Shown one piece after another: positions 1 through 48,870 of a stretch of DNA of 48,870 nt. The translations under genes and the position numbers were made by a program. Each line of letters starts with the position of its first letter. Position 1 is the stretch's first letter. The DNA is taken from positions 1-48,870 of the forward strand of contig JAFQBT010000019.1 of assembly GCA_017399625.1 (NCBI GenBank), given 5' to 3'. This stretch comes from Oscillospiraceae bacterium. Lineage in GTDB: Bacteria > Bacillota > Clostridia > Oscillospirales > Ruminococcaceae. The notes below the pieces were generated by a model. It saw nothing but the letters and a program-made list of their open reading frames with translations. It was not told where the DNA came from and made no database searches.

Positions 1-279
1 CCTGCGCCTATCATATATCAGAAACTGGGTCTTAACCCCTCCATAGATTACACCTCCAACGCTATCGGAATTATGAATATGACTCCGCCCGAATCCGCAG
101 TTATCGCTTCCGATATCGCGGTTAAAAGCGGCAACGTATATCTTGGCTTTGCGGACCGTTTCACCGGTTCAATGATCATAACCGGCGATATTGCGGACGT
201 TACCGCCGCTCTCAACGAGGTTTGCCAGTATTTCCGTGACGTTATGAAGTACGTAGTCTGCGAAGTTACCAAACGTTAA
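1..279 (+). CDS. EutS/PduU-type microcompartment shell protein, 5' truncated
   Basis: The reading frame is open from the first base of the window, so the N-terminus lies outside; 92 codons are visible. The visible part matches the BMC-domain core of the EutS/PduU family: an AIGIMNMTPPESAVIASD segment, then a KSGNVYLGFADRF strand-helix and a C-terminal VCEVTK strand. Proteins of this circularly permuted family form hexameric tiles in the shell of catabolic microcompartments for ethanolamine, propanediol, choline or related substrates. It is followed after 12 bases by a paralogue, which implies one operon. Which enzyme core is enclosed cannot be told from this window. Confidence 0.88.
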   Translation, partial: PAPIIYQKLGLNPSIDYTSNAIGIMNMTPPESAVIASDIAVKSGNVYLGFADRFTGSMIITGDIADVTAALNEVCQYFRDVMKYVVCEVTKR

Positions 280-291
280 GGAAGTGCGGTT

Positions 292-723
292 ATGGGAGTA
301 CGCATGACCAGAGAGGAATTCCTTGAAAAGGTTTTCCAAAAAAAATATGAGGAACTGAAAGATAAAGATCTTCGAATAGTCCGTATCAAAGTAAAGGGCA
401 AGGAAATTTCACTTGCCCAGCTCATCGGTTCTTCCGAAACAAGAATCTATCAGAACCTTGCGCTCCATATCGGAACCCATTTCGGCGAAGACCACACCGG
501 TGAATCCATCGGTCTTATCCACGTTACCCCGGAAGAAGCCGCGATAATCGCCGCGGATATCGCGATGAAAAGCGGCAACGTCGAAATAGGAACTCTCGAC
601 CGTTTCAGCGGTTCTGTTGTAATTTTAGGCGACCGTTCCAATGTCCGAAGCGCCCTTGAAGGCGTTATTGAATTCTTTGAATATAAACTTAAATTCACCG
701 TCTGTGAAATAACAGAGGTGTAA
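292..723 (+). CDS. EutS/PduU-type microcompartment shell protein
   Basis: A 143-residue protein with the same permuted BMC fold as the upstream gene: SIGLIHVTPEEAAIIAAD, KSGNVEIGTLDRFSG and a VCEITE end. It has a longer, charged N-terminal segment (about residues 1-50) containing the ISLAQLIGSSE strand that corresponds to the VTLAHLIAHP region of EutS. The ribosome binding site AAGGAAG lies about 10 bases upstream of ATG 292. An in-frame ATG at 304 is a possible alternative start. Tandem non-identical copies suggest mixed or functionally different hexamers. The PduV/EutP GTPase follows 11 bases downstream, supporting one operon. Confidence 0.9.
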   Translation: MGVRMTREEFLEKVFQKKYEELKDKDLRIVRIKVKGKEISLAQLIGSSETRIYQNLALHIGTHFGEDHTGESIGLIHVTPEEAAIIAADIAMKSGNVEIGTLDRFSGSVVILGDRSNVRSALEGVIEFFEYKLKFTVCEITEV

Positions 724-734
724 AGAGAGCATAG

Positions 735-1304
735 ATGAAAAAAATGTTTTTAATGGGCAGAAGCGAGGCAGGAAAAACTTCCCTGACCCAGATTCTGCAT
801 GGTGAAGAACTTCATTATCACAAAACTCAATATACGAACACAGACGATTTTATAATCGATTCCCCGGGCGAATATTCCGAGACCAAACATTGTGGAATCG
901 GTCTTGCTTGTTTTTCCTTCGAGGCGGACGTTCTTGCTCTTGTTATGGCGGCGGACGAACCCTTTGCGGTTTTCGAACCGAACTGCAACTGCTGGACAAA
1001 CCGCCCGCTTATAGGAATCATTACAAAAACGGATTCGCCTTTTGCTAACGTTCCTATGGTGCGTAACTGGATGATAAATTCCGGCTGCGAAAGGGTTTTT
1101 GAAATAAGCAACGTAACAAAAGAGGGCATCGGGGAGCTTTTTGATTACCTCGAGGCAGACCCGGTTAAAATTCCCTGGCAGGAAGCGGTTGACCGCCAAT
1201 GGAGCGGGCAGCCCGAATGGATGAACAAAGAAGAATTCGAGGAATTCAAAGCATCCGGTTGGGGAACAGATAAACAGCTTGAAGAATTCATCGCAAAAAA
1301 ATAA
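735..1304 (+). CDS. EutP/PduV-family microcompartment-associated GTPase
   Basis: A 189-residue small P-loop GTPase. The G1 motif GRSEAGKTS is at residues 8-16, a DSPGE G3 motif at 42-46 and the TKTD G4 motif at 97-100. This matches EutP/PduV, which accompany ethanolamine and propanediol microcompartments; PduV is reported to associate with the outside of the shell. The body ends near residue 145. The remaining 40 or so residues form a charged, helix-prone tail (EEFEEFKASGWGTDKQLEEF), longer than I expect for the family and possibly a docking helix. It is the last gene of the operon, because a strong terminator begins right after the stop codon. Confidence 0.88.
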   Translation: MKKMFLMGRSEAGKTSLTQILHGEELHYHKTQYTNTDDFIIDSPGEYSETKHCGIGLACFSFEADVLALVMAADEPFAVFEPNCNCWTNRPLIGIITKTDSPFANVPMVRNWMINSGCERVFEISNVTKEGIGELFDYLEADPVKIPWQEAVDRQWSGQPEWMNKEEFEEFKASGWGTDKQLEEFIAKK

Positions 1305-1334
1305 AACCTTGTCCAAAGCTGACAAGGTTTTTTT
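1305..1334 (+). terminator. Rho-independent terminator of the microcompartment operon
   Basis: A 9-bp perfect stem, AACCTTGTC/GACAAGGTT, with a 7-base loop is followed by a run of seven T. It starts directly after the stop of the EutP-like gene. Confidence 0.9.
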
Positions 1335-1378
1335 ATTTATAAATCACTGAAAAATTTGAGCACGATTTCGCTTGAAAA

Positions 1379-1427
1379 GCCTTCTCCCTGAGGAGAGGGT
1401 GTCGCCGAAGGCGGCGGATGATGTGTT
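1379..1427 (+). repeat. Two-hairpin dispersed repeat, family A
   Basis: The first hairpin is CCTTCTCCC TGA GGAGAGG. The second is built on GTCGCC GAA GGCGGC, followed by the tail GGATGATGTGTT. The layout matches the copies at 22980 and 48522. It lies between the microcompartment terminator and the convergent chromate-type transporter genes, with no gene of its own. Confidence 0.7.
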
Positions 1428-1482
1428 TTTGCGGATATCGCCGTGCTCAAATTGAGAAAACATGCGAATTTTTACCGCACGG

Positions 1483-2058
1483 TTAAATAATCCCCAAAAA
1501 TCCGAGCACGATTCCGAAAACCGCGCTTCCTCCAAGTATAACAATGGGATGCGGGTTCCATTTTTTGAGCACGCACCAGCAGCCGATTCCGAGGATGATT
1601 CCCGGAATGCTGACGAGATCAAGGAAATTTCCGGTTTCCGCAAAAAGCGGAATGTTGATAATTGAAATTTTGAGCACGGAAACAAGCGCCGAGCATATAA
1701 GTGCAACAGAAACCGCCCGAAGCCCATAAAATGCGCCTTTTACAAATTTGTTTTCGCTGAATTTTTTGAGAAAGCGGGAAACCGTTCCCGCAATTATAAG
1801 CGCCGGAACAATAAAACCAAGGCTTGCGAGCACCGCTCCGCCAACTCCCGCGGTGGTGAATCCGACATAGGTCGCCATGTTGATTCCGATGGGGCCTGGG
1901 GTGGATTCGGAAATGGCGATCATATCCGCAAGCTGGGCGGTGGTGAACCATCCGGTTTTCTCTGCCATATCCTCCAGGAACGGAAGGGAGGCAAGCCCTC
2001 CGCCGACGGTGAAAAGTCCGACCTTCAAAAATTCAAGAAAAAGTTCAAGAAAAATCAT
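1483..2058 (-). CDS. Chromate transporter-type membrane protein, second half
   Basis: A 191-residue, strongly hydrophobic protein of the CHR family in its short, single-domain form. The N-terminal FLKVGLFTVGGGLASLPFL motif and the STPGPIGINMATYVGF motif are family signatures. About five or six membrane segments are predicted by eye. Its start overlaps the stop of the upstream half by 4 bases (ATGA), so the two are translationally coupled and probably form a heterodimer equivalent to the fused long-chain ChrA. Family members carry chromate or other oxyanions; the substrate here is unknown. Confidence 0.85.
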   Translation of the reverse strand: MIFLELFLEFLKVGLFTVGGGLASLPFLEDMAEKTGWFTTAQLADMIAISESTPGPIGINMATYVGFTTAGVGGAVLASLGFIVPALIIAGTVSRFLKKFSENKFVKGAFYGLRAVSVALICSALVSVLKISIINIPLFAETGNFLDLVSIPGIILGIGCWCVLKKWNPHPIVILGGSAVFGIVLGFLGII

Positions 2059-2600
2059 TTCGCCGCACCTCCTTTGAGGAGATGAACGATGATTCCGCCG
2101 ACGGCGGCGATTATCACGAAGATTATCGGGCTTATATCAACAAAAACCGAAAGCCCGAAAACAACCGCAAAAAGCCCGAAGGTGAATTTATCCACAACCG
2201 CTTTTTTGAAAAGCTTCACAACGGAGGAAAGGATGAGCACGCATACTCCAACCCGGATTCCGGAAAAAGCGTTCTGCACTATCGGAAGTTCGGAAAAACT
2301 CCGGATAAACGCCGCAATGGTAATGATTATCAGAATGGAAGGGGTTATGACCCCAAGGGATGCGGCAACCGCACCGAGGAAGCCTTTTACTTTTGTTCCA
2401 ACGAAAACCGCGGTGTTGACCGCAATGACCCCCGGAATGCACTGACCGACGGCATAATAATCCATCAGTTCCTCTTCTGTTGCCCAGCCGTTTTTTTCAA
2501 CAACTTCCCGCTGGAGCATCGGAAGCATTGCATATCCGCCGCCGAAGGTGAGTCCGCCGATTCTTGCGAAGGCGAGGAAAAGTCCGATAAGTTCTTTCAT
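2055..2600 (-). CDS. Chromate transporter-type membrane protein, first half
   Basis: A 181-residue protein of the short-chain CHR family. It has FLAFARIGGLTFGGGYAMLPML near the N-terminus and QCIPGVIAVNTAVFVG in the middle, the equivalents of the motifs in its partner gene. The start follows an AGGAG-type ribosome binding site. It is the promoter-proximal gene of a two-gene operon and overlaps the next gene by 4 bases. The presence of two complete, divergent halves argues for the natural paired arrangement rather than a frameshifted ChrA. Confidence 0.85.
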   Translation of the reverse strand: MKELIGLFLAFARIGGLTFGGGYAMLPMLQREVVEKNGWATEEELMDYYAVGQCIPGVIAVNTAVFVGTKVKGFLGAVAASLGVITPSILIIITIAAFIRSFSELPIVQNAFSGIRVGVCVLILSSVVKLFKKAVVDKFTFGLFAVVFGLSVFVDISPIIFVIIAAVGGIIVHLLKGGAAK

Positions 2601-2633
2601 TTTTTCTCCTTATCATTAATTGATACTTTATAT

Positions 2634-2661
2634 ATCTTACCGCAAAAAAGATTCTTGTCAA
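2634..2661 (-). promoter_or_regulatory. Putative promoter of the chromate-type transporter pair
   Basis: On the minus strand a perfect -35 TTGACA is followed after 16 bases by TAAGAT. It lies about 35 bases upstream of the first transporter gene. The -10 match is moderate. Confidence 0.45.
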
Positions 2662-2689
2662 CAGTTTTGTCCGGAAAATCAACTTCTGC

Positions 2690-2717
2690 TTTACAAAGCG
2701 GCAAAATATGCTACAAT
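2690..2717 (+). promoter_or_regulatory. Putative promoter of the gamma-glutamyltransferase gene
   Basis: TTTACA, 16 bases, then TACAAT preceded by TGC (extended -10). It sits about 40 bases upstream of the start codon at 2759. Confidence 0.55.
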
Positions 2718-2758
2718 GAAAACGAAAAAAACTTTCCCCAGAAAAAGGAGGACCGCCG

Positions 2759-4390
2759 ATGAAAACTCCCTTCGACCCGGTATATCAGAAATATCCGTCA
2801 AAGCGCTATCCCGTTTATGCAAAGGGCGGAATGGTCTGTTCCTCAAGTGCTCTTGCATCCGCCGCAGGTCTTGATATTCTTAAAAAAGGTGGAAACGCAA
2901 TGGATGCGGCGGTGGCGGTTGCCTCCGCGCTGACCGTTGTTGAACCGACAGCGAACGGAATAGGTTCCGATGCCTTTGCGCTTATCTGGTCCGCAAAGGA
3001 GAAAAAACTTTATGGTCTTAATTCAAGCGGACCTGCGCCGAAAGGGATCTCTATCGAAAAAGTCCTTTCCGATAAGCGGGACAACAACGGAAAAATGCCG
3101 GTTTTCGGCTGGACTGCGGTAACGGTTCCCGGTGCACCGAAAGCCTGGGCGGAACTCAACAAAAAATTCGGAAAACTTTCCCTTTCGGAAGATATGGCTC
3201 CGGCGGTAAATTATGCAAGGGACGGATATCCCTGCGCGCCGAATCTTGCGGTGATGTGGAAAGCCGCCTTTAACAGATACGCAAAGGTTTTTGAAGGAAA
3301 ACCGGAATTTGACGAATGGTTCAGGACCTTTGCCCCGGAAGGAAAACCTTATGAAGCCGGGGATATCATAAAACTCCCGAACCATGCCGTAACTCTTGAG
3401 GAAATCGGAAAAACCGGAGCGGATTCTTTTTATTCCGGCGAACTTGCAAGGAAAATCATTGCGGACAGCAGAAAAAACGGCGGATATCTCCGCTTTGAGG
3501 ACCTTGCGGGATTCGAGGCAAAATGGGTGGAACCCATAAAGGTTGATTACCGGGGATACGAAATCTGCGAAATTCCTCCCAACGGACAGGGAATAACCGC
3601 CCTTATGGCGCTCAATATCCTCAAGGAATTTGAATTTACCGAAAAAGAATCCGCCGGAACTTTTCACCGCCAGCTCGAGGCAATGAAAATTGCATTTGCG
3701 GATTCCTTCCGCTACGTCACCGACCCGGATTATATGGAAATCGATTATCACGACCTTATAAAACCGGAATACGGCGCAGAAAGAGCGAAGAAAATCGGCG
3801 AAACCGCAAAGGTTTACACAAGCTCGGTTCCTCCGAAAAGCGGAACGGTTTATTTCTGCTGCGCGGACGGCGAAGGAAACATGGTTTCATATATCCAGTC
3901 CAACTATATGGGATTCGGTTCCGGAATTGTTGTTGAGGGAACGGGAATTTCCCTCCAGAACAGGGGAAGCGATTTTTCCCTGAACCCGGAGGATGCAAAC
4001 TGCCTTGCACCGGGAAAGCGGACTTATCATACGATTATCCCGGGATTTATCCTCAGGGACGGCGAAGCGGTTGGTCCCTTTGGGGTTATGGGAGGATATA
4101 TGCAGCCCCAGGGACATCTCCAGGTGGTTATGAATTTTGTTGATTTTAACCTTAATCCGCAGCAATGCCTCGATGCACCGAGATGGCAGTGGATGCGGGA
4201 CAACACCGTTACGGTCGAGGATTCCTTTGATCCGGAAATTGCAAGAAAGCTCCGGAGAATGGGGCATGATATAAGGATCGAGCTCAATACCCCAAGCTTC
4301 GGAAGAGGGCAGATGATAGTCCGGCTTGAAAACGGAACGCTTATCGGAGGAACGGAATCCAGAACCGACAGCAACATTGCCTGCTATTGA
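2759..4390 (+). CDS. Gamma-glutamyltransferase family protein
   Basis: A 543-residue N-terminal-nucleophile hydrolase of the gamma-glutamyltransferase/cephalosporin acylase family. Early motifs are ASAAGLDILKKGGNAMDAAVA and NGIGSDAFALIW. The probable autoprocessing site and catalytic Thr is in SGTVYFCCAD (Thr363), which would split the precursor into a large and a small subunit. PFGVMGGYMQPQGHLQ and LDAPRWQW are further family motifs. No signal peptide is visible, so it is probably cytoplasmic, as in the YwrD-like branch. The start is supported by AAAAAGGAGG. Likely substrates are glutathione or other gamma-glutamyl compounds; this is an inference from the family. Confidence 0.92.
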   Translation: MKTPFDPVYQKYPSKRYPVYAKGGMVCSSSALASAAGLDILKKGGNAMDAAVAVASALTVVEPTANGIGSDAFALIWSAKEKKLYGLNSSGPAPKGISIEKVLSDKRDNNGKMPVFGWTAVTVPGAPKAWAELNKKFGKLSLSEDMAPAVNYARDGYPCAPNLAVMWKAAFNRYAKVFEGKPEFDEWFRTFAPEGKPYEAGDIIKLPNHAVTLEEIGKTGADSFYSGELARKIIADSRKNGGYLRFEDLAGFEAKWVEPIKVDYRGYEICEIPPNGQGITALMALNILKEFEFTEKESAGTFHRQLEAMKIAFADSFRYVTDPDYMEIDYHDLIKPEYGAERAKKIGETAKVYTSSVPPKSGTVYFCCADGEGNMVSYIQSNYMGFGSGIVVEGTGISLQNRGSDFSLNPEDANCLAPGKRTYHTIIPGFILRDGEAVGPFGVMGGYMQPQGHLQVVMNFVDFNLNPQQCLDAPRWQWMRDNTVTVEDSFDPEIARKLRRMGHDIRIELNTPSFGRGQMIVRLENGTLIGGTESRTDSNIACY

Positions 4391-4406
4391 AAAAGGAGGG
4401 TTTTTG

Positions 4407-4817
4407 ATGATAAAACAGATAGTACGCGACCCCATGTTCCTTGCGCAGAAATCCGAACCCGCAACAAAGGCGGATTCGCAGGTTGCGAAGGACCTTCTTG
4501 AAACCCTTTATGCAAACAAAGCCGCCTGCGTCGGAATGGTGGCGAATATGATAGGCGTCAGAAAAAGAATAATCGCCTTCATCAACGAGCAGGAATATAT
4601 GGTGATGTTCAATCCGGAAATCACCGAAAAAGCCATGGAATACGAAACGGAGGAAGGCTGCCTCTCCCTTTCCGGAAGCAGAAAAACAAAGCGCTTCCAG
4701 TTCATCACAGTCAGCTATTATGACATGGAATGGAAACCGAAAACAAAGAAGTTTTTTGGCTGGACTGCCCAGATAATCCAGCATGAAATCGACCATTGTA
4801 ACGGAATTTTGATTTAA
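4407..4817 (+). CDS. Peptide deformylase-like protein with altered motif 1
   Basis: A 136-residue protein. Start chosen at ATG 4407 because AAAGGAGGG lies 6 bases upstream; the reading frame extends further 5' but only inside the preceding gene. Deformylase motif 2 (EEGCLSL) and motif 3 (QHEIDHCNG) are intact and supply the Cys and two His metal ligands and the catalytic Glu. Motif 1 reads VGMVANMIG instead of GxGLAAxQ, so the conserved Gln that helps polarise the formyl group appears to be Met. The protein is also short for a deformylase. It may be a low-activity or repurposed paralogue. It lies 16 bases after the gamma-glutamyltransferase gene. Confidence 0.8.
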   Translation: MIKQIVRDPMFLAQKSEPATKADSQVAKDLLETLYANKAACVGMVANMIGVRKRIIAFINEQEYMVMFNPEITEKAMEYETEEGCLSLSGSRKTKRFQFITVSYYDMEWKPKTKKFFGWTAQIIQHEIDHCNGILI

Positions 4818-4860
4818 CTTCCGGTTGTTTTTCGACAAGAATATACACAAAGTAATAAAA

Positions 4861-4886
4861 AACGCAGGCAAAACCTGCGTTTTTTT
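4861..4886 (+). terminator. Rho-independent terminator
   Basis: Stem AACGCAGG/CCTGCGTT with a short loop and a seven-T run, about 45 bases after the deformylase-like gene. Confidence 0.85.
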
Positions 4887-4892
4887 CGTTTA

Positions 4893-4944
4893 AAAGGCCC
4901 CCTTGCCTAAAGGGGGCTGTCACCGAAGGTGACTGGGGGATTCT
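4893..4944 (+). repeat. Two-hairpin dispersed repeat, family A variant
   Basis: First hairpin GCCCCCTT GCCT AAAGGGGGC, second hairpin GTCACC GAA GGTGAC, then the tail TGGGGGATTC. It shares its tail type with the copy at 12538. Confidence 0.7.
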
Positions 4945-4977
4945 TTATGGATTACCTGATAAATTTAATTTGATAGG

Positions 4978-5043
4978 ATTACAATCCATCCGGCACTTCC
5001 TTTGGAAATGCCATCTCCTTTTGTATAAGGGGAGGTGCTTTTC
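4978..5043 (-). repeat. Two-hairpin dispersed repeat, family A, inverted copy
   Basis: Read on the minus strand it contains a CTCCCCTTATACAAAAGGAGA hairpin, then a GGCATTTCC/GGAAGTGCC second hairpin and a GGATGG tail. It faces the copy at 4893 and abuts the end of the aldo/keto reductase gene. Confidence 0.6.
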
Positions 5044-6145
5044 AGAACCCGAACACCCTTGCAACTTTCTGCAGTTCATCGGAAACTGCGATTTTCTGTG
5101 GGCAGTTCATTTCGCAAAGGCGGCAGCGAAGGCAGTCCGAAGGTCTTGAAAAATTCCGAGTGAGTGCGGAATAGGCATGTTCGATTTTCCAGCCTTCGTC
5201 CGGATTCCGGCTGTATTCATTAAAAACCTCAAAATATTCGGGGATGGGAATCTGCAGAGGGCAGACCCCTTTGCAATAGGAGCATCCGGTGCAGGGAACG
5301 GCAGTTTCGCTTCGGATAATTTCTGCAGCCTTTTGAAGGGCGGAAAGTTCTTTTCCGGAAAGGGGAGAAAACTTTTCAAGATTCTCCTCAAGCTGTTCGA
5401 TGCTGTTCATTCCGCTTAAAACGGTTGTTACGGAAGGAAGATTCTTTGCAAAACGAATCGCCCATGAAGCGGCGCTTGTTTCCGGATTTTCTTTACGGAG
5501 AATCTCCTCCGCCGCTTTCGGGAGCTTTGCAAGGGTTCCGCCCTTGACGGGTTCCATAACGATTATTTCCTTGCCGTGTTTTTCGGCGATTTCATAGCAT
5601 TCCCTTGCCCGGAAGGCGGGACTTTCCCAATCAAGATAGTTTATCTGGAGCTGGACGCAGTCGATTTCCGGATGGGCGGAAAGGATTTTTTCAAGAAGCT
5701 TTGGGCTGTCGTGGAAGGAAAAACCGGTTTTGATTGCCTTTCCCTCCGATTTGAGTTCCTGCAGAAATTCAAATTCTCCGCAGTTTTCCGCTGTTATGTA
5801 ATTAGTTTCGTTGAGCCAATGAAGAAGATAAACGTCAAAAAAATCAACCCCGCAGCGGGAAAGCTGCTTTTCAAAAATCTTCCGGCAATCATCTTTACTG
5901 CGGATCATCCAGCTCGGGAGTTTATCCGCAAGGATAAAAGCATCCCTTGGATATCGGTCGGAAAGGGAGATTTTGACAGCCTCCTCCGCCGCTCCGCCAA
6001 GATATGTATAGGCGGTATCAAAATATCTTCCGCCTTTTTTAATAAAACGGTCCGCTAAAAAATTGAGCACATCATAATCAATGCTGTGCTCATCCCTTTT
6101 ATCTTTAAGCGGAAGCCGGAGAAAACCAAAACCGAGCTTTTCCAT
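5042..6145 (-). CDS. Aldo/keto reductase with C-terminal 4Fe-4S clusters
   Basis: A 367-residue protein. The N-terminal 280 residues are a TIM-barrel aldo/keto reductase, with FDTAYTYLGG, LADKLP and VYLLHWLNE supplying the Asp, Tyr, Lys and His region. The C-terminal part has two ferredoxin-like Cys sets, CTGCSYCKGVCP and CLRCRLCEMNCP, so electrons may be exchanged with ferredoxin rather than only NAD(P)H. This fused architecture is common in anaerobic Clostridia. The start has a good GGAGG site. It follows the YuiD-like gene by 15 bases or so, suggesting one transcript. The substrate is unknown. Confidence 0.9.
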   Translation of the reverse strand: MEKLGFGFLRLPLKDKRDEHSIDYDVLNFLADRFIKKGGRYFDTAYTYLGGAAEEAVKISLSDRYPRDAFILADKLPSWMIRSKDDCRKIFEKQLSRCGVDFFDVYLLHWLNETNYITAENCGEFEFLQELKSEGKAIKTGFSFHDSPKLLEKILSAHPEIDCVQLQINYLDWESPAFRARECYEIAEKHGKEIIVMEPVKGGTLAKLPKAAEEILRKENPETSAASWAIRFAKNLPSVTTVLSGMNSIEQLEENLEKFSPLSGKELSALQKAAEIIRSETAVPCTGCSYCKGVCPLQIPIPEYFEVFNEYSRNPDEGWKIEHAYSALTRNFSRPSDCLRCRLCEMNCPQKIAVSDELQKVARVFGF

Positions 6146-6160
6146 AAAAATCCTCCGTTA

Positions 6161-6625
6161 TTACGCAAAAACAACAAAATGCATGAAAAGCGCGCAGATT
6201 ATTCCAAGGGCAATTCCGGTTGTTACCTGAAGGGGGGTGTGTCCCACAAATTCCTTGAGCACAACTTCCGGAAGCTCATCCTTCGAAATTTTTTCGAAGG
6301 AATCCACAAGGATATTGAGGAGCTTTGCGTGCTTTCCGGCTTCTCTGCGAACACCCATTGCGTCGTGGCAGACGATTATTGCAAGAAGTCCGCTGATGGC
6401 AAATTCAAAGGAGCCGAATCCATAGGAAAGGGCGCAGATCGTTGCAAAGGAGGAAACGGTTGCGGAATGTCCGCTTGGCATTCCGCCATCGCCAAAAAGT
6501 CTTGAAAAATCCCATGTTTTTGTTACAAAGGCATGGATAAAAACCTTCAGCACCTGGGCAACGGTCCAGGCGACAACCGAAGTTATAAAAAATTTATTTG
6601 TAAAAAAATCGATTATCCAATCCAT
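6161..6625 (-). CDS. Divergent PAP2-type membrane protein (DUF212/YuiD-like)
   Basis: A 154-residue membrane protein with GGMPSGHSATVSS near residues 47-60, the conserved motif of the divergent PAP2 (DUF212) family typified by B. subtilis YuiD, and a C-terminal FVGHTPLQV motif. The SGH pattern resembles the phosphatase motif of the acid phosphatase/PAP2 superfamily, but activity has not been assumed. The ATG at 6625 is preferred over the in-frame ATG at 6634 because AAGGG abuts the latter. Three to five membrane segments are likely. Confidence 0.85.
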   Translation of the reverse strand: MDWIIDFFTNKFFITSVVAWTVAQVLKVFIHAFVTKTWDFSRLFGDGGMPSGHSATVSSFATICALSYGFGSFEFAISGLLAIIVCHDAMGVRREAGKHAKLLNILVDSFEKISKDELPEVVLKEFVGHTPLQVTTGIALGIICALFMHFVVFA

Positions 6626-6775
6626 AAAAAACATCCCTTAAAAAAGATTTCGCTTACATTTTACCACAAATAAAGCCGTTTTTATATAGAAATATCAATT
6701 TTAATAAATTTTTCTTTTTCGATGGAAAAATTCACAATTCTATTGTATAATAAAATAAAAGGAGGTGAACGGCCG

Positions 6776-7360
6776 ATGGACGATTTAAAAGTTATAACCG
6801 CAAGCAACATAATAAATCTCCGGACCGCAAAGGGACTGACCCAGGCGGAACTTGGGGAACTTCTCAATTATTCCGATAAAAGCGTTTCAAAATGGGAACG
6901 CGCCGAGGCCGTTCCCGATGCTTACGTCCTCAAGAACATGAGCGCGATTTTCGGCGTTTCGGTGGATTATCTTCTTTCTTCACATGACGAATGGAAACCG
7001 CCGGAAAGCTTTGCGGAGGATGAACGGAACTTCCACAGCAAGGTCATAACCGCCGTTGTAATTGCCGGAATCTGGACTCTTGCCTTTCTGATTTATATAA
7101 TCGGCTGGCTTCTTGAAGCGAACTGGTGGCTGATTTTTATCTATGCAGTACCGGTTTCGCTGATAACCCTTCTGGTGCTCAATTCCGTCTGGGAAAGGGG
7201 AAAACACAACCGCCATATAATCCATGCCCTTGTTGCAAGCGTTTTTATAACGGTTTATCTCACTTTCCGAAGCTATAACCCGTGGCAGATCCTCCTTCTT
7301 CTCGTTCCGGGAGAACTGATTGTTTTCCTCTCATTCAGGATCAAAAAATCGCAAAAATAA
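6776..7360 (+). CDS. XRE-family regulator with C-terminal membrane segments
   Basis: A 194-residue protein. Start chosen at ATG 6776, 8 bases after AAGGAGGTG. Residues 5-60 form a Cro/C1-type helix-turn-helix (LRTAKGLTQAELGELLNYSDKSVSKWERAEAVPD split across helices). After a linker there are four hydrophobic segments between residues about 85 and 190, so the regulator is probably membrane tethered. This architecture is widespread in Firmicutes, where the signal sensed is mostly unknown. It stands alone between a divergent operon and its own terminator. Confidence 0.85.
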   Translation: MDDLKVITASNIINLRTAKGLTQAELGELLNYSDKSVSKWERAEAVPDAYVLKNMSAIFGVSVDYLLSSHDEWKPPESFAEDERNFHSKVITAVVIAGIWTLAFLIYIIGWLLEANWWLIFIYAVPVSLITLLVLNSVWERGKHNRHIIHALVASVFITVYLTFRSYNPWQILLLLVPGELIVFLSFRIKKSQK

Positions 7361-7375
7361 GCCATTCTACTTGCC

Positions 7376-7406
7376 GTAGAGTCCGGTTTTCCGGATTCTA
7401 CTTTTT
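7376..7406 (+). terminator. Rho-independent terminator
   Basis: An 11-bp stem, GTAGAGTCCGG/CCGGATTCTAC with one G-T pair and a TTTT loop, followed by five T. It follows the XRE-membrane regulator. Confidence 0.85.
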
Positions 7407-7433
7407 GTTTTTAAGGAGTATAGTTCAAAAATC

Positions 7434-7462
7434 TTGATTTCTTTTTCCTCTTTGGGTAAGAT
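7434..7462 (+). promoter_or_regulatory. Putative promoter of the degV pair
   Basis: TTGATT, 17 bases, TAAGAT, about 40 bases upstream of the first DegV start. The consensus match is moderate. Confidence 0.4.
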
Positions 7463-7502
7463 AAGCTTTGTCAAAAAACAAAACCCGAAAAGGAGAAACA
7501 AA

Positions 7503-8390
7503 ATGTTCAATTACATTCTGAGCTGCTGCTCAACGGCGGATCTTTCCAAAGAGCATTTTGAGGAAAGAGATATAAAATATATCTGCTTCCACTATAAGCT
7601 GAACGGTGTTGATTATCCCGATGACCTCGGTCAGAGCATTCCCTTCGAGGAATTTTACAAAAGAATGGATTTTGGCGAGGATACCCGGACTTCCCAGATA
7701 AACGTCACCGAATATCTTGAATATTTCAGCCGCTTTCTTGAGGAGGGAAAGGATATAATCCACATCACCCTCTCCAGCGGAATTTCCGGTTCCTATAACT
7801 CCGCGGTGAATGCCGCAAAAATTGCGAAGGAACGCTATCCGGAAAGAAAAATTTATATCATAGATTCCCTTGCGGCGTCCTCCGGCTATGGACTACTTAT
7901 GGATAAACTTGCGGATCTCCGGGACGGCGGAATGGATATTGATGAACTTCGGGACTGGGCGGAGGAAAATAAGCTTAATCTTCACCATTGGTTCTTCTCT
8001 TCCGACCTCAAGTTTTTCATCAAGGGCGGAAGAGTTTCCAAAACCGCAGGCACAGTCGGAACCATCCTCGGAATCTGCCCGCTTCTTAACGTAAGCTTTG
8101 ACGGTCACCTTATCGCAAGAGCAAAAATCCGTTCCAAGAAAAAAGTTATTCAGGAAATCGTAAAACGGATGGAGGAAAACGCCGAAGGCGGTCTTTCCTA
8201 TTCCGGAAAATGCTATATTTCCCAGTCCGCCTGCGTTGAGGATGCGAAGGAAGTTGCAAAACTTGTTGAAGAGCGCTTCCCGAACCTTGACGGAAGGGTT
8301 ATAATTAATTACGTAGGCACCACCATCGGAAGCCACACCGGTCCCGGAACCGTTGCACTTTTCTTCTGGGGCAAAAAAAGGGAGGATTAA
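7503..8390 (+). CDS. DegV family fatty-acid-binding protein
   Basis: A 295-residue DegV protein. Start at ATG 7503 after AAAAGGAG. Family motifs are TSQINVTEYLEYF, the nucleotide-like ITLSSGISGSYNSA loop, IDSLAASSGYG, FFIKGGRVSKTAGTVG and the C-terminal GSHTGPGTVALFFWG. DegV/FakB proteins bind a fatty acid and can present it to the FakA kinase for phosphorylation and entry into phospholipid synthesis. No FakA is present here. The next gene is a paralogue that starts 4 bases after this stop, so the two are coupled. Confidence 0.92.
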   Translation: MFNYILSCCSTADLSKEHFEERDIKYICFHYKLNGVDYPDDLGQSIPFEEFYKRMDFGEDTRTSQINVTEYLEYFSRFLEEGKDIIHITLSSGISGSYNSAVNAAKIAKERYPERKIYIIDSLAASSGYGLLMDKLADLRDGGMDIDELRDWAEENKLNLHHWFFSSDLKFFIKGGRVSKTAGTVGTILGICPLLNVSFDGHLIARAKIRSKKKVIQEIVKRMEENAEGGLSYSGKCYISQSACVEDAKEVAKLVEERFPNLDGRVIINYVGTTIGSHTGPGTVALFFWGKKRED

Positions 8391-8394
8391 TAAA

Positions 8395-9258
8395 ATGATA
8401 AAACTTTATGCAGACACAGCTTCCAACCTTCCGGTTGCGCTCAACAAAAAATACAACGTAAAAATAATCGAACTTTCCTATACCGTTGACGGCGTTCCGG
8501 CGGAATATGACCTTGAGCACGATTTTGACGGAAAGGCTTTTTATGACGCCATGAGAAACGGCGCGGAAATGAAAACTTCCATGATAAACTCCGCAACCTT
8601 CCACGACAGCTTTGAGGAAGACGTTAAAAACGGCGACGAGATCGTTTATATCGGTCTTTCCGGCGGAGTAAGCGGAACGGTACGGGCTGCGGAAATTGCC
8701 GCGGAGGAACTTCGTGAGGAATATTCCGGCGCGAAAATCGCCGTTATAGATTCCCTTGGCGCAGGCCTCGGAATCGGAATGCAGGTTGTCGCCATGGGCG
8801 AACTTATTGCAGAAGGAAAATCCTTCGATGAAGTTGTTTCCGTTACCGAAGAACGCAAAAACCACATGTGCCAGTTCTTCACCGTTGACGACCTCACCTA
8901 TCTTAAAAAAGGCGGAAGAATTTCCGGCGCCACCGCCGCCATCGGAACACTTCTCAACATAAAACCGCTTCTTCGGGGCGATGAGGAAGGTCACATTGTT
9001 TCCTGGGGCAAATGCCGCGGAATCAACAAATGCATCCTCGAAATCATCAAAAAATACGATGAGCTTGTTCTCGATAAATCTGCGGACGTTATGATGATCC
9101 ACGGCGACAATATGAATGCCGTCGATTTTATGACGGAAAAACTCCGGGAACACGGCTTTACCGGAAACACCACCGTTATGCCCTTCGAACCGGTATGCGG
9201 ATGCCACGTCGGTCCCGGTTCCGTTGCACTCTTCTTCTGGGGAGAGAAAAAATTATGA
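8395..9258 (+). CDS. DegV family fatty-acid-binding protein, second copy
   Basis: A 287-residue paralogue of the upstream gene. It shows DTASNLPV at the N-terminus, KTSMINSATFHDSF, YIGLSGGVSGTVRAAE, IDSLGAGLGIG, YLKKGGRISGATAAIG and CHVGPGSVALFFWG. The start at 8395 follows GGGAGG. The two copies differ throughout, so they probably bind different acyl chains rather than being a recent duplication; this is an inference from FakB1/FakB2 precedent. The stop overlaps the start of the hemolysin III-type gene. Confidence 0.92.
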   Translation: MIKLYADTASNLPVALNKKYNVKIIELSYTVDGVPAEYDLEHDFDGKAFYDAMRNGAEMKTSMINSATFHDSFEEDVKNGDEIVYIGLSGGVSGTVRAAEIAAEELREEYSGAKIAVIDSLGAGLGIGMQVVAMGELIAEGKSFDEVVSVTEERKNHMCQFFTVDDLTYLKKGGRISGATAAIGTLLNIKPLLRGDEEGHIVSWGKCRGINKCILEIIKKYDELVLDKSADVMMIHGDNMNAVDFMTEKLREHGFTGNTTVMPFEPVCGCHVGPGSVALFFWGEKKL

Positions 9259-9926
9259 AAAGAACGCCCATCGCCGAAAGGGCGCTTCCGAATTATACCC
9301 GGGGTGAGGAAATCGCGAATATGACAACCCATATAATCGGCGGCGCCATCGGCGTTATCCTGCTTTTTCTCACCGTTGTGATTTCCGCGTTCAACCGGGA
9401 TATCCGGGGAATAATCGGCAGCACCATTTACGGAATTTCCATGATCGCGCTCTATACCGTTTCGAGCGTTTATCATGGGCTTAAACCCGGCTTTGCAAAA
9501 AAGGTTATGCAGGTTATCGACCACTGCACAATTTATCTGCTCATCGCCGGAACCTATACTCCGATTCTTCTTGTGGCGATGCGCCCGGAATATCCGGTTC
9601 TTGCATGGGTTGTTCTCGGTGCGGAATGGGCTCTTGCGGGATTTGCCGCAACCTTCACCGCCATTGACCACAACAAATATAAAAAGCTTTCGATGGTTTT
9701 TTATATCCTTATGGGCTGGTTCATCGTCCTTTGCTTCCGGCAGACCGTTGAGGTGCTCACCGTTCCCGGAATGCTCTGGATTCTTTCCGGCGGAATTTCC
9801 TATACAATCGGCGCCGTTCTTTACGGAATCGGCAAAAAGAAACCGGTTCTCCATACTGTTTTCCATGTTTTTGTGGTTATAGGAACTCTTTTGCAGGCCA
9901 TCGGAATTTTGTTTTATGTGCTCTGA
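9255..9926 (+). CDS. Hemolysin III / TrhA-family (PAQR) membrane protein
   Basis: A 223-residue protein with seven hydrophobic segments. Family markers are the N-terminal TRGEEIANMTTHIIGG, the SSVYHGLKPG segment, IDHCTIYLLIAGTYTP and the C-terminal HTVFHVFVVIGTLLQ. These His and Ser/Asp positions form the metal site of PAQR-fold proteins. Bacterial TrhA members are linked to membrane energetics or lipid homeostasis; the hemolysin name is historical. Start at ATG 9255, inside the end of the second DegV gene (4-base overlap), which puts it in the DegV operon and fits a membrane-lipid theme. Confidence 0.9.
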   Translation: MKRTPIAERALPNYTRGEEIANMTTHIIGGAIGVILLFLTVVISAFNRDIRGIIGSTIYGISMIALYTVSSVYHGLKPGFAKKVMQVIDHCTIYLLIAGTYTPILLVAMRPEYPVLAWVVLGAEWALAGFAATFTAIDHNKYKKLSMVFYILMGWFIVLCFRQTVEVLTVPGMLWILSGGISYTIGAVLYGIGKKKPVLHTVFHVFVVIGTLLQAIGILFYVL

Positions 9927-9934
9927 TTAAAAAG

Positions 9935-9972
9935 AAAACCACCGTGCTCAGAATTGAGCACGGTGGTTTTTC
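9935..9972. terminator. Bidirectional terminator with GTGCTCA/TGAGCAC stem
   Basis: A 16-bp perfect stem AAAACCACCGTGCTCA/TGAGCACGGTGGTTTT with a GAAT loop. A and T runs on both sides serve both the DegV operon and the convergent SDR gene. Confidence 0.9.
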
Positions 9973-10002
9973 TTTGGGGGTATTATAGAAAAGGGGTGTG
10001 GA

Positions 10003-10761
10003 TTACTGTGCAGTATAGCCGCCGTCGACAACGATTTCGGAACCGGTCATGAAGGTATTTTCGATGGCAAGCATGATTGCAGAAGAAATTTCCTCAGGAG
10101 CACCAAGACGGTCGATTCCTTCACAGAGCGGGTGTTTGGATTTGAGGAATGCTATTCCTGCTTTGCCTACGGATTTTTCGTTTACCATGCCGGTGATGAT
10201 ATAGCCGGGATGTACGCTGTTAACGCGGATGTTATATTTTGCGAGTGCAAGAGCCATGTTCTTGGTCATGCCGCGGACAGCCCATTTTGATGTATTGTAA
10301 GAAAACGCACCGCCATCTCCTACAAGGCCAAGAACGGAGGAAACGTTGACGATTGCGCCGCCTTCGCCCTGTTCAATCATAACTTTTGAAGCTTCTGCAG
10401 CACAGTAATAAACGCCGTGTTGGTTAACAGCGACTACTTTTTCGTAATCATTATCTTCATAAACGTTGTCATAGGCACCAACGCCTGCGTTGGAAACCAT
10501 AACGTCGAGACGTCCGTATTTTTCAAGAGTAAAAGCAACCATTGCTTTGACTGCTTCTCGGTCGGAAACATCAACTTTAAAAACAGAAACGGAATCACCG
10601 TATTTTTCGGAAAGTCTTGCGTTTTCTGCTTCAAGTGTTGCATCATTATAGTCGCCGATTACTACTTTTGCGCCCTTTTTAAGAAGTTCTTCAACTGCAT
10701 AAAGGCCGATTCCGGAAGCGCCGCCGGTTACGATGACAACTTTGTCTTTTACGTTAAACAT
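10003..10761 (-). CDS. Short-chain dehydrogenase/reductase
   Basis: A 252-residue classical SDR. The cofactor-binding TGGASGIG is at residues about 12-19, NAG follows the fourth strand, the catalytic Ser lies in VNVSSVLG and the active-site Tyr/Lys in YNTSK. The C-terminal FMTGSEIVVDGGYT is typical of the fabG/oxidoreductase group. An Asp at the end of strand 2 (IGDYND) suggests preference for NAD(H). A TetR-family gene is divergently transcribed from the same intergenic region and is the likely regulator. The substrate is unknown. Confidence 0.9.
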   Translation of the reverse strand: MFNVKDKVVIVTGGASGIGLYAVEELLKKGAKVVIGDYNDATLEAENARLSEKYGDSVSVFKVDVSDREAVKAMVAFTLEKYGRLDVMVSNAGVGAYDNVYEDNDYEKVVAVNQHGVYYCAAEASKVMIEQGEGGAIVNVSSVLGLVGDGGAFSYNTSKWAVRGMTKNMALALAKYNIRVNSVHPGYIITGMVNEKSVGKAGIAFLKSKHPLCEGIDRLGAPEEISSAIMLAIENTFMTGSEIVVDGGYTAQ

Positions 10762-10839
10762 GGAATTTTCCTCCGATACTTTATAAATCTGTGAAAAAAT
10801 AATCTCACCATAGTTATAATATACACGGAGTTTTGTTTT

Positions 10840-10857
10840 GCATAGAAACTGTTATGC
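10840..10857. promoter_or_regulatory. Candidate TetR-type operator
   Basis: An inverted repeat GCATA-8-TATGC lies in the 230-base region between the SDR gene and the divergent TetR gene. It is close to where the SDR promoter should be. The two half-sites are identical. Confidence 0.35.
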
Positions 10858-10916
10858 GAATTTGTTTTAAGAACGAAACGAAAAGTTGCAATAGTCCCAT
10901 TTGTGAAATTGGATTA

Positions 10917-10946
10917 TTGTTAAAAAAGATATTTTTATGATATAAT
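10917..10946 (+). promoter_or_regulatory. Putative promoter of the tetR-type gene
   Basis: TTGTTA, 18 bases, then a perfect TATAAT, about 45 bases upstream of the TTG start. Confidence 0.55.
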
Positions 10947-10991
10947 ATCCGTAACGTTTGTTAAATTTTTATTTCAAAAGGCGGTTTTGTT

Positions 10992-11525
10992 TTGGAAACG
11001 GAAACTAAATTAAAAATTGCAAAAAGCTTTGAAAAACTGCTTAAGGAAAAGAATTTCGACAGTATTACCGTTAAGGAAATAATTGAGTCAAGCGGAGTTT
11101 CAAAGTCAACCTTTTATCGGCATTTTAAGGACAAATATGCCATTATTGAATATGAGTGTTTGAAAAGCGGAATGATTTTTGAGTTTTACAAATCCGGAGA
11201 TATAATTTCTCTTCATAGCATGCACAGAAACCTGATGGAATATATATACAGCAAGCGGGAGCTCTATTCTGAAATTGTAAAAATCGATGGACAGAATTCT
11301 TTCGTCGAAGCCTGGAATCAAAGCGGAATGGAAATATTCGTGAGAATCTTCAAAGAAAAACATAACTCTGTTCCAGATGAAATTATCAAAATAGCTGAAC
11401 TTTATTGCAATGGGATGGCAATGTTTGTCCGTAATTGGGTGGTGCGGGGTTTCAAGGAATCCCCTGAATATATCTCCAACATTGCATATGCAGGAATCCC
11501 GGAAGCAATTAAAAAATACTTATAA
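10992..11525 (+). CDS. TetR/AcrR-family transcriptional regulator
   Basis: A 177-residue protein with an N-terminal TetR helix-turn-helix (residues about 8-52, including ITVKEIIESSGVSKSTFYRHF) and a helical C-terminal domain. The start is TTG at 10992, after a weak AAAAGGCGG site. The C-terminal part resembles the dihydroxyacetone-kinase-regulator type TetR_C seen in Clostridia, but ligand residues cannot be assigned. Divergent placement next to the SDR gene and an inverted repeat between them suggest it represses that SDR. Confidence 0.88.
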   Translation: METETKLKIAKSFEKLLKEKNFDSITVKEIIESSGVSKSTFYRHFKDKYAIIEYECLKSGMIFEFYKSGDIISLHSMHRNLMEYIYSKRELYSEIVKIDGQNSFVEAWNQSGMEIFVRIFKEKHNSVPDEIIKIAELYCNGMAMFVRNWVVRGFKESPEYISNIAYAGIPEAIKKYL

Positions 11526-11555
11526 AAAAGGACAGCCTTGCGGCTGTCCTTTTTT
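11526..11555. terminator. Bidirectional terminator
   Basis: Stem AAAGGACAGCC/GGCTGTCCTTT with a TTGC loop and flanking A and T runs. It lies between the convergent TetR gene and the membrane protein gene. Confidence 0.88.
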
Positions 11556-11559
11556 GCGC

Positions 11560-11991
11560 TTATTTATATTTTTTTGTATCGTATCTGTCGAAAAGGGAAA
11601 AGATAATCGATTTCCGGCGTTTTTCGGGTCTGCCCTCTTCAATTCGCCTGACTTCTTTAAGATAGAGCCAGTGACCGAAAAGGCTGCCAAGCGTTCCGAA
11701 AAGGGCATAGGCAACAACAAGCCCCCAGTTCGTTTCGAAAAAAATGAACATGAACGGAAGAAAAATCGCCCCGGAAAGGATTCCGTAAAGAGGCATGAAG
11801 CCGTTTTTCATGGAAACAACTCCGCCGGTTATGGCGCAGAGCATCGGGAATGCGCCCCATTCAAGAAGAACAAGGCGGAAAAGTTCCGCCGTTGCTTCAT
11901 CGAACAGAAACGAAATGAGAATCCCGAAAATGAAAAATCCGAGAAGAATTGCCGCCGCCTCCGCGGTGGCTTTTAATTTAAGCTTTTCCAT
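11560..11991 (-). CDS. Hypothetical four-segment membrane protein
   Basis: A 143-residue protein that I do not recognise. Four hydrophobic segments span residues about 10-30, 40-58, 68-85 and 88-108. A basic tail rich in Arg and Lys follows (RRIEEGRPEKRRK), presumably cytoplasmic. It begins 3 bases after the stop of the cyclophilin gene, so translation is probably coupled to it. Nothing in the sequence indicates a substrate or enzymatic activity. Confidence 0.75.
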   Translation of the reverse strand: MEKLKLKATAEAAAILLGFFIFGILISFLFDEATAELFRLVLLEWGAFPMLCAITGGVVSMKNGFMPLYGILSGAIFLPFMFIFFETNWGLVVAYALFGTLGSLFGHWLYLKEVRRIEEGRPEKRRKSIIFSLFDRYDTKKYK

Positions 11992-11994
11992 TTA

Positions 11995-12468
11995 TCAGAC
12001 TTTCGCCATCTTTTTGATGACAACTTTTTTGCAGGGCATATCGTTGGGATAGGTGGAAACGGATGCAACTGCGTCGAGAACCTCAAGACCTTCAACAACG
12101 TGACCGAAAGCGGCATAGTTGCCGTCGAGGAATTCGCTGTCCTCATGAACGATGAAGAACTGGCAGGAAGCGGAGTTCGGGTCGGAAGTTCTTGCCATGG
12201 AAATGACACCGCGTTTGTGGGAAATGGTGTTCTGTGCCCAGCCGTTGGAAGCAAATTCGCCGTAAATTTCCGGTTTGCAGCCGCCGGTTCCGTTGCCGGA
12301 AGGATCGCCGCCCTGGATCATAAATCCTTTGATGATGCGGTGGAAGGTAAGACCGTCGAAAAAACCTTTTTCAACAAGCGCTTCAAAGTTTGCAACGGTT
12401 TTGGGTGCGGCGATGGGGTCAAGCTCGATGAGCATGGAGCCGTAGCCTTTGATATCAAGTTTAATCAT
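11995..12468 (-). CDS. Cyclophilin-type peptidyl-prolyl cis-trans isomerase
   Basis: A 157-residue single-domain cyclophilin. FHRIIKGFMIQGGDPSGNGTGG carries the catalytic Arg and the Phe/Met/Gln pocket, followed by GVISMARTSDPNSASCQFFI and AAFGHVVEGLEVLD. There is no signal peptide, so it is cytoplasmic and likely assists protein folding. The gene is preceded by an AGGAGG-like site. It heads a two-gene unit with the small membrane protein. Confidence 0.93.
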   Translation of the reverse strand: MIKLDIKGYGSMLIELDPIAAPKTVANFEALVEKGFFDGLTFHRIIKGFMIQGGDPSGNGTGGCKPEIYGEFASNGWAQNTISHKRGVISMARTSDPNSASCQFFIVHEDSEFLDGNYAAFGHVVEGLEVLDAVASVSTYPNDMPCKKVVIKKMAKV

Positions 12469-12537
12469 GTAAAAATCCTCCTGATTTAAAACGATAGTAT
12501 TATAATACTATTTTTAAAAGGGAATGTAAAGAGAAAA

Positions 12538-12592
12538 ATGCCTCCCTTGCCTAAAGGGAGGGGGACCGCGAAGCGGTGGAGGGATTCGTTAT
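12538..12592 (+). repeat. Two-hairpin dispersed repeat, family A variant
   Basis: First hairpin CCTCCCTT GCCTA AAGGGAGG, second hairpin ACCGC GAA GCGGT, then GGAGGGATTC. Its end touches the stop of the XRE gene on the other strand. Confidence 0.72.
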
Positions 12593-12903
12593 TTTGCGCC
12601 CAAATCCTTTATCACGGAGAGAATATGCTCCGCCTGAATGGGAGAGAGCTTTTCAATTTCGGAAAGAATCTCCAGAGATTTTTTTGGCGAGCGGGAATTT
12701 ACATTGAAAAAATCTGCCGGTTCAATTCCGAAATATTCGCAGATATAGAAAAATCCAGCCATAGAAGGCATTGTTCGGTGATTTTCGATTTTGTTGATAT
12801 AGCTTTCGCTCTGACCGAGAGAAAGGCTCATATCCCTTGCGGAAACGCCTTTTTCAATCCGAAGTTCCGCAAGTCTTGCGGCAAACCATTCCATATAGTC
12901 CAT
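12589..12903 (-). CDS. Small XRE-family regulator
   Basis: A 104-residue protein with a Cro/C1-type helix-turn-helix at residues about 12-65: LRIEKGVSARDMSLSLGQSE is followed by a recognition helix with SYINKIENHRTMPS. The C-terminal 35 residues are helical and may dimerise. An AGGTGAT ribosome binding site lies just upstream. No adjacent gene on the same strand gives a clue to its targets. Confidence 0.85.
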   Translation of the reverse strand: MDYMEWFAARLAELRIEKGVSARDMSLSLGQSESYINKIENHRTMPSMAGFFYICEYFGIEPADFFNVNSRSPKKSLEILSEIEKLSPIQAEHILSVIKDLGAK

Positions 12904-12975
12904 AAAATCACCTCCGATATGTATAATATAATGCTATGCATATCAAATTATGGGGAATTTAAAGATTAATTATTG

Positions 12976-13004
12976 TTGACATAAGGAAAATAAAGATGTA
13001 TTAT
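12976..13004 (+). promoter_or_regulatory. Promoter of the zinc-ribbon gene
   Basis: A perfect -35 TTGACA, 17-base spacer, then TATTAT, about 40 bases before the start codon. Confidence 0.65.
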
Positions 13005-13042
13005 TAAAATACAATAGAATTTGAGTATATGGAGGCGAAAGA

Positions 13043-13936
13043 ATGAAATCAATGACCTGTGAAATGTGCGGCAACAACGATTTGGTTAAGCAGGACGGAT
13101 ATTTCGTTTGCCAGTATTGCGGAACAAAATATACCGTTGAGGAAGCAAAAAAACTCATGGTTGAAGGAACCGTAAAAATCGACAACAGCGATTTTGTGGA
13201 AAAATATCTGCAGAATGCCCGCCGAGCAAAACAAAAAGAGGATTGGGAAGAAGCAGAAAAATATTATAACCTTGTTGAGCAGAATGACCCAACCAATATT
13301 GAAGCTATTTTTTACAGCTCATATGGAAAGGCAAAAATGTCTTTGATTGAAGAGGATATTTATAAAAGACAGCAGGTTTTTAAGGTTCTGACAAACTGTG
13401 TTTCCATAATAGACGATAATTATGATGTGGAAAATTCCGATAAAGAAGAGGAAATTATAAAACAAATCGCCGGAGATATAATCGAAATTACAACCGGAAA
13501 TTTCATATATACTCAATGGAAAAACGGATATGGAATGGTAACCGGAACAAACAAAGGAGAAACATACGAGCTTTTCAACGGCCTTATCAGCGCGTTTGTC
13601 GAATCTGTCGATAACATTATAAAGGTTGATAATAAATTCTATCTGCATCAGTTGAAGGCGGATATCATTAAGGCAAGACTTGATGTTCCTGCGGTTGTTT
13701 TGGGAACAGACCTTTCTTCCAATGTCAGACCGATATATATTGACCAAATCAAAGATGAATATAAAATAATGAAGGAAATGGATCCTTCGTTTGTTGAACC
13801 GTCACTTCCTGCAGCAAATGCGGCTCCGGCAGCCTCTGTCACAACAAATTCAGACGGAGTCGGTTGCGGAGCGGTTTTGACTGTTTTGAGCCTTGTTGCA
13901 ACAATTATTTCTGTAATCGTAATTTTATTTATTTAA
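13043..13936 (+). CDS. Zinc-ribbon protein with helical repeat region and C-terminal TM
   Basis: A 297-residue protein. The N-terminus has two CxxC pairs (CEMCG and CQYCG, 17 residues apart), a zinc ribbon, then YTVEEAKKLMVEGTVKID. Residues about 55-100 form a TPR-like helical pair (ARRAKQKEDWEEAEKYYNLVEQNDPTN). A middle domain is of unknown fold. The last 25 residues are a single hydrophobic membrane anchor after a low-complexity Ala/Pro stretch. The ribosome binding site GGAGG is clear. A 41-codon membrane peptide gene follows 16 bases later. The function is unknown; the layout suggests a membrane-tethered cytoplasmic scaffold. Confidence 0.8.
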   Translation: MKSMTCEMCGNNDLVKQDGYFVCQYCGTKYTVEEAKKLMVEGTVKIDNSDFVEKYLQNARRAKQKEDWEEAEKYYNLVEQNDPTNIEAIFYSSYGKAKMSLIEEDIYKRQQVFKVLTNCVSIIDDNYDVENSDKEEEIIKQIAGDIIEITTGNFIYTQWKNGYGMVTGTNKGETYELFNGLISAFVESVDNIIKVDNKFYLHQLKADIIKARLDVPAVVLGTDLSSNVRPIYIDQIKDEYKIMKEMDPSFVEPSLPAANAAPAASVTTNSDGVGCGAVLTVLSLVATIISVIVILFI

Positions 13937-13952
13937 ATAAGGAGGAAAAAAT

Positions 13953-14078
13953 ATGAATAATGACCAGAACCCTATTGGCGTACTTATCACCGTACTTGTT
14001 GTAATAATGATTATTGTTTCCATTATTTCAAGTATTGCAACGGATATCAGTATTTTCCAGATGCTCGATTCATTCTGA
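13953..14078 (+). CDS. 41-residue single-pass membrane peptide
   Basis: A short frame preceded by AAGGAGG at the proper distance and starting at ATG 13953. It encodes MNNDQNPIGV, a hydrophobic stretch rich in Val and Ile (about residues 9-29), and ends IFQMLDSF. It lies 16 bases after the zinc-ribbon gene and before that unit's terminator, so it is probably co-transcribed. It may be a small partner subunit of the zinc-ribbon protein. I know no family for it. Confidence 0.65.
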   Translation: MNNDQNPIGVLITVLVVIMIIVSIISSIATDISIFQMLDSF

Positions 14079-14092
14079 TATCGTAAAAATTC

Positions 14093-14122
14093 AAAAAAGA
14101 CAGCCTTCCGGCTGTCTTTTTT
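14093..14122 (+). terminator. Rho-independent terminator
   Basis: Stem AAAAGACAGCC/GGCTGTCTTTT with a TTCC loop and a T run, just after the 41-codon gene. Confidence 0.88.
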
Positions 14123-14125
14123 CTT

Positions 14126-14154
14126 TTGACATATATCTTCCGTTGTTCTATAAT
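14126..14154 (+). promoter_or_regulatory. Strong promoter of the amidohydrolase gene
   Basis: Perfect -35 TTGACA, 17 bases, perfect -10 TATAAT. The start codon is about 33 bases further on. Confidence 0.8.
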
Positions 14155-14187
14155 GTTCCCATAGACCCTTAAAAAGGAGCGTGCATC

Positions 14188-15807
14188 ATGGAATACATCA
14201 TCAAAAACGCGAAAATCGCCACAATGGATAAAGAGAATCCCATTGTCGAAGCGGCGATAGTTAAAGACGGAAAATTCGCCTTCTGCGGCTCTTCGGAAGA
14301 AGCGGAAAAAATTGTTTCCGCGGATGCGGAAACCCTTGACTGCGGCGGAAATTTTGTTATGCCGGGCTTCAACGATTCCCATATGCACTATCTCCATTAC
14401 GTAAAGACAAAGCTTTCCGTCGATCTTTGGGGAACGGTTTCCGTCAATGACATTGTTTCAAAAATGAGCACCGCCTTTGAGCATTTCGACAGGGAGAGCG
14501 GGCTCTGGCTTATCGGCGAAGGCTGGAATCACGATTATTTCACCGAAGGCGAAAAACGTTTTCCAACCGCCGCGGACCTTGATAAAATCACAACCGAGCA
14601 CCCGGTGCTCATAATGCGTGCCTGCTATCACGTTGGCGTGCTCAACACAAAAGCGATGATGCTCATGGGGCTTGATGCGCAAAAAGCGGCGGAATTGGGC
14701 GCTTTCTGCGAGGTTGATGAAAACGGAAACCCCAACGGTGTAATCAAGGAAAACTATTTTGACGAAGTAAAATCGAAGCTGCCTTATCCGGATCTGAGCA
14801 TCCTGCTCAGAATGATGCTCGAAAGCCAGAACGACCTTTTTGAACAGGGCATAACCGCCGTCCAGTCCGACGATATGAAATATGCGCCGGAGGGCAGAGC
14901 TTATGAGCTCCTCGATGAACTGAAGGCGGCTTCCCTTGACGGAAGGCTTAAAGTCCACTATGCGGAGCAGGCTCTTTCCCAGACAAGGGCGGAGGTTGAC
15001 GATTGGTTCCGCCATGAGCATTACAAAATGCGCGACGGAAGCTTCAAGGTTTCCTGCCTTAAGATTATTTCTGACGGAAGCCTCGGCGCAAGAACCGCCC
15101 TTCTGAAGGAACCCTATGCCGATGCACCTGCCACAAAAGGCATCGCCATTTATACTCAGGAGGAGCTCAGCGGATTCGTCCTCGAAGCGCAGAAGCGCAA
15201 CACTCCCGTTGCGATCCACGCCATCGGAAACGGCGCCATGGAAATGTGCCTTAATGCAATCGAAAACGCGAAAAACGCCTTTCCGGAATATAAACCCCGC
15301 CATGCAATCGTTCATTGCCAGATTACAAGCAAAGAGCAGATCGACCGCCTTTGCCGCCTTGGAATAATGCCCCTTACCCAGCCGGTTTTCATCGATTACG
15401 ATATGCATATCGTCTATGACCGGGTCGGGAAGGACCTTGCGGAAACTTCCTATGCCTGGAAGGATTATCTTGAAGGCGGCGTTCACGAGGCTTTCGGAAC
15501 GGACTGCCCGGTGGAAAATTTCAAACCCATGCGCGGAATTTACTGCGCTGTCACAAGGAAGGACTGCAAAGGCAGAGGACCATATCTTCCGGAGCAGGCG
15601 GTTTCCGTTTATGACGCGCTTTATGCCTATTCCGCCGAAGGCGCATACGTCAGCGGAGATGAGGAAATCCGCGGAAAAATAATCCCCGGAATGGAGGCGG
15701 ATTTTATAATCCTCGACCGGAACCTCCTTGAAATCGACCCGGAGGAAATCCTCGGAACAAAGGTGCTCGAAACCTATATCGGCGGCGAAAGAGTCTTTAA
15801 AAGATGA
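14188..15807 (+). CDS. YtcJ-like amidohydrolase
   Basis: A 539-residue metal-dependent hydrolase of the amidohydrolase superfamily (Amidohydro_3, YtcJ-like). The metal-binding HxH is in GFNDSHMHYLHY. Later family motifs include IISDGSLGARTALL, AIHAIGNGAME, RHAIVHCQ and FGTDCPVENFKPM, which carries the conserved Asp. The C-terminal strand returns to the composite beta-domain (GMEADFIILDRN). The start has AAAAAGGAG. The enzyme is monocistronic, with its own strong promoter and terminator. Family members hydrolyse amides or deaminate ring compounds, but the substrate cannot be read from sequence. Confidence 0.9.
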   Translation: MEYIIKNAKIATMDKENPIVEAAIVKDGKFAFCGSSEEAEKIVSADAETLDCGGNFVMPGFNDSHMHYLHYVKTKLSVDLWGTVSVNDIVSKMSTAFEHFDRESGLWLIGEGWNHDYFTEGEKRFPTAADLDKITTEHPVLIMRACYHVGVLNTKAMMLMGLDAQKAAELGAFCEVDENGNPNGVIKENYFDEVKSKLPYPDLSILLRMMLESQNDLFEQGITAVQSDDMKYAPEGRAYELLDELKAASLDGRLKVHYAEQALSQTRAEVDDWFRHEHYKMRDGSFKVSCLKIISDGSLGARTALLKEPYADAPATKGIAIYTQEELSGFVLEAQKRNTPVAIHAIGNGAMEMCLNAIENAKNAFPEYKPRHAIVHCQITSKEQIDRLCRLGIMPLTQPVFIDYDMHIVYDRVGKDLAETSYAWKDYLEGGVHEAFGTDCPVENFKPMRGIYCAVTRKDCKGRGPYLPEQAVSVYDALYAYSAEGAYVSGDEEIRGKIIPGMEADFIILDRNLLEIDPEEILGTKVLETYIGGERVFKR

Positions 15808-15836
15808 AAAAAAGGACGGATGAATCCGTCCTTTTT
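15807..15836. terminator. Bidirectional terminator
   Basis: Stem AAAGGACGGA/TCCGTCCTTT with a TGAA loop and flanking A and T runs. It lies between the amidohydrolase and the convergent zinc-ribbon membrane gene. Confidence 0.88.
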
Positions 15837-15837
15837 C

Positions 15838-16236
15838 TTATGCTTTTTTGATGAATTTTTCGGAACATTTCGGGCAGCGGATTTCAACCTTTCCGCGTCC
15901 CCGGGGAATGCGGATTTTCTGTCCGCAGGATGGGCATTTGAAATGTTTGTATCTCTTGCGCTCGTCAAAATCCGCCTGAAGGCCGCCCCACCAATTCTTT
16001 GCCTTATACCAGAGGTTCATGAACTTCTGATTTTCTGCGCGGCGTTTGCCGATGTCTTTTGAAAGGGTGCGGAAAAGTGCAATTCCGTAAAGAACAAGCG
16101 AGAGGAGATAGAGGAGTTTTGAATCGGTGAAAACACGGAGAACGGAAAAAGCAAATCCGCACGCAATAAGCGCAAGGGAAAGCTGGTCGGTGCCGTATCT
16201 TCCGTACATAAATTCCCGGATTTTTTGCATTATCAT
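15838..16236 (-). CDS. Membrane protein with C-terminal zinc ribbon
   Basis: A 132-residue protein. Two hydrophobic segments lie at about residues 18-35 and 40-58. A basic linker follows, then a C-terminal zinc ribbon with CPSCG and CPKCSEKF separated by a short basic strand (RIPRGRGKVEI). The ribosome binding site AAGGAAG precedes ATG 16236; an ATG two codons later is possible. Ribbons of this type can bind metal, protein or nucleic acid. The function is unknown. Confidence 0.8.
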   Translation of the reverse strand: MIMQKIREFMYGRYGTDQLSLALIACGFAFSVLRVFTDSKLLYLLSLVLYGIALFRTLSKDIGKRRAENQKFMNLWYKAKNWWGGLQADFDERKRYKHFKCPSCGQKIRIPRGRGKVEIRCPKCSEKFIKKA

Positions 16237-16330
16237 AATGAATATCTTCCTTTTTCGGTTAATATAAATATTTTACCACGGATATTTTTTCCAATGGTTA
16301 ACGAATTATAAATTTTTTGCCGCAGGATTA

Positions 16331-16359
16331 TGGACATGAAATCAATAAAGTGATATAAT
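16331..16359 (+). promoter_or_regulatory. Promoter of tRNA-Val
   Basis: TGGACA, 17 bases, perfect TATAAT, 19 bases before the first base of the tRNA. Confidence 0.7.
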
Positions 16360-16378
16360 GATTTTTACCGGCAAAAAC

Positions 16379-16455
16379 GGAGGCATAGCTCAGCCGGTTA
16401 GAGCGCTTGCTTCACACGCAAGAGGTCCACGGTTCGAGTCCGTGTGTCTCTACCA
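16379..16455 (+). tRNA. tRNA-Val (anticodon CAC)
   Basis: A full cloverleaf can be drawn. The acceptor stem GGAGGCA pairs with TGTCTCT, including G-T pairs at the first and fifth positions. The D-arm is GCTC/GAGC, and the anticodon stem CTTGC/GCAAG encloses the loop TTCACAC with anticodon CAC. The T-arm is CACGG/CCGTG with loop TTCGAGT. The CCA end is encoded. It reads GTG valine codons. Confidence 0.95.
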
Positions 16456-16456
16456 A

Positions 16457-16694
16457 CAAAAAAGCGGCTTTTGTCTTTTGACGAAAGCCGCTTTTTTGAA
16501 TGATGTTTGCCTTCGGCAAATGATGCGGGACTTCGTCCGATGATGTTCACTTCGTGAATGATGCGCGGCTTCGCCGCATTTTTCGGCAAACATCGCATCA
16601 TTGCGACCGAAGGGAGCAGCATCATTATGCGAAGCATAACATCATATCGCGAAGCGATGCATCATTTTTCACAAAGCCACTTGTTTTTATGTAT
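16457..16694 (+). mobile_element. MITE-like element of TTCG-loop hairpins beside tRNA-Val
   Basis: About 235 bases with no coding potential, bounded by imperfect inverted ends. The left end is AAAAAAGCGGCTTTTGT. The right end, read on the other strand, is AAAAACAAGTGGCTTTGT. Between them is a chain of short stems with TTCG-type loops (TTTGC-CTTCG-GCAAA, GGAC-TTCG-TCC, TTCAC-TTCG-TGAA, GCGGC-TTCG-CCGC), each separated by ATGATG. The right half has GAAG-loop stems separated by CATCAT. The left end forms the terminator of the tRNA. No transposase is present, so mobilisation would have to be in trans. Confidence 0.6.
16460..16497 (+). terminator. Terminator after tRNA-Val
   Basis: Stem AAGCGGCTTT/AAAGCCGCTT with a 12-base loop and a T run. 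It overlaps the left end of the hairpin element. Confidence 0.8.
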
Positions 16695-16717
16695 GTAAAG
16701 TTGTATATTATAATTAA

Positions 16718-16957
16718 AGTATTTTCGATGGTGGAAACGTAGTTGCGGAATCACAAATTGCTTCGGATGTTATAGAATATGCTTATAATACAGATCCTAA
16801 TAAGGAATTAGAGTTTTCCTCAGTAGGAACATATTTGTGGTCTGGTTTATCCAATACATTTCCATTCGGAATTAGTAACCCGTTGTTAAAAACTGTCGCT
16901 GAAAGTACCGTTTCTGCTTTTGGGTATGCTAACAACCGAATTGATTTGATATGGTGA
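16718..16957 (+). pseudogene. Start-less 3' gene remnant, possible toxin C-terminus
   Basis: A 79-codon open frame that begins after an in-frame stop and has no usable start or ribosome binding site. It reads as protein-like sequence: it has DGGNVVAESQIASDVIEYAY, then YLWSGLSNTFPFGISNP, and ends ANNRIDLIW. Base composition is more AT-rich than in the surrounding genes. The stop lies 4 bases before the start of the next gene, a small membrane protein. That arrangement resembles the C-terminal end of a polymorphic toxin followed by its immunity gene. The remainder of the gene is missing where the hairpin element sits. The toxin reading is inference only. Confidence 0.45.
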
Positions 16958-16961
16958 TTTT

Positions 16962-17426
16962 ATGTTGAATTTTTCAAATGTTTTTAATGGTCCTCATGTT
17001 TTTGCAATGCTTTTACTTCCGTGTGCATTTCTTTTATTTTCAGTTTTTGAAAAAAACAAAACATCTAAAGTTACTCTACTAATTATTGCTGTTATTTCTT
17101 TTGTGTTTTGTGTCGGTTGGAGAATAGAAGTTGTAGAATACATGAAAGACCCTGAAATAGCTATATTTTCTGGTGAATACGTGGACACCTATATGTCCGG
17201 TACTGGAGCATCATCTCGTTCCTATTACATTTTTGTTAATTCGGAAGGAGAAAAAAAGGGATTTACGAAAGAAGGAATAAAAACAGCTAACGACAATACT
17301 TATCCTATCAAAGGGAAATGGTATACTATAGAATACGCTGTAGATGGACCTGTGTCTGAAATAATTATAAATGTTGAAGAAATTGAACCGCCGGAAAATT
17401 CAAAAGAATCTTCCGAAACGGAATAA
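16962..17426 (+). CDS. Small membrane protein, candidate immunity protein
   Basis: A 154-residue protein of unknown family. Two hydrophobic helices lie at residues about 13-28 and 37-55. A soluble domain of about 95 residues follows, with a beta-rich pattern (SRSYYIFVNSEGEKKGF and KGKWYTIEYAVDGPVSEIIIN) and an acidic tail. Like the remnant just upstream it is AT-rich and uses codons unlike the flanking genes. No good ribosome binding site is visible, so translation may depend on coupling to the upstream frame. A terminator follows. Confidence 0.65.
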   Translation: MLNFSNVFNGPHVFAMLLLPCAFLLFSVFEKNKTSKVTLLIIAVISFVFCVGWRIEVVEYMKDPEIAIFSGEYVDTYMSGTGASSRSYYIFVNSEGEKKGFTKEGIKTANDNTYPIKGKWYTIEYAVDGPVSEIIINVEEIEPPENSKESSETE

Positions 17427-17428
17427 AA

Positions 17429-17466
17429 CAAAAAGAGAACAGTTCTCCGAACCGTTCTCTTTTTTA
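17429..17466 (+). terminator. Rho-independent terminator
   Basis: Stem AAAAAGAGAAC-GTTC/GAAC-GTTCTCTTTTT with one mismatch and a T run, right after the small membrane protein gene. Confidence 0.8.
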
Positions 17467-17473
17467 AACCCGA

Positions 17474-17502
17474 TTGTGCACTCCCGGAAAATGTGCTATA
17501 AT
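17474..17502 (+). promoter_or_regulatory. Promoter of the lipoprotein gene
   Basis: TTGTGC, 17 bases, TATAAT with an upstream TGTGC extended -10. Confidence 0.6.
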
Positions 17503-17533
17503 AGCCCTATAAATCCGGAAAAGAGGTTCTGAA

Positions 17534-18112
17534 ATGAAAAAATTTCTTTCGATTATAGTGGCGCTTGTTATGGCGCTTTCATTCGCCGCCTGCGAAAACG
17601 GCGAAAATCCCGCGGGTCTTCAGGGTGAGGATGGCGATTTCGACGTCGAGGTTGTGATGCCCGCTTCCTTCTTTGATGAAAAAACTCCCACCGAAATCAT
17701 GGATGACGCGGAGGCTTCCGGCTTCATAAGCTGCGAAATCAACCCGGACGGCTCCGTAAAATACGTTATGACCAAGGAAAAGCATAAGGAAATGCTTGAC
17801 GCAATAAAAGCCGGTTTCGATATCGGAGTAAAAACCCTTCTCGAAGGGCAGGAAAAGGTCGCTTCCTTCGTTTCCGTTGAATATAACGATGATTTCAGCG
17901 AGGTCAGCGTTTTTGTTGACGGCGAGCAGTATTCCATCTGGGATTCCCTTTATGCCATGACCTTCTATTTCACCGGCGCATATTACCAGTCCTTTGCGGG
18001 TGTTCCGGAGGACGAAATTGATATCGTTGTAAATTTTATCGATAACGCAACAAAAGAGATCCTTGAAACCAGCTCCTATCAGGAATTCCAGAAAGCCGGA
18101 GCCGGAAACTGA
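17534..18112 (+). CDS. Putative lipoprotein of unknown function
   Basis: A 192-residue protein with a lipoprotein signal peptide: Lys-Lys near the start, a hydrophobic core, and a lipobox ending LSFAAC with the lipidated Cys at residue 20. The mature part is acidic and soluble and contains DGSVKYVMTKEKHKEML and DDFSEVSVFVDGEQ. Short proteins of this kind are frequent in Clostridia without assigned function. Start at ATG 17534 after AAGAGG. It is monocistronic with its own promoter and terminator. Confidence 0.85.
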   Translation: MKKFLSIIVALVMALSFAACENGENPAGLQGEDGDFDVEVVMPASFFDEKTPTEIMDDAEASGFISCEINPDGSVKYVMTKEKHKEMLDAIKAGFDIGVKTLLEGQEKVASFVSVEYNDDFSEVSVFVDGEQYSIWDSLYAMTFYFTGAYYQSFAGVPEDEIDIVVNFIDNATKEILETSSYQEFQKAGAGN

Positions 18113-18129
18113 AAATTAAAAAACCGCAA

Positions 18130-18167
18130 AAAAGCACCCTTTCCGGAATCCCGGAAAGGGTGCTTTT
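18130..18167. terminator. Bidirectional terminator
   Basis: Stem AAAAGCACCCTTTCCGG/CCGGAAAGGGTGCTTTT with an AATC loop, between the lipoprotein and the convergent SDR gene. Confidence 0.88.
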
Positions 18168-18198
18168 CAAATAGAAAAAAGGGGTACTTATTATCGAA

Positions 18199-18957
18199 TT
18201 AACGTACCATCATGGTGCCGCCGTCTACGCAGATGGTCTGGCCGGTGATGAATTTGGAGCTGTCGCTTGCTGCGAAAGCGATAACGGGAAGGTAATCTTC
18301 GATAAGGTCGCCGGGTTTATCGCCGAGCATAAGACCTTTCATGCCGTCCATGAATGCCTGTTTTTCTTCGGGGCTGAACTGTGCAACAAGTTTGTCGGTA
18401 AGGGGAGTCCAGATGTTGGGAGCAATCATGTTAACTCTGATGTTATAGGGCATAAGGTCTTTTGCAAGGGTTCTGCTCCAGGAAGTTACTGCGCCTTTGG
18501 TTGCGCCGTAAATGGGCTGGAAGGGGCTTACGATGAATGCGGAAGCGCTGGTGAAGTTGATGATGTTGCCGTAACCCTGGTCTTTCATATATTTGAAAGC
18601 TTCCATGTCAACAAGGTAAGTACCGTCTGCGTTGATTGCAAAAAGTTTTTTCCAGGTTGCAAAATCGCAGTATTCGATGGGGGTTGCGGGAGCGATTGCT
18701 GCGCAGTGGATAACTACGTCAAGTCCGCCGAGCCATTCAACAGCTTCTTTGAAGCCTTTCTGAACTTCTTCTTCGCTGGAAACGTCAACATGGATATATT
18801 TTGCGCCGGAGATTTTTTCAACTTCCGCGCCGTCTGCATCGTTTACGTCAAAAAATGCAACTTTTGCGCCGAGGGAAGGGAAATTTTCAACAGTGGTTCT
18901 GCCCATGCCGCCTGCGCCGCCGGTGATAATGATTCTTTTTCCGTCAAGTCTTTCCAT
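18199..18957 (-). CDS. Short-chain dehydrogenase/reductase
   Basis: A 252-residue classical SDR. Start chosen at ATG 18957, 8 bases after AAGGAGG; an upstream in-frame ATG lacks such a site. TGGAGGMG is the cofactor loop and an Asp at the end of strand 2 (FFDVND) favours NAD(H). HCAAIAP replaces the usual NAG. The catalytic Ser is in INFTSAS and Tyr/Lys in YGATK. KFITGQTICVDGG closes the protein. It differs clearly from the SDR at 10003. The substrate is unknown. Confidence 0.9.
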   Translation of the reverse strand: MERLDGKRIIITGGAGGMGRTTVENFPSLGAKVAFFDVNDADGAEVEKISGAKYIHVDVSSEEEVQKGFKEAVEWLGGLDVVIHCAAIAPATPIEYCDFATWKKLFAINADGTYLVDMEAFKYMKDQGYGNIINFTSASAFIVSPFQPIYGATKGAVTSWSRTLAKDLMPYNIRVNMIAPNIWTPLTDKLVAQFSPEEKQAFMDGMKGLMLGDKPGDLIEDYLPVIAFAASDSSKFITGQTICVDGGTMMVR

Positions 18958-19040
18958 AATAAAATCCTCCTTGTGATTTCGTGTTTTATTTAACACATCA
19001 GATATATTATAATGCGCTTTAATTCATAAATAAAGAACAA

Positions 19041-19085
19041 AAAAGAGCCCATATATGCACCAAAGGTGCATATATGGGCTCTTTT
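19041..19085 (-). terminator. Terminator with a 21-bp perfect stem
   Basis: A 21-bp uninterrupted inverted repeat (AAAAGAGCCC...GGGCTCTTTT) with an AAA loop, immediately after the LysR-type gene on the minus strand. Confidence 0.85.
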
Positions 19086-19089
19086 GCTG

Positions 19090-19986
19090 TTAATCTTTCG
19101 GCGCAAAACTTTTTATATGTTCGATAAAAGAAACGGTTTTTTCTGAAGGATTTTCCGGAAAATAGACCCCGAAAGGAACTTTGTATTCCTTGCAAAGGGG
19201 AACCGTCCGGCAGAAAGGATAGACCTTTCCGCTGTTTTCGGTCATGAAAAGAATGCGGTTTTCGTTTTCGCACCGGTTGAAAGTTTTGATGCTGTATTTT
19301 TCAATTTCAAAAAGCTCAATTCCGAAAAAATCGTTTTTAATATCTCTTATGATGTTATCCCAAAGCTCATTTCTGCCGCTTTTTAAAATTGCAACCTTTT
19401 CTCCGCAAAGGTCAGCAGGAGTTATTTCATCGTTATCAAAAAGCCGGTGACCCATGGGAACGGCACAGCACATCCTCGCTTCGGAAATTTTTTCCGCCCG
19501 GACTCCGTATTTCTTCGCAAGCTTTTCATCGCAGATATCAACGGCAAAATCAATATCGTTCCCGAGGCTCCGGAGCATTGTTACAAGGCCTTCGCTGGAG
19601 CTTCCGTAAAAAACCATGCTGGTCTTTCTGCGTTCGGTCCTTCCGGAGGACTGGAACCATTTTGCAATCATAAATTCATCCGCAAAGGTATCCATTATCC
19701 CGATTTTAAGAACATCGGTGTCGCTTTCCTGGATGCGCCTTGCCCTTTCGACGGCGTTGTTATAGTTCTGAACAAGATTTTTTGCGTCGCCGTAAAAAGT
19801 TTTTCCTGCGGCGGTAAGCTTTTCGCCTTTAAGAGTGCGCTCAAAAAGGCTTATGCCGGTGCTTTCCTCAAGGGAACCGATTCGCTTTTTCACCGCGTTG
19901 GGCGAAAGATAAAGGAGCTCCGCCGCCTTTGTGAAGCTTCCGCATTCCGCAACGCAGATAAATGTTTTGAGGTATTCATCATACAT
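19090..19986 (-). CDS. LysR-family transcriptional regulator
   Basis: A 298-residue LysR-type regulator. Start chosen at ATG 19986, after AAAGGCGG. The N-terminal helix-turn-helix covers residues about 3-60 (FTKAAELLYLSPNAVKKRIGSLEESTGISLFER). The rest is the periplasmic-binding-like effector domain (LKIGIMDTF onward). It is transcribed away from azlCD across a 135-base gap, the usual place for a LysR regulator of its neighbour. It is therefore a likely activator of the branched-chain amino acid exporter, with an amino acid as possible effector; this is an inference from position. Confidence 0.9.
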   Translation of the reverse strand: MYDEYLKTFICVAECGSFTKAAELLYLSPNAVKKRIGSLEESTGISLFERTLKGEKLTAAGKTFYGDAKNLVQNYNNAVERARRIQESDTDVLKIGIMDTFADEFMIAKWFQSSGRTERRKTSMVFYGSSSEGLVTMLRSLGNDIDFAVDICDEKLAKKYGVRAEKISEARMCCAVPMGHRLFDNDEITPADLCGEKVAILKSGRNELWDNIIRDIKNDFFGIELFEIEKYSIKTFNRCENENRILFMTENSGKVYPFCRTVPLCKEYKVPFGVYFPENPSEKTVSFIEHIKSFAPKD

Positions 19987-20055
19987 AAAAAAGCACCGCC
20001 TTTCGCTGAAAGTATAGCACAAATCTTTAAAAATTCAAAATTTTTGCAGAAAATG

Positions 20056-20084
20056 TTCAAATATACAGAAAATGGTGCTATAAT
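20056..20084 (+). promoter_or_regulatory. Putative azlCD promoter
   Basis: TTCAAA, 17 bases, TATAAT with a TGC extension, about 38 bases before the azlC start. The weak -35 fits activation by a LysR protein. Confidence 0.55.
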
Positions 20085-20121
20085 TACTTTTATATTTTTC
20101 CGGAAAAAGGAGGGGAAGCGG

Positions 20122-20823
20122 TTGAAAAAAGATTTTCTTAAAGGAATAAAAGACGGAATCCCGATCTGCCTTGGATATCTTTCCGTTTCCTTCGGTTTCG
20201 GAATCCTTGCGGTGAGCCTTGGGTTTTCGATTCTTGCGGCGGTTGGAATTTCGCTTACCAATCTCACCTCCGCAGGGCAGGTTGCCGGAGTCGGAATAAT
20301 TGCCGCCGGCGGAAGCCTTATTGAAATGGCGCTGACCCAGCTTGTTATAAACATCCGCTATTCGCTGATGGGAATTTCTCTTTCCCAAAAACTTGACGGA
20401 AACTTCAATACCTTCCACAGAATGGCGGCTTCCTTCGGAATAACGGACGAAATTTTTGCCGCTGCGGTTTCGCAAAAATCCGTTTCACCATATTATATGT
20501 ACGGTCTTACCGCAATTTCCGCCCTTGGCTGGGTTTCCGGAACCTTCCTCGGCGCCGCGGCGGGAAATATCCTTCCGGAATCAATTTCATCCGCCATGGG
20601 CATAGTCCTTTACGGAATGTTTCTTGCGATAATCATTCCGCCCTCGAAGAAGGAAAAAGGAGTGCTCGCGGCGGTGCTCATTGCGGCGGCTTTGAGCACG
20701 GTTTTTGAATACGTGCTCAAAAGCGTTTCCGGCGGCTTTGCGGTAATAATCTGTTCCGTGCTCGCGGCGGCAATCTGTGCCGCTTTGTTCCCGGTTCCGG
20801 ATGAAGAGGAGGCGGAAGGATGA
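20122..20823 (+). CDS. azlC: AzlC-like branched-chain amino acid exporter, large subunit
   Basis: A 233-residue membrane protein of the AzlC family. Start chosen at TTG 20122 because AAAAAGGAGGGG lies just upstream; the longer frame has no such site. Family motifs are the N-terminal DGIPICLGYLSVSFGFG, NIRYSLMGISLSQKL and SFGITDEIFA. Together with AzlD it forms an exporter for branched-chain amino acids and analogues. The end overlaps azlD by 4 bases (ATGA), so the two subunits are coupled. Confidence 0.92.
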   Translation: MKKDFLKGIKDGIPICLGYLSVSFGFGILAVSLGFSILAAVGISLTNLTSAGQVAGVGIIAAGGSLIEMALTQLVINIRYSLMGISLSQKLDGNFNTFHRMAASFGITDEIFAAAVSQKSVSPYYMYGLTAISALGWVSGTFLGAAAGNILPESISSAMGIVLYGMFLAIIIPPSKKEKGVLAAVLIAAALSTVFEYVLKSVSGGFAVIICSVLAAAICAALFPVPDEEEAEG

Positions 20824-21119
20824 GCATTATTATTTATATTGCCGTCATGGCTGGGGTCACCTATCTTATAAGGATGATCCCGTTCACCCTTTTCCGGAAA
20901 AAGATAAAATCTCCCTTTTTCCGGGGTTTTCTCTATTATATTCCCTATGCGGTGCTCAGCGCCATGACAATTCCGGCGATTTTTTATTCCACCGGAAACA
21001 TGACCACTTCCCTTATCGGAACGGCGGTGGCTGTTGCCCTTGCATATTTTAAATTCCCGCTTATCGTGGTTGCTCTTGCGGCTTCTGCGGCGGCTTTTAT
21101 TGCGGGATTATTCATTTAA
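20820..21119 (+). CDS. azlD: AzlD-like branched-chain amino acid exporter, small subunit
   Basis: A 99-residue protein with three or four membrane segments. TYLIRMIPFTLFRKKIKSP and FLYYIPYAVLSAMTIPAI are typical AzlD motifs. It overlaps azlC and is followed directly by a terminator, so the operon has two genes. Confidence 0.92.
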   Translation: MSIIIYIAVMAGVTYLIRMIPFTLFRKKIKSPFFRGFLYYIPYAVLSAMTIPAIFYSTGNMTTSLIGTAVAVALAYFKFPLIVVALAASAAAFIAGLFI

Positions 21120-21155
21120 AAAAACGCATCTGCAGTTTCTGCGGATGCGTTTTTG
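21120..21155. terminator. Bidirectional terminator
   Basis: Stem AACGCATCTGCAG/CTGCGGATGCGTT (one G-T pair) with flanking A and T runs, between azlD and the convergent ECF S-component gene. Confidence 0.88.
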
Positions 21156-21157
21156 TT

Positions 21158-21739
21158 TTATATTTTCTCCGGTTCGGATTTCTTTTCTGCCCGGAGGTTT
21201 TTCCCGAAGGGAACAAGATGGGTTTTATCAAGGGCGAGCATCAGCGCGGGAATGAAAACAAGCTGGAGGATTATTCCCGGGAACGCGTTCACGAAGGCCC
21301 TTGTTATGAACATTGTGATTCCGAATCCGTTTTCGCCGAGACCGACCAGGAGCACCATTGCCAGTCCCCAGACTATTCTTCCGCCGAGCATTGCGGTGAG
21401 CATGCAGCGATAGAGGGATTTTATGCAGTGCCATCGGGCATTTTCATACATGAACCCGACGATGAAGCCATAGGCCATAAGCTCAAAAGCCATTGCGGCC
21501 GCATCCGGATACATCGGCGGCATCATAAAAATTGCGGAGCGCATCAGCGGCATTATGAATCCGATCACCGCGCCGTATTTTCCGCCGCAGATTAATCCGC
21601 AAAGGAAAACCGGAATATGCATCGGAAGAAGCATGCTTCCGATCTGAGGAATCTGCCCGGTGAAGAACGGAAGCACCATTCCAAGGGCAAGGAACATTGC
21701 GCTGAGCACGATTTTTTTGATATAGTTTTTTCTTTCCAT
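21158..21739 (-). CDS. ECF transporter S component
   Basis: A 193-residue protein with six hydrophobic segments. The N-terminal LSAMFLALGMVLPFF, then LLPMHIPVFLCGLICGGKYGA, matches substrate-specific components of energy-coupling factor vitamin transporters (LPMHIPV with a following GPxxG-like turn). The EcfA and EcfT modules are not in the window and are presumably shared. The ligand, likely a vitamin or precursor, cannot be assigned. The ribosome binding site AAGGGGGCGG is present and no riboswitch-like leader is visible in the short upstream gap. Confidence 0.82.
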   Translation of the reverse strand: MERKNYIKKIVLSAMFLALGMVLPFFTGQIPQIGSMLLPMHIPVFLCGLICGGKYGAVIGFIMPLMRSAIFMMPPMYPDAAAMAFELMAYGFIVGFMYENARWHCIKSLYRCMLTAMLGGRIVWGLAMVLLVGLGENGFGITMFITRAFVNAFPGIILQLVFIPALMLALDKTHLVPFGKNLRAEKKSEPEKI

Positions 21740-21799
21740 AAAACCGCCCCCTTTTTTACGATTATATCATCATCTGTGCGAATTTAAAACAGTTTTTTA

Positions 21800-22909
21800 T
21801 CAGAGGAAAAACAATTTTGCCGCGGCGGTCATCACAACAAGGAAAATTACATTTATAAGGGTGAACAAACCGAGATATTTTTTCGTCTGTTCCGGATAAA
21901 GAATCCGGAACTCGCTGAAGGTAATAAGGCTTGCAAGGGATGCGATGAGAGTTCCGGTTCCGCCGATGTTTACGCCCAGAAGCAGGGAATGATAATCCCC
22001 GGTGAACCGGGAAAGAAGAATCGCCGAAGGTACGTTGCTGATGAACTGGCAGGAAAGTACCGAAACAAGAAGGGCGTCTTTTGCAAGAAGGGCGGAGAAA
22101 AATTCATTCACTGCGTCGATTCGGGCAAGGTTTCCGGAAAAGATGAAGAAAAAGAAAAACGTTCCCAAAAGGCCGTAATCCACTTCGTAAAGCGCATCTT
22201 TATCAACAAAGAAAAGCACCGCAGGAATCACCGCAAGACCAAGCCAGAAAGGAATTATCCTGAAAACTATGAGCAGCGAAAAGGCGAAAAGCGCCATATA
22301 AAGAACGGTTTTTCCGACCCGGAGCTTTTCCGGAAATTCCTCATGGAAGCTGAGTTTTTCCGGTTTTATAAGGAAGCAGGCCGCCGCAAGCATTGCGATT
22401 GCAAGAAGGAAGGGCGGAAGCATTATTCCGGTAAATTCCGCAGTCGGGATTTCGAAGAAGGAATAAAGATAAAGGTTCTGCGGATTTCCGAAGGGAGTGA
22501 GCATTCCGCCGAGGTTTGCGGAAATGTTCTGCAGAATAAAAAGATATGCCATATATTTATCGTTCTTCGTTACTGAAAGGGCAAAATATCCAAGCGGAAG
22601 AAAGGTGATAAGCGCCATATCGTTTGCGATTATCATGGAACCGATGAAGGTTATCACAACAAGAAGAAGGAAAAGCCGCCGGAGATTTCCGGAAAGGAGC
22701 ACCAGTTTTCTTGCAAGAATGGTAAAAAACTTGATGTTTCCGAGTGCGGAAACCACCGCAAGGGTGAGGAAAAGGCAGGCAAGGGTCCGCCAGTCAAAAT
22801 ATCCGGGATATTCCGCATCCGGCGGAACAAAAAATGCGGTTATAAGGGCGGCAAAGGCCGCAACGCAGAAAACAACGTTCTTTTTTATAAAATGAATGAT
22901 TTTTGTCAT
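21800..22909 (-). CDS. Anion transporter of the SLC13/ArsB/CitM superfamily
   Basis: A 369-residue membrane protein with about ten segments. Start chosen at ATG 22909 after AAGGGG. Features of the ion-transporter superfamily are LLVVITFIGSMIIANDMALITFLPLG in the first half (conserved Asn/Asp) and the matching QFISNVPSAILLSRF in the second. NLGGMLTPFGNPQNLYLY is the signature loop. Members carry dicarboxylates, citrate, sulfate or arsenite, driven by Na+ or H+; the substrate here is unclear. It is shorter than most citrate transporters and closer in layout to ArsB/NhaD-like proteins. Confidence 0.85.
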   Translation of the reverse strand: MTKIIHFIKKNVVFCVAAFAALITAFFVPPDAEYPGYFDWRTLACLFLTLAVVSALGNIKFFTILARKLVLLSGNLRRLFLLLVVITFIGSMIIANDMALITFLPLGYFALSVTKNDKYMAYLFILQNISANLGGMLTPFGNPQNLYLYSFFEIPTAEFTGIMLPPFLLAIAMLAAACFLIKPEKLSFHEEFPEKLRVGKTVLYMALFAFSLLIVFRIIPFWLGLAVIPAVLFFVDKDALYEVDYGLLGTFFFFFIFSGNLARIDAVNEFFSALLAKDALLVSVLSCQFISNVPSAILLSRFTGDYHSLLLGVNIGGTGTLIASLASLITFSEFRILYPEQTKKYLGLFTLINVIFLVVMTAAAKLFFL

Positions 22910-22979
22910 AAAATTCCCCTTTTTTCTAAAAAACAGCATTTGATATAATACAACTTTTTAAGGGGAATTGCAAGAGTTT

Positions 22980-23036
22980 TGCCTTCCCCTTGAGGGGAAG
23001 GTGGCATTTCCGAAGGAAATGACGGATGAGGTGTTC
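22980..23036 (+). repeat. Two-hairpin dispersed repeat, family A
   Basis: First hairpin CCTTCCCC TTGA GGGGAAGG, second hairpin GGCATTTCC GAA GGAAATG, tail ACGGATGAGGTGTT. The nearest sister copy is at 48522: the first hairpin is identical and the second has a different stem. Confidence 0.78.
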
Positions 23037-23113
23037 CTTTGCATACGGGCAGTTTTTCAGCAGAGGAACAAACAAAAAAGTGCCCACCGTTTTCAAAGGT
23101 GAGCACCGGAAAT

Positions 23114-24127
23114 TTATTCATTTTCTTCGGAACTGCTTCCGGAGGAGCTTTCATCCCCGTCCTTCTTTTTTGATTCCTCGCCGGGGTTTTCAAAATACTG
23201 CCTTGCGCCGGAATGGATGGAGCCCACTGCGGTTTCCGCCGCGGTGACGGCGTTTATTTCCTCGCCCTTTGCGTGACCGGCTGTTATTTCGTCGGTGTTA
23301 TTGAAAAGGGATTGAGTAATCGAAAAAACGTCCGCGGAAGGCATGTTGTTGCGGCAGATGAGCAGAACGTCGATGCAGACGGTGGAAACGGAATTTTCCG
23401 TTCCGTAAACTTCGCTGGCAATCATTCCGTCGCTGAAGAAAGGACAGCTGCGTTTGAAAGCGTTGGACTGTGTCAGGGAAACCGGAAGGAAGCGTATCTC
23501 GTGGGTCTGGGAATATTCAAGGATATTCGCGCTTGGAAGGGAGGAAACCGCAAAAGCCGCCTGGATGCTTCCGGAATGGAGTCCGTCCATGGCTTCGGAA
23601 AAAGTCTGGTATTTTACGGTTATCATGTCATAGGTAACGCCATAGGCCTCAAGGATCTGCCTTGCGGCGGCTTCGGTTGCGGTTCCGTATTTTCCGACTG
23701 CAACGGTTTTTCCCGCAAGGTCCGGAATGGTTTTTATCTCGGTGGAAGCGTTTACCACGAACTGGGCATATTCGGAATAAAGATTTGCCACAACGGAAAG
23801 ACCGCGCTGGGGATTTTCCTCATACATCTCCTTGCCCTCGAGGGCATAATGGAGGATGTCGCTCTGGACAAAGCCGAAATCCGCGTTTTCCTTGAGGATC
23901 ATTTCGATGTTCTGAACGGAGCCGGAGGTTGTTGCAATATTCGTTGTGCTCTGGGAATATTTATCCCAGACGGATGCAAGGCAGGTTCCGAGGGAATAAT
24001 AGGTTCCGCCGGCTTTTCCGGTTGCAAGCATATATTTTCCGCCGGTGGCGGCTTCTGCACCGCCTGAGCATGAGCACAGAACAAGCATAAAAGCTATGAG
24101 CACGGCGAGAGTTTTTAAAATTTTCAT
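23114..24127 (-). CDS. TAXI-family TRAP transporter solute-binding lipoprotein
   Basis: A 337-residue protein. Start chosen at ATG 24127 after AAAGGAG. The lipoprotein signal peptide ends LVLCSC. The mature domain begins MLATGKAGGTYYSLG, the TAXI-TRAP hallmark, followed by TTSGSVQNIEMI and DFGFVQSDIL, and later LAGKTVAVGKYGTAT. Such proteins deliver dicarboxylates or amino acids to a fused TRAP membrane component. No TRAP permease gene is in this window. The acidic, Ser-rich tail of about 20 residues is low complexity. The gene starts 4 bases after the stop of the patatin gene. Confidence 0.9.
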   Translation of the reverse strand: MKILKTLAVLIAFMLVLCSCSGGAEAATGGKYMLATGKAGGTYYSLGTCLASVWDKYSQSTTNIATTSGSVQNIEMILKENADFGFVQSDILHYALEGKEMYEENPQRGLSVVANLYSEYAQFVVNASTEIKTIPDLAGKTVAVGKYGTATEAAARQILEAYGVTYDMITVKYQTFSEAMDGLHSGSIQAAFAVSSLPSANILEYSQTHEIRFLPVSLTQSNAFKRSCPFFSDGMIASEVYGTENSVSTVCIDVLLICRNNMPSADVFSITQSLFNNTDEITAGHAKGEEINAVTAAETAVGSIHSGARQYFENPGEESKKKDGDESSSGSSSEENE

Positions 24128-24131
24128 TTTG

Positions 24132-25448
24132 TCATTCTCCTTTGATTTTAAGGAAGCTGATATAAAGCGAAGCGAAAAATTCCTTCGGAATAAAGCGGCA
24201 AAGGGTGCGGAGATCACGGTTCGGAGTTTCGCCGCCGGCAACGGAAAGCCAGAGCGAAACAAGATAGGCGATTATATCCCGGGAATCAAGCCCGTTTATC
24301 TGACCGAGCTTATAGTTAAGAGGCTTTGGAGCAGAGAAAACCGCCGCCATGGGGTTTTCATCTTTTTCCTCAAAAGGAGTAAATTCCCGGAGAAGCGCAT
24401 TGCCGAGGCTTTCGGCGGAATAGATTACGGTGGGGTCGATGAAAAAAGTTTCCGCCGCGGTTTCCGCGCAGACAACCGCAAGGTTTTTATGCATAAGCCC
24501 GAGCCGCTCCTTCCGTTTTTCAGAAAGACCTTTTACCGCAAGGGATTTGTGATAGCTGTCCTTTTCGCTGCGAGGGACTGCACCGCATTTTATGAGCATA
24601 TCAACGCAGAATTTTTCAAAATCCTTCTGCATTTTTTCGCCTTCGCCTTTTTCAAAGGTATAGCAGGTGCCGTCAAGCTTTCCGAAGCTCCGCATGGTGT
24701 CGTTATAGCCGAGGGCGATGTTCCGCTTTGCGATTTCCGGAACAAATTCCATGGTGGGGCCAAGGTCGAATTTCGGTCGGATAACCCGGACCGGATAATC
24801 CGTTTCGTATTTTGCCTCAAGTCCGCTGGCGCAAAGATTGACGCCAATGATATCCTCAGCACCCATATCAAGGGCAAGGTTCACCGGGAAATTATCGCTG
24901 TAACCGCCGTCAACGTATTTTTTTCCGCCGATGGAGCGGGGTTCCATTGAAGGATAGACCGTGGATGAAGCAAGAAGATATTCACCGAGCATCCCATAAG
25001 GAATTTCCGGAAGGGTAACCGGGTGCATCTTCATGTTCGGATATTCCGAGCACATGATTCCGAAATCGATTCCGCTTTCCCGAAGGAGCTTTTCATCGAG
25101 ATATTTTGCAATAAGCCCGCCGAGAGGGAAGGGATCCATTTTTACATTTACGGCGCTTTCGCCAAGATCGCCGAGAAAGCTTTTCAGCGCGCCGGCGATT
25201 CCTTCGGTATCGATAACTTCGGAAAGGCGGCTTGGGGCGGTTTCGATTATATCGGGAGTTTTTATGGTGCTCCACATTTCAAGCCCGCTTTCATAAAGTC
25301 CGCTTGCCATAAGGGCGCCGTTGAGGGAACCGACGGAAGAACCGGTAACAATCTGAAAATCAATTCCAAGTTCCCGTATCGCGCGCCAGAAACCGAACTG
25401 ATAGGAACCCTTTGCGCCGCCGCCGGCAAGAACGATTGCTCTTTTCAT
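24132..25448 (-). CDS. Patatin-like phospholipase
   Basis: A 438-residue protein. The patatin domain (residues 4 to about 190) has the oxyanion loop GGGAKG at 9-14, the nucleophile elbow GSSVG with Ser38, and the catalytic DGG at 180-182. It is thus an intact Ser-Asp dyad lipid acyl hydrolase. There is no signal peptide, so it is cytoplasmic. The C-terminal 200 residues are of unknown fold. It precedes the TAXI-family lipoprotein by only 4 bases, an unusual pairing. The substrate, probably a membrane lipid or acyl thioester, is unknown. Confidence 0.9.
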   Translation of the reverse strand: MKRAIVLAGGGAKGSYQFGFWRAIRELGIDFQIVTGSSVGSLNGALMASGLYESGLEMWSTIKTPDIIETAPSRLSEVIDTEGIAGALKSFLGDLGESAVNVKMDPFPLGGLIAKYLDEKLLRESGIDFGIMCSEYPNMKMHPVTLPEIPYGMLGEYLLASSTVYPSMEPRSIGGKKYVDGGYSDNFPVNLALDMGAEDIIGVNLCASGLEAKYETDYPVRVIRPKFDLGPTMEFVPEIAKRNIALGYNDTMRSFGKLDGTCYTFEKGEGEKMQKDFEKFCVDMLIKCGAVPRSEKDSYHKSLAVKGLSEKRKERLGLMHKNLAVVCAETAAETFFIDPTVIYSAESLGNALLREFTPFEEKDENPMAAVFSAPKPLNYKLGQINGLDSRDIIAYLVSLWLSVAGGETPNRDLRTLCRFIPKEFFASLYISFLKIKGE

Positions 25449-25746
25449 GAAAAACCTCCCGATTTCGATTTGTTATGATTTTATTCTATTATAAATTTAT
25501 GAATATTTCAATTATTATATGAAATTTTCCCGGAAACCATTCAATATTATTTTAAAGTATTATAAAGTAAATTATATAAAACGACAAAAACCGGCAAAAA
25601 CAGTCTTTGTTTTAAACGAATTGTATAATTTTGATAAAATATTACAAATTGTGCTGCCAAAGGTCTTTACAATCTCAGCCCCGGGTGATAGACTTTGTAA
25701 TAAGAGCAGTACAGGAAAAAATCAATACGAAAGGCGGAATCCGCGG
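25449..25746. other. Non-coding AT-rich intergenic region
   Basis: A region of 298 bases between divergent genes, notably AT-rich, with several TATAAT-like sequences but no promoter I can place with confidence. TTTACA at 25665 with TAGACT 17 bases on is the best candidate for the downstream kinase. No RNA gene or repeat was seen. Confidence 0.4.
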
Positions 25747-26256
25747 ATGGTTGTCCTTATTTTCGGAGCTTCACATTCGGGGAAAACTTTGCTTGCGCAA
25801 AAGATCCTCGAAAAATATGGCTTTCCATATCTCTCCATCGACCATCTGAAGATGGGTCTTATCCGAAGCGGGAACACGGATCTCACTCCGGAGGATGATG
25901 AAAAGCTTGTGGAATATCTCTGGCCCATCGTCCGGGAAATGATAAAAACCGCCGTTGAAAATAATCAGAATCTCACCGTTGAGGGGTGCTATATTCCTTT
26001 TGACTGGAAGAAGGATTTTGATGCAAAATATCTTGAGAATATAAGGGAATGCTGCCTTGTTATGACGGAGGATTATATCCGCAGAAATTCCGGCAGCATT
26101 ATTGAAAAGGCGGACGTTATTGAAAAACGGCTTTTCGATTCCGTTGAGATTGAAGAACTCATTGCGGAAAACAAAAAGAATCTTGCCCTTTGCAGGGAGA
26201 ATAAAACGTCCTGCCTTATTATAGATAATGAATATAAGGTAGAATTTGAATTATGA
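25747..26256 (+). CDS. P-loop kinase-like protein
   Basis: A 169-residue AAA_33/zeta-like P-loop protein. Start chosen at ATG 25747, after AAAGGCGG. The Walker A motif GASHSGKT is at residues 7-14. ISPSTI-like text in another frame is ignored; in this frame YLSIDHLKMGLIRSG follows, with Asp as likely substrate or metal residue. VEGCYIPFDW resembles the substrate loop of small-molecule kinases, and a lid region with Arg residues follows (DYIRRNSGS). The substrate is unknown; a nucleotide, sugar or antibiotic is possible. Its stop overlaps the following GNAT gene by 4 bases. Confidence 0.78.
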   Translation: MVVLIFGASHSGKTLLAQKILEKYGFPYLSIDHLKMGLIRSGNTDLTPEDDEKLVEYLWPIVREMIKTAVENNQNLTVEGCYIPFDWKKDFDAKYLENIRECCLVMTEDYIRRNSGSIIEKADVIEKRLFDSVEIEELIAENKKNLALCRENKTSCLIIDNEYKVEFEL

Positions 26257-26855
26257 AAATCGAATATAAAAACATCGTCCTCCGGGATATGACCGAAAAG
26301 GATATCGATGACGATATCCGCTGGAACACCGTTGAAACCGATTGGGGAAACTGGGATGCGCCATGGGAATCCCTTCCGGATCTGCAGACTTTTGACCCGG
26401 AAGCATACCGGAAAAAGGAGCTTGGAAAACTGGCGGAGCCGAAGGATGAAATCCGCTGGGGATTCGAAATCGATACCGCCGAAGGAAAGCATATCGGCGC
26501 TTTGAGTTCCTATATGATGAACGAAAATTTCGAATGGACGCCGCTTAAAAATGCAAAACCCGGCGAAAAACTGTTCCGTGCGGTGGGAATCGATATCTGC
26601 GAAAGCTGCTTTTGCGGAAAAGGTTTGGGAACAAACGCCCTTGCCGCTTTTATAAATTATCTTCTTGAAAATGGCGTGGCGGAGATTTTTACCCAGACCT
26701 GGAGCGGAAATATCCGGATGATAAAATGTGCGGAAAAGCTCGGTTTTGAAGAATGCAGGCGGAAAAAGGACCTTCGGCTTGTTAACGGAAAACATTACGA
26801 CGGGCTGACCTTCCGGCTCGATAAGGAAAAATTTTATAATATTTATAACAAATAA
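26253..26855 (+). CDS. GNAT-family N-acetyltransferase (RimJ/RimL-like)
   Basis: A 200-residue acetyltransferase. The N-terminal IVLRDMTEKDIDDDIRW is typical of RimJ/RimL-type proteins. CFCGKGLGTNALAAF forms the acetyl-CoA pyrophosphate loop (G-K-G-L-G-T). AEKLGFEECRRKKDLRLVNGK is the C-terminal signature. It overlaps the P-loop kinase by 4 bases. Kinase plus acetyltransferase in one unit recalls aminoglycoside or small-molecule modification pairs, but no resistance motif proves that. A terminator follows. Confidence 0.87.
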   Translation: MKIEYKNIVLRDMTEKDIDDDIRWNTVETDWGNWDAPWESLPDLQTFDPEAYRKKELGKLAEPKDEIRWGFEIDTAEGKHIGALSSYMMNENFEWTPLKNAKPGEKLFRAVGIDICESCFCGKGLGTNALAAFINYLLENGVAEIFTQTWSGNIRMIKCAEKLGFEECRRKKDLRLVNGKHYDGLTFRLDKEKFYNIYNK

Positions 26856-26888
26856 AAAAGTACCTGCCGCAAGGCAGGTACTTTTTTT
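26855..26888. terminator. Bidirectional terminator
   Basis: Stem AAGTACCTGCC/GGCAGGTACTT with a GCAA loop and long flanking A and T runs, serving the convergent GNAT and MerR genes. Confidence 0.9.
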
Positions 26889-27606
26889 ATTTGCTGCAGT
26901 AAATTTCAATGGCCTTTGCGGCAAATTCCGCTGTGCCGATTCCGCCGGCTTTGTCGATGTTATCTTTGAATCTTTCATCGCCGACATACATTTTTCCAAG
27001 ACCGGAAAGAATTTCATCGGTGCAGGTGTAATAATTCCCGGTGATGAAATCCTGAAGTTCCTTGACAAGATTCTGCGCTTCTCCGGAATCCGCCGGAAGA
27101 TTTTTTATTTCTCCGATTCTTTGGAAAATTTCCATCATTTCTCCGCAGAGAAAATCGTTTTCGGCTTTGCCGCGGTCTGCACTTTTGCTTTCGTATTCCT
27201 CAAAAGCTTCGGTTCTGCCCCATTTTTCCCTGGCTTCCGCTTTGTATTTTTCAAATTCGCTGTTATCGAATGCGCTCATAATATTTTCTCCTTTCATGGC
27301 GTCGTCGATGGAGGAGATAATGCGCTCCAGCCGCTCTTTTTTAAGAATCAGCAGTTTTCGCTGCTCCTCCAGGGATTTTTTTGTATCGTGATCCGGCGAG
27401 GATAAAATTTCCGCAATGCTTCGGAGTGGAAAATCCAGTTCCCGGTAAAAAAGGATTTCCTGCATCCGCAGAAGGGAATTTTCGTCATAAAAACGGTAAC
27501 CGGTGGATTTATCCGCAAAAGCCGGCTTCAGCAAGCCGATTTCATCGTAATAATGGAGCGTGCGCACGCTTACCCCCGTTAATTCAGCAAATTCCTTTAT
27601 GAGCAT
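26887..27606 (-). CDS. MerR-family regulator with TipAS domain
   Basis: A 239-residue protein. Start chosen at ATG 27606, because the earlier GTG overlaps the GAGGTGA ribosome binding site. The N-terminal winged helix is MerR type (FAELTGVSVRTLHYYDEIGLLKP), followed by a dimerisation coil. The C-terminal 120 residues resemble the TipAS antibiotic-recognition fold (YKAEAREKWGRTEAFEEYESK, then a helical globin-like set ending FAAKAIEIYC). TipA-type regulators sense thiopeptides and similar molecules. Its target genes are not evident; the convergent kinase/GNAT pair is a possibility. Confidence 0.9.
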   Translation of the reverse strand: MLIKEFAELTGVSVRTLHYYDEIGLLKPAFADKSTGYRFYDENSLLRMQEILFYRELDFPLRSIAEILSSPDHDTKKSLEEQRKLLILKKERLERIISSIDDAMKGENIMSAFDNSEFEKYKAEAREKWGRTEAFEEYESKSADRGKAENDFLCGEMMEIFQRIGEIKNLPADSGEAQNLVKELQDFITGNYYTCTDEILSGLGKMYVGDERFKDNIDKAGGIGTAEFAAKAIEIYCSK

Positions 27607-27682
27607 CTTCAGAATTATCACCTCGCAGAAAAAAGTATATACTATGACGGAACGTGAGAGTCAAGGGCTTTTTGAATAAAAT

Positions 27683-27997
27683 TCAACCGCCGGGGCGGAA
27701 ATCCTTTCCGCAGGCAACCGCCGTTCCGTTTTCATCAAAGGTGATGAAAAAAAGAACTTCCGGAGAAGTTCCGAAAAAGCCTTTTTGCGGCTTTTTCAAG
27801 GTATAACCGCACCTGCAGCTGCGGAAAAGTCCGTCATCATCCGCCGGAGCGGTTATGCAGTCGAACGGACCGGATTCTTCAATGATTTCGTCTGAAGTTT
27901 TGCCAAGGAAGCGCTCTTTATCATATTTTGCGCCGCAGCCGGAAATCAGCAAAAGAAGAACGGAGCAGATGATAATTATTGCCGATTGCTTTTTCAT
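27683..27997 (-). CDS. Small putative lipoprotein
   Basis: A 104-residue protein. Start chosen at ATG 27997, which opens a lipoprotein signal with lipobox LISGC; the longer frame upstream only overlaps the neighbouring gene. The mature part contains FLGKTSDEIIEESGPFD, a pattern also seen in small BamE/SmpA-like proteins, and two Cys in SCRCGY. It ends next to no other gene. The function is unknown. It follows a second small lipoprotein by 13 bases. Confidence 0.75.
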   Translation of the reverse strand: MKKQSAIIIICSVLLLLISGCGAKYDKERFLGKTSDEIIEESGPFDCITAPADDDGLFRSCRCGYTLKKPQKGFFGTSPEVLFFITFDENGTAVACGKDFRPGG

Positions 27998-28010
27998 AAG
28001 AATCACGATT

Positions 28011-28316
28011 TTAATCAAAAGGCCGGTTGATATATTCAACCATTCCGTTTTCGTCGTAATAGAGAGTGATGATGTTTTCTTTTCCGCCGTCCAAAGACCA
28101 GATTTCTCCCCAGAATCCGGAGAGATGGCCGTCCGGTTCGCCCCAGGAATGGTGGATTTCATCAATCGAAAGCCCGATAAGCTTTTCTTCAAGCTGTTCC
28201 TTTGTGTATCCGGAAATTTCCGGAAGCTCGGGAGTATCCGCTGTGTCTTCGGGTTTGCAGGAGCAAAGCAAAATCAAAAAAATGAAAGCGAAAATAAGCG
28301 CGGCTGTTCTTTTCAT
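28011..28316 (-). CDS. Small putative lipoprotein, BamE-like pattern
   Basis: A 101-residue protein. Start at ATG 28316, after AAAAGGAGG. The signal peptide ends ILLCSC. The mature segment GYTKEQLEEKLIGLSIDEIHHSWGEPD resembles the helix-hairpin of SmpA/BamE-like small lipoproteins, followed by a strand-rich end. It shares its LGxxxDEI logic with the neighbour at 27683, so the two may be ancient paralogues. The function is unknown. Confidence 0.78.
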   Translation of the reverse strand: MKRTAALIFAFIFLILLCSCKPEDTADTPELPEISGYTKEQLEEKLIGLSIDEIHHSWGEPDGHLSGFWGEIWSLDGGKENIITLYYDENGMVEYINRPFD

Positions 28317-28335
28317 GCCGGAACCTCCTTTTGGA

Positions 28336-28566
28336 TTAATCAAGATTGTTTTCGTAATCCGAAGAATCGATGATTATCTTTTTGCATTCCGGACAGCAAT
28401 AGCTTTCGACCTGATTGGGAGAAAGCATCGGAGTTTCAAGATGCAGTGCAAATTTTTCCTTTCCGTCCGGAAGGGTGCTTATAAGATGTTTTCGTTCGCT
28501 CCAGATTGCGTTTCCGCAGTTGAGATATCCATGGATCATTTCGGTTTTGCAGAAAGGACATTCCAT
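28336..28566 (-). CDS. Small zinc-ribbon-like protein
   Basis: A 76-residue protein. Start at ATG 28566 after AAGGAGTG. Two Cys pairs, CPFCKTEM at the N-terminus and CCPECKKI near the C-terminus, enclose a strand-rich core with GYLNCGNAIWSERK. This resembles the DUF6487/PF20097-type family of small Clostridial proteins. It probably binds zinc. It is the first of three small genes read in the same direction, ahead of two lipoproteins. Confidence 0.75.
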   Translation of the reverse strand: MECPFCKTEMIHGYLNCGNAIWSERKHLISTLPDGKEKFALHLETPMLSPNQVESYCCPECKKIIIDSSDYENNLD

Positions 28567-28653
28567 AAAATTCACTCCTTCGTCTTAATCTGATTTTATT
28601 ATAGCACAAACCGCCTATCCGGAAAACCATTATATAATGAAATAATTTATACC

Positions 28654-28682
28654 TTGTAATTATAAAGAAAAAATGTTAAAAT
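28654..28682 (+). promoter_or_regulatory. Putative promoter of the YgfK-like gene
   Basis: TTGTAA, 17 bases, TAAAAT, about 45 bases upstream of the start codon. Confidence 0.5.
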
Positions 28683-28726
28683 TAATCTGTATAATCATGA
28701 CCGCTTGAAACAGGAGGTTTTGCCCT

Positions 28727-31657
28727 ATGAGCGAAAATTTAAGACCGCTTTCGTTTGAAAAGCTGATGGGACTTCTTATTGAGGAGCATAACGCCACCGG
28801 CACAATTTTCGGCGTAAAGGATTTTTATAAAGCAGGAAGAGCAAGACTTCCCATCTTCGGAATGAGGATAGAAAATCCGGTTGGTCCTGCGGCGGGTCCC
28901 GTTACCCAGACTGCCCAGGGAATAATCGCCGCATATCTTTCCGGCGCAAGGTTCTTCGAACTCCGGACAGTTTTTCCGGATAACGAAAAATCCGGAAAAC
29001 CGGACGTTTCCGTCGGCGACAGAACTTTTTCCTCCGAACATCCTTCGGAACTTTCCGTTGCGGAAGCCTTCGGCGAATATGTAAAGGCATGGTACGCCAT
29101 AAAGCTCATCAGCACCGCTTTTGAACTGGGCGTTCCGGAAGGTTTTGTTTTCAATATGTCCGTGGGCGGAAGCCTTGAGGACCTTAAATCCGAAAAGATG
29201 AACAGCTTCATCGAAGGGCTTAAATCCGCGGAATATACTCCCGTCTGGCGTGAATGCGAAAACTGGGCAAGAGCTCATATGGATGAGCTGGACGGAATTG
29301 ACAACACCTATATTTCCGATATCAGCCCGAGGGTCTGCAATTCCGCTTTCTTTGTTCCTAAGGAAGGCCTTTCCGCTTCCGAAATCGAGGAAGCCGCGGC
29401 ATACCTCATCGAGGAAAAACGCCTCCATACCTTTGTAAAAATCAGCCCGGATCTTCTGGGTTATTATACCGTCCGGGGAATCCTTGATATCAACGGATAT
29501 GATGACGTTGAAATAAGCAAGGAAAAAATGGAAAGCGGCGCGCTTTATGATGATTTAAAACCCGCGTTCCTCCGTCTTCAGAACAAAGCGGATATGAAGC
29601 GCCTTGAATTCGGCGTAAAAGTCTGCGGCGGGCTCCGTGTTGAAAAAGCGAAGGAAACACCCATCAAGGACGGCAGACTTACCGGAAGAGCACTTTTCCC
29701 CATTGCATTTTCCCTTGCTGAAAAAATCGCAAACGATTTCGGCGGCGGTCTCAGAATCTGCTTTGCGGGCGGAGCGGATTATTTCACCGCATCAAAACTT
29801 TTCGATGCGGGAATCTGGCCGGTAACCGTTGTTTCCGATATCATAAGACCCGGCGGTCTCCGGAGATTCAAACAGCTTGCGGAGGACGTTTCAAAATGCG
29901 ATTACGCCCAGTTCTCCGGAATCCTCACTTCCGACCTTCCGGATATTGAAAAGGAAGTTTATTCCGGCGGAAGATATAAAAATATCCCCGGCGCAAAACC
30001 GAAAAAAGCCGAAGGACCCATTCCGCATATCAACTGCACGAAGGCACAGTGCCGTGCGGTCTGTCCCCTCGGAGCGGATATTCCACTCGTAATGCGCCTT
30101 ATCAAAAACGGCAGAAGCCTTGATGCTCTCCGTGTTATCTTCGAGCGCAACCCCATGCCCTTCACCGTTGAAACCCTTTGCAGCCATCCCTGCATGGACG
30201 GCTGCTCCAGAAGATTCTACGAATGTCCGCTGAATATCAAGGGCGAAAATTACCAGGCGGCGAAAAATGCCTGCTTCGATCTTCTTGATGAAACGGAGCT
30301 TAAATCCGGAGCGGGCGCAAAAATTGCTGTTGTCGGATGCGGACCTGCCGGACTTTCCACCGCCTGCTTCCTTGCAAGACAGGGCGCGAAGGTCACCATT
30401 TTCGATAAAGAATACCGTCCCGGCGGCGCTGTTACAAAATATATCCCCAAATTCCGCATTGATGATTCCGATATAGAATGGGACGCAACCCTTATCCAGG
30501 CTCTCGGAATCGAAATGGAGCTTGGCGTTGAGGTAACCTCCCTGCGTGAACTCCGGGAACAGGGATTTGAAAAAATCGTCCTCGCCATCGGAGCCGGAAA
30601 ACAGAAACATCTCAGGTTTGCCTTCGGCAAAAACGTTTCCGCCCTGGAGTTCCTCGAAAATTATAAACGCAATCCGGAGGAAACGGAAGAAACAGTTATG
30701 GGAAGCGTTGTTGTAATCGGCGGCGGACATACTGCGGTTACGGCGGCAAGATGCGCAAAAAAGCTCGCTTCCGTCGATAGAGTGACCCTTGTTTTCGATA
30801 AACCGGAAAGCGAAATGGATGCTTCCATGGACGAAATCCTCGCCATGAAGAAGGAAGGCATCTTCGTTGCACCGAATCTTATTCCAAGCGGAGTAAGGAG
30901 CGGACAGCTTCTCTGCCATGTTTCCGAACTTGGCGAACCGGACGAAAAAACAGGAATCAGACCGGTTATCGACACCGGCGCAAAGGATAAAATCCCTGCG
31001 GATTATGCAATCAACGCCACCGGAGAGGAAGTTGACGACGTTCTCTTCGATGAAATTGACAGCGCAACATATCTCGTCGGCAACGCGAACTTCGGAAAAA
31101 CCGAGGATATCGCAAAAGTTATTGCCGATTCCCAGCGCCTTTGCAAAAAAATCGCCCACAGCCATTTTGATAAATATGTTCCGGACAACGAAAACGAGGA
31201 TCGTTCCTTCCTTGAAAAACGCGGAAAACTCTGTGCAGACTGCAAAAAATGCGCCGAAGGCGAACGCTGCCTTGAATGCGACAGTGTCTGCGAATTCTGC
31301 GCGGAAGTTTGTCCCAACCGGGCAAACTGGGTGATAAAACTTTCCGACGGCAGCCGCCAGATCCTCCACGTGAACGATTTCTGCGACGGATGTGGAGCCT
31401 GCGCCGACAGCTGTCCCTATGACGGAAAACCGCATAAGGAAAAATTCACTCTGTTCCTCGATGAGGAGGATTTCAAAAAGAGCGAAAACGACGGATTCTA
31501 CGTAACCGGCGAAGCAAACAACTGCCGCTTCAGATACGAGGGAAAAGTCTTCAAATATGACCCGATAAACGGTCCGGTTGGCACGATTCCGGACGAAATC
31601 AGGGAGATGTGCGGTATAGTAATGAAGCGTTTTCCGCGGCTTCTGAAAGTCTGGTAA
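28727..31657 (+). CDS. YgfK-like iron-sulfur flavoprotein (putative selenate reductase subunit family)
   Basis: A 976-residue multidomain protein. Residues 1 to about 400 are a dihydroorotate-dehydrogenase-like barrel (NPVGPAAGPVTQTAQGI, VKVCGGLR). Residues about 435-520 form a GltD-like Cys-rich region (CTKAQCRAVCP, CSHPCMDGC). Residues about 530-820 hold two dinucleotide-binding folds (VVGCGPAGLSTAC for FAD, VVIGGGHTAVTAA for NAD(P)H). The C-terminus has CADCKKC, a Cys-rich cluster and CDGCGACADSCPYDG. The order matches YgfK, whose genes usually accompany molybdenum hydroxylases or hydantoinase and purine or selenium genes. None are present here. Its electron acceptor and substrate are unknown. 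Confidence 0.88.
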   Translation: MSENLRPLSFEKLMGLLIEEHNATGTIFGVKDFYKAGRARLPIFGMRIENPVGPAAGPVTQTAQGIIAAYLSGARFFELRTVFPDNEKSGKPDVSVGDRTFSSEHPSELSVAEAFGEYVKAWYAIKLISTAFELGVPEGFVFNMSVGGSLEDLKSEKMNSFIEGLKSAEYTPVWRECENWARAHMDELDGIDNTYISDISPRVCNSAFFVPKEGLSASEIEEAAAYLIEEKRLHTFVKISPDLLGYYTVRGILDINGYDDVEISKEKMESGALYDDLKPAFLRLQNKADMKRLEFGVKVCGGLRVEKAKETPIKDGRLTGRALFPIAFSLAEKIANDFGGGLRICFAGGADYFTASKLFDAGIWPVTVVSDIIRPGGLRRFKQLAEDVSKCDYAQFSGILTSDLPDIEKEVYSGGRYKNIPGAKPKKAEGPIPHINCTKAQCRAVCPLGADIPLVMRLIKNGRSLDALRVIFERNPMPFTVETLCSHPCMDGCSRRFYECPLNIKGENYQAAKNACFDLLDETELKSGAGAKIAVVGCGPAGLSTACFLARQGAKVTIFDKEYRPGGAVTKYIPKFRIDDSDIEWDATLIQALGIEMELGVEVTSLRELREQGFEKIVLAIGAGKQKHLRFAFGKNVSALEFLENYKRNPEETEETVMGSVVVIGGGHTAVTAARCAKKLASVDRVTLVFDKPESEMDASMDEILAMKKEGIFVAPNLIPSGVRSGQLLCHVSELGEPDEKTGIRPVIDTGAKDKIPADYAINATGEEVDDVLFDEIDSATYLVGNANFGKTEDIAKVIADSQRLCKKIAHSHFDKYVPDNENEDRSFLEKRGKLCADCKKCAEGERCLECDSVCEFCAEVCPNRANWVIKLSDGSRQILHVNDFCDGCGACADSCPYDGKPHKEKFTLFLDEEDFKKSENDGFYVTGEANNCRFRYEGKVFKYDPINGPVGTIPDEIREMCGIVMKRFPRLLKVW

Positions 31658-31730
31658 ACCGCATAAATAAGCCAAAAAACGGACTTTTTGAACCGGCAGG
31701 AAACCTTTGAAATTTAATAATTTTCCGTAA

Positions 31731-31772
31731 AAAAACGGGCAGGACAGGGGAAACCCCTGTTCTGCCCGTTTT
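31731..31772 (+). terminator. Rho-independent terminator of the YgfK-like gene
   Basis: Stem AAACGGGCAGGACAGGGG/CCCCTGTTCTGCCCGTTT (one G-T pair) with an AAA loop and a T run. Confidence 0.9.
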
Positions 31773-31903
31773 TGCGTATATTCGTGTGGCACACAGTATT
31801 TTATTTTTAAAATAAACGGATTCAGCATTAAAGTGAAATAAAAATGATTTTAAATAACATTGATGAATTGTAAAATTATTTTGAATAAAATTTTAATTTA
31901 GTA

Positions 31904-31933
31904 TTGACAACACTGTGAATTATACTGTATAAT
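31904..31933 (+). promoter_or_regulatory. Promoter of the PadR-rlmB unit
   Basis: Perfect TTGACA, 18 bases, perfect TATAAT. The direct repeat ACTGT...ACTGT sits in the spacer and could be a PadR site. It implies a leader of about 180 bases before the PadR start. Confidence 0.7.
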
Positions 31934-32120
31934 TTGGAATAGGTAAAAATATCCGGAAATCCGATCGGAAACGGGAAAGTTTTCGCCGGGAAATCGGCGG
32001 AAATTTCCGAAAAAACGGCGGATTTTATCTGTAAAAATGTAGATTTTTTGGGTTTTTAAAACCGCAAAAAACCGCATGAACAAGCCAAAAATCGTTACTA
32101 TAAAAAGGAGGTGGGGAAAA

Positions 32121-32456
32121 TTGAGCGATGACGAAATCATTTCCGGTTTTGTGTCGGAACTTCGCCGCGGAACTGTCGTTCTCGGCGTTCTGAATCAACT
32201 TTCCTCGCCAAAATATGGCTATTCCCTCGGTCAGGAACTGACCGAAAAAGGGGTCCCGGTGGACGGAAACACTCTCTATCCGCTGCTGCGCCGGCTTGAA
32301 AGCCAGGGTCTGCTGAAAAGCGAATGGGATATGTCCGAAGGAAAACCCCGAAAATATTATGTCCGTACCGCAAAAGGCTCGAAGATAAACGAACAGCTGC
32401 GTGATTACTGGATCGAAACCGTTGTGAATATTTCCACTTTGATGAAGGAAGAATAA
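32121..32456 (+). CDS. PadR-family transcriptional regulator
   Basis: A 111-residue winged-helix protein. Start chosen at TTG 32121, 8 bases after AAGGAGGTG; an upstream ATG at 32076 has no such site. RRGTVVLGVLNQLSSPKYGYSL, then GNTLYPLLRRLESQGLLKSEW and GKPRKYYVRT, are classic PadR helix-turn-helix and wing motifs. A C-terminal helix mediates dimerisation. It begins the unit that continues with the rRNA methyltransferase and may autoregulate. The stop is 3 bases from the next start. Confidence 0.9.
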   Translation: MSDDEIISGFVSELRRGTVVLGVLNQLSSPKYGYSLGQELTEKGVPVDGNTLYPLLRRLESQGLLKSEWDMSEGKPRKYYVRTAKGSKINEQLRDYWIETVVNISTLMKEE

Positions 32457-32459
32457 ATT

Positions 32460-33242
32460 ATGGAAAAATACAGAGAAAAAGAAGAAATCCGCGAAAACGA
32501 AGCGGATAAAGATAAAATCTGCGGCCGCAACGCGGTAATCGAAGCGATCAAATCCGGTAGAGAAATCGACCGCATTATGGTTGCAAAAGGCTCGACCAAC
32601 CTCGGCAAACTCTATGCAATGGCAAAGGAAGCCGGAATCCCGGTAAAGGAAGTTGCCCCGGTAAAAATCGAGGAACTTGCCGCAGGAGCAAATGCCCAGG
32701 GAGTTCTTGCAATGGCGGCGGCGCATAAATACGCCACCGTTGATGAAATTTTTGCCCTTGCGGAAGAACGGGGCGAACCTCCATTCATCATTATTGCTGA
32801 CGGACTTGAGGACGGACATAACCTTGGCGCAGTCATCAGAACTGCGGAATGCTGCGGAGCCCACGGAGTTATCATTCCGAAACGCAGAAGCGTCGGTCTC
32901 AACTACGTTGTTGCAAAAACTTCCGTAGGTGCGGTGGAATATGTTCCCGTTGCAAGGGTAACCAACATTGCCAGAACCATCGATGAACTCAAGGAACGCG
33001 GAGTATGGATTTTCGGCGCGGATATGGACGGCGAAGCACTCTGGTCCGCGGATCTTTCCGGATCCATCGGTCTTGTTCTCGGTGCGGAGGGCGAAGGAGT
33101 GAGCCGCCTTGTTAAAGAAAAATGCGATTTTGTTGTTTCTCTCCCGATGCGCGGCAAAATCGAATCCCTCAATGCTTCCGTTGCGGCTTCCGTAATGATG
33201 TATGAGGTAACAAGACAGCGCCTCGGAATCAAAGCAAGATAA
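32460..33242 (+). CDS. rlmB: SpoU/TrmH-family 23S rRNA 2'-O-methyltransferase (RlmB-like)
   Basis: A 260-residue protein with an N-terminal substrate-binding domain (residues about 20-95, ICGRNAVIEAIKSGREIDRI) and a knotted SpoU domain. Motif 1 is DGLEDGHNLGAVIRTAECCG with the catalytic Asn and Arg. Motif 2 is GLVLGAEGEGVS and motif 3 SLNASVAASVMMYE. The RNA target by family is guanosine 2251 of 23S rRNA, with S-adenosylmethionine as donor. It lies 3 bases after the PadR gene, an unusual partner. Confidence 0.92.
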   Translation: MEKYREKEEIRENEADKDKICGRNAVIEAIKSGREIDRIMVAKGSTNLGKLYAMAKEAGIPVKEVAPVKIEELAAGANAQGVLAMAAAHKYATVDEIFALAEERGEPPFIIIADGLEDGHNLGAVIRTAECCGAHGVIIPKRRSVGLNYVVAKTSVGAVEYVPVARVTNIARTIDELKERGVWIFGADMDGEALWSADLSGSIGLVLGAEGEGVSRLVKEKCDFVVSLPMRGKIESLNASVAASVMMYEVTRQRLGIKAR

Positions 33243-33280
33243 CGGCTTTATATAAAAAATCTTGAAGGAAGGGGAACAAA

Positions 33281-35797
33281 ATGGCAGGAAACGGATATTC
33301 GGTTGACGACATTCTTGAGGAAATCAGGCGCAAAAAAGAAAACGGCGCCGCTAAAGCAACCGATTCACAGATAAACAGCAATTCCAATTCGGGCGATTTT
33401 TTTGAGATGCGGCAGAAAAACACCCAGCCGGAGGAACCGAAGGAACCGGAGGTTCCCACATATACAAAAAAATTCAGCGACGAACCCATAACAACAAGAA
33501 CCATCCAGGTTGACGATACTCTTTCCCAGTATTTCGGTGCGGCAACATGGAAGAACGAAAAGAAATCCAAAAAGCAGAAGAGCGAAAGCATCTCCGCAAA
33601 AGTGAATACCGTTCCGGCGCACACCGCGGCTTCCGAAGCAAAGGAAAAAATAAACGGATTTGTGCCGAAGGATTTCACCATCCATACCGAAGAACAGCTC
33701 AGAGGTTTTGAACCGAAGCCGGAACCCAAAGAGGAACCAAAGCCGGAACCGAAGCCGGCTGAGGAAAAACCTGCGGAAAAGATTCCGGAAAACAGCGGAA
33801 TAGTCGGTTTCGGAGCCGCAAGGGAAGAAAAGGAAAAAACCGACCTCACCAGTTCCGGAAACCACGACCTTTATAAGGAATTTGTTGAAAAACGCCACGA
33901 TAAAGTTGCGGAATTTATGCGGAACGTTGCGGAGCCCACGGATCAGGAGATACATATCCCCGAAATTCCGGCTCAGGAACCGGTCAGAAATAAATTTTCC
34001 GACCAGAGCAACGAGGATATCGCAAAAAAACTCATGCAGGATATGCACGAACCGGAGGATGACGATCCGGACGATTACGAAGCCGAATCCCAGAAGGAAG
34101 CGGTTGAAAAGAACCTTTCCGCACAGCTCACAGGTCTTATTATTAGGGCGGTCATCATCTTCGTGCTCCTTGTTGCAAGCCTTGCGTTCTGTCTTTCTCC
34201 GATGCTTGGCTATGAACTTCCGGAAGCGGTTTCCTTCGCGGATTCCGGAATAATCTTCCCGATAATCAACCTTGCAATCGTCTGCGTTGCGGCGCTTACA
34301 TGTCACGTTGCGGTCGGCGGAGGACTTCTTTCCCTCGTAAGATTCAAAGCGGGAAACGATACCTTTGCAACCTGCTCCGTAATCGGAGCGGCGGCTCTTG
34401 GCGTTGCATTCATTGCGGATCCTTCTGCAATGTCCCCGGGCGGAGAAAATCTTTTCTTCCCCATCACAATTCTCGGACTTTTCTTCAACACCATAGGAAA
34501 AATCCTTTCCGCCGCAAGAATCAGAAAGAACTTTGATGTTCTCACCACGGGAAAAGGAAAATCCGCGCTTCTTCCGGTAAGGAACAAGGAACTTGCAAGA
34601 GAGCTTACCGGACAGAGGGACGAAACACCACGCTTCTGCACCAGCGCAAAAGCAAAATTCTTCACCAGATTCCTTGAACTTTCCTATCGGGACGACGCCA
34701 CCGAAAGCATTGCAAGAATCGTTGCACCGATCGTTTTCCTCTGCTCGATTCTCGTCGGCGTGATCGCGTTCCTTCTCACCGGAAGAGTTTCCGATGCAAT
34801 AACCGGATTTGCCGCAGTGCTCTGCGTTGCATCTCCTTTCTCCGCAACCATTGCGGGTGCCCTTCCGGTATATCGTTCCTGCGCCGCCCTCAATGAAGAG
34901 GGAAGCGTTATGGCAGGCGGTTATACCGCGGAAACCTTTGCGGAAACCGATTCCGTGCTCCTTGATATTGAACAGCTTTTCCCCGAAGGCAGCATTATCC
35001 TCCACGGAATCAAAACCTTTGCCCAGGGCAGAATCGACGAAGCAATCCTTGATGCGGCTTCCGTAATCTGCAGCACCAGAAGCACCCTCGGAAGCATCTT
35101 CATCAACGTTGTTCAGGGAGATAAAAAACTCCTCAAGCCGGTTGATACCATCATCTATGAGGACGGAATGGGACTTTCCGCCTGGGTTGGCGGAAAGCGC
35201 GTTCTCATCGGAAACCGCGAACTTATGATCAACCACGGAATCGATATTCCTTCCCATGATTATGAAAACAAATATGTCGGCAGCGGCAAGGATATTCTTT
35301 ATCTCGCCAACAGCGGCGAACTTACCGCTATGTTTGTTCTCAGCTATCATGCGGACAGAGAAGTTTATCATTCCCTCGGAATCATGGCGGAAAGAGGCGT
35401 TCGCCTTGTTATCAACTGCAGTGACCCCAACATCACAGTAAAGAAGCTCTGTGACCTTTTCGGATATCCGAAGAGCCAGCTTAATCTTCTTTCTTCCAAA
35501 TATCAGCAGAAATGCGCGGAACTTACCGAAGAAAGAGAAACCGCTCCCGCTGCGGCAGTTTATAACGGAAGCCTTTATGCCCTTTCCGATCTCCTCAATT
35601 GCTGCGGAATAATCCGCCAGTCCTCCTTTGCGGCGGCGCTTATTGAAATGATCGGAATAATCCTCGGTTTTGTTCTTGTAACCCTTTTCCTCTTCACGGG
35701 AAATATCCGAAGCCTTACAATGTATGTTCTTGCGGCGTTCCAGATGTTCTGGTTTGTTGCGGTAACCCTTGTTATCATGCTTCGCAAAAAAATCTGA
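33281..35797 (+). CDS. Degenerate P-type ATPase-like membrane protein with disordered N-terminus
   Basis: An 838-residue protein. Residues 1 to about 280 are charged and disordered, starting YSVDDILEEIRRKK, with a Pro/Glu/Lys repeat region at 145-165. From residue 283 the membrane part follows the layout of P1B-type ATPases: pairs of hydrophobic helices, then LNEEGSVMAGGYTAETFAETDSVLLD. This aligns with the segment before the phosphorylation site, but DKTGT is replaced by DIEQL (residues 562-566; codon 34964). GKRVLIGNRELM and SGKDILYLANSGEL keep the shape of the nucleotide-binding domain, while the hinge TGDxxxxA reads NCSDPNITV. The metal-site CPC is replaced by CVASPF. It therefore cannot form the usual aspartyl phosphate intermediate and is probably a pseudo-ATPase. 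The pseudokinase gene follows. Confidence 0.82.
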   Translation: MAGNGYSVDDILEEIRRKKENGAAKATDSQINSNSNSGDFFEMRQKNTQPEEPKEPEVPTYTKKFSDEPITTRTIQVDDTLSQYFGAATWKNEKKSKKQKSESISAKVNTVPAHTAASEAKEKINGFVPKDFTIHTEEQLRGFEPKPEPKEEPKPEPKPAEEKPAEKIPENSGIVGFGAAREEKEKTDLTSSGNHDLYKEFVEKRHDKVAEFMRNVAEPTDQEIHIPEIPAQEPVRNKFSDQSNEDIAKKLMQDMHEPEDDDPDDYEAESQKEAVEKNLSAQLTGLIIRAVIIFVLLVASLAFCLSPMLGYELPEAVSFADSGIIFPIINLAIVCVAALTCHVAVGGGLLSLVRFKAGNDTFATCSVIGAAALGVAFIADPSAMSPGGENLFFPITILGLFFNTIGKILSAARIRKNFDVLTTGKGKSALLPVRNKELARELTGQRDETPRFCTSAKAKFFTRFLELSYRDDATESIARIVAPIVFLCSILVGVIAFLLTGRVSDAITGFAAVLCVASPFSATIAGALPVYRSCAALNEEGSVMAGGYTAETFAETDSVLLDIEQLFPEGSIILHGIKTFAQGRIDEAILDAASVICSTRSTLGSIFINVVQGDKKLLKPVDTIIYEDGMGLSAWVGGKRVLIGNRELMINHGIDIPSHDYENKYVGSGKDILYLANSGELTAMFVLSYHADREVYHSLGIMAERGVRLVINCSDPNITVKKLCDLFGYPKSQLNLLSSKYQQKCAELTEERETAPAAAVYNGSLYALSDLLNCCGIIRQSSFAAALIEMIGIILGFVLVTLFLFTGNIRSLTMYVLAAFQMFWFVAVTLVIMLRKKI

Positions 35798-35846
35798 TTA
35801 CGACTTTTTTACTTATCATTCATATCTTTTTCCTTCAAAAAACGAC

Positions 35847-35877
35847 AAAACTCCGTTACTGAGCAGTAACGGAGTTT
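35847..35877 (+). terminator. Rho-independent terminator
   Basis: Stem AAACTCCGTTACTG/CAGTAACGGAGTTT with an AG-type loop after the ATPase-like gene. The T run is short. Confidence 0.75.
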
Positions 35878-35904
35878 TATCGTTTTATGGGGAAAGACCC
35901 CATT

Positions 35905-35934
35905 GCCGTAGGGAACGTCGTCCCCGACGTTCCG
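35905..35934 (+). repeat. Dispersed repeat, family B (GTAGGGAACG hairpin)
   Basis: GCCGTAG, then the stem GGAACGTCG/CGACGTTCC with a TCCC loop. The copy at 41614 has the same CCGTAGGGAACG edge with a different inner stem and is inverted. Confidence 0.6.
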
Positions 35935-36075
35935 TTTTCGGATGTACATGGTAGGCACCCTTTTGTCTGCTTTGCAGACACTTCCCATGATAGCGGAGAC
36001 TGAAAAAAACGGCGCTTCTGCCGAAAGAAATGCAAAAAATATTCCGAAATGAAATAAATATCTTTCATAAAATTA

Positions 36076-36104
36076 TTGCGCGGCGCATAAAAATAGTATA
36101 TTAT
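36076..36104 (+). promoter_or_regulatory. Putative promoter of the pseudokinase gene
   Basis: TTGCGC, 17 bases, TATTAT, about 85 bases upstream of the start. Confidence 0.45.
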
Positions 36105-36187
36105 ATATTGTGAATAAATATGTTCTTTGATATTAACGCAAAAGCGTAAGCATATATAAAGTTCTCATGAAAAAGGAGGTAGCTGCT

Positions 36188-37909
36188 TTGCTTACAGATG
36201 AACGCAGTCTTTGCATGGGCTGCATGTCCGTGCTTGATGAAAACGGAAAATGCCGCTGCGGATACGACGAAAATGCGCTTACGGACGAAGAGTGCATCCC
36301 CGCAGGAACAGTTGTCGGCGAAAAATATATCGTCGGAAAAATGATCAGAAAAAACGGCGAAAGCATTACATATATCGGTTTTGATAAAGAAAACGAGGAA
36401 AAGGTTTTTGTTCAGGAATATATGCCCGGAAGCCTTGCAAAACGAAGCGACCTTACCGGTGAAGTTGTTCCTTTTTCCGGATACGAGGCACAGTATAAAA
36501 CCCTCATGGCGGATTTTTACGATCTTTTTGATGCCCTCCGCAATTTCCGTCATAAGGATTACCTTATGCCCGTAACAAATGTTTTCCGGGAAAACAACAC
36601 CGTCTATGCAGTTTATAAATATATAAAGACCATTTCCTATGGGGATTATCTTTCCCATAACGGCGGCGAATTTACCTGGCCCCAGGTAAAAAAGCTTTTT
36701 ATGCCCCTTTTCACAACTATAACCTATCTCCACAGCAACGGTTTTGTCCATAGGGGAATTTCGCCGGAAAGCATCCGGGTCAACGCAAAAGGACAGCTCC
36801 TTCTCTGCGGATTCGGAACGGCGGCGCTTTATTCCAAACATTCCCTTGTTGAACCGGATCTTTCCGCAGGCTATTCCGCCCCGGAACAGTATTCAACCGG
36901 TTCCTGGCAGGGCGAATGGACCGACGTTTATTCCGTTGCGGCGGTGCTTTATAAATCTCTCACCGGAACCCTTCCGGCGGATGCGGAATCCAGAAAAGAC
37001 GTTGATCATCTTTGCCCTCCGGAGGAACTCAACAACAATATTTCCTCCGAAGTTTCGGATGCAATCATGAATGCCATGACCCTCAGCAGCGAATACCGAA
37101 CCCGTTCCATCGATGACCTCACTGCGGAACTTCTTGAATCCGCAGGTTCCAACACAAAGCTTTTTGTTGCTCCGGCGGAAGCGGAAATCAGGAAAACCGA
37201 AGAAGAATATTTCCCCGGCGAGGAAACCGAACATGAGGAAAAAAGAAAAGTCCGGCTTCCCTGGGGATTCATCGCAACACTTATCGCAATGGCGGTTCTT
37301 CTCGGAATGGTGGGCTTCCTTTTCCGGTTCACCGAGATTCTCGGCTTTGGAAACCGCAGGGATCCGGATAATTCCGTTTCCGAAAACAGCGGCGAGGACA
37401 TTCCGGATGCACCGGGCTATGCTCTTGTTGTTCCGAACTTCGTCGGAAGAATGAAAACCGACGTTGACGGCAACAGCCAGTATGAGGATTTCAACCTTGT
37501 TTTCGAGGAAGAAAACAACAACGAATACGTTGCCGGAATGATTTTTGACCAGTCGGTAAAATATAAAACCGAGGTGGAAAAAGGAACCACCGTTGTTCTT
37601 AAAGTCAGCAAAGGTCCGGAAAAAATCCCGATGCCGAACTGCATCGGCAGAAGCATTGAGGAAGTTTCCGCAATGCTCAATGAAATGCAGATAAACTATC
37701 AGCTTATTCCGAACTTCAGCGCACAGTATGAATATAACGTGGTCTATGACCAGTCCGTTGAGGAAGGCACCGAAGTTGCCGTTGGCGACAGAGCGGAAAA
37801 AATCTATATCTATTACGGCGCGCTTGAAGAAGGCAACAGCGGAAGCGGAAGCGGAAGCAGCGGAGGAAGCGGCGACGAAGAAGGCAGAAAACCCATTAAA
37901 TTCGGTTGA
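36188..37909 (+). CDS. Membrane PASTA-domain pseudokinase with zinc-ribbon N-terminus
   Basis: A 573-residue protein. Start chosen at TTG 36188, 7 bases after AAAGGAGGT; the ATG at 36167 overlaps that site. Order: a four-Cys ribbon (CMGCM...CRCG), a protein kinase fold (residues about 40-320), a TM helix (about 355-375), and two PASTA-like repeats with a Gly/Ser-rich tail. Kinase landmarks keep their place but not their residues. The VAIKEYFP-type motif reads VFVQEYMP (Lys to Gln76). HRD reads HRG (residues 188-190), the catalytic-loop Asn position is Ser195, and DFG reads GFG (208-210). The Gly-rich loop is also altered. YSAPEQY is kept. It should be unable to phosphorylate, but could sense muropeptides through PASTA and signal allosterically. 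Confidence 0.88.
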   Translation: MLTDERSLCMGCMSVLDENGKCRCGYDENALTDEECIPAGTVVGEKYIVGKMIRKNGESITYIGFDKENEEKVFVQEYMPGSLAKRSDLTGEVVPFSGYEAQYKTLMADFYDLFDALRNFRHKDYLMPVTNVFRENNTVYAVYKYIKTISYGDYLSHNGGEFTWPQVKKLFMPLFTTITYLHSNGFVHRGISPESIRVNAKGQLLLCGFGTAALYSKHSLVEPDLSAGYSAPEQYSTGSWQGEWTDVYSVAAVLYKSLTGTLPADAESRKDVDHLCPPEELNNNISSEVSDAIMNAMTLSSEYRTRSIDDLTAELLESAGSNTKLFVAPAEAEIRKTEEEYFPGEETEHEEKRKVRLPWGFIATLIAMAVLLGMVGFLFRFTEILGFGNRRDPDNSVSENSGEDIPDAPGYALVVPNFVGRMKTDVDGNSQYEDFNLVFEEENNNEYVAGMIFDQSVKYKTEVEKGTTVVLKVSKGPEKIPMPNCIGRSIEEVSAMLNEMQINYQLIPNFSAQYEYNVVYDQSVEEGTEVAVGDRAEKIYIYYGALEEGNSGSGSGSSGGSGDEEGRKPIKFG

Positions 37910-37917
37910 TGAAAAAC

Positions 37918-37960
37918 AAGAAAATCCCGTGCTCAGATTTTGAGCACGGGATTTTCTTTT
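37918..37960. terminator. Bidirectional terminator with GTGCTCA/TGAGCAC stem
   Basis: Stem AAGAAAATCCCGTGCTCA/TGAGCACGGGATTTTCTT with a short loop. A further TGAGCACGGGATTT copy follows at the end of the convergent acyltransferase gene. Confidence 0.88.
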
Positions 37961-37974
37961 TTGAGCACGGGATT

Positions 37975-38787
37975 TCAGTCCGGATTTTTTCCAAGGGAAC
38001 GGCACATAACTTTATAAGTTCTTTCGCAAAGTTCCGCAGTGGTGGAGGAAGCAACTTCCTCCGGGGGAATAACTTCGCAAATCCGAAGGGTTATGTTCGT
38101 GCGTCTGAAAGGTGTGTTTTTATGCACAAGATTAGTGTTATCAACAGTTGTGATAACAAGGGGAGCGCCGCTTTTTGTTGCGATTTTGAAGGAGCCGGCA
38201 TGAAGGGGAAGCATTTCGCCGTCCCTTGCTCTTGTTCCTTCCGGATAAATCGCCATGGAGCAGACGTTGTTTTTTACGTTTTCCGCCGCGGCGTTGATGG
38301 ATTTTACCGCGTTTCTTGCGTTTTCGCGGTCAATGGCAATGCAGCAGATGCGGTGCATGAATTTGTTGATGATGGGAAGGCGGAAGTTTTCCGGCTTTGT
38401 GATAAAACCGATTTCATGCTTTCCGAGGAAGACAAGGCTTACGATGGGGTCGAACATTGCAAGATGGTTCTGGACCATAACGAAACGTCCTTTTGGGATT
38501 TTATCCGCGCCTTCGACTTTTACTTTTACGTTGCAGGCGGAAAGAGCAACCCGCAGGGTGAAGATGATGACCGCGTTATAAAATCTGCTGAAGCCTTTGT
38601 TCGGCTTTTCAAGGTCAACAAAAACGGAGCAGACAAAAAGAAAAGCAACAAAGCAAAGGGCAAACAGAAGGGTATAATCAAAAGCATAAAAAATTCCGTC
38701 AAAAATAATTTCGGAACCGGTCGTTCTCCGCAGAAGGAGGGTGAGAACGGAAAAAACGATTCCGAGCAGAGGAAAAATAAAAACCAT
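37975..38787 (-). CDS. 1-acyl-sn-glycerol-3-phosphate acyltransferase (PlsC-like)
   Basis: A 270-residue protein with two N-terminal hydrophobic segments and an acyltransferase domain. The catalytic HX4D motif is in NHLAMFDP (His108, Asp113). YPEGTRARDGE is the glycerophosphate-binding motif and GAPLVITTVDNT the fourth block. It would make phosphatidic acid at the membrane from lysophosphatidate and an acyl donor. The start follows AGAGG. Confidence 0.9.
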   Translation of the reverse strand: MVFIFPLLGIVFSVLTLLLRRTTGSEIIFDGIFYAFDYTLLFALCFVAFLFVCSVFVDLEKPNKGFSRFYNAVIIFTLRVALSACNVKVKVEGADKIPKGRFVMVQNHLAMFDPIVSLVFLGKHEIGFITKPENFRLPIINKFMHRICCIAIDRENARNAVKSINAAAENVKNNVCSMAIYPEGTRARDGEMLPLHAGSFKIATKSGAPLVITTVDNTNLVHKNTPFRRTNITLRICEVIPPEEVASSTTAELCERTYKVMCRSLGKNPD

Positions 38788-38901
38788 AAAATACCTCTTT
38801 GAATAATCTGAAGCTGGCCTGGGCGATATAATATCCGATAAAATGCCGATTCAAGGCGAAAGCAATTTACCGCGGGGTACTGAATCAGCGGATAAAAAGC
38901 A

Positions 38902-38936
38902 GCCGGGAAATAATGAAATTATACGTTTTCCCGGCA
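38902..38936 (-). terminator. Probable terminator of the M18 aminopeptidase gene
   Basis: On the minus strand GCCGGGAAA and TTTCCCGGC pair around a 16-base loop, followed by TGCTTTTTA. It is weaker than the other terminators here. Confidence 0.5.
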
Positions 38937-38948
38937 GATTATTGAAAA

Positions 38949-40235
38949 TCAGCCAAGTTTATATTCTCCGTCGCTTTCCATGGAAAGGGTTTTTCCATAG
39001 AAGCAGGCAAGGGCTTTTACATAAAAACCGGTGTCCTCTGCGCCTGCGGTTTCGAAGGAAGAATGCATCGCAAGCTGGGGAAGACCGATATCAACGGTGT
39101 TGAGGGAAACCTGGGTGTTTGCAATGTTGCCAAGGGTGCTTCCGCCGGGCATATCGGCACGGTTTGCATAACGCTGGAAGGGAACTCCCGCTTCCTCGCA
39201 GACAAGAGCGAAAATCGCCGCGGAAACAGCATCGGAAGTATAGCGCTGGTTGGCGTTATATTTGATGACGATGCCTTTGTTCATATAGACTGCGTGGTTT
39301 TTGTCCTGATATTCCGGGTGGTTAGGATGAACCGCATGGGCGTTATCGCAGGAAAGAAGGAAGCTGTTGGCAATTTTTCCGTAATGTTCGGAAGCGGAAA
39401 GACAAAGGCTTTCGCTGATTCTTTCAAGAACAGCGGTGAGGAAGGTCGAAGCAGCGCCCTGTTTTGTCTGGCTGCCCACTTCTTCGTTATCGAAAAGGCA
39501 GTAAACCGGAAGATTTTCTGCTTTTCCGGCGGTGATGAATGCTTCAAGAGCGCCGAAAGCGCACTGGAGATCATCAAGGCGCGGAGCGGAAATGAATCCG
39601 TTCCATTCGGTGCCTTTTTCCGGATTGTAAACGATAAGATCGGTGGTGATGATGTCCTTTTCCTCAACTCCTGCGGTTTTTGCGATGAGCGCGCGGAAGG
39701 AACCTTCGTTTCCGCCTTCGGCAAAAAGCGGAATCATATCAACCGCTGCGTTATAGTTCATTCCCTTGTTTGCTTCGCGGTTCATGTGAATGGCAACGTT
39801 GGGGATAACGGCGCAGGGTTCCTTTGTATCAACAAGGCGGACGGAAATTCCGTTTTCGGTGCGGACGGTGATTCTTCCTGCAACGGCAAGGGGTCTGTCC
39901 ATCCAGGTGGAGCAGAGCATTCCGCCGTAACCTTCGGTGGAAAGGCGGACATAAGCCTTATCCGGAAGTTCGGCGTTTTCCTTGATTTTGAAGCAGGGGC
40001 TGTCGCAATGTGATGCGGTCATCATAAAACCGGAAAAATCCCCTTCCGGAATGCGGAAGGAAATCACGGAAGAACCGTTGCGGGTGACAAAATATCCTTT
40101 TCCCGGTTCAAGATTCCATTTTGCGCTTTCGCAAAGTTCGGAATAACCTTTTTCCTTAAGGGTTTCGCAAACGTTTTTTACTGCATGGAATGGGGTCGGG
40201 CTTTTTGCGATGAAATCGAAAAGTTTTTTATTCAT
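38949..40235 (-). CDS. M18-family aminopeptidase
   Basis: A 428-residue cytosolic metallopeptidase of the aspartyl aminopeptidase family. MTASHCDSPCFKIKE carries the first zinc His and bridging region. FDNEEVGSQTKQGAAS has the catalytic Glu pair, SCDNAHAVHPNHPEYQDKNHA the Asp/His region, and LPQLAMHSSFETAG the final His. Members remove N-terminal acidic or neutral residues and form dodecamers. The ribosome binding site AGGAGATG lies at a good distance. Confidence 0.93.
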   Translation of the reverse strand: MNKKLFDFIAKSPTPFHAVKNVCETLKEKGYSELCESAKWNLEPGKGYFVTRNGSSVISFRIPEGDFSGFMMTASHCDSPCFKIKENAELPDKAYVRLSTEGYGGMLCSTWMDRPLAVAGRITVRTENGISVRLVDTKEPCAVIPNVAIHMNREANKGMNYNAAVDMIPLFAEGGNEGSFRALIAKTAGVEEKDIITTDLIVYNPEKGTEWNGFISAPRLDDLQCAFGALEAFITAGKAENLPVYCLFDNEEVGSQTKQGAASTFLTAVLERISESLCLSASEHYGKIANSFLLSCDNAHAVHPNHPEYQDKNHAVYMNKGIVIKYNANQRYTSDAVSAAIFALVCEEAGVPFQRYANRADMPGGSTLGNIANTQVSLNTVDIGLPQLAMHSSFETAGAEDTGFYVKALACFYGKTLSMESDGEYKLG

Positions 40236-40316
40236 GGGGAAACATCTCCTCTTATTATAGGATTTACTTTTATATTATATCTTTTTATAGTGGATTTCGC
40301 AAGTAAATTATAATAT

Positions 40317-40355
40317 ATAAAAAAGGCACCGCTTTGCGGTGCCTTCGCTTTTTTG
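40317..40355 (-). terminator. Terminator of the GNAT pair
   Basis: Stem GGCACCGC/GCGGTGCC with a TTT loop. On the minus strand a long T run follows the stem. Confidence 0.82.
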
Positions 40356-40361
40356 CGTTTA

Positions 40362-40862
40362 TCAGAGTTTTTTAACAAGGATGTGGTTCATCCAGCCGCC
40401 GATGATCTGGTCTTCATAGCTTCTGCGGAGTTTGAAACCGAGGGAGTCATAAAGTTTTCTTGCTCTGGGGTTCCAATCGTTTACAACAAGTGCACATTCC
40501 TTGAAACCGAGCTGGGTCATAACGCCGACATAGAATGCAAGAAGCATCTGGCCGATACCTCTGCCGCGCTGGGTGTCTTTGACGCCGAGAAGGGTGAGGC
40601 AGGGAAGTCCGTCGACCATTGCATCGGAAGGGCTCATGCTCATATAACCAACTGCTTCGCCTTTGCGGTCAACGGCAACGTATGCTCTGCCGGCTTTGAG
40701 GGCATCGGTGAGGGCTTTATCAAGAAGATCGGTCTTTTTGAAATAGTGGTTATAAAGTGCGCTGTTGTCAAAAATGCGTTTGTAATCCTCTTTTTTTGCG
40801 GGATCGGCTTTTACGATCTCGATCATATTTGCCATATACTGTGCTTCGCGATGATAGCTCAT
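40362..40862 (-). CDS. GNAT-family N-acetyltransferase
   Basis: A 166-residue acetyltransferase. The acetyl-CoA loop is in VKDTQRGRGIGQMLLAF (R-G-R-G-I-G). ALVVNDWNPRARKLYDSLGFK is the C-terminal signature. It shares an unusual opening with the next upstream gene (IVKADPAKKEDYKRIFDNSALYNHY), so the two are tandem paralogues. The substrate is unknown. It is the second gene of the unit and is followed by the terminator. Confidence 0.88.
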   Translation of the reverse strand: MSYHREAQYMANMIEIVKADPAKKEDYKRIFDNSALYNHYFKKTDLLDKALTDALKAGRAYVAVDRKGEAVGYMSMSPSDAMVDGLPCLTLLGVKDTQRGRGIGQMLLAFYVGVMTQLGFKECALVVNDWNPRARKLYDSLGFKLRRSYEDQIIGGWMNHILVKKL

Positions 40863-40900
40863 TTAATTTCCTCCGTTCCGATATTAAAAAACTCGATTGT

Positions 40901-41386
40901 TTAAACGTTGCTGTTGTGTTTGGGGGTCTTTCTCATAAGGAGATAGAGATTGTGGCTTGGGTCAAGGCTTTCGGGCATCTGCATGAATTTATGGAATCCC
41001 ATGTCCTCATAAAGTCTTCTTGCAAGGGGGTTGAAATCGTTGACAGCAATGAAACCCCGGTCGTAACCTTTGGATTCATAGCTTTCGATGAAATATTTTA
41101 TAAGCATCTGGCCGACGCCGTGGGAACGGTAATCGGTGCGGACTCCGAGAAGAGCAAGATAGGGCATATTTGCATAGACGCTTTCGATCTGCATCCACAT
41201 AAAACCAACTGCTTCGCCGTTGCGGTCTTCCGCAATCCAGACTTCATCGTTGGCAAGGGCGGAATCCATCCAGTTGTGGACGTTTTCGCCGTAATGCCGG
41301 AAAAGTTTCGAACCGTCGAAAATGCGTCTGTAATCCATGGCTCTGGATTTATCCGCTTTGACGATATGTATTTCGTGCACCGCCAT
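40901..41386 (-). CDS. GNAT-family N-acetyltransferase, tandem paralogue
   Basis: A 161-residue paralogue of the gene at 40362. Start chosen at ATG 41386 after GGGGGTG. It opens IHIVKADKSRAMDYRRIFDG, has an acetyl-CoA loop in VRTDYRSHGVGQMLIKYF and ends with ARRLYEDMGFHKFMQ. The loop carries R-S-H-G-V-G instead of R-G-R-G-I-G. The paralogues share the N-terminal region but differ in the substrate pocket, suggesting different acceptors. It heads a two-gene unit. Confidence 0.85.
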   Translation of the reverse strand: MAVHEIHIVKADKSRAMDYRRIFDGSKLFRHYGENVHNWMDSALANDEVWIAEDRNGEAVGFMWMQIESVYANMPYLALLGVRTDYRSHGVGQMLIKYFIESYESKGYDRGFIAVNDFNPLARRLYEDMGFHKFMQMPESLDPSHNLYLLMRKTPKHNSNV

Positions 41387-41469
41387 GGGAACACCCCCAA
41401 AAAAGACATATTTATACACTTATAAGATAGCACTTTTTCCTCCGGAAGTCAACATATTTCAGCGACCCT

Positions 41470-41530
41470 TGTCAAAGGAGACTCACCTTTTAGGGGAGGT
41501 GTCTGCAAAGAAGCCCGGAGGGCAAACTCC
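41470..41530 (+). repeat. Degenerate two-hairpin repeat, family A
   Basis: Carries a CTCACCTTTTAGGGGAGGTGTC hairpin-like segment and GGAGGGCAAACTCCCC, matching the arms of the family only in part. It lies in the 270-base gap between the GNAT pair and the aspartokinase gene. Confidence 0.4.
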
Positions 41531-41571
41531 CCTTGTGCAAAGAAGGTTACCACGCAATAAAATGCTCAAAC

Positions 41572-41609
41572 AAAAACCCCGTGCTCAAATGAGCACGGGG
41601 GTCCTTTTT
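41572..41609 (-). terminator. Terminator of the aspartate-pathway operon
   Basis: Stem ACCCCGTGCTCA/TGAGCACGGGG. On the minus strand the stem is followed by TTTTTGTTT. Confidence 0.85.
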
Positions 41610-41613
41610 GTTT

Positions 41614-41640
41614 CGGAACGGTCAAGACCGTTCCCTACGG
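41614..41640 (-). repeat. Dispersed repeat, family B, inverted copy
   Basis: CGGAACGGTC AA GACCGTTCCCTACGG. It has the same edge as the copy at 35905, in the opposite direction. Confidence 0.6.
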
Positions 41641-41656
41641 TTCAAAATGGAGGCAA

Positions 41657-42862
41657 TTAAAAATCAAACGCGTCGTGGATTACCTGAACGGCTCTTTCGG
41701 CTTTGTCACGGTCGATGAGCACGGAGATTTTTATTTCGGAAGTGGCGATCATCTTGATGTTGATGTCCGCATCCGCAAGGGCTTCGAACATCTTTGCCGC
41801 AATACCCGGATGGGTTTCGATTCCGGCGCCGACGATGGAAACCTTTGCAACGGAATCGTCGCAGGTGATTTCCTTTGCTTTGAAAAGTTCCGCAACCTCA
41901 CGAAGAGCCTCCATCGCCTCGTCCTTCTGGTCATGGGCAACGGTGAAGCTGATGTCCTTTGTGTTGTTGCGTCCGATGGACTGGAGGATGATATCGACGT
42001 TTATGTTTTTCTTTGCAAGAATGCTGAAAATTTTGAAGGCGATTCCGGGAACGTCCGGCACCTCAACAAGGGAGATTCTTGCGGTGTTGTTGTCGCGGGT
42101 AACTCCGCGGATAAGCATTCTTTCCACTTTAACGACCTCTTTCAATGTAGTTCCGGGTTTGTTTTCAAAGCTGGAGCGGACTTCCAGCCTTACGCTGTAT
42201 TTTTTTGCCATCTCAACGCTTCTGCTGTGGAGCACGTTTGCGCCGAGGTTTGCAAGTTCGAGCATTTCGTCATAGGTGATTTCATCAAGCTTTTTTGCGT
42301 CCTTCACTATCCTCGGGTCGGCGGTATAGATTCCGTCAACATCGGTGTAAATCTGGCAAAGGTCCGCACGAAGCGCCGCAGCAAGGGCAACAGCGGAAGT
42401 ATCGGAACCGCCTCTGCCGAGAGTTGTGATGTCGTCATAGCGGTTGATGCCCTGGAACCCGGCGACTATCACGATGTTCTTTTTGCCGATTTCGCTTTCG
42501 AGCCTTTCCTTATCGACCCGGCGGATTTTTGAAAAGCAATGGGCGGCGTCGGTCTGTAAGCCGACCTGCCATCCGGTGAGGGAAATCGCCGGGAATCCCA
42601 TTTTTTCGATTGCCATTGCAAGGAGCGACATGGAAATCTGTTCGCCGGTGGAAAGGAGAACGTCAAGTTCGCGCTTCGAAGGATTTTCGCTTATTTCCGC
42701 GGCTTTTGCGATGAGGTCATCGGTAGTGTCGCCCTGGGCAGAAACCACCGCAACAACGCTGTTTCCGGCGGAATAGGTATCGGTTATTATCTTTGCAACC
42801 CGGCGGATCTTTTCCGCATCTGCAACGGAACTTCCGCCGAATTTCTGTACTATAAGACTCAT
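41657..42862 (-). CDS. lysC: Aspartokinase
   Basis: A 401-residue enzyme that phosphorylates aspartate, the first step toward Lys, Met and Thr. The kinase domain shows VQKFGGSSV at residues 5-13, LLSTGEQISMSLLA and TTLGRGGSDTSAVALAAAL. The C-terminal part has two ACT domains (SLVEVPDVPGIAFKIFSILA and VSIVGAGIETHPGIAAKMFEAL) for feedback by end products. It is the last gene of the operon with hom and thrB, which favours threonine and/or lysine regulation. Confidence 0.95.
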   Translation of the reverse strand: MSLIVQKFGGSSVADAEKIRRVAKIITDTYSAGNSVVAVVSAQGDTTDDLIAKAAEISENPSKRELDVLLSTGEQISMSLLAMAIEKMGFPAISLTGWQVGLQTDAAHCFSKIRRVDKERLESEIGKKNIVIVAGFQGINRYDDITTLGRGGSDTSAVALAAALRADLCQIYTDVDGIYTADPRIVKDAKKLDEITYDEMLELANLGANVLHSRSVEMAKKYSVRLEVRSSFENKPGTTLKEVVKVERMLIRGVTRDNNTARISLVEVPDVPGIAFKIFSILAKKNINVDIILQSIGRNNTKDISFTVAHDQKDEAMEALREVAELFKAKEITCDDSVAKVSIVGAGIETHPGIAAKMFEALADADINIKMIATSEIKISVLIDRDKAERAVQVIHDAFDF

Positions 42863-42879
42863 CTTTCTACCTCAATATA

Positions 42880-43767
42880 TCACAGCACCGCGGTGCCGGA
42901 ATTATCTGCATTAAGGATAAAATATTTCCATCCGGAAAAATCTCCGGAGGAAAGGATTTCTTCGGCGATGGCTTCTGCCTTTTCGTTTCCGTAATCAAAA
43001 ATCGCCATCATTGTGGAACCTGCGCCGCTGATATATGCCGCAAGGGCGCCGTTTTTATAAGATTTTTCAATGATTTCCGTGCCGCCGGGAATAAGCGGAA
43101 GACGATAGGGCTGGTGGAGTTTATCGTCGCAGGCTGTCCGGAGGTTTTCAAATTTTCCGGAAAGAAAGGATGCGGTCAGAAGCGCCGAGCGGGAAACGTT
43201 GAAAACGGAATCCTTTAAGGAAACTTCCGCCGGCATAACGGCTCTTGCGTCCGCGGTTTTAAGTTCAAAAGGCGGAACGAATGCGGCGAAGGAAAGGTTT
43301 TCCGGAACTTCGCTTTTGACATATCGGACGGATCTTCCTTCCATTGCGTTTGCGGTGAATCCGCCGAGCAATGCAGGGGAAACGTTATCCGGATGCCCTT
43401 CGATTTCTGCAGCGATATCCAGCAGTTCGTCCTTCGTGAAGGGTCTTCCGAGAAGTTCGTTTGCACCGAAAACTCCTCCGGCGATGCATGCGGAACTTGA
43501 ACCGAGACCCCTTGCGAAAGGAATATGGTTTTCCTCAACGATTTTCAGTCCCCGGAAGGGCAGACCGCATTTTTCAAAAACTTTTTTTGCGGAAAGATAA
43601 ACAAGGTTATCTTCGCCGGTGGGAATTTCGGAACCGTCCGCGGAGGAAATTTCGCAGCCGAGGGCGGGACCGATTTCAATATAATTATAAAGATTTAGCG
43701 CGATTCCGAGGGAATCGAAACCGCTTCCGAGGTTTGCGGTGGAAGCGGGAATTTTTATCTTCAGCAT
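42880..43767 (-). CDS. thrB: Homoserine kinase
   Basis: A 295-residue GHMP-family kinase. Substrate-side motif STANLGSGFDSLGIALNLYN opens the protein. The ATP loop is PFARGLGSSSACIAGG and the C-terminal motif is AYISGAGSTMMAIFD. It phosphorylates homoserine for threonine synthesis. It lies between hom and lysC, 17-22 bases from each. The threonine synthase gene thrC is not in the window. Confidence 0.95.
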   Translation of the reverse strand: MLKIKIPASTANLGSGFDSLGIALNLYNYIEIGPALGCEISSADGSEIPTGEDNLVYLSAKKVFEKCGLPFRGLKIVEENHIPFARGLGSSSACIAGGVFGANELLGRPFTKDELLDIAAEIEGHPDNVSPALLGGFTANAMEGRSVRYVKSEVPENLSFAAFVPPFELKTADARAVMPAEVSLKDSVFNVSRSALLTASFLSGKFENLRTACDDKLHQPYRLPLIPGGTEIIEKSYKNGALAAYISGAGSTMMAIFDYGNEKAEAIAEEILSSGDFSGWKYFILNADNSGTAVL

Positions 43768-43789
43768 TTTTAAAATTCCTTATGATATC

Positions 43790-44980
43790 TTATTCGTAAA
43801 TGGGGATGTTTGACAAAAGTTTTGCGTGCTCATTGATTTTTTCTTTGAGCACCGAAAATTCGCCGGCGGTGAGCAAAGGGGTGATATATGCGTGCTCGGC
43901 GATTTTTCCGGCTTCCGGAATGAGTCCGGAAATGTCGGAATCGGTGCGGATGAAGTATCTTTCGGAAACGGAATCGCTTCCGGCGAAAACACTTTGAGCA
44001 CCGTCCTCCCAGAAAACGTCAGCAATGTTGTTTTCCGACTTTGCACATTCGATAATATCGGCAACAACGGCGGAGGCGGTGGGCATTTTTCCGGCGCCTT
44101 TTCCGTAAAAGAGCACATCTCCGGTGGTTTCCGCTTTCACGAGCACGGCGTTAAAAACATCGCTTACGGTGGAAAGGGGAGAATCGGTTTTTACGAAGGC
44201 GGGGGAAACTTTTGCAAAGATTTTTCCGTTTTCAAGGAACTTTGCCCTTGCAAGAAGCTTTATCGAAAAACCGAATTGTTCTGCGATTTTTACGTCATCT
44301 GCGGTGATTTTATCAATACCTTCGGTAGGGATTTCGGAAGGTTTGAGGGTACTGCCCCAGACAAGGGAAGAAAGGATTGCGATTTTGCGGCAGGCATCCC
44401 ATCCGAGCACGTCTGCGGAGGGATCCCGTTCCGCATAGCCAAGCCTTTGAGCATCGGAAAGCGCTTCGGAATAATCCGCTCCGAAACGGAACATTTTTGT
44501 GAGAATATAGTTCGTCGTTCCGTTAAGAATGCCTGCAATTTCCGTGATTCCGGCGGCATTCATTGCGGAATAAAGAGGCCGGATAAGCGGGATTCCGCCG
44601 CCGACGGAAGCTTCGAAAAGGAAGTTCACATTATGAGCACGGGCGATGCTCAGAAGTTCCGCGCCCTTTTCCGCAACCAGTTCCTTGTTGGAGGTAACGG
44701 CGCTTTTTCCGCATTCCAAAGCGGATTTTATATAGGAATAGGCGGGTTCAAGCCCGCCTATGCATTCCGCAACAATTCCGATTTCCGGATCGGAAAGCAC
44801 AGCGGAAAAATCTTTTATAAATTTTTCGGAATAAGGAACGTTTTCCGGTTCCCGGATATCGAGCACCGGACCGAGTTCAACCGGTTTTCCTGCGGCGGAT
44901 GAAATTTCCCGAGCACGGCTCAGAAGAATCTCGCAGACGCCGGAACCGACCGTTCCGTGGCCAAGAACAGCAATTTTCAT
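43790..44980 (-). CDS. hom: Homoserine dehydrogenase
   Basis: A 396-residue enzyme that reduces aspartate semialdehyde. The NAD(P)-binding LGHGTVGSGV opens the protein. AVTSNKELVAEKG and the catalytic-domain FEASVGGGIPLIRPLY and GILNGTTNYILTKM are family motifs. The ACT-like C-terminal region is short (roughly residues 340-396), so feedback by threonine may be weak or altered. The start is 4 bases after the ACT-regulator stop. TGAGCAC-type sequences are dense in this gene. Confidence 0.95.
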   Translation of the reverse strand: MKIAVLGHGTVGSGVCEILLSRAREISSAAGKPVELGPVLDIREPENVPYSEKFIKDFSAVLSDPEIGIVAECIGGLEPAYSYIKSALECGKSAVTSNKELVAEKGAELLSIARAHNVNFLFEASVGGGIPLIRPLYSAMNAAGITEIAGILNGTTNYILTKMFRFGADYSEALSDAQRLGYAERDPSADVLGWDACRKIAILSSLVWGSTLKPSEIPTEGIDKITADDVKIAEQFGFSIKLLARAKFLENGKIFAKVSPAFVKTDSPLSTVSDVFNAVLVKAETTGDVLFYGKGAGKMPTASAVVADIIECAKSENNIADVFWEDGAQSVFAGSDSVSERYFIRTDSDISGLIPEAGKIAEHAYITPLLTAGEFSVLKEKINEHAKLLSNIPIYE

Positions 44981-44984
44981 AGGT

Positions 44985-45431
44985 TTATTTTCTCTCCTTG
45001 AGGTTGCGGCAGGTTATAACGCCTTCGGTTGCGCGAAGAGCTTCGCGCAGGGTGTGTCCGTCGCATTTAAGATTTCCGGTGGTGAATGAAATGGTGCAGG
45101 GTGCGGCACCGTCGATGGGAATATTGAGGTTAAGAGTAAGAATATTTGCGCCGTAATTCGAAAGCACGGAGAGAACGTTTGAAAGAATGCCGGGTTTATC
45201 AATAAGTGTCATATAATAGTTGACGATTTTGTCGCGGCTTTCGTCGCTGTAAACGGAAACGCCGTCCTTATATTTATAAAAGGCGCTTCGGCTTATTCCG
45301 GCCATTCTTGCCGCTTCGGAGGAGTTTTTTGCCTTTCCCTGTGAAAGGAGTTTTTTTGCCTCGATAACTTTTAAAAGTACTTCGGGGATGAGATCGGAAT
45401 CAACCACAATTTTTTCGGGATGTTCGTTCAT
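44985..45431 (-). CDS. ACT-domain protein with helix-turn-helix, UPF0735 type
   Basis: A 148-residue protein. The N-terminal half has a helix-turn-helix-like segment (KAKNSSEAARMAGISRSAFYKYKDG). The C-terminal half is an ACT domain (YMTLIDKPGILSNVLSVLSNYGANI). This matches the family next to hom in many Clostridia. It is presumably an amino-acid-sensing regulator of the operon. It is the first gene of the operon and lies 4 bases before hom. Confidence 0.9.
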   Translation of the reverse strand: MNEHPEKIVVDSDLIPEVLLKVIEAKKLLSQGKAKNSSEAARMAGISRSAFYKYKDGVSVYSDESRDKIVNYYMTLIDKPGILSNVLSVLSNYGANILTLNLNIPIDGAAPCTISFTTGNLKCDGHTLREALRATEGVITCRNLKERK

Positions 45432-45474
45432 AAAAGTCCGCTCCTTAAAAACGATTGTATTTCGTACGAGTACA

Positions 45475-45503
45475 AATATAACACCCCGGATTCAAAAATG
45501 CAA
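45475..45503 (-). promoter_or_regulatory. Promoter of the ACT-hom-thrB-lysC operon
   Basis: Minus-strand TTGCAT, 17 bases, TATATT. The -35 and spacer lie inside the hairpin at 45482, and an imperfect repeat TTTGTAC/GTACGAAA follows at the likely start site. Confidence 0.5.
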
Positions 45504-45535
45504 TAGCAAAATTGAATTCGGGGTGATTTTTTTTT
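45482..45535 (+). terminator. 14-bp hairpin followed by T9 on the plus strand
   Basis: CACCCCGGATTCAA pairs with TTGAATTCGGGGTG around a 16-base loop, and nine T follow on the plus strand. Both flanking genes are on the minus strand, so the strong T run is on the unexpected side. On the minus strand the stem is followed only by TTATATTTG and may be a weak terminator for the radical SAM gene. Confidence 0.55.
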
Positions 45536-45542
45536 AAAATAT

Positions 45543-46442
45543 TCAGACTCCTTCAAGGTCAAAAGGCGGAATAAAACTTTCGCCGACTGCGCCGCCTTCC
45601 TGAACAAATGCGTTTTCAAAACCCAGTTCCGCGGCAAAATCGATTACATCGTCGTATTCTTCATCGGAAACGCTCCGGAAAAGTTCCGGAAATCTTTTGT
45701 CGGTGCAAAGGGGAGTATATTGGTTCATAATGCTGACCCAGATGCGGTTCCCGAAGTTTTCCCAGAGCCAGCGGAGGATTTTTTTGCTGTCGTCCGTATG
45801 TCCCGGAAGAACAAGATGGCGGACGATAACGCCTTTCTGCATGATTCCGTTTTCGTCAAAAACCGCTTCGCCGGTCTGCTCAACCATCTTTCTGAGAGAG
45901 GCGGAGGCAATTTCAAAATAATTCTTCGCGTCGGAAAAATTCTTCGCAAGGGAATCGTCGAAATATTTCATATCCGTAAGCCAGATATCGGAATAATTTT
46001 TTACCGCCGCAATGCTTTCCGGAATTTCCCAGCCGCCGGTGTTCCATACTATCGGAAGGGAAAGACCGTTTTTTCTTGAAATATCAAGGGCGGCGGTAAT
46101 CTGCGGAGCAAAATGCATGGGTGTCACAAGGTTTATGTTGTTTGCGCCCTTTGCCTGGAGCTCAAGAAAAATTTCCGCAAGGCGTTCGATGCTGATGATT
46201 TTTCCGGCTTCGCCCCGGCTTATTTCCCTGTTCTGGCAAAAAATGCACCGCATTGTGCATCCGGAAAAGAAAACCGTTCCGGAACCGCTTTCGCCGGAAA
46301 TGCAGGGTTCCTCCCAGAAATGAAGTGCGGCTCTTGCAACTTTCAAATCCCTTCCTCCGCCGCAGAAACCGGTTTTTCCGGAAAGACGGTCAGCACCGCA
46401 TTTTCGGGGACAGAGGTTGCATTTTTCGGAAAGTTCAATCAT
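45543..46442 (-). CDS. Radical SAM protein, PflX/COG1313 type
   Basis: A 299-residue protein. Start at ATG 46442 after AAAGGCGG. An N-terminal four-Cys motif (CNLCPRKCG...CGGG) is followed by the radical SAM cluster CTMRCIFCQN (Cx3Cx2C). INLVTPMHFAPQI, VWNTGGWE and DIWLTDMKYFD give the barrel strands of pyruvate-formate-lyase-activating-enzyme-like proteins. Family members of the PflX type have no proven target. It stands between the aspartate operon and the divergent ATP synthase operon. Confidence 0.9.
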   Translation of the reverse strand: MIELSEKCNLCPRKCGADRLSGKTGFCGGGRDLKVARAALHFWEEPCISGESGSGTVFFSGCTMRCIFCQNREISRGEAGKIISIERLAEIFLELQAKGANNINLVTPMHFAPQITAALDISRKNGLSLPIVWNTGGWEIPESIAAVKNYSDIWLTDMKYFDDSLAKNFSDAKNYFEIASASLRKMVEQTGEAVFDENGIMQKGVIVRHLVLPGHTDDSKKILRWLWENFGNRIWVSIMNQYTPLCTDKRFPELFRSVSDEEYDDVIDFAAELGFENAFVQEGGAVGESFIPPFDLEGV

Positions 46443-46605
46443 TTTTCCGCCGCCTTTCTCATTTACTACCGAATAAACTATACCACAGCAAAACCGCCGA
46501 ATCAAGAAAATTAACAATTCTTGTCTTTACAAGAACGGTGTTTTGTTTTATTATAGTTATATTATAAAAGATGGAAATTTTCGTTAATTTTATAACAAAT
46601 TTTTG

Positions 46606-46634
46606 TTTACAACCGCCGGAAAGTATGATATTAT
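46606..46634 (+). promoter_or_regulatory. Promoter of the ATP synthase operon
   Basis: TTTACA, 17 bases, TATTAT, about 58 bases before the first gene. Confidence 0.6.
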
Positions 46635-46691
46635 TATTTATAATGGTATATTTTCCGAAAGAAACGCAGAGGAGAAGGAGAAACGGATTTT

Positions 46692-47036
46692 ATGGATAAA
46701 ATGTGGATAGTTCTTCTTTTCCTCTGCGTTTTTTTAATCGGAAACGCGGTTGTTAAAAAAATCGTGATTCGTTTTCTTAATTCCGCGGATAACCAAAGCG
46801 CAATTTCCGCAATTGCCGCCGAAAAAGATGACCCGAAAGTTTTCTGGGAAAAGGAAGGCTTCCGCAGGGAACCGGAAAATGCAGAATTTGTTCTTCCGGA
46901 AGAGGATTTTTTTGAAAACGAAAAAACCGAGATTTCCGAAAATTTCGAGGACGAATTTTCCGGTCTTTCCGATTCGGAAGCAAGGGAGATTCTTCTTGAA
47001 ACCGGACTTTTTGAAAAGGAAGGTGAGCGGGATTGA
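46692..47036 (+). CDS. Single-pass membrane protein with acidic tail, first gene of the atp operon
   Basis: A 114-residue protein. One TM helix lies at residues about 4-20, followed by basic residues and then a strongly acidic region rich in Glu, Asp and Phe (residues about 45-110). The start has AGGAGAAGGAG and its stop overlaps the atpZ-like start by 4 bases. I know no family for it. Its position as the promoter-proximal gene suggests a role in assembly or regulation of the ATP synthase. Confidence 0.75.
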   Translation: MDKMWIVLLFLCVFLIGNAVVKKIVIRFLNSADNQSAISAIAAEKDDPKVFWEKEGFRREPENAEFVLPEEDFFENEKTEISENFEDEFSGLSDSEAREILLETGLFEKEGERD

Positions 47037-47296
47037 ACCCGAAGGAACAGCGCGATATCATAAAGGCATCCTCGATGGTGCTCCAGGTTTCCCTTTCCGC
47101 AATCTGCCCCATCCTTCTGCTTTTGTCCGTGGGAATGTGGCTTGACGGAAAATACGGAAACGGCGGATACTGGTTCACCGCCGCCGGAATAATCTGCGGA
47201 ATCTATTCCGGATATAAAGGGAGCTATCAGCTCATAAAGGACGTCTGGATAAAGGAAGAAAAAAAGAATGAAATTCCTGAATCAAATGATAAATGA
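47033..47296 (+). CDS. AtpZ/AtpI-like small membrane protein
   Basis: An 87-residue protein with a TTG start at 47033 after AAGGTGA. Two hydrophobic helices lie at about 16-34 and 43-60 around the motif LLLLSVGMWLDGKYGNGGY, characteristic of the AtpZ/AtpI family. Such proteins help assembly of the c-ring or carry Mg2+/Ca2+ in some species. The gene overlaps the next frame by 29 bases. Confidence 0.82.
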   Translation: MNPKEQRDIIKASSMVLQVSLSAICPILLLLSVGMWLDGKYGNGGYWFTAAGIICGIYSGYKGSYQLIKDVWIKEEKKNEIPESNDK

Positions 47297-47693
47297 ACAA
47301 TGCGAAGATGAGGAAAGCATTGTTACCGCAAGGAATGCAAGAATCGCGGCGGTTATTCTATGTGTTCTTTTTATCCTCATCGGTCTTGCCTTCGGCGATT
47401 TTTTTAAAACCGCAAAGGGAGTTTTTCTCGGCGGCGCGGTGGCGCAGCTTCTTTTCCGTCAGCACGAGCTGACCATCGGAAAAAGCATAAAAAGCGCGAA
47501 CCCGCAGGGCATGACTGTTTCAAATTATATGGTGCGCCTTATCATCAGAGGGATTACGGTATTCGTTGCAATACAAAACCCGGATGTTGGCATAATAGGA
47601 TGTATTCTCGGCTTGCTGAGCGTTCCTTACGGAATTTATGCTCTTGCGTTTGCCGATTGGATAATCCACAGAAAAACCGGAAAGGAGGTATAG
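47268..47693 (+). CDS. ATP synthase subunit I-like membrane protein
   Basis: A 141-residue protein with four membrane segments from residue about 27. GVFLGGAVAQLLFRQHELTIG and MVRLIIRGITVFVAIQNPD fit ATP synthase I (AtpI-like) proteins, and the gene sits directly before atpB. Start 47268 is supported by GGAAGAAA; an ATG at 47286 is a possible alternative. It probably assists c-ring assembly. Confidence 0.75.
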   Translation: MKFLNQMINEQCEDEESIVTARNARIAAVILCVLFILIGLAFGDFFKTAKGVFLGGAVAQLLFRQHELTIGKSIKSANPQGMTVSNYMVRLIIRGITVFVAIQNPDVGIIGCILGLLSVPYGIYALAFADWIIHRKTGKEV

Positions 47694-47694
47694 G

Positions 47695-48513
47695 ATGAAT
47701 GTATCAATTCCAGAAATAACGAGCGGCTTTTCGGTATTCGGATTTGAAATCACGAACACGATGGTGTGGACATGGCTTATACTCGCTGTTCTTTCCGCTG
47801 TGTTCATCTGGCTCGGAAGCGGACTTAAAGTCAGACCGGAAAGCAAAAAACAGATAGTTGCGGAAACTATCTACGGTCTTGTCGGAAACCTTGTTGAATC
47901 AAACATCGGACCGAACACAAAGGCTTTTATCCCTTATTTTACCGCGCTTTTCGCTTTTATTCTGACTTCAAACCTGAGCGGTGTCTGGGGACTTGGTGTT
48001 ATAAGACCGCCGACGGCTGATATTGCAACTCCGTTTGCCCTTGCGCTTATGACCTGCGTTATCTCGCAGTATTATCATATCAAGATGAACGGAGTAAAAG
48101 AATATTTCAAAAGCTTCCTCGGTCCGGTAAAATTCATGATTCCGATCATGCTTCCGATGAACATCATCAGCGAGATTGCAAACCCGGTTTCCCTCACTCT
48201 CCGTATGTTCGGAAACCTTTTGGGCGGACTCATCATCGGTACCCTTATCTATTCGATGCTCATCGGCTCCAACGTGATGCCCATCTGGATCGCGCTCGGT
48301 TCAATAATTCTCTGCGCGGTGCTCCTCACCAAACAGTATAAGAAAATCAAAAATCTCGGAAAAGGCAAAAAACGCCTTGCAATGGGTCTTGGAATCCTTT
48401 GCTGCCTTCCGCTTTTCGCAATGATATTCGTTCACGGATATTTCGATATCTTCAGCGGATGCCTTCAGACTTACATTTTCTGTCTGCTTTCGATGATTTT
48501 TATTTCACCGTGA
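47695..48513 (+). CDS. atpB: F1Fo ATP synthase subunit a
   Basis: A 272-residue membrane protein. The start follows AAAGGAGG at the right distance. The half-channel helix has the essential Arg170 in SLTLRMFGNLLGG. The C-terminal helix begins VHGYFDIFSGCLQTYIF, the other conserved subunit a motif. An insert of about 25 basic residues (KQYKKIKNLGKGKKR) precedes the last helices. Proton or sodium coupling cannot be fixed from this subunit alone. The c-subunit gene follows after the 290-base repeat cluster. Confidence 0.95.
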   Translation: MNVSIPEITSGFSVFGFEITNTMVWTWLILAVLSAVFIWLGSGLKVRPESKKQIVAETIYGLVGNLVESNIGPNTKAFIPYFTALFAFILTSNLSGVWGLGVIRPPTADIATPFALALMTCVISQYYHIKMNGVKEYFKSFLGPVKFMIPIMLPMNIISEIANPVSLTLRMFGNLLGGLIIGTLIYSMLIGSNVMPIWIALGSIILCAVLLTKQYKKIKNLGKGKKRLAMGLGILCCLPLFAMIFVHGYFDIFSGCLQTYIFCLLSMIFISP

Positions 48514-48802
48514 TTTTTAATTGCCTTCCCCTTGAGGGGAAGGTGCCGCATGACCGTATGGTCGCGGCGGATGAGGTGTTTATTTTAATTGACGCCGCTT
48601 CTTTGCAATGCGGCAACACCTCATCAGTCACCTTCGGTGACAGCTTCTCCGGCAGTAATTGTCATCCGCTCGCTTCGCTTGCGGGACAATCTTGCGTGGG
48701 TGTTGTTAACCAAATCAAAGATTTGGACAACACCGCATCAAGGAGAAGCCTTTTTTCAAAACTTGTGTTAAATTAAATTTCAATAAAAAAAGGAGAAAAC
48801 AC
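48514..48802. repeat. Inverted and nested family A repeats between atpB and atpE
   Basis: 289 non-coding bases. A forward copy (48522-48580) has CCTTCCCC TTGA GGGGAAGG, then a GACC GTAT GGTC stem and CGGATGAGGTGTT. A reversed copy starts at 48614 (AACACCTCATC, GTCACC TTCG GGTGAC). The closing stem GCTTCTCC/GGAGAAGC of that copy is interrupted by about 90 bases (48650-48740). These hold two further hairpins, ATTGTC-CCGC/GCGG-GACAAT and GTGTTGT-CCAAATC/GATTTGG-ACAACAC. A T run after 48750 makes the end look like a terminator. Confidence 0.8.
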
Positions 48803-48870
48803 ATGGAAGGACTTAACATCACTGGACAGGATCTTATTTACGCAGCAAGCGCAATCGGCGCAGGCCTTGC
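48803..48870 (+). CDS. atpE: F1Fo ATP synthase subunit c, 3' truncated by the window
   Basis: Only 22 codons are visible. ATG 48803 follows AAGGAG. The N-terminus reads MEGLNITGQDLIYAASAIGAG, whose AIGAG helix start is typical of c-subunits. The rest lies beyond the window. Confidence 0.88.
   Translation, partial: MEGLNITGQDLIYAASAIGAGL

What the first reader, a model, noticed from the sequence alone, without database searches (positions are those of the whole stretch)
33281..35797. P-type-ATPase-like protein without the phosphorylation site
The protein follows the P1B ATPase layout, including a GGYTAETFAETDSVLLD stretch, a KRVLIGNRELM segment and a GKDILYLANSGEL segment. DKTGT reads DIEQL, the TGD hinge reads NCSD, and the metal-binding CPC is absent. 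In addition there is a 280-residue charged, disordered N-terminus starting YSVDDILEEIRRKK. It should not pump. A conserved, non-pumping ATPase relative with a long disordered arm could be a membrane scaffold or sensor.
Basis: partly seen in the sequence, partly recalled or inferred. Interest (0 to 1): 0.75.

Follow-up and report, generated by a model that had tools for sequence, protein, structure and literature searches.

The report
Dead ion pump kept order-wide
A gut-bacterial membrane protein that descends from metal pumps has lost the key parts needed to pump, yet nearly every sampled member of its order keeps it, usually beside a ribosome-modifying gene, so it probably does a new, non-pumping job such as holding other proteins at the membrane.

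Summary
Confirmed, and bigger than reported. The 838-aa gene (33281-35797, +) is collinear with P1B metal-pump ATPases over membrane and P/N core (profile-profile E 1.4e-36), but the machine is dismantled. In 55 aligned homologues DKTGT, CPC, the N-domain His and GDGxND are absent from their sites and the A-domain loop is half length; 123 distinct cores agree.

It is not decay. A strong homologue is in 241 of 247 sampled genomes of its order (apparently Oscillospirales) and in none of the 295 other genomes of a phylum sample. It lies behind rlmB on the same strand in 75 of 80 named loci. The soluble remnant has dN/dS 0.04. A YSVDDILEEIRRKK-like motif tips a disordered arm of 98-1069 residues in 105 of 138 homologues.

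Most likely a P1B-derived pseudo-pump: a membrane anchor presenting a recognition module and a long arm with a terminal docking motif. Identity as a non-pumping relative is near certain; the adaptor role is inferred and no partner is known. The window protein matches no Pfam family, and my searches of the held papers found no description.

The parts
33281..35797 (+). Pseudo-P1B-ATPase gene (838 aa)
33281..33340 (+). N-terminal motif YSVDDILEEIRRKK (within residues 1-20), proposed docking peptide
   Evidence: A strict form of the motif lies in the first 60 residues of 105 of 138 arms (0.2 expected from shuffles); median pN 0 with pS 0.50 within the genus
33341..34129 (+). Charged, apparently disordered arm (residues 21-283), inferred cytoplasmic
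   Evidence: Composition and length range 98-1069 aa over 138 arms; no Pfam domain in four long homologues
34130..34516 (+). First membrane block (about residues 284-412; equivalent of MA, MB, M1, M2); its fourth helix is weak in hydropathy
   Evidence: Family-averaged hydropathy; collinear with P1B in hhalign
34517..34720 (+). Short loop where the actuator (A) domain should be (residues 413-480)
   Evidence: Over query 412-480 the family median is 69 aa, range 57-81, against 135-137 in six true pumps; Glu of TGES gapped in 54 of 55
34721..34879 (+). M3-M4 pair (residues 481-533); CPC replaced by SPF
34880..35620 (+). Soluble P/N remnant (residues 534-780), lacks the GDGxND segment; the most constrained long region
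   Evidence: dN/dS 0.041; GDGxND columns gapped in 55 of 55
34964..34978 (+). Position of DKTGT, reads DIEQL (residues 562-566), running into the family's own LFPxG motif
35621..35794 (+). C-terminal TM pair (equivalent of M5-M6)
32460..33242 (+). rlmB, 23S rRNA (guanosine2251-2'-O)-methyltransferase, upstream gene (38-base gap)
   Evidence: TIGR00186 235 bits, cut-off 160.15; upstream on the same strand in 75 of 80 named loci
32076..32456 (+). PadR-family regulator, first gene of the presumed unit in this genome
   Evidence: PF03551 E 9.9e-16
31904..31933 (+). Promoter-like site TTGACA-18-TATAAT, 12 of 12
   Evidence: consensus match only
35847..35878 (+). Terminator-like hairpin (14 pairs) 49 bases after the stop codon
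   Evidence: consensus match only

Best explanation
It is a pseudoenzyme derived from a P1B metal-transporting ATPase. Shown by sequence: it keeps the P1B membrane layout and much of the cytosolic P/N module, but lacks the phosphorylated-Asp motif, the actuator-domain dephosphorylation loop, the CPC metal site, the N-domain His and the GDGxND segment, so no known basis for a P-type phosphorylation cycle is left. Shown: it is nearly universal in one order, absent from the rest of the phylum and class samples, usually placed behind rlmB, and under strong purifying selection. Inferred: it works as a membrane-anchored adaptor. The helices fix it in the membrane, the conserved P/N remnant is a recognition surface (possibly still ligand-responsive), and the disordered cytoplasmic arm is a tether whose conserved N-terminal motif catches a soluble partner and holds it near the membrane.
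For: Full-length homology to P1B pumps. Catalytic motifs missing from their sites in 55 aligned rows and in 123 distinct cores, where DKTGT and GDGxND occur nowhere. A-domain loop 69 aa against 135-137. Constraint (13 genus copies against the window, medians): dN/dS 0.041 in P/N, 0 in the first 20 residues (pN 0, pS 0.50), 0.139 in the arm. N-terminal motif in 105 of 138 arms, 0.2 expected from shuffles. Strong homologue in 241 of 247 genomes of the order. On an unrooted tree 17 members are separated from 30 true P-type ATPases with 100% ultrafast bootstrap by a branch of 1.49. Placement behind rlmB and terminator-like hairpin after the gene. No charged residue among the conserved polar positions inside the hydropathy-defined helices, which argues against ion transport.
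Against: No partner, localisation or structure was obtained. The arm varies in length tenfold and 33 of 138 arms lack the strict N-terminal motif, so docking by it may not be universal; whether the motif is unique to this protein was tested only in part. Retention of the second Gly of GxG (54 of 55), Gly644 (55 of 55) and the hinge Asp (52 of 55) fits a ligand sensor as well as a pure adaptor. The rlmB link may be only chromosomal habit.
Confidence: 0.55

Rival explanations
1. Nucleotide or small-ligand sensor: the N-domain cradle still binds a nucleotide (or another ligand) without hydrolysis, and the arm passes the signal on.
For: The second Gly of GxG is kept in 54 of 55 and Gly644 of the GN pair in 55 of 55 (122 and 123 of 123); the query reads VLIGNRE, as the copper transporter 7si3 does. 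P/N is the most constrained long region.
Against: The N-domain His is lost in 55 of 55 and the first Gly of GxG in 22 of 55; in human ATP7B these residues contribute to ATP binding (recalled). No binding data.
Confidence: 0.2
2. Membrane tether for translation machinery: the protein works with RlmB or with ribosomes, which would explain the fixed gene pair.
For: rlmB upstream on the same strand in 75 of 80 loci; 5 of the 6 in-order genomes without a strong homologue also lack a close rlmB match (best E 1.1e-18 or weaker), and in the sixth (G062) the contig ends inside a gene with the family's N-terminal motif.
Against: Joint absence can also be one unassembled locus. rlmB is found without this protein outside the order. 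One locus (L135) has no rlmB hit although 3.5 kb upstream are present. The arm is acidic (D+E 21%, K+R 15%), unlike RNA-binding tails.
Confidence: 0.12
3. A transporter or channel that no longer uses ATP, or the membrane subunit of one.
For: The P1B helix layout is kept and the proline of CPC is kept in 46 of 55.
Against: CPC or CPH in 0 of 55; the first Cys alone in 3 of 55. The conserved polar positions inside helices are uncharged (for example P483, P519, G796, Q821, W824; Arg289 lies at a helix edge). The C-terminal TM pair has the highest dN/dS of the six regions compared (0.146).
Confidence: 0.08
4. A cryptic active ATPase with the nucleophile moved to another acidic residue near LFPxG.
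For: Column 565, just before LFP, is Asp or Glu in 94 of 123 cores, and column 562 is Asp in 53 of 123.
Against: In the window and its genus column 565 is Gln or, in one copy, Glu; column 562 is Asp in only 10 of 40 rows outside the genus; GDGxND is deleted in 55 of 55 and the A-domain TGES site is lost, so Mg-supported phosphorylation and dephosphorylation have no known basis.
Confidence: 0.02
5. Decaying pump gene, assembly fault or wrong strand.
For: A 668-aa antisense ORF overlaps it, and the antisense frame stays open over 630 codons or more in 8 of 15 genus copies.
Against: Open in order-wide homologues with low dN/dS in the + frame, and the + frame is the one that matches known pumps. 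The antisense frame itself was not tested for selection or for matches.
Confidence: 0.01

Closest known systems
P1B heavy-metal ATPases (CopA, ZntA/CadA; TIGR01525)
   Same: Order of helices, M3-M4 then split P domain with inserted N domain, second Gly of GxG and the GN region, hinge Asp, terminal helix pair; collinear over 535 columns
   Different: No DKTGT, TGES, CPC, N-domain His or GDGxND at their sites; A domain mostly gone; long disordered arm in place of metal-binding domains; 54.9 bits against a 346.25-bit family cut-off
Degenerate P4-ATPase domain of Plasmodium guanylate cyclase beta (PMC6592433, passages seen)
   Different: Eukaryotic, P4 type, fused to a guanylate cyclase; this one is bacterial, P1B type, stand-alone with a disordered arm
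N-terminal metal-binding-domain tails of P1B pumps (recalled)
   Same: N-terminal cytosolic extension before the first helix
   Different: Arms are 0.1% Cys over 143 homologues, and no Pfam domain was found in the window protein or in the four long homologues tested

Membership tests
P-type ATPase (P1B) | Phosphorylated Asp in DKTGT | tested here: not met
   0 of 55 aligned rows; 0 of 123 distinct cores; present in the six aligned reference pumps
P-type ATPase (P1B) | Actuator domain with TGES | tested here: not met
   Glu column gapped in 54 of 55 and Asp in one; loop median 69 aa against 135-137. A TGEP string lies in the short loop of one homologue, L043, and a TGEA string elsewhere in L064
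P-type ATPase (P1B) | Mg-binding GDGxND | tested here: not met
   Gapped in 55 of 55; 0 of 123 by pattern
P-type ATPase (P1B) | CPC-type metal site in M4 | tested here: not met
   CPC/CPH in 0 of 55; Pro alone kept in 46 of 55, first Cys in 3 of 55; no [SCT]P[CHS] string near the site in 123 cores
P-type ATPase (P1B) | N-domain His-Pro and GxG | tested here: not met
   His 0 of 55; Pro 13, first Gly 33, second Gly 54 of 55
P-type ATPase (P1B) | P1B helix layout with split P domain | tested here: met
   Hydropathy (fourth helix weak) and hhalign; no structure available
P-type ATPase (P1B) | Curated family score | tested here: not met
   54.9 bits against 346.25 for TIGR01525; no Pfam hit for the window protein
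Pseudoenzyme of the P-type ATPase superfamily | Homologous to the enzymes but without catalytic residues, conserved by selection | tested here: met
Pseudoenzyme of the P-type ATPase superfamily | Non-catalytic function shown by experiment | not testable with these tools
   Needs binding and deletion work

The most novel reading that the evidence does not exclude
An order-wide core protein in which a P-type ion pump was dismantled once and rebuilt as a membrane hub: a bacterial P-type ATPase pseudoenzyme family, with a disordered arm that reels a soluble partner (division, envelope or translation machinery) to the membrane and a P/N remnant that gates this by binding a ligand or protein.
Probability: 0.45. 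Interest if true: 0.85.

Novelty: new variant of a known kind. Interest (0 to 1): 0.72.

Why it matters
Pseudoenzymes are well known among kinases (recalled), but my searches of the held library found no named bacterial P-type ATPase pseudoenzyme (for 42 and 61 only the 12 best-ranked listings were seen). This one is carried by nearly every sampled member of a gut-associated order, so its function is likely to be central to their cell biology, and it makes the question 'what can a pump scaffold do without pumping?' directly testable. Because the window protein matches no Pfam family and falls far below the pump cut-offs, automatic annotation would probably leave it hypothetical or mislabel it as a metal pump (inference).

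Tried and rejected
Decay or a wrong strand: made very unlikely by dN/dS and order-wide open frames; the antisense frame stays largely open in 8 of 15 genus copies and was not tested for selection. Divergent working pump: rejected by motif counts. Part of a PASTA-kinase locus: the kinase-like gene clustered in 4 loci, all of the window's genus, and in one of them (L071) it points the other way, whereas rlmB is the regular neighbour. N-terminal motif as a tag shared by many proteins: the codon pattern for V-D-D-I-[LF]-x-E has one hit in the window's genome, this gene. The looser pattern D-[DE]-I-[LF]-x-E has 49 hits in five genomes; 30 were fetched; four are this gene's own N-terminus, and a few others lie near possible alternative starts of other ORFs (for example L106, L107, L111), so uniqueness is not shown. 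A second arm motif (YYGLxLK) occurs once per genome in five genomes of one family, each time in this gene's arm; apart from it the best arm-to-arm matches were mostly P/E/K-rich. A fused domain in long arms: none in Pfam in the four tested. A phage relative: no PHROGs hit for the window protein. Origin within P1B: the tree puts the family on a branch too long to name a parent subtype.

Rows dropped: alignment A1 holds 36 of the 55 rows: of the 15 genus rows only the window (L001) and L015 are in it, and L037, L043, L057, L058, L065 and L068 were left out by my choice, some being fragments. Partial or broken rows stayed in the 55-row counts. In one search, 5 of 143 members were dropped because the arm was under 30 aa, and some arms are cut by contig ends. 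L015 was left out of the dN/dS medians. The 55 rows include 15 of the window's own genus, and the 80 named loci include records that appear to be the same genomes, so counts are not phylogenetically independent.

Full report
What is there. A Shine-Dalgarno-like GGAAGGGG lies just before the ATG, and the gap to the stop of the upstream gene is 38 bases (read). That upstream gene is rlmB (TIGR00186, 235 bits, cut-off 160.15), itself preceded by a PadR-family gene. A perfect promoter-like site at 31904-31933 and a 14-pair terminator-like hairpin at 35847-35878 (consensus matches only, 9 promoter-like and 15 terminator-like sites found against 5.1 and 7.2 expected) suggest one unit, padR-rlmB-this gene.

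It is a P1B relative. Alone, the protein hits NCBIfam TIGR01525 over residues 475-749 at E 7.1e-15, far below the curated cut-off (54.9 against 346.25 bits), and the copper ATPase 3rfu in the PDB at E 8.8e-7. No Pfam family matches it at E 0.1; in a scan of 36 family members only PF00702 appears, in 5 of 36 at E 0.0018 at best, while 27 of 36 match TIGR01525 and 29 of 36 the CopA model PRK10671 at E 0.01 or better. A profile of the 36 cores finds 3rfu at E 2e-34, with a weak separate match of the first helices in the same order (independent E 0.099). Profile-profile comparison with 16 true P1B pumps aligns 535 columns from the first to the last helix pair, Prob 99.9, E 1.4e-36.

It has lost the pump. 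In an alignment of 55 homologues with six true pumps from related genomes: DKTGT 0 of 55; the column of its Asp holds Asp in 25 of 55, but in only 10 of 40 outside the genus; the Glu of TGES is gapped in 54 and Asp in one, with the M2-M3 loop at a median of 69 residues (57-81) against 135-137; CPC or CPH 0 of 55, with the Pro alone in 46 and the first Cys in 3; N-domain His 0 of 55; GDGxND columns gapped in 55 of 55. Kept: second Gly of GxG 54 of 55, Gly644 55 of 55, hinge Asp 52 of 55. Over 143 members (123 distinct cores) DKTGT and GDGxND occur in none. Added to the family alignment, the 123 cores show Gly644 in 123, Gly631 in 122 and the hinge Asp in 118, and the stray TGD and [SCT]P[CHS] strings lie away from their sites; one core, L043, has a TGEP string inside the shortened loop, and column 565 is acidic in 94 of 123. 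A P-type pump has its phosphorylated Asp in DKTGT and a Glu in the A-domain phosphatase motif (passages of PMC10654040), so no known basis for the cycle is left.

It is not decaying. Against 13 genus copies the median dN/dS is 0.041 for the P/N remnant, 0.054 for M3-M4, 0.094 for the first membrane block and loop, 0.139 for the arm and 0.146 for the last helix pair; the first 20 residues have median pN 0 with pS 0.50. The most conserved family columns lie mainly in the P/N remnant (G631, G644, D715, F607, F685, A593), with others in the membrane part, such as G348 and W824. At the old phosphorylation site the family has its own LFPxG motif.

Distribution. The first search, of 61 related genomes, matched in 61 of 61 at E 0.001, but its weakest best hits can be ordinary pumps. 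With the family profile, 247 genomes of the order were searched; by my count of the printed best E-values, 241 score 7.2e-58 or better, and six (G062, G092, G149, G114, G126, G246) only 4.3e-17 to 7.0e-33, the level of ordinary pumps (only the best rows print coverage, and those span nearly the whole model). Of the six, five have no close rlmB match (best E 1.1e-18 or weaker), and in G062 the contig ends inside a gene after rlmB whose start reads FSVEDILAEF. In a phylum sample of 299, four genomes of the same order match over nearly the whole model; the other 295 give at best 4.6e-38, over about model positions 204-499 in the rows shown, as ordinary pumps do. In a class sample of 196, 9 match at 1e-45, all of the order; of the 187 without a match 20 were listed, none of the order.

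Gene pair. In 80 named loci an rlmB hit lies upstream on the same strand in 75, with the open frame of this gene within 122 bases of the end of the hit in 73 of them and at 617 and 639 bases in two. Of the other five, three start inside the gene, one has only 57 bases upstream, and one (L135) has no rlmB hit at E 1e-20 although 3.5 kb are present. Outside the order the place after rlmB was read in six genomes: in four it holds a SigH-like gene, directly or after one more gene; in two it does not (in three of the four only the first 90 residues were tested). A SigH query found matches at E 1e-20 in 11 of 41 relatives and in 1 of the 15 genomes of the window's genus, so the slot may have been vacated; that is a side observation.

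The arm. In 138 homologues with a readable arm, its length is 98-1069 residues (median 274); over all 143 arms the composition is E 14%, P 10%, K 9%, Cys 0.1%. A strict motif [VILA][DE][DE][ILM][LIM]x[ED] lies in the first 60 residues of 105 of 138, against 0.2 expected from shuffles; relatedness inflates this. Many of the other 33 show looser forms, by eye. Four helices separate the arm from the M2-M3 loop, so it should lie on the same side as the P/N part, the cytoplasm (inference from P-type topology). The fourth of these helices is weak in the family-averaged hydropathy.

How it most likely works. Shown: homology, loss of the catalytic motifs, selection, order-wide presence, gene pair, conserved arm tip. 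Inferred: a membrane anchor with a recognition module and a tether. A ligand sensor is the strongest rival because part of the nucleotide cradle is kept; transport is weak because the conserved polar positions inside the helices carry no charge.

Prior work. Searches of the held open-access library for pseudoenzyme, inactive or uncharacterised P-type ATPases and for the order gave no description of this family (where many papers matched, only the 12 to 15 best-ranked listings were seen). Many subscription papers are not held, so this is no proof of absence. A Plasmodium guanylate cyclase with a degenerate P4-ATPase domain (PMC6592433, passages) is the nearest precedent found. ATP7B residue roles are recalled.

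A tree of 17 family members and 30 true P-type ATPases over 276 columns (unrooted, drawn with midpoint root) separates the two with 100% ultrafast bootstrap and an internal branch of 1.49 substitutions per site, which fits a single loss of function followed by long constraint, although long branches weaken inference of the parent.

Noticed in passing
window 36167-37909 (+): The next gene, a PASTA kinase homologue with an N-terminal CxxC...CxC segment, looks like a pseudokinase: HRD reads HRG in 4 of 4 genus copies read and DFG reads GFG in three and EFG in one (motif names recalled). Here a pseudokinase gene follows the pseudo-pump.
   Followed up: partly
window 33365-35371 (-): A 668-aa antisense ORF overlaps the gene; its frame has 1-6 stops across 15 genus copies and stays open over 630 codons or more in 8. 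Codon use is the likely cause (inference).
   Followed up: partly
L206-L209, place after rlmB: Outside the order a SigH-like gene follows rlmB in four of six genomes read, where this order has the pseudo-pump; a SigH query at E 1e-20 matches in only 1 of 15 genomes of the window's genus.
   Followed up: partly
L034, L214, L215, L217 arms: One family of the order has a second arm motif YYGLxLKxxEEY; its codon pattern occurs once per genome in five genomes, each time in this gene.
   Followed up: partly
L242 (G049, contig C32): A P-type ATPase that keeps DKTGT but reads FSC where CPC is expected and has no SxHP.
   Followed up: no
L022/L037 and L058: Two homologues look broken (internal stop; split frame), from draft assemblies; could be sequencing error.
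   Followed up: no
window 28727-31657 (+): YgfK-like putative selenate reductase subunit (818.3 bits, just under the 835.3-bit cut-off).
   Followed up: no
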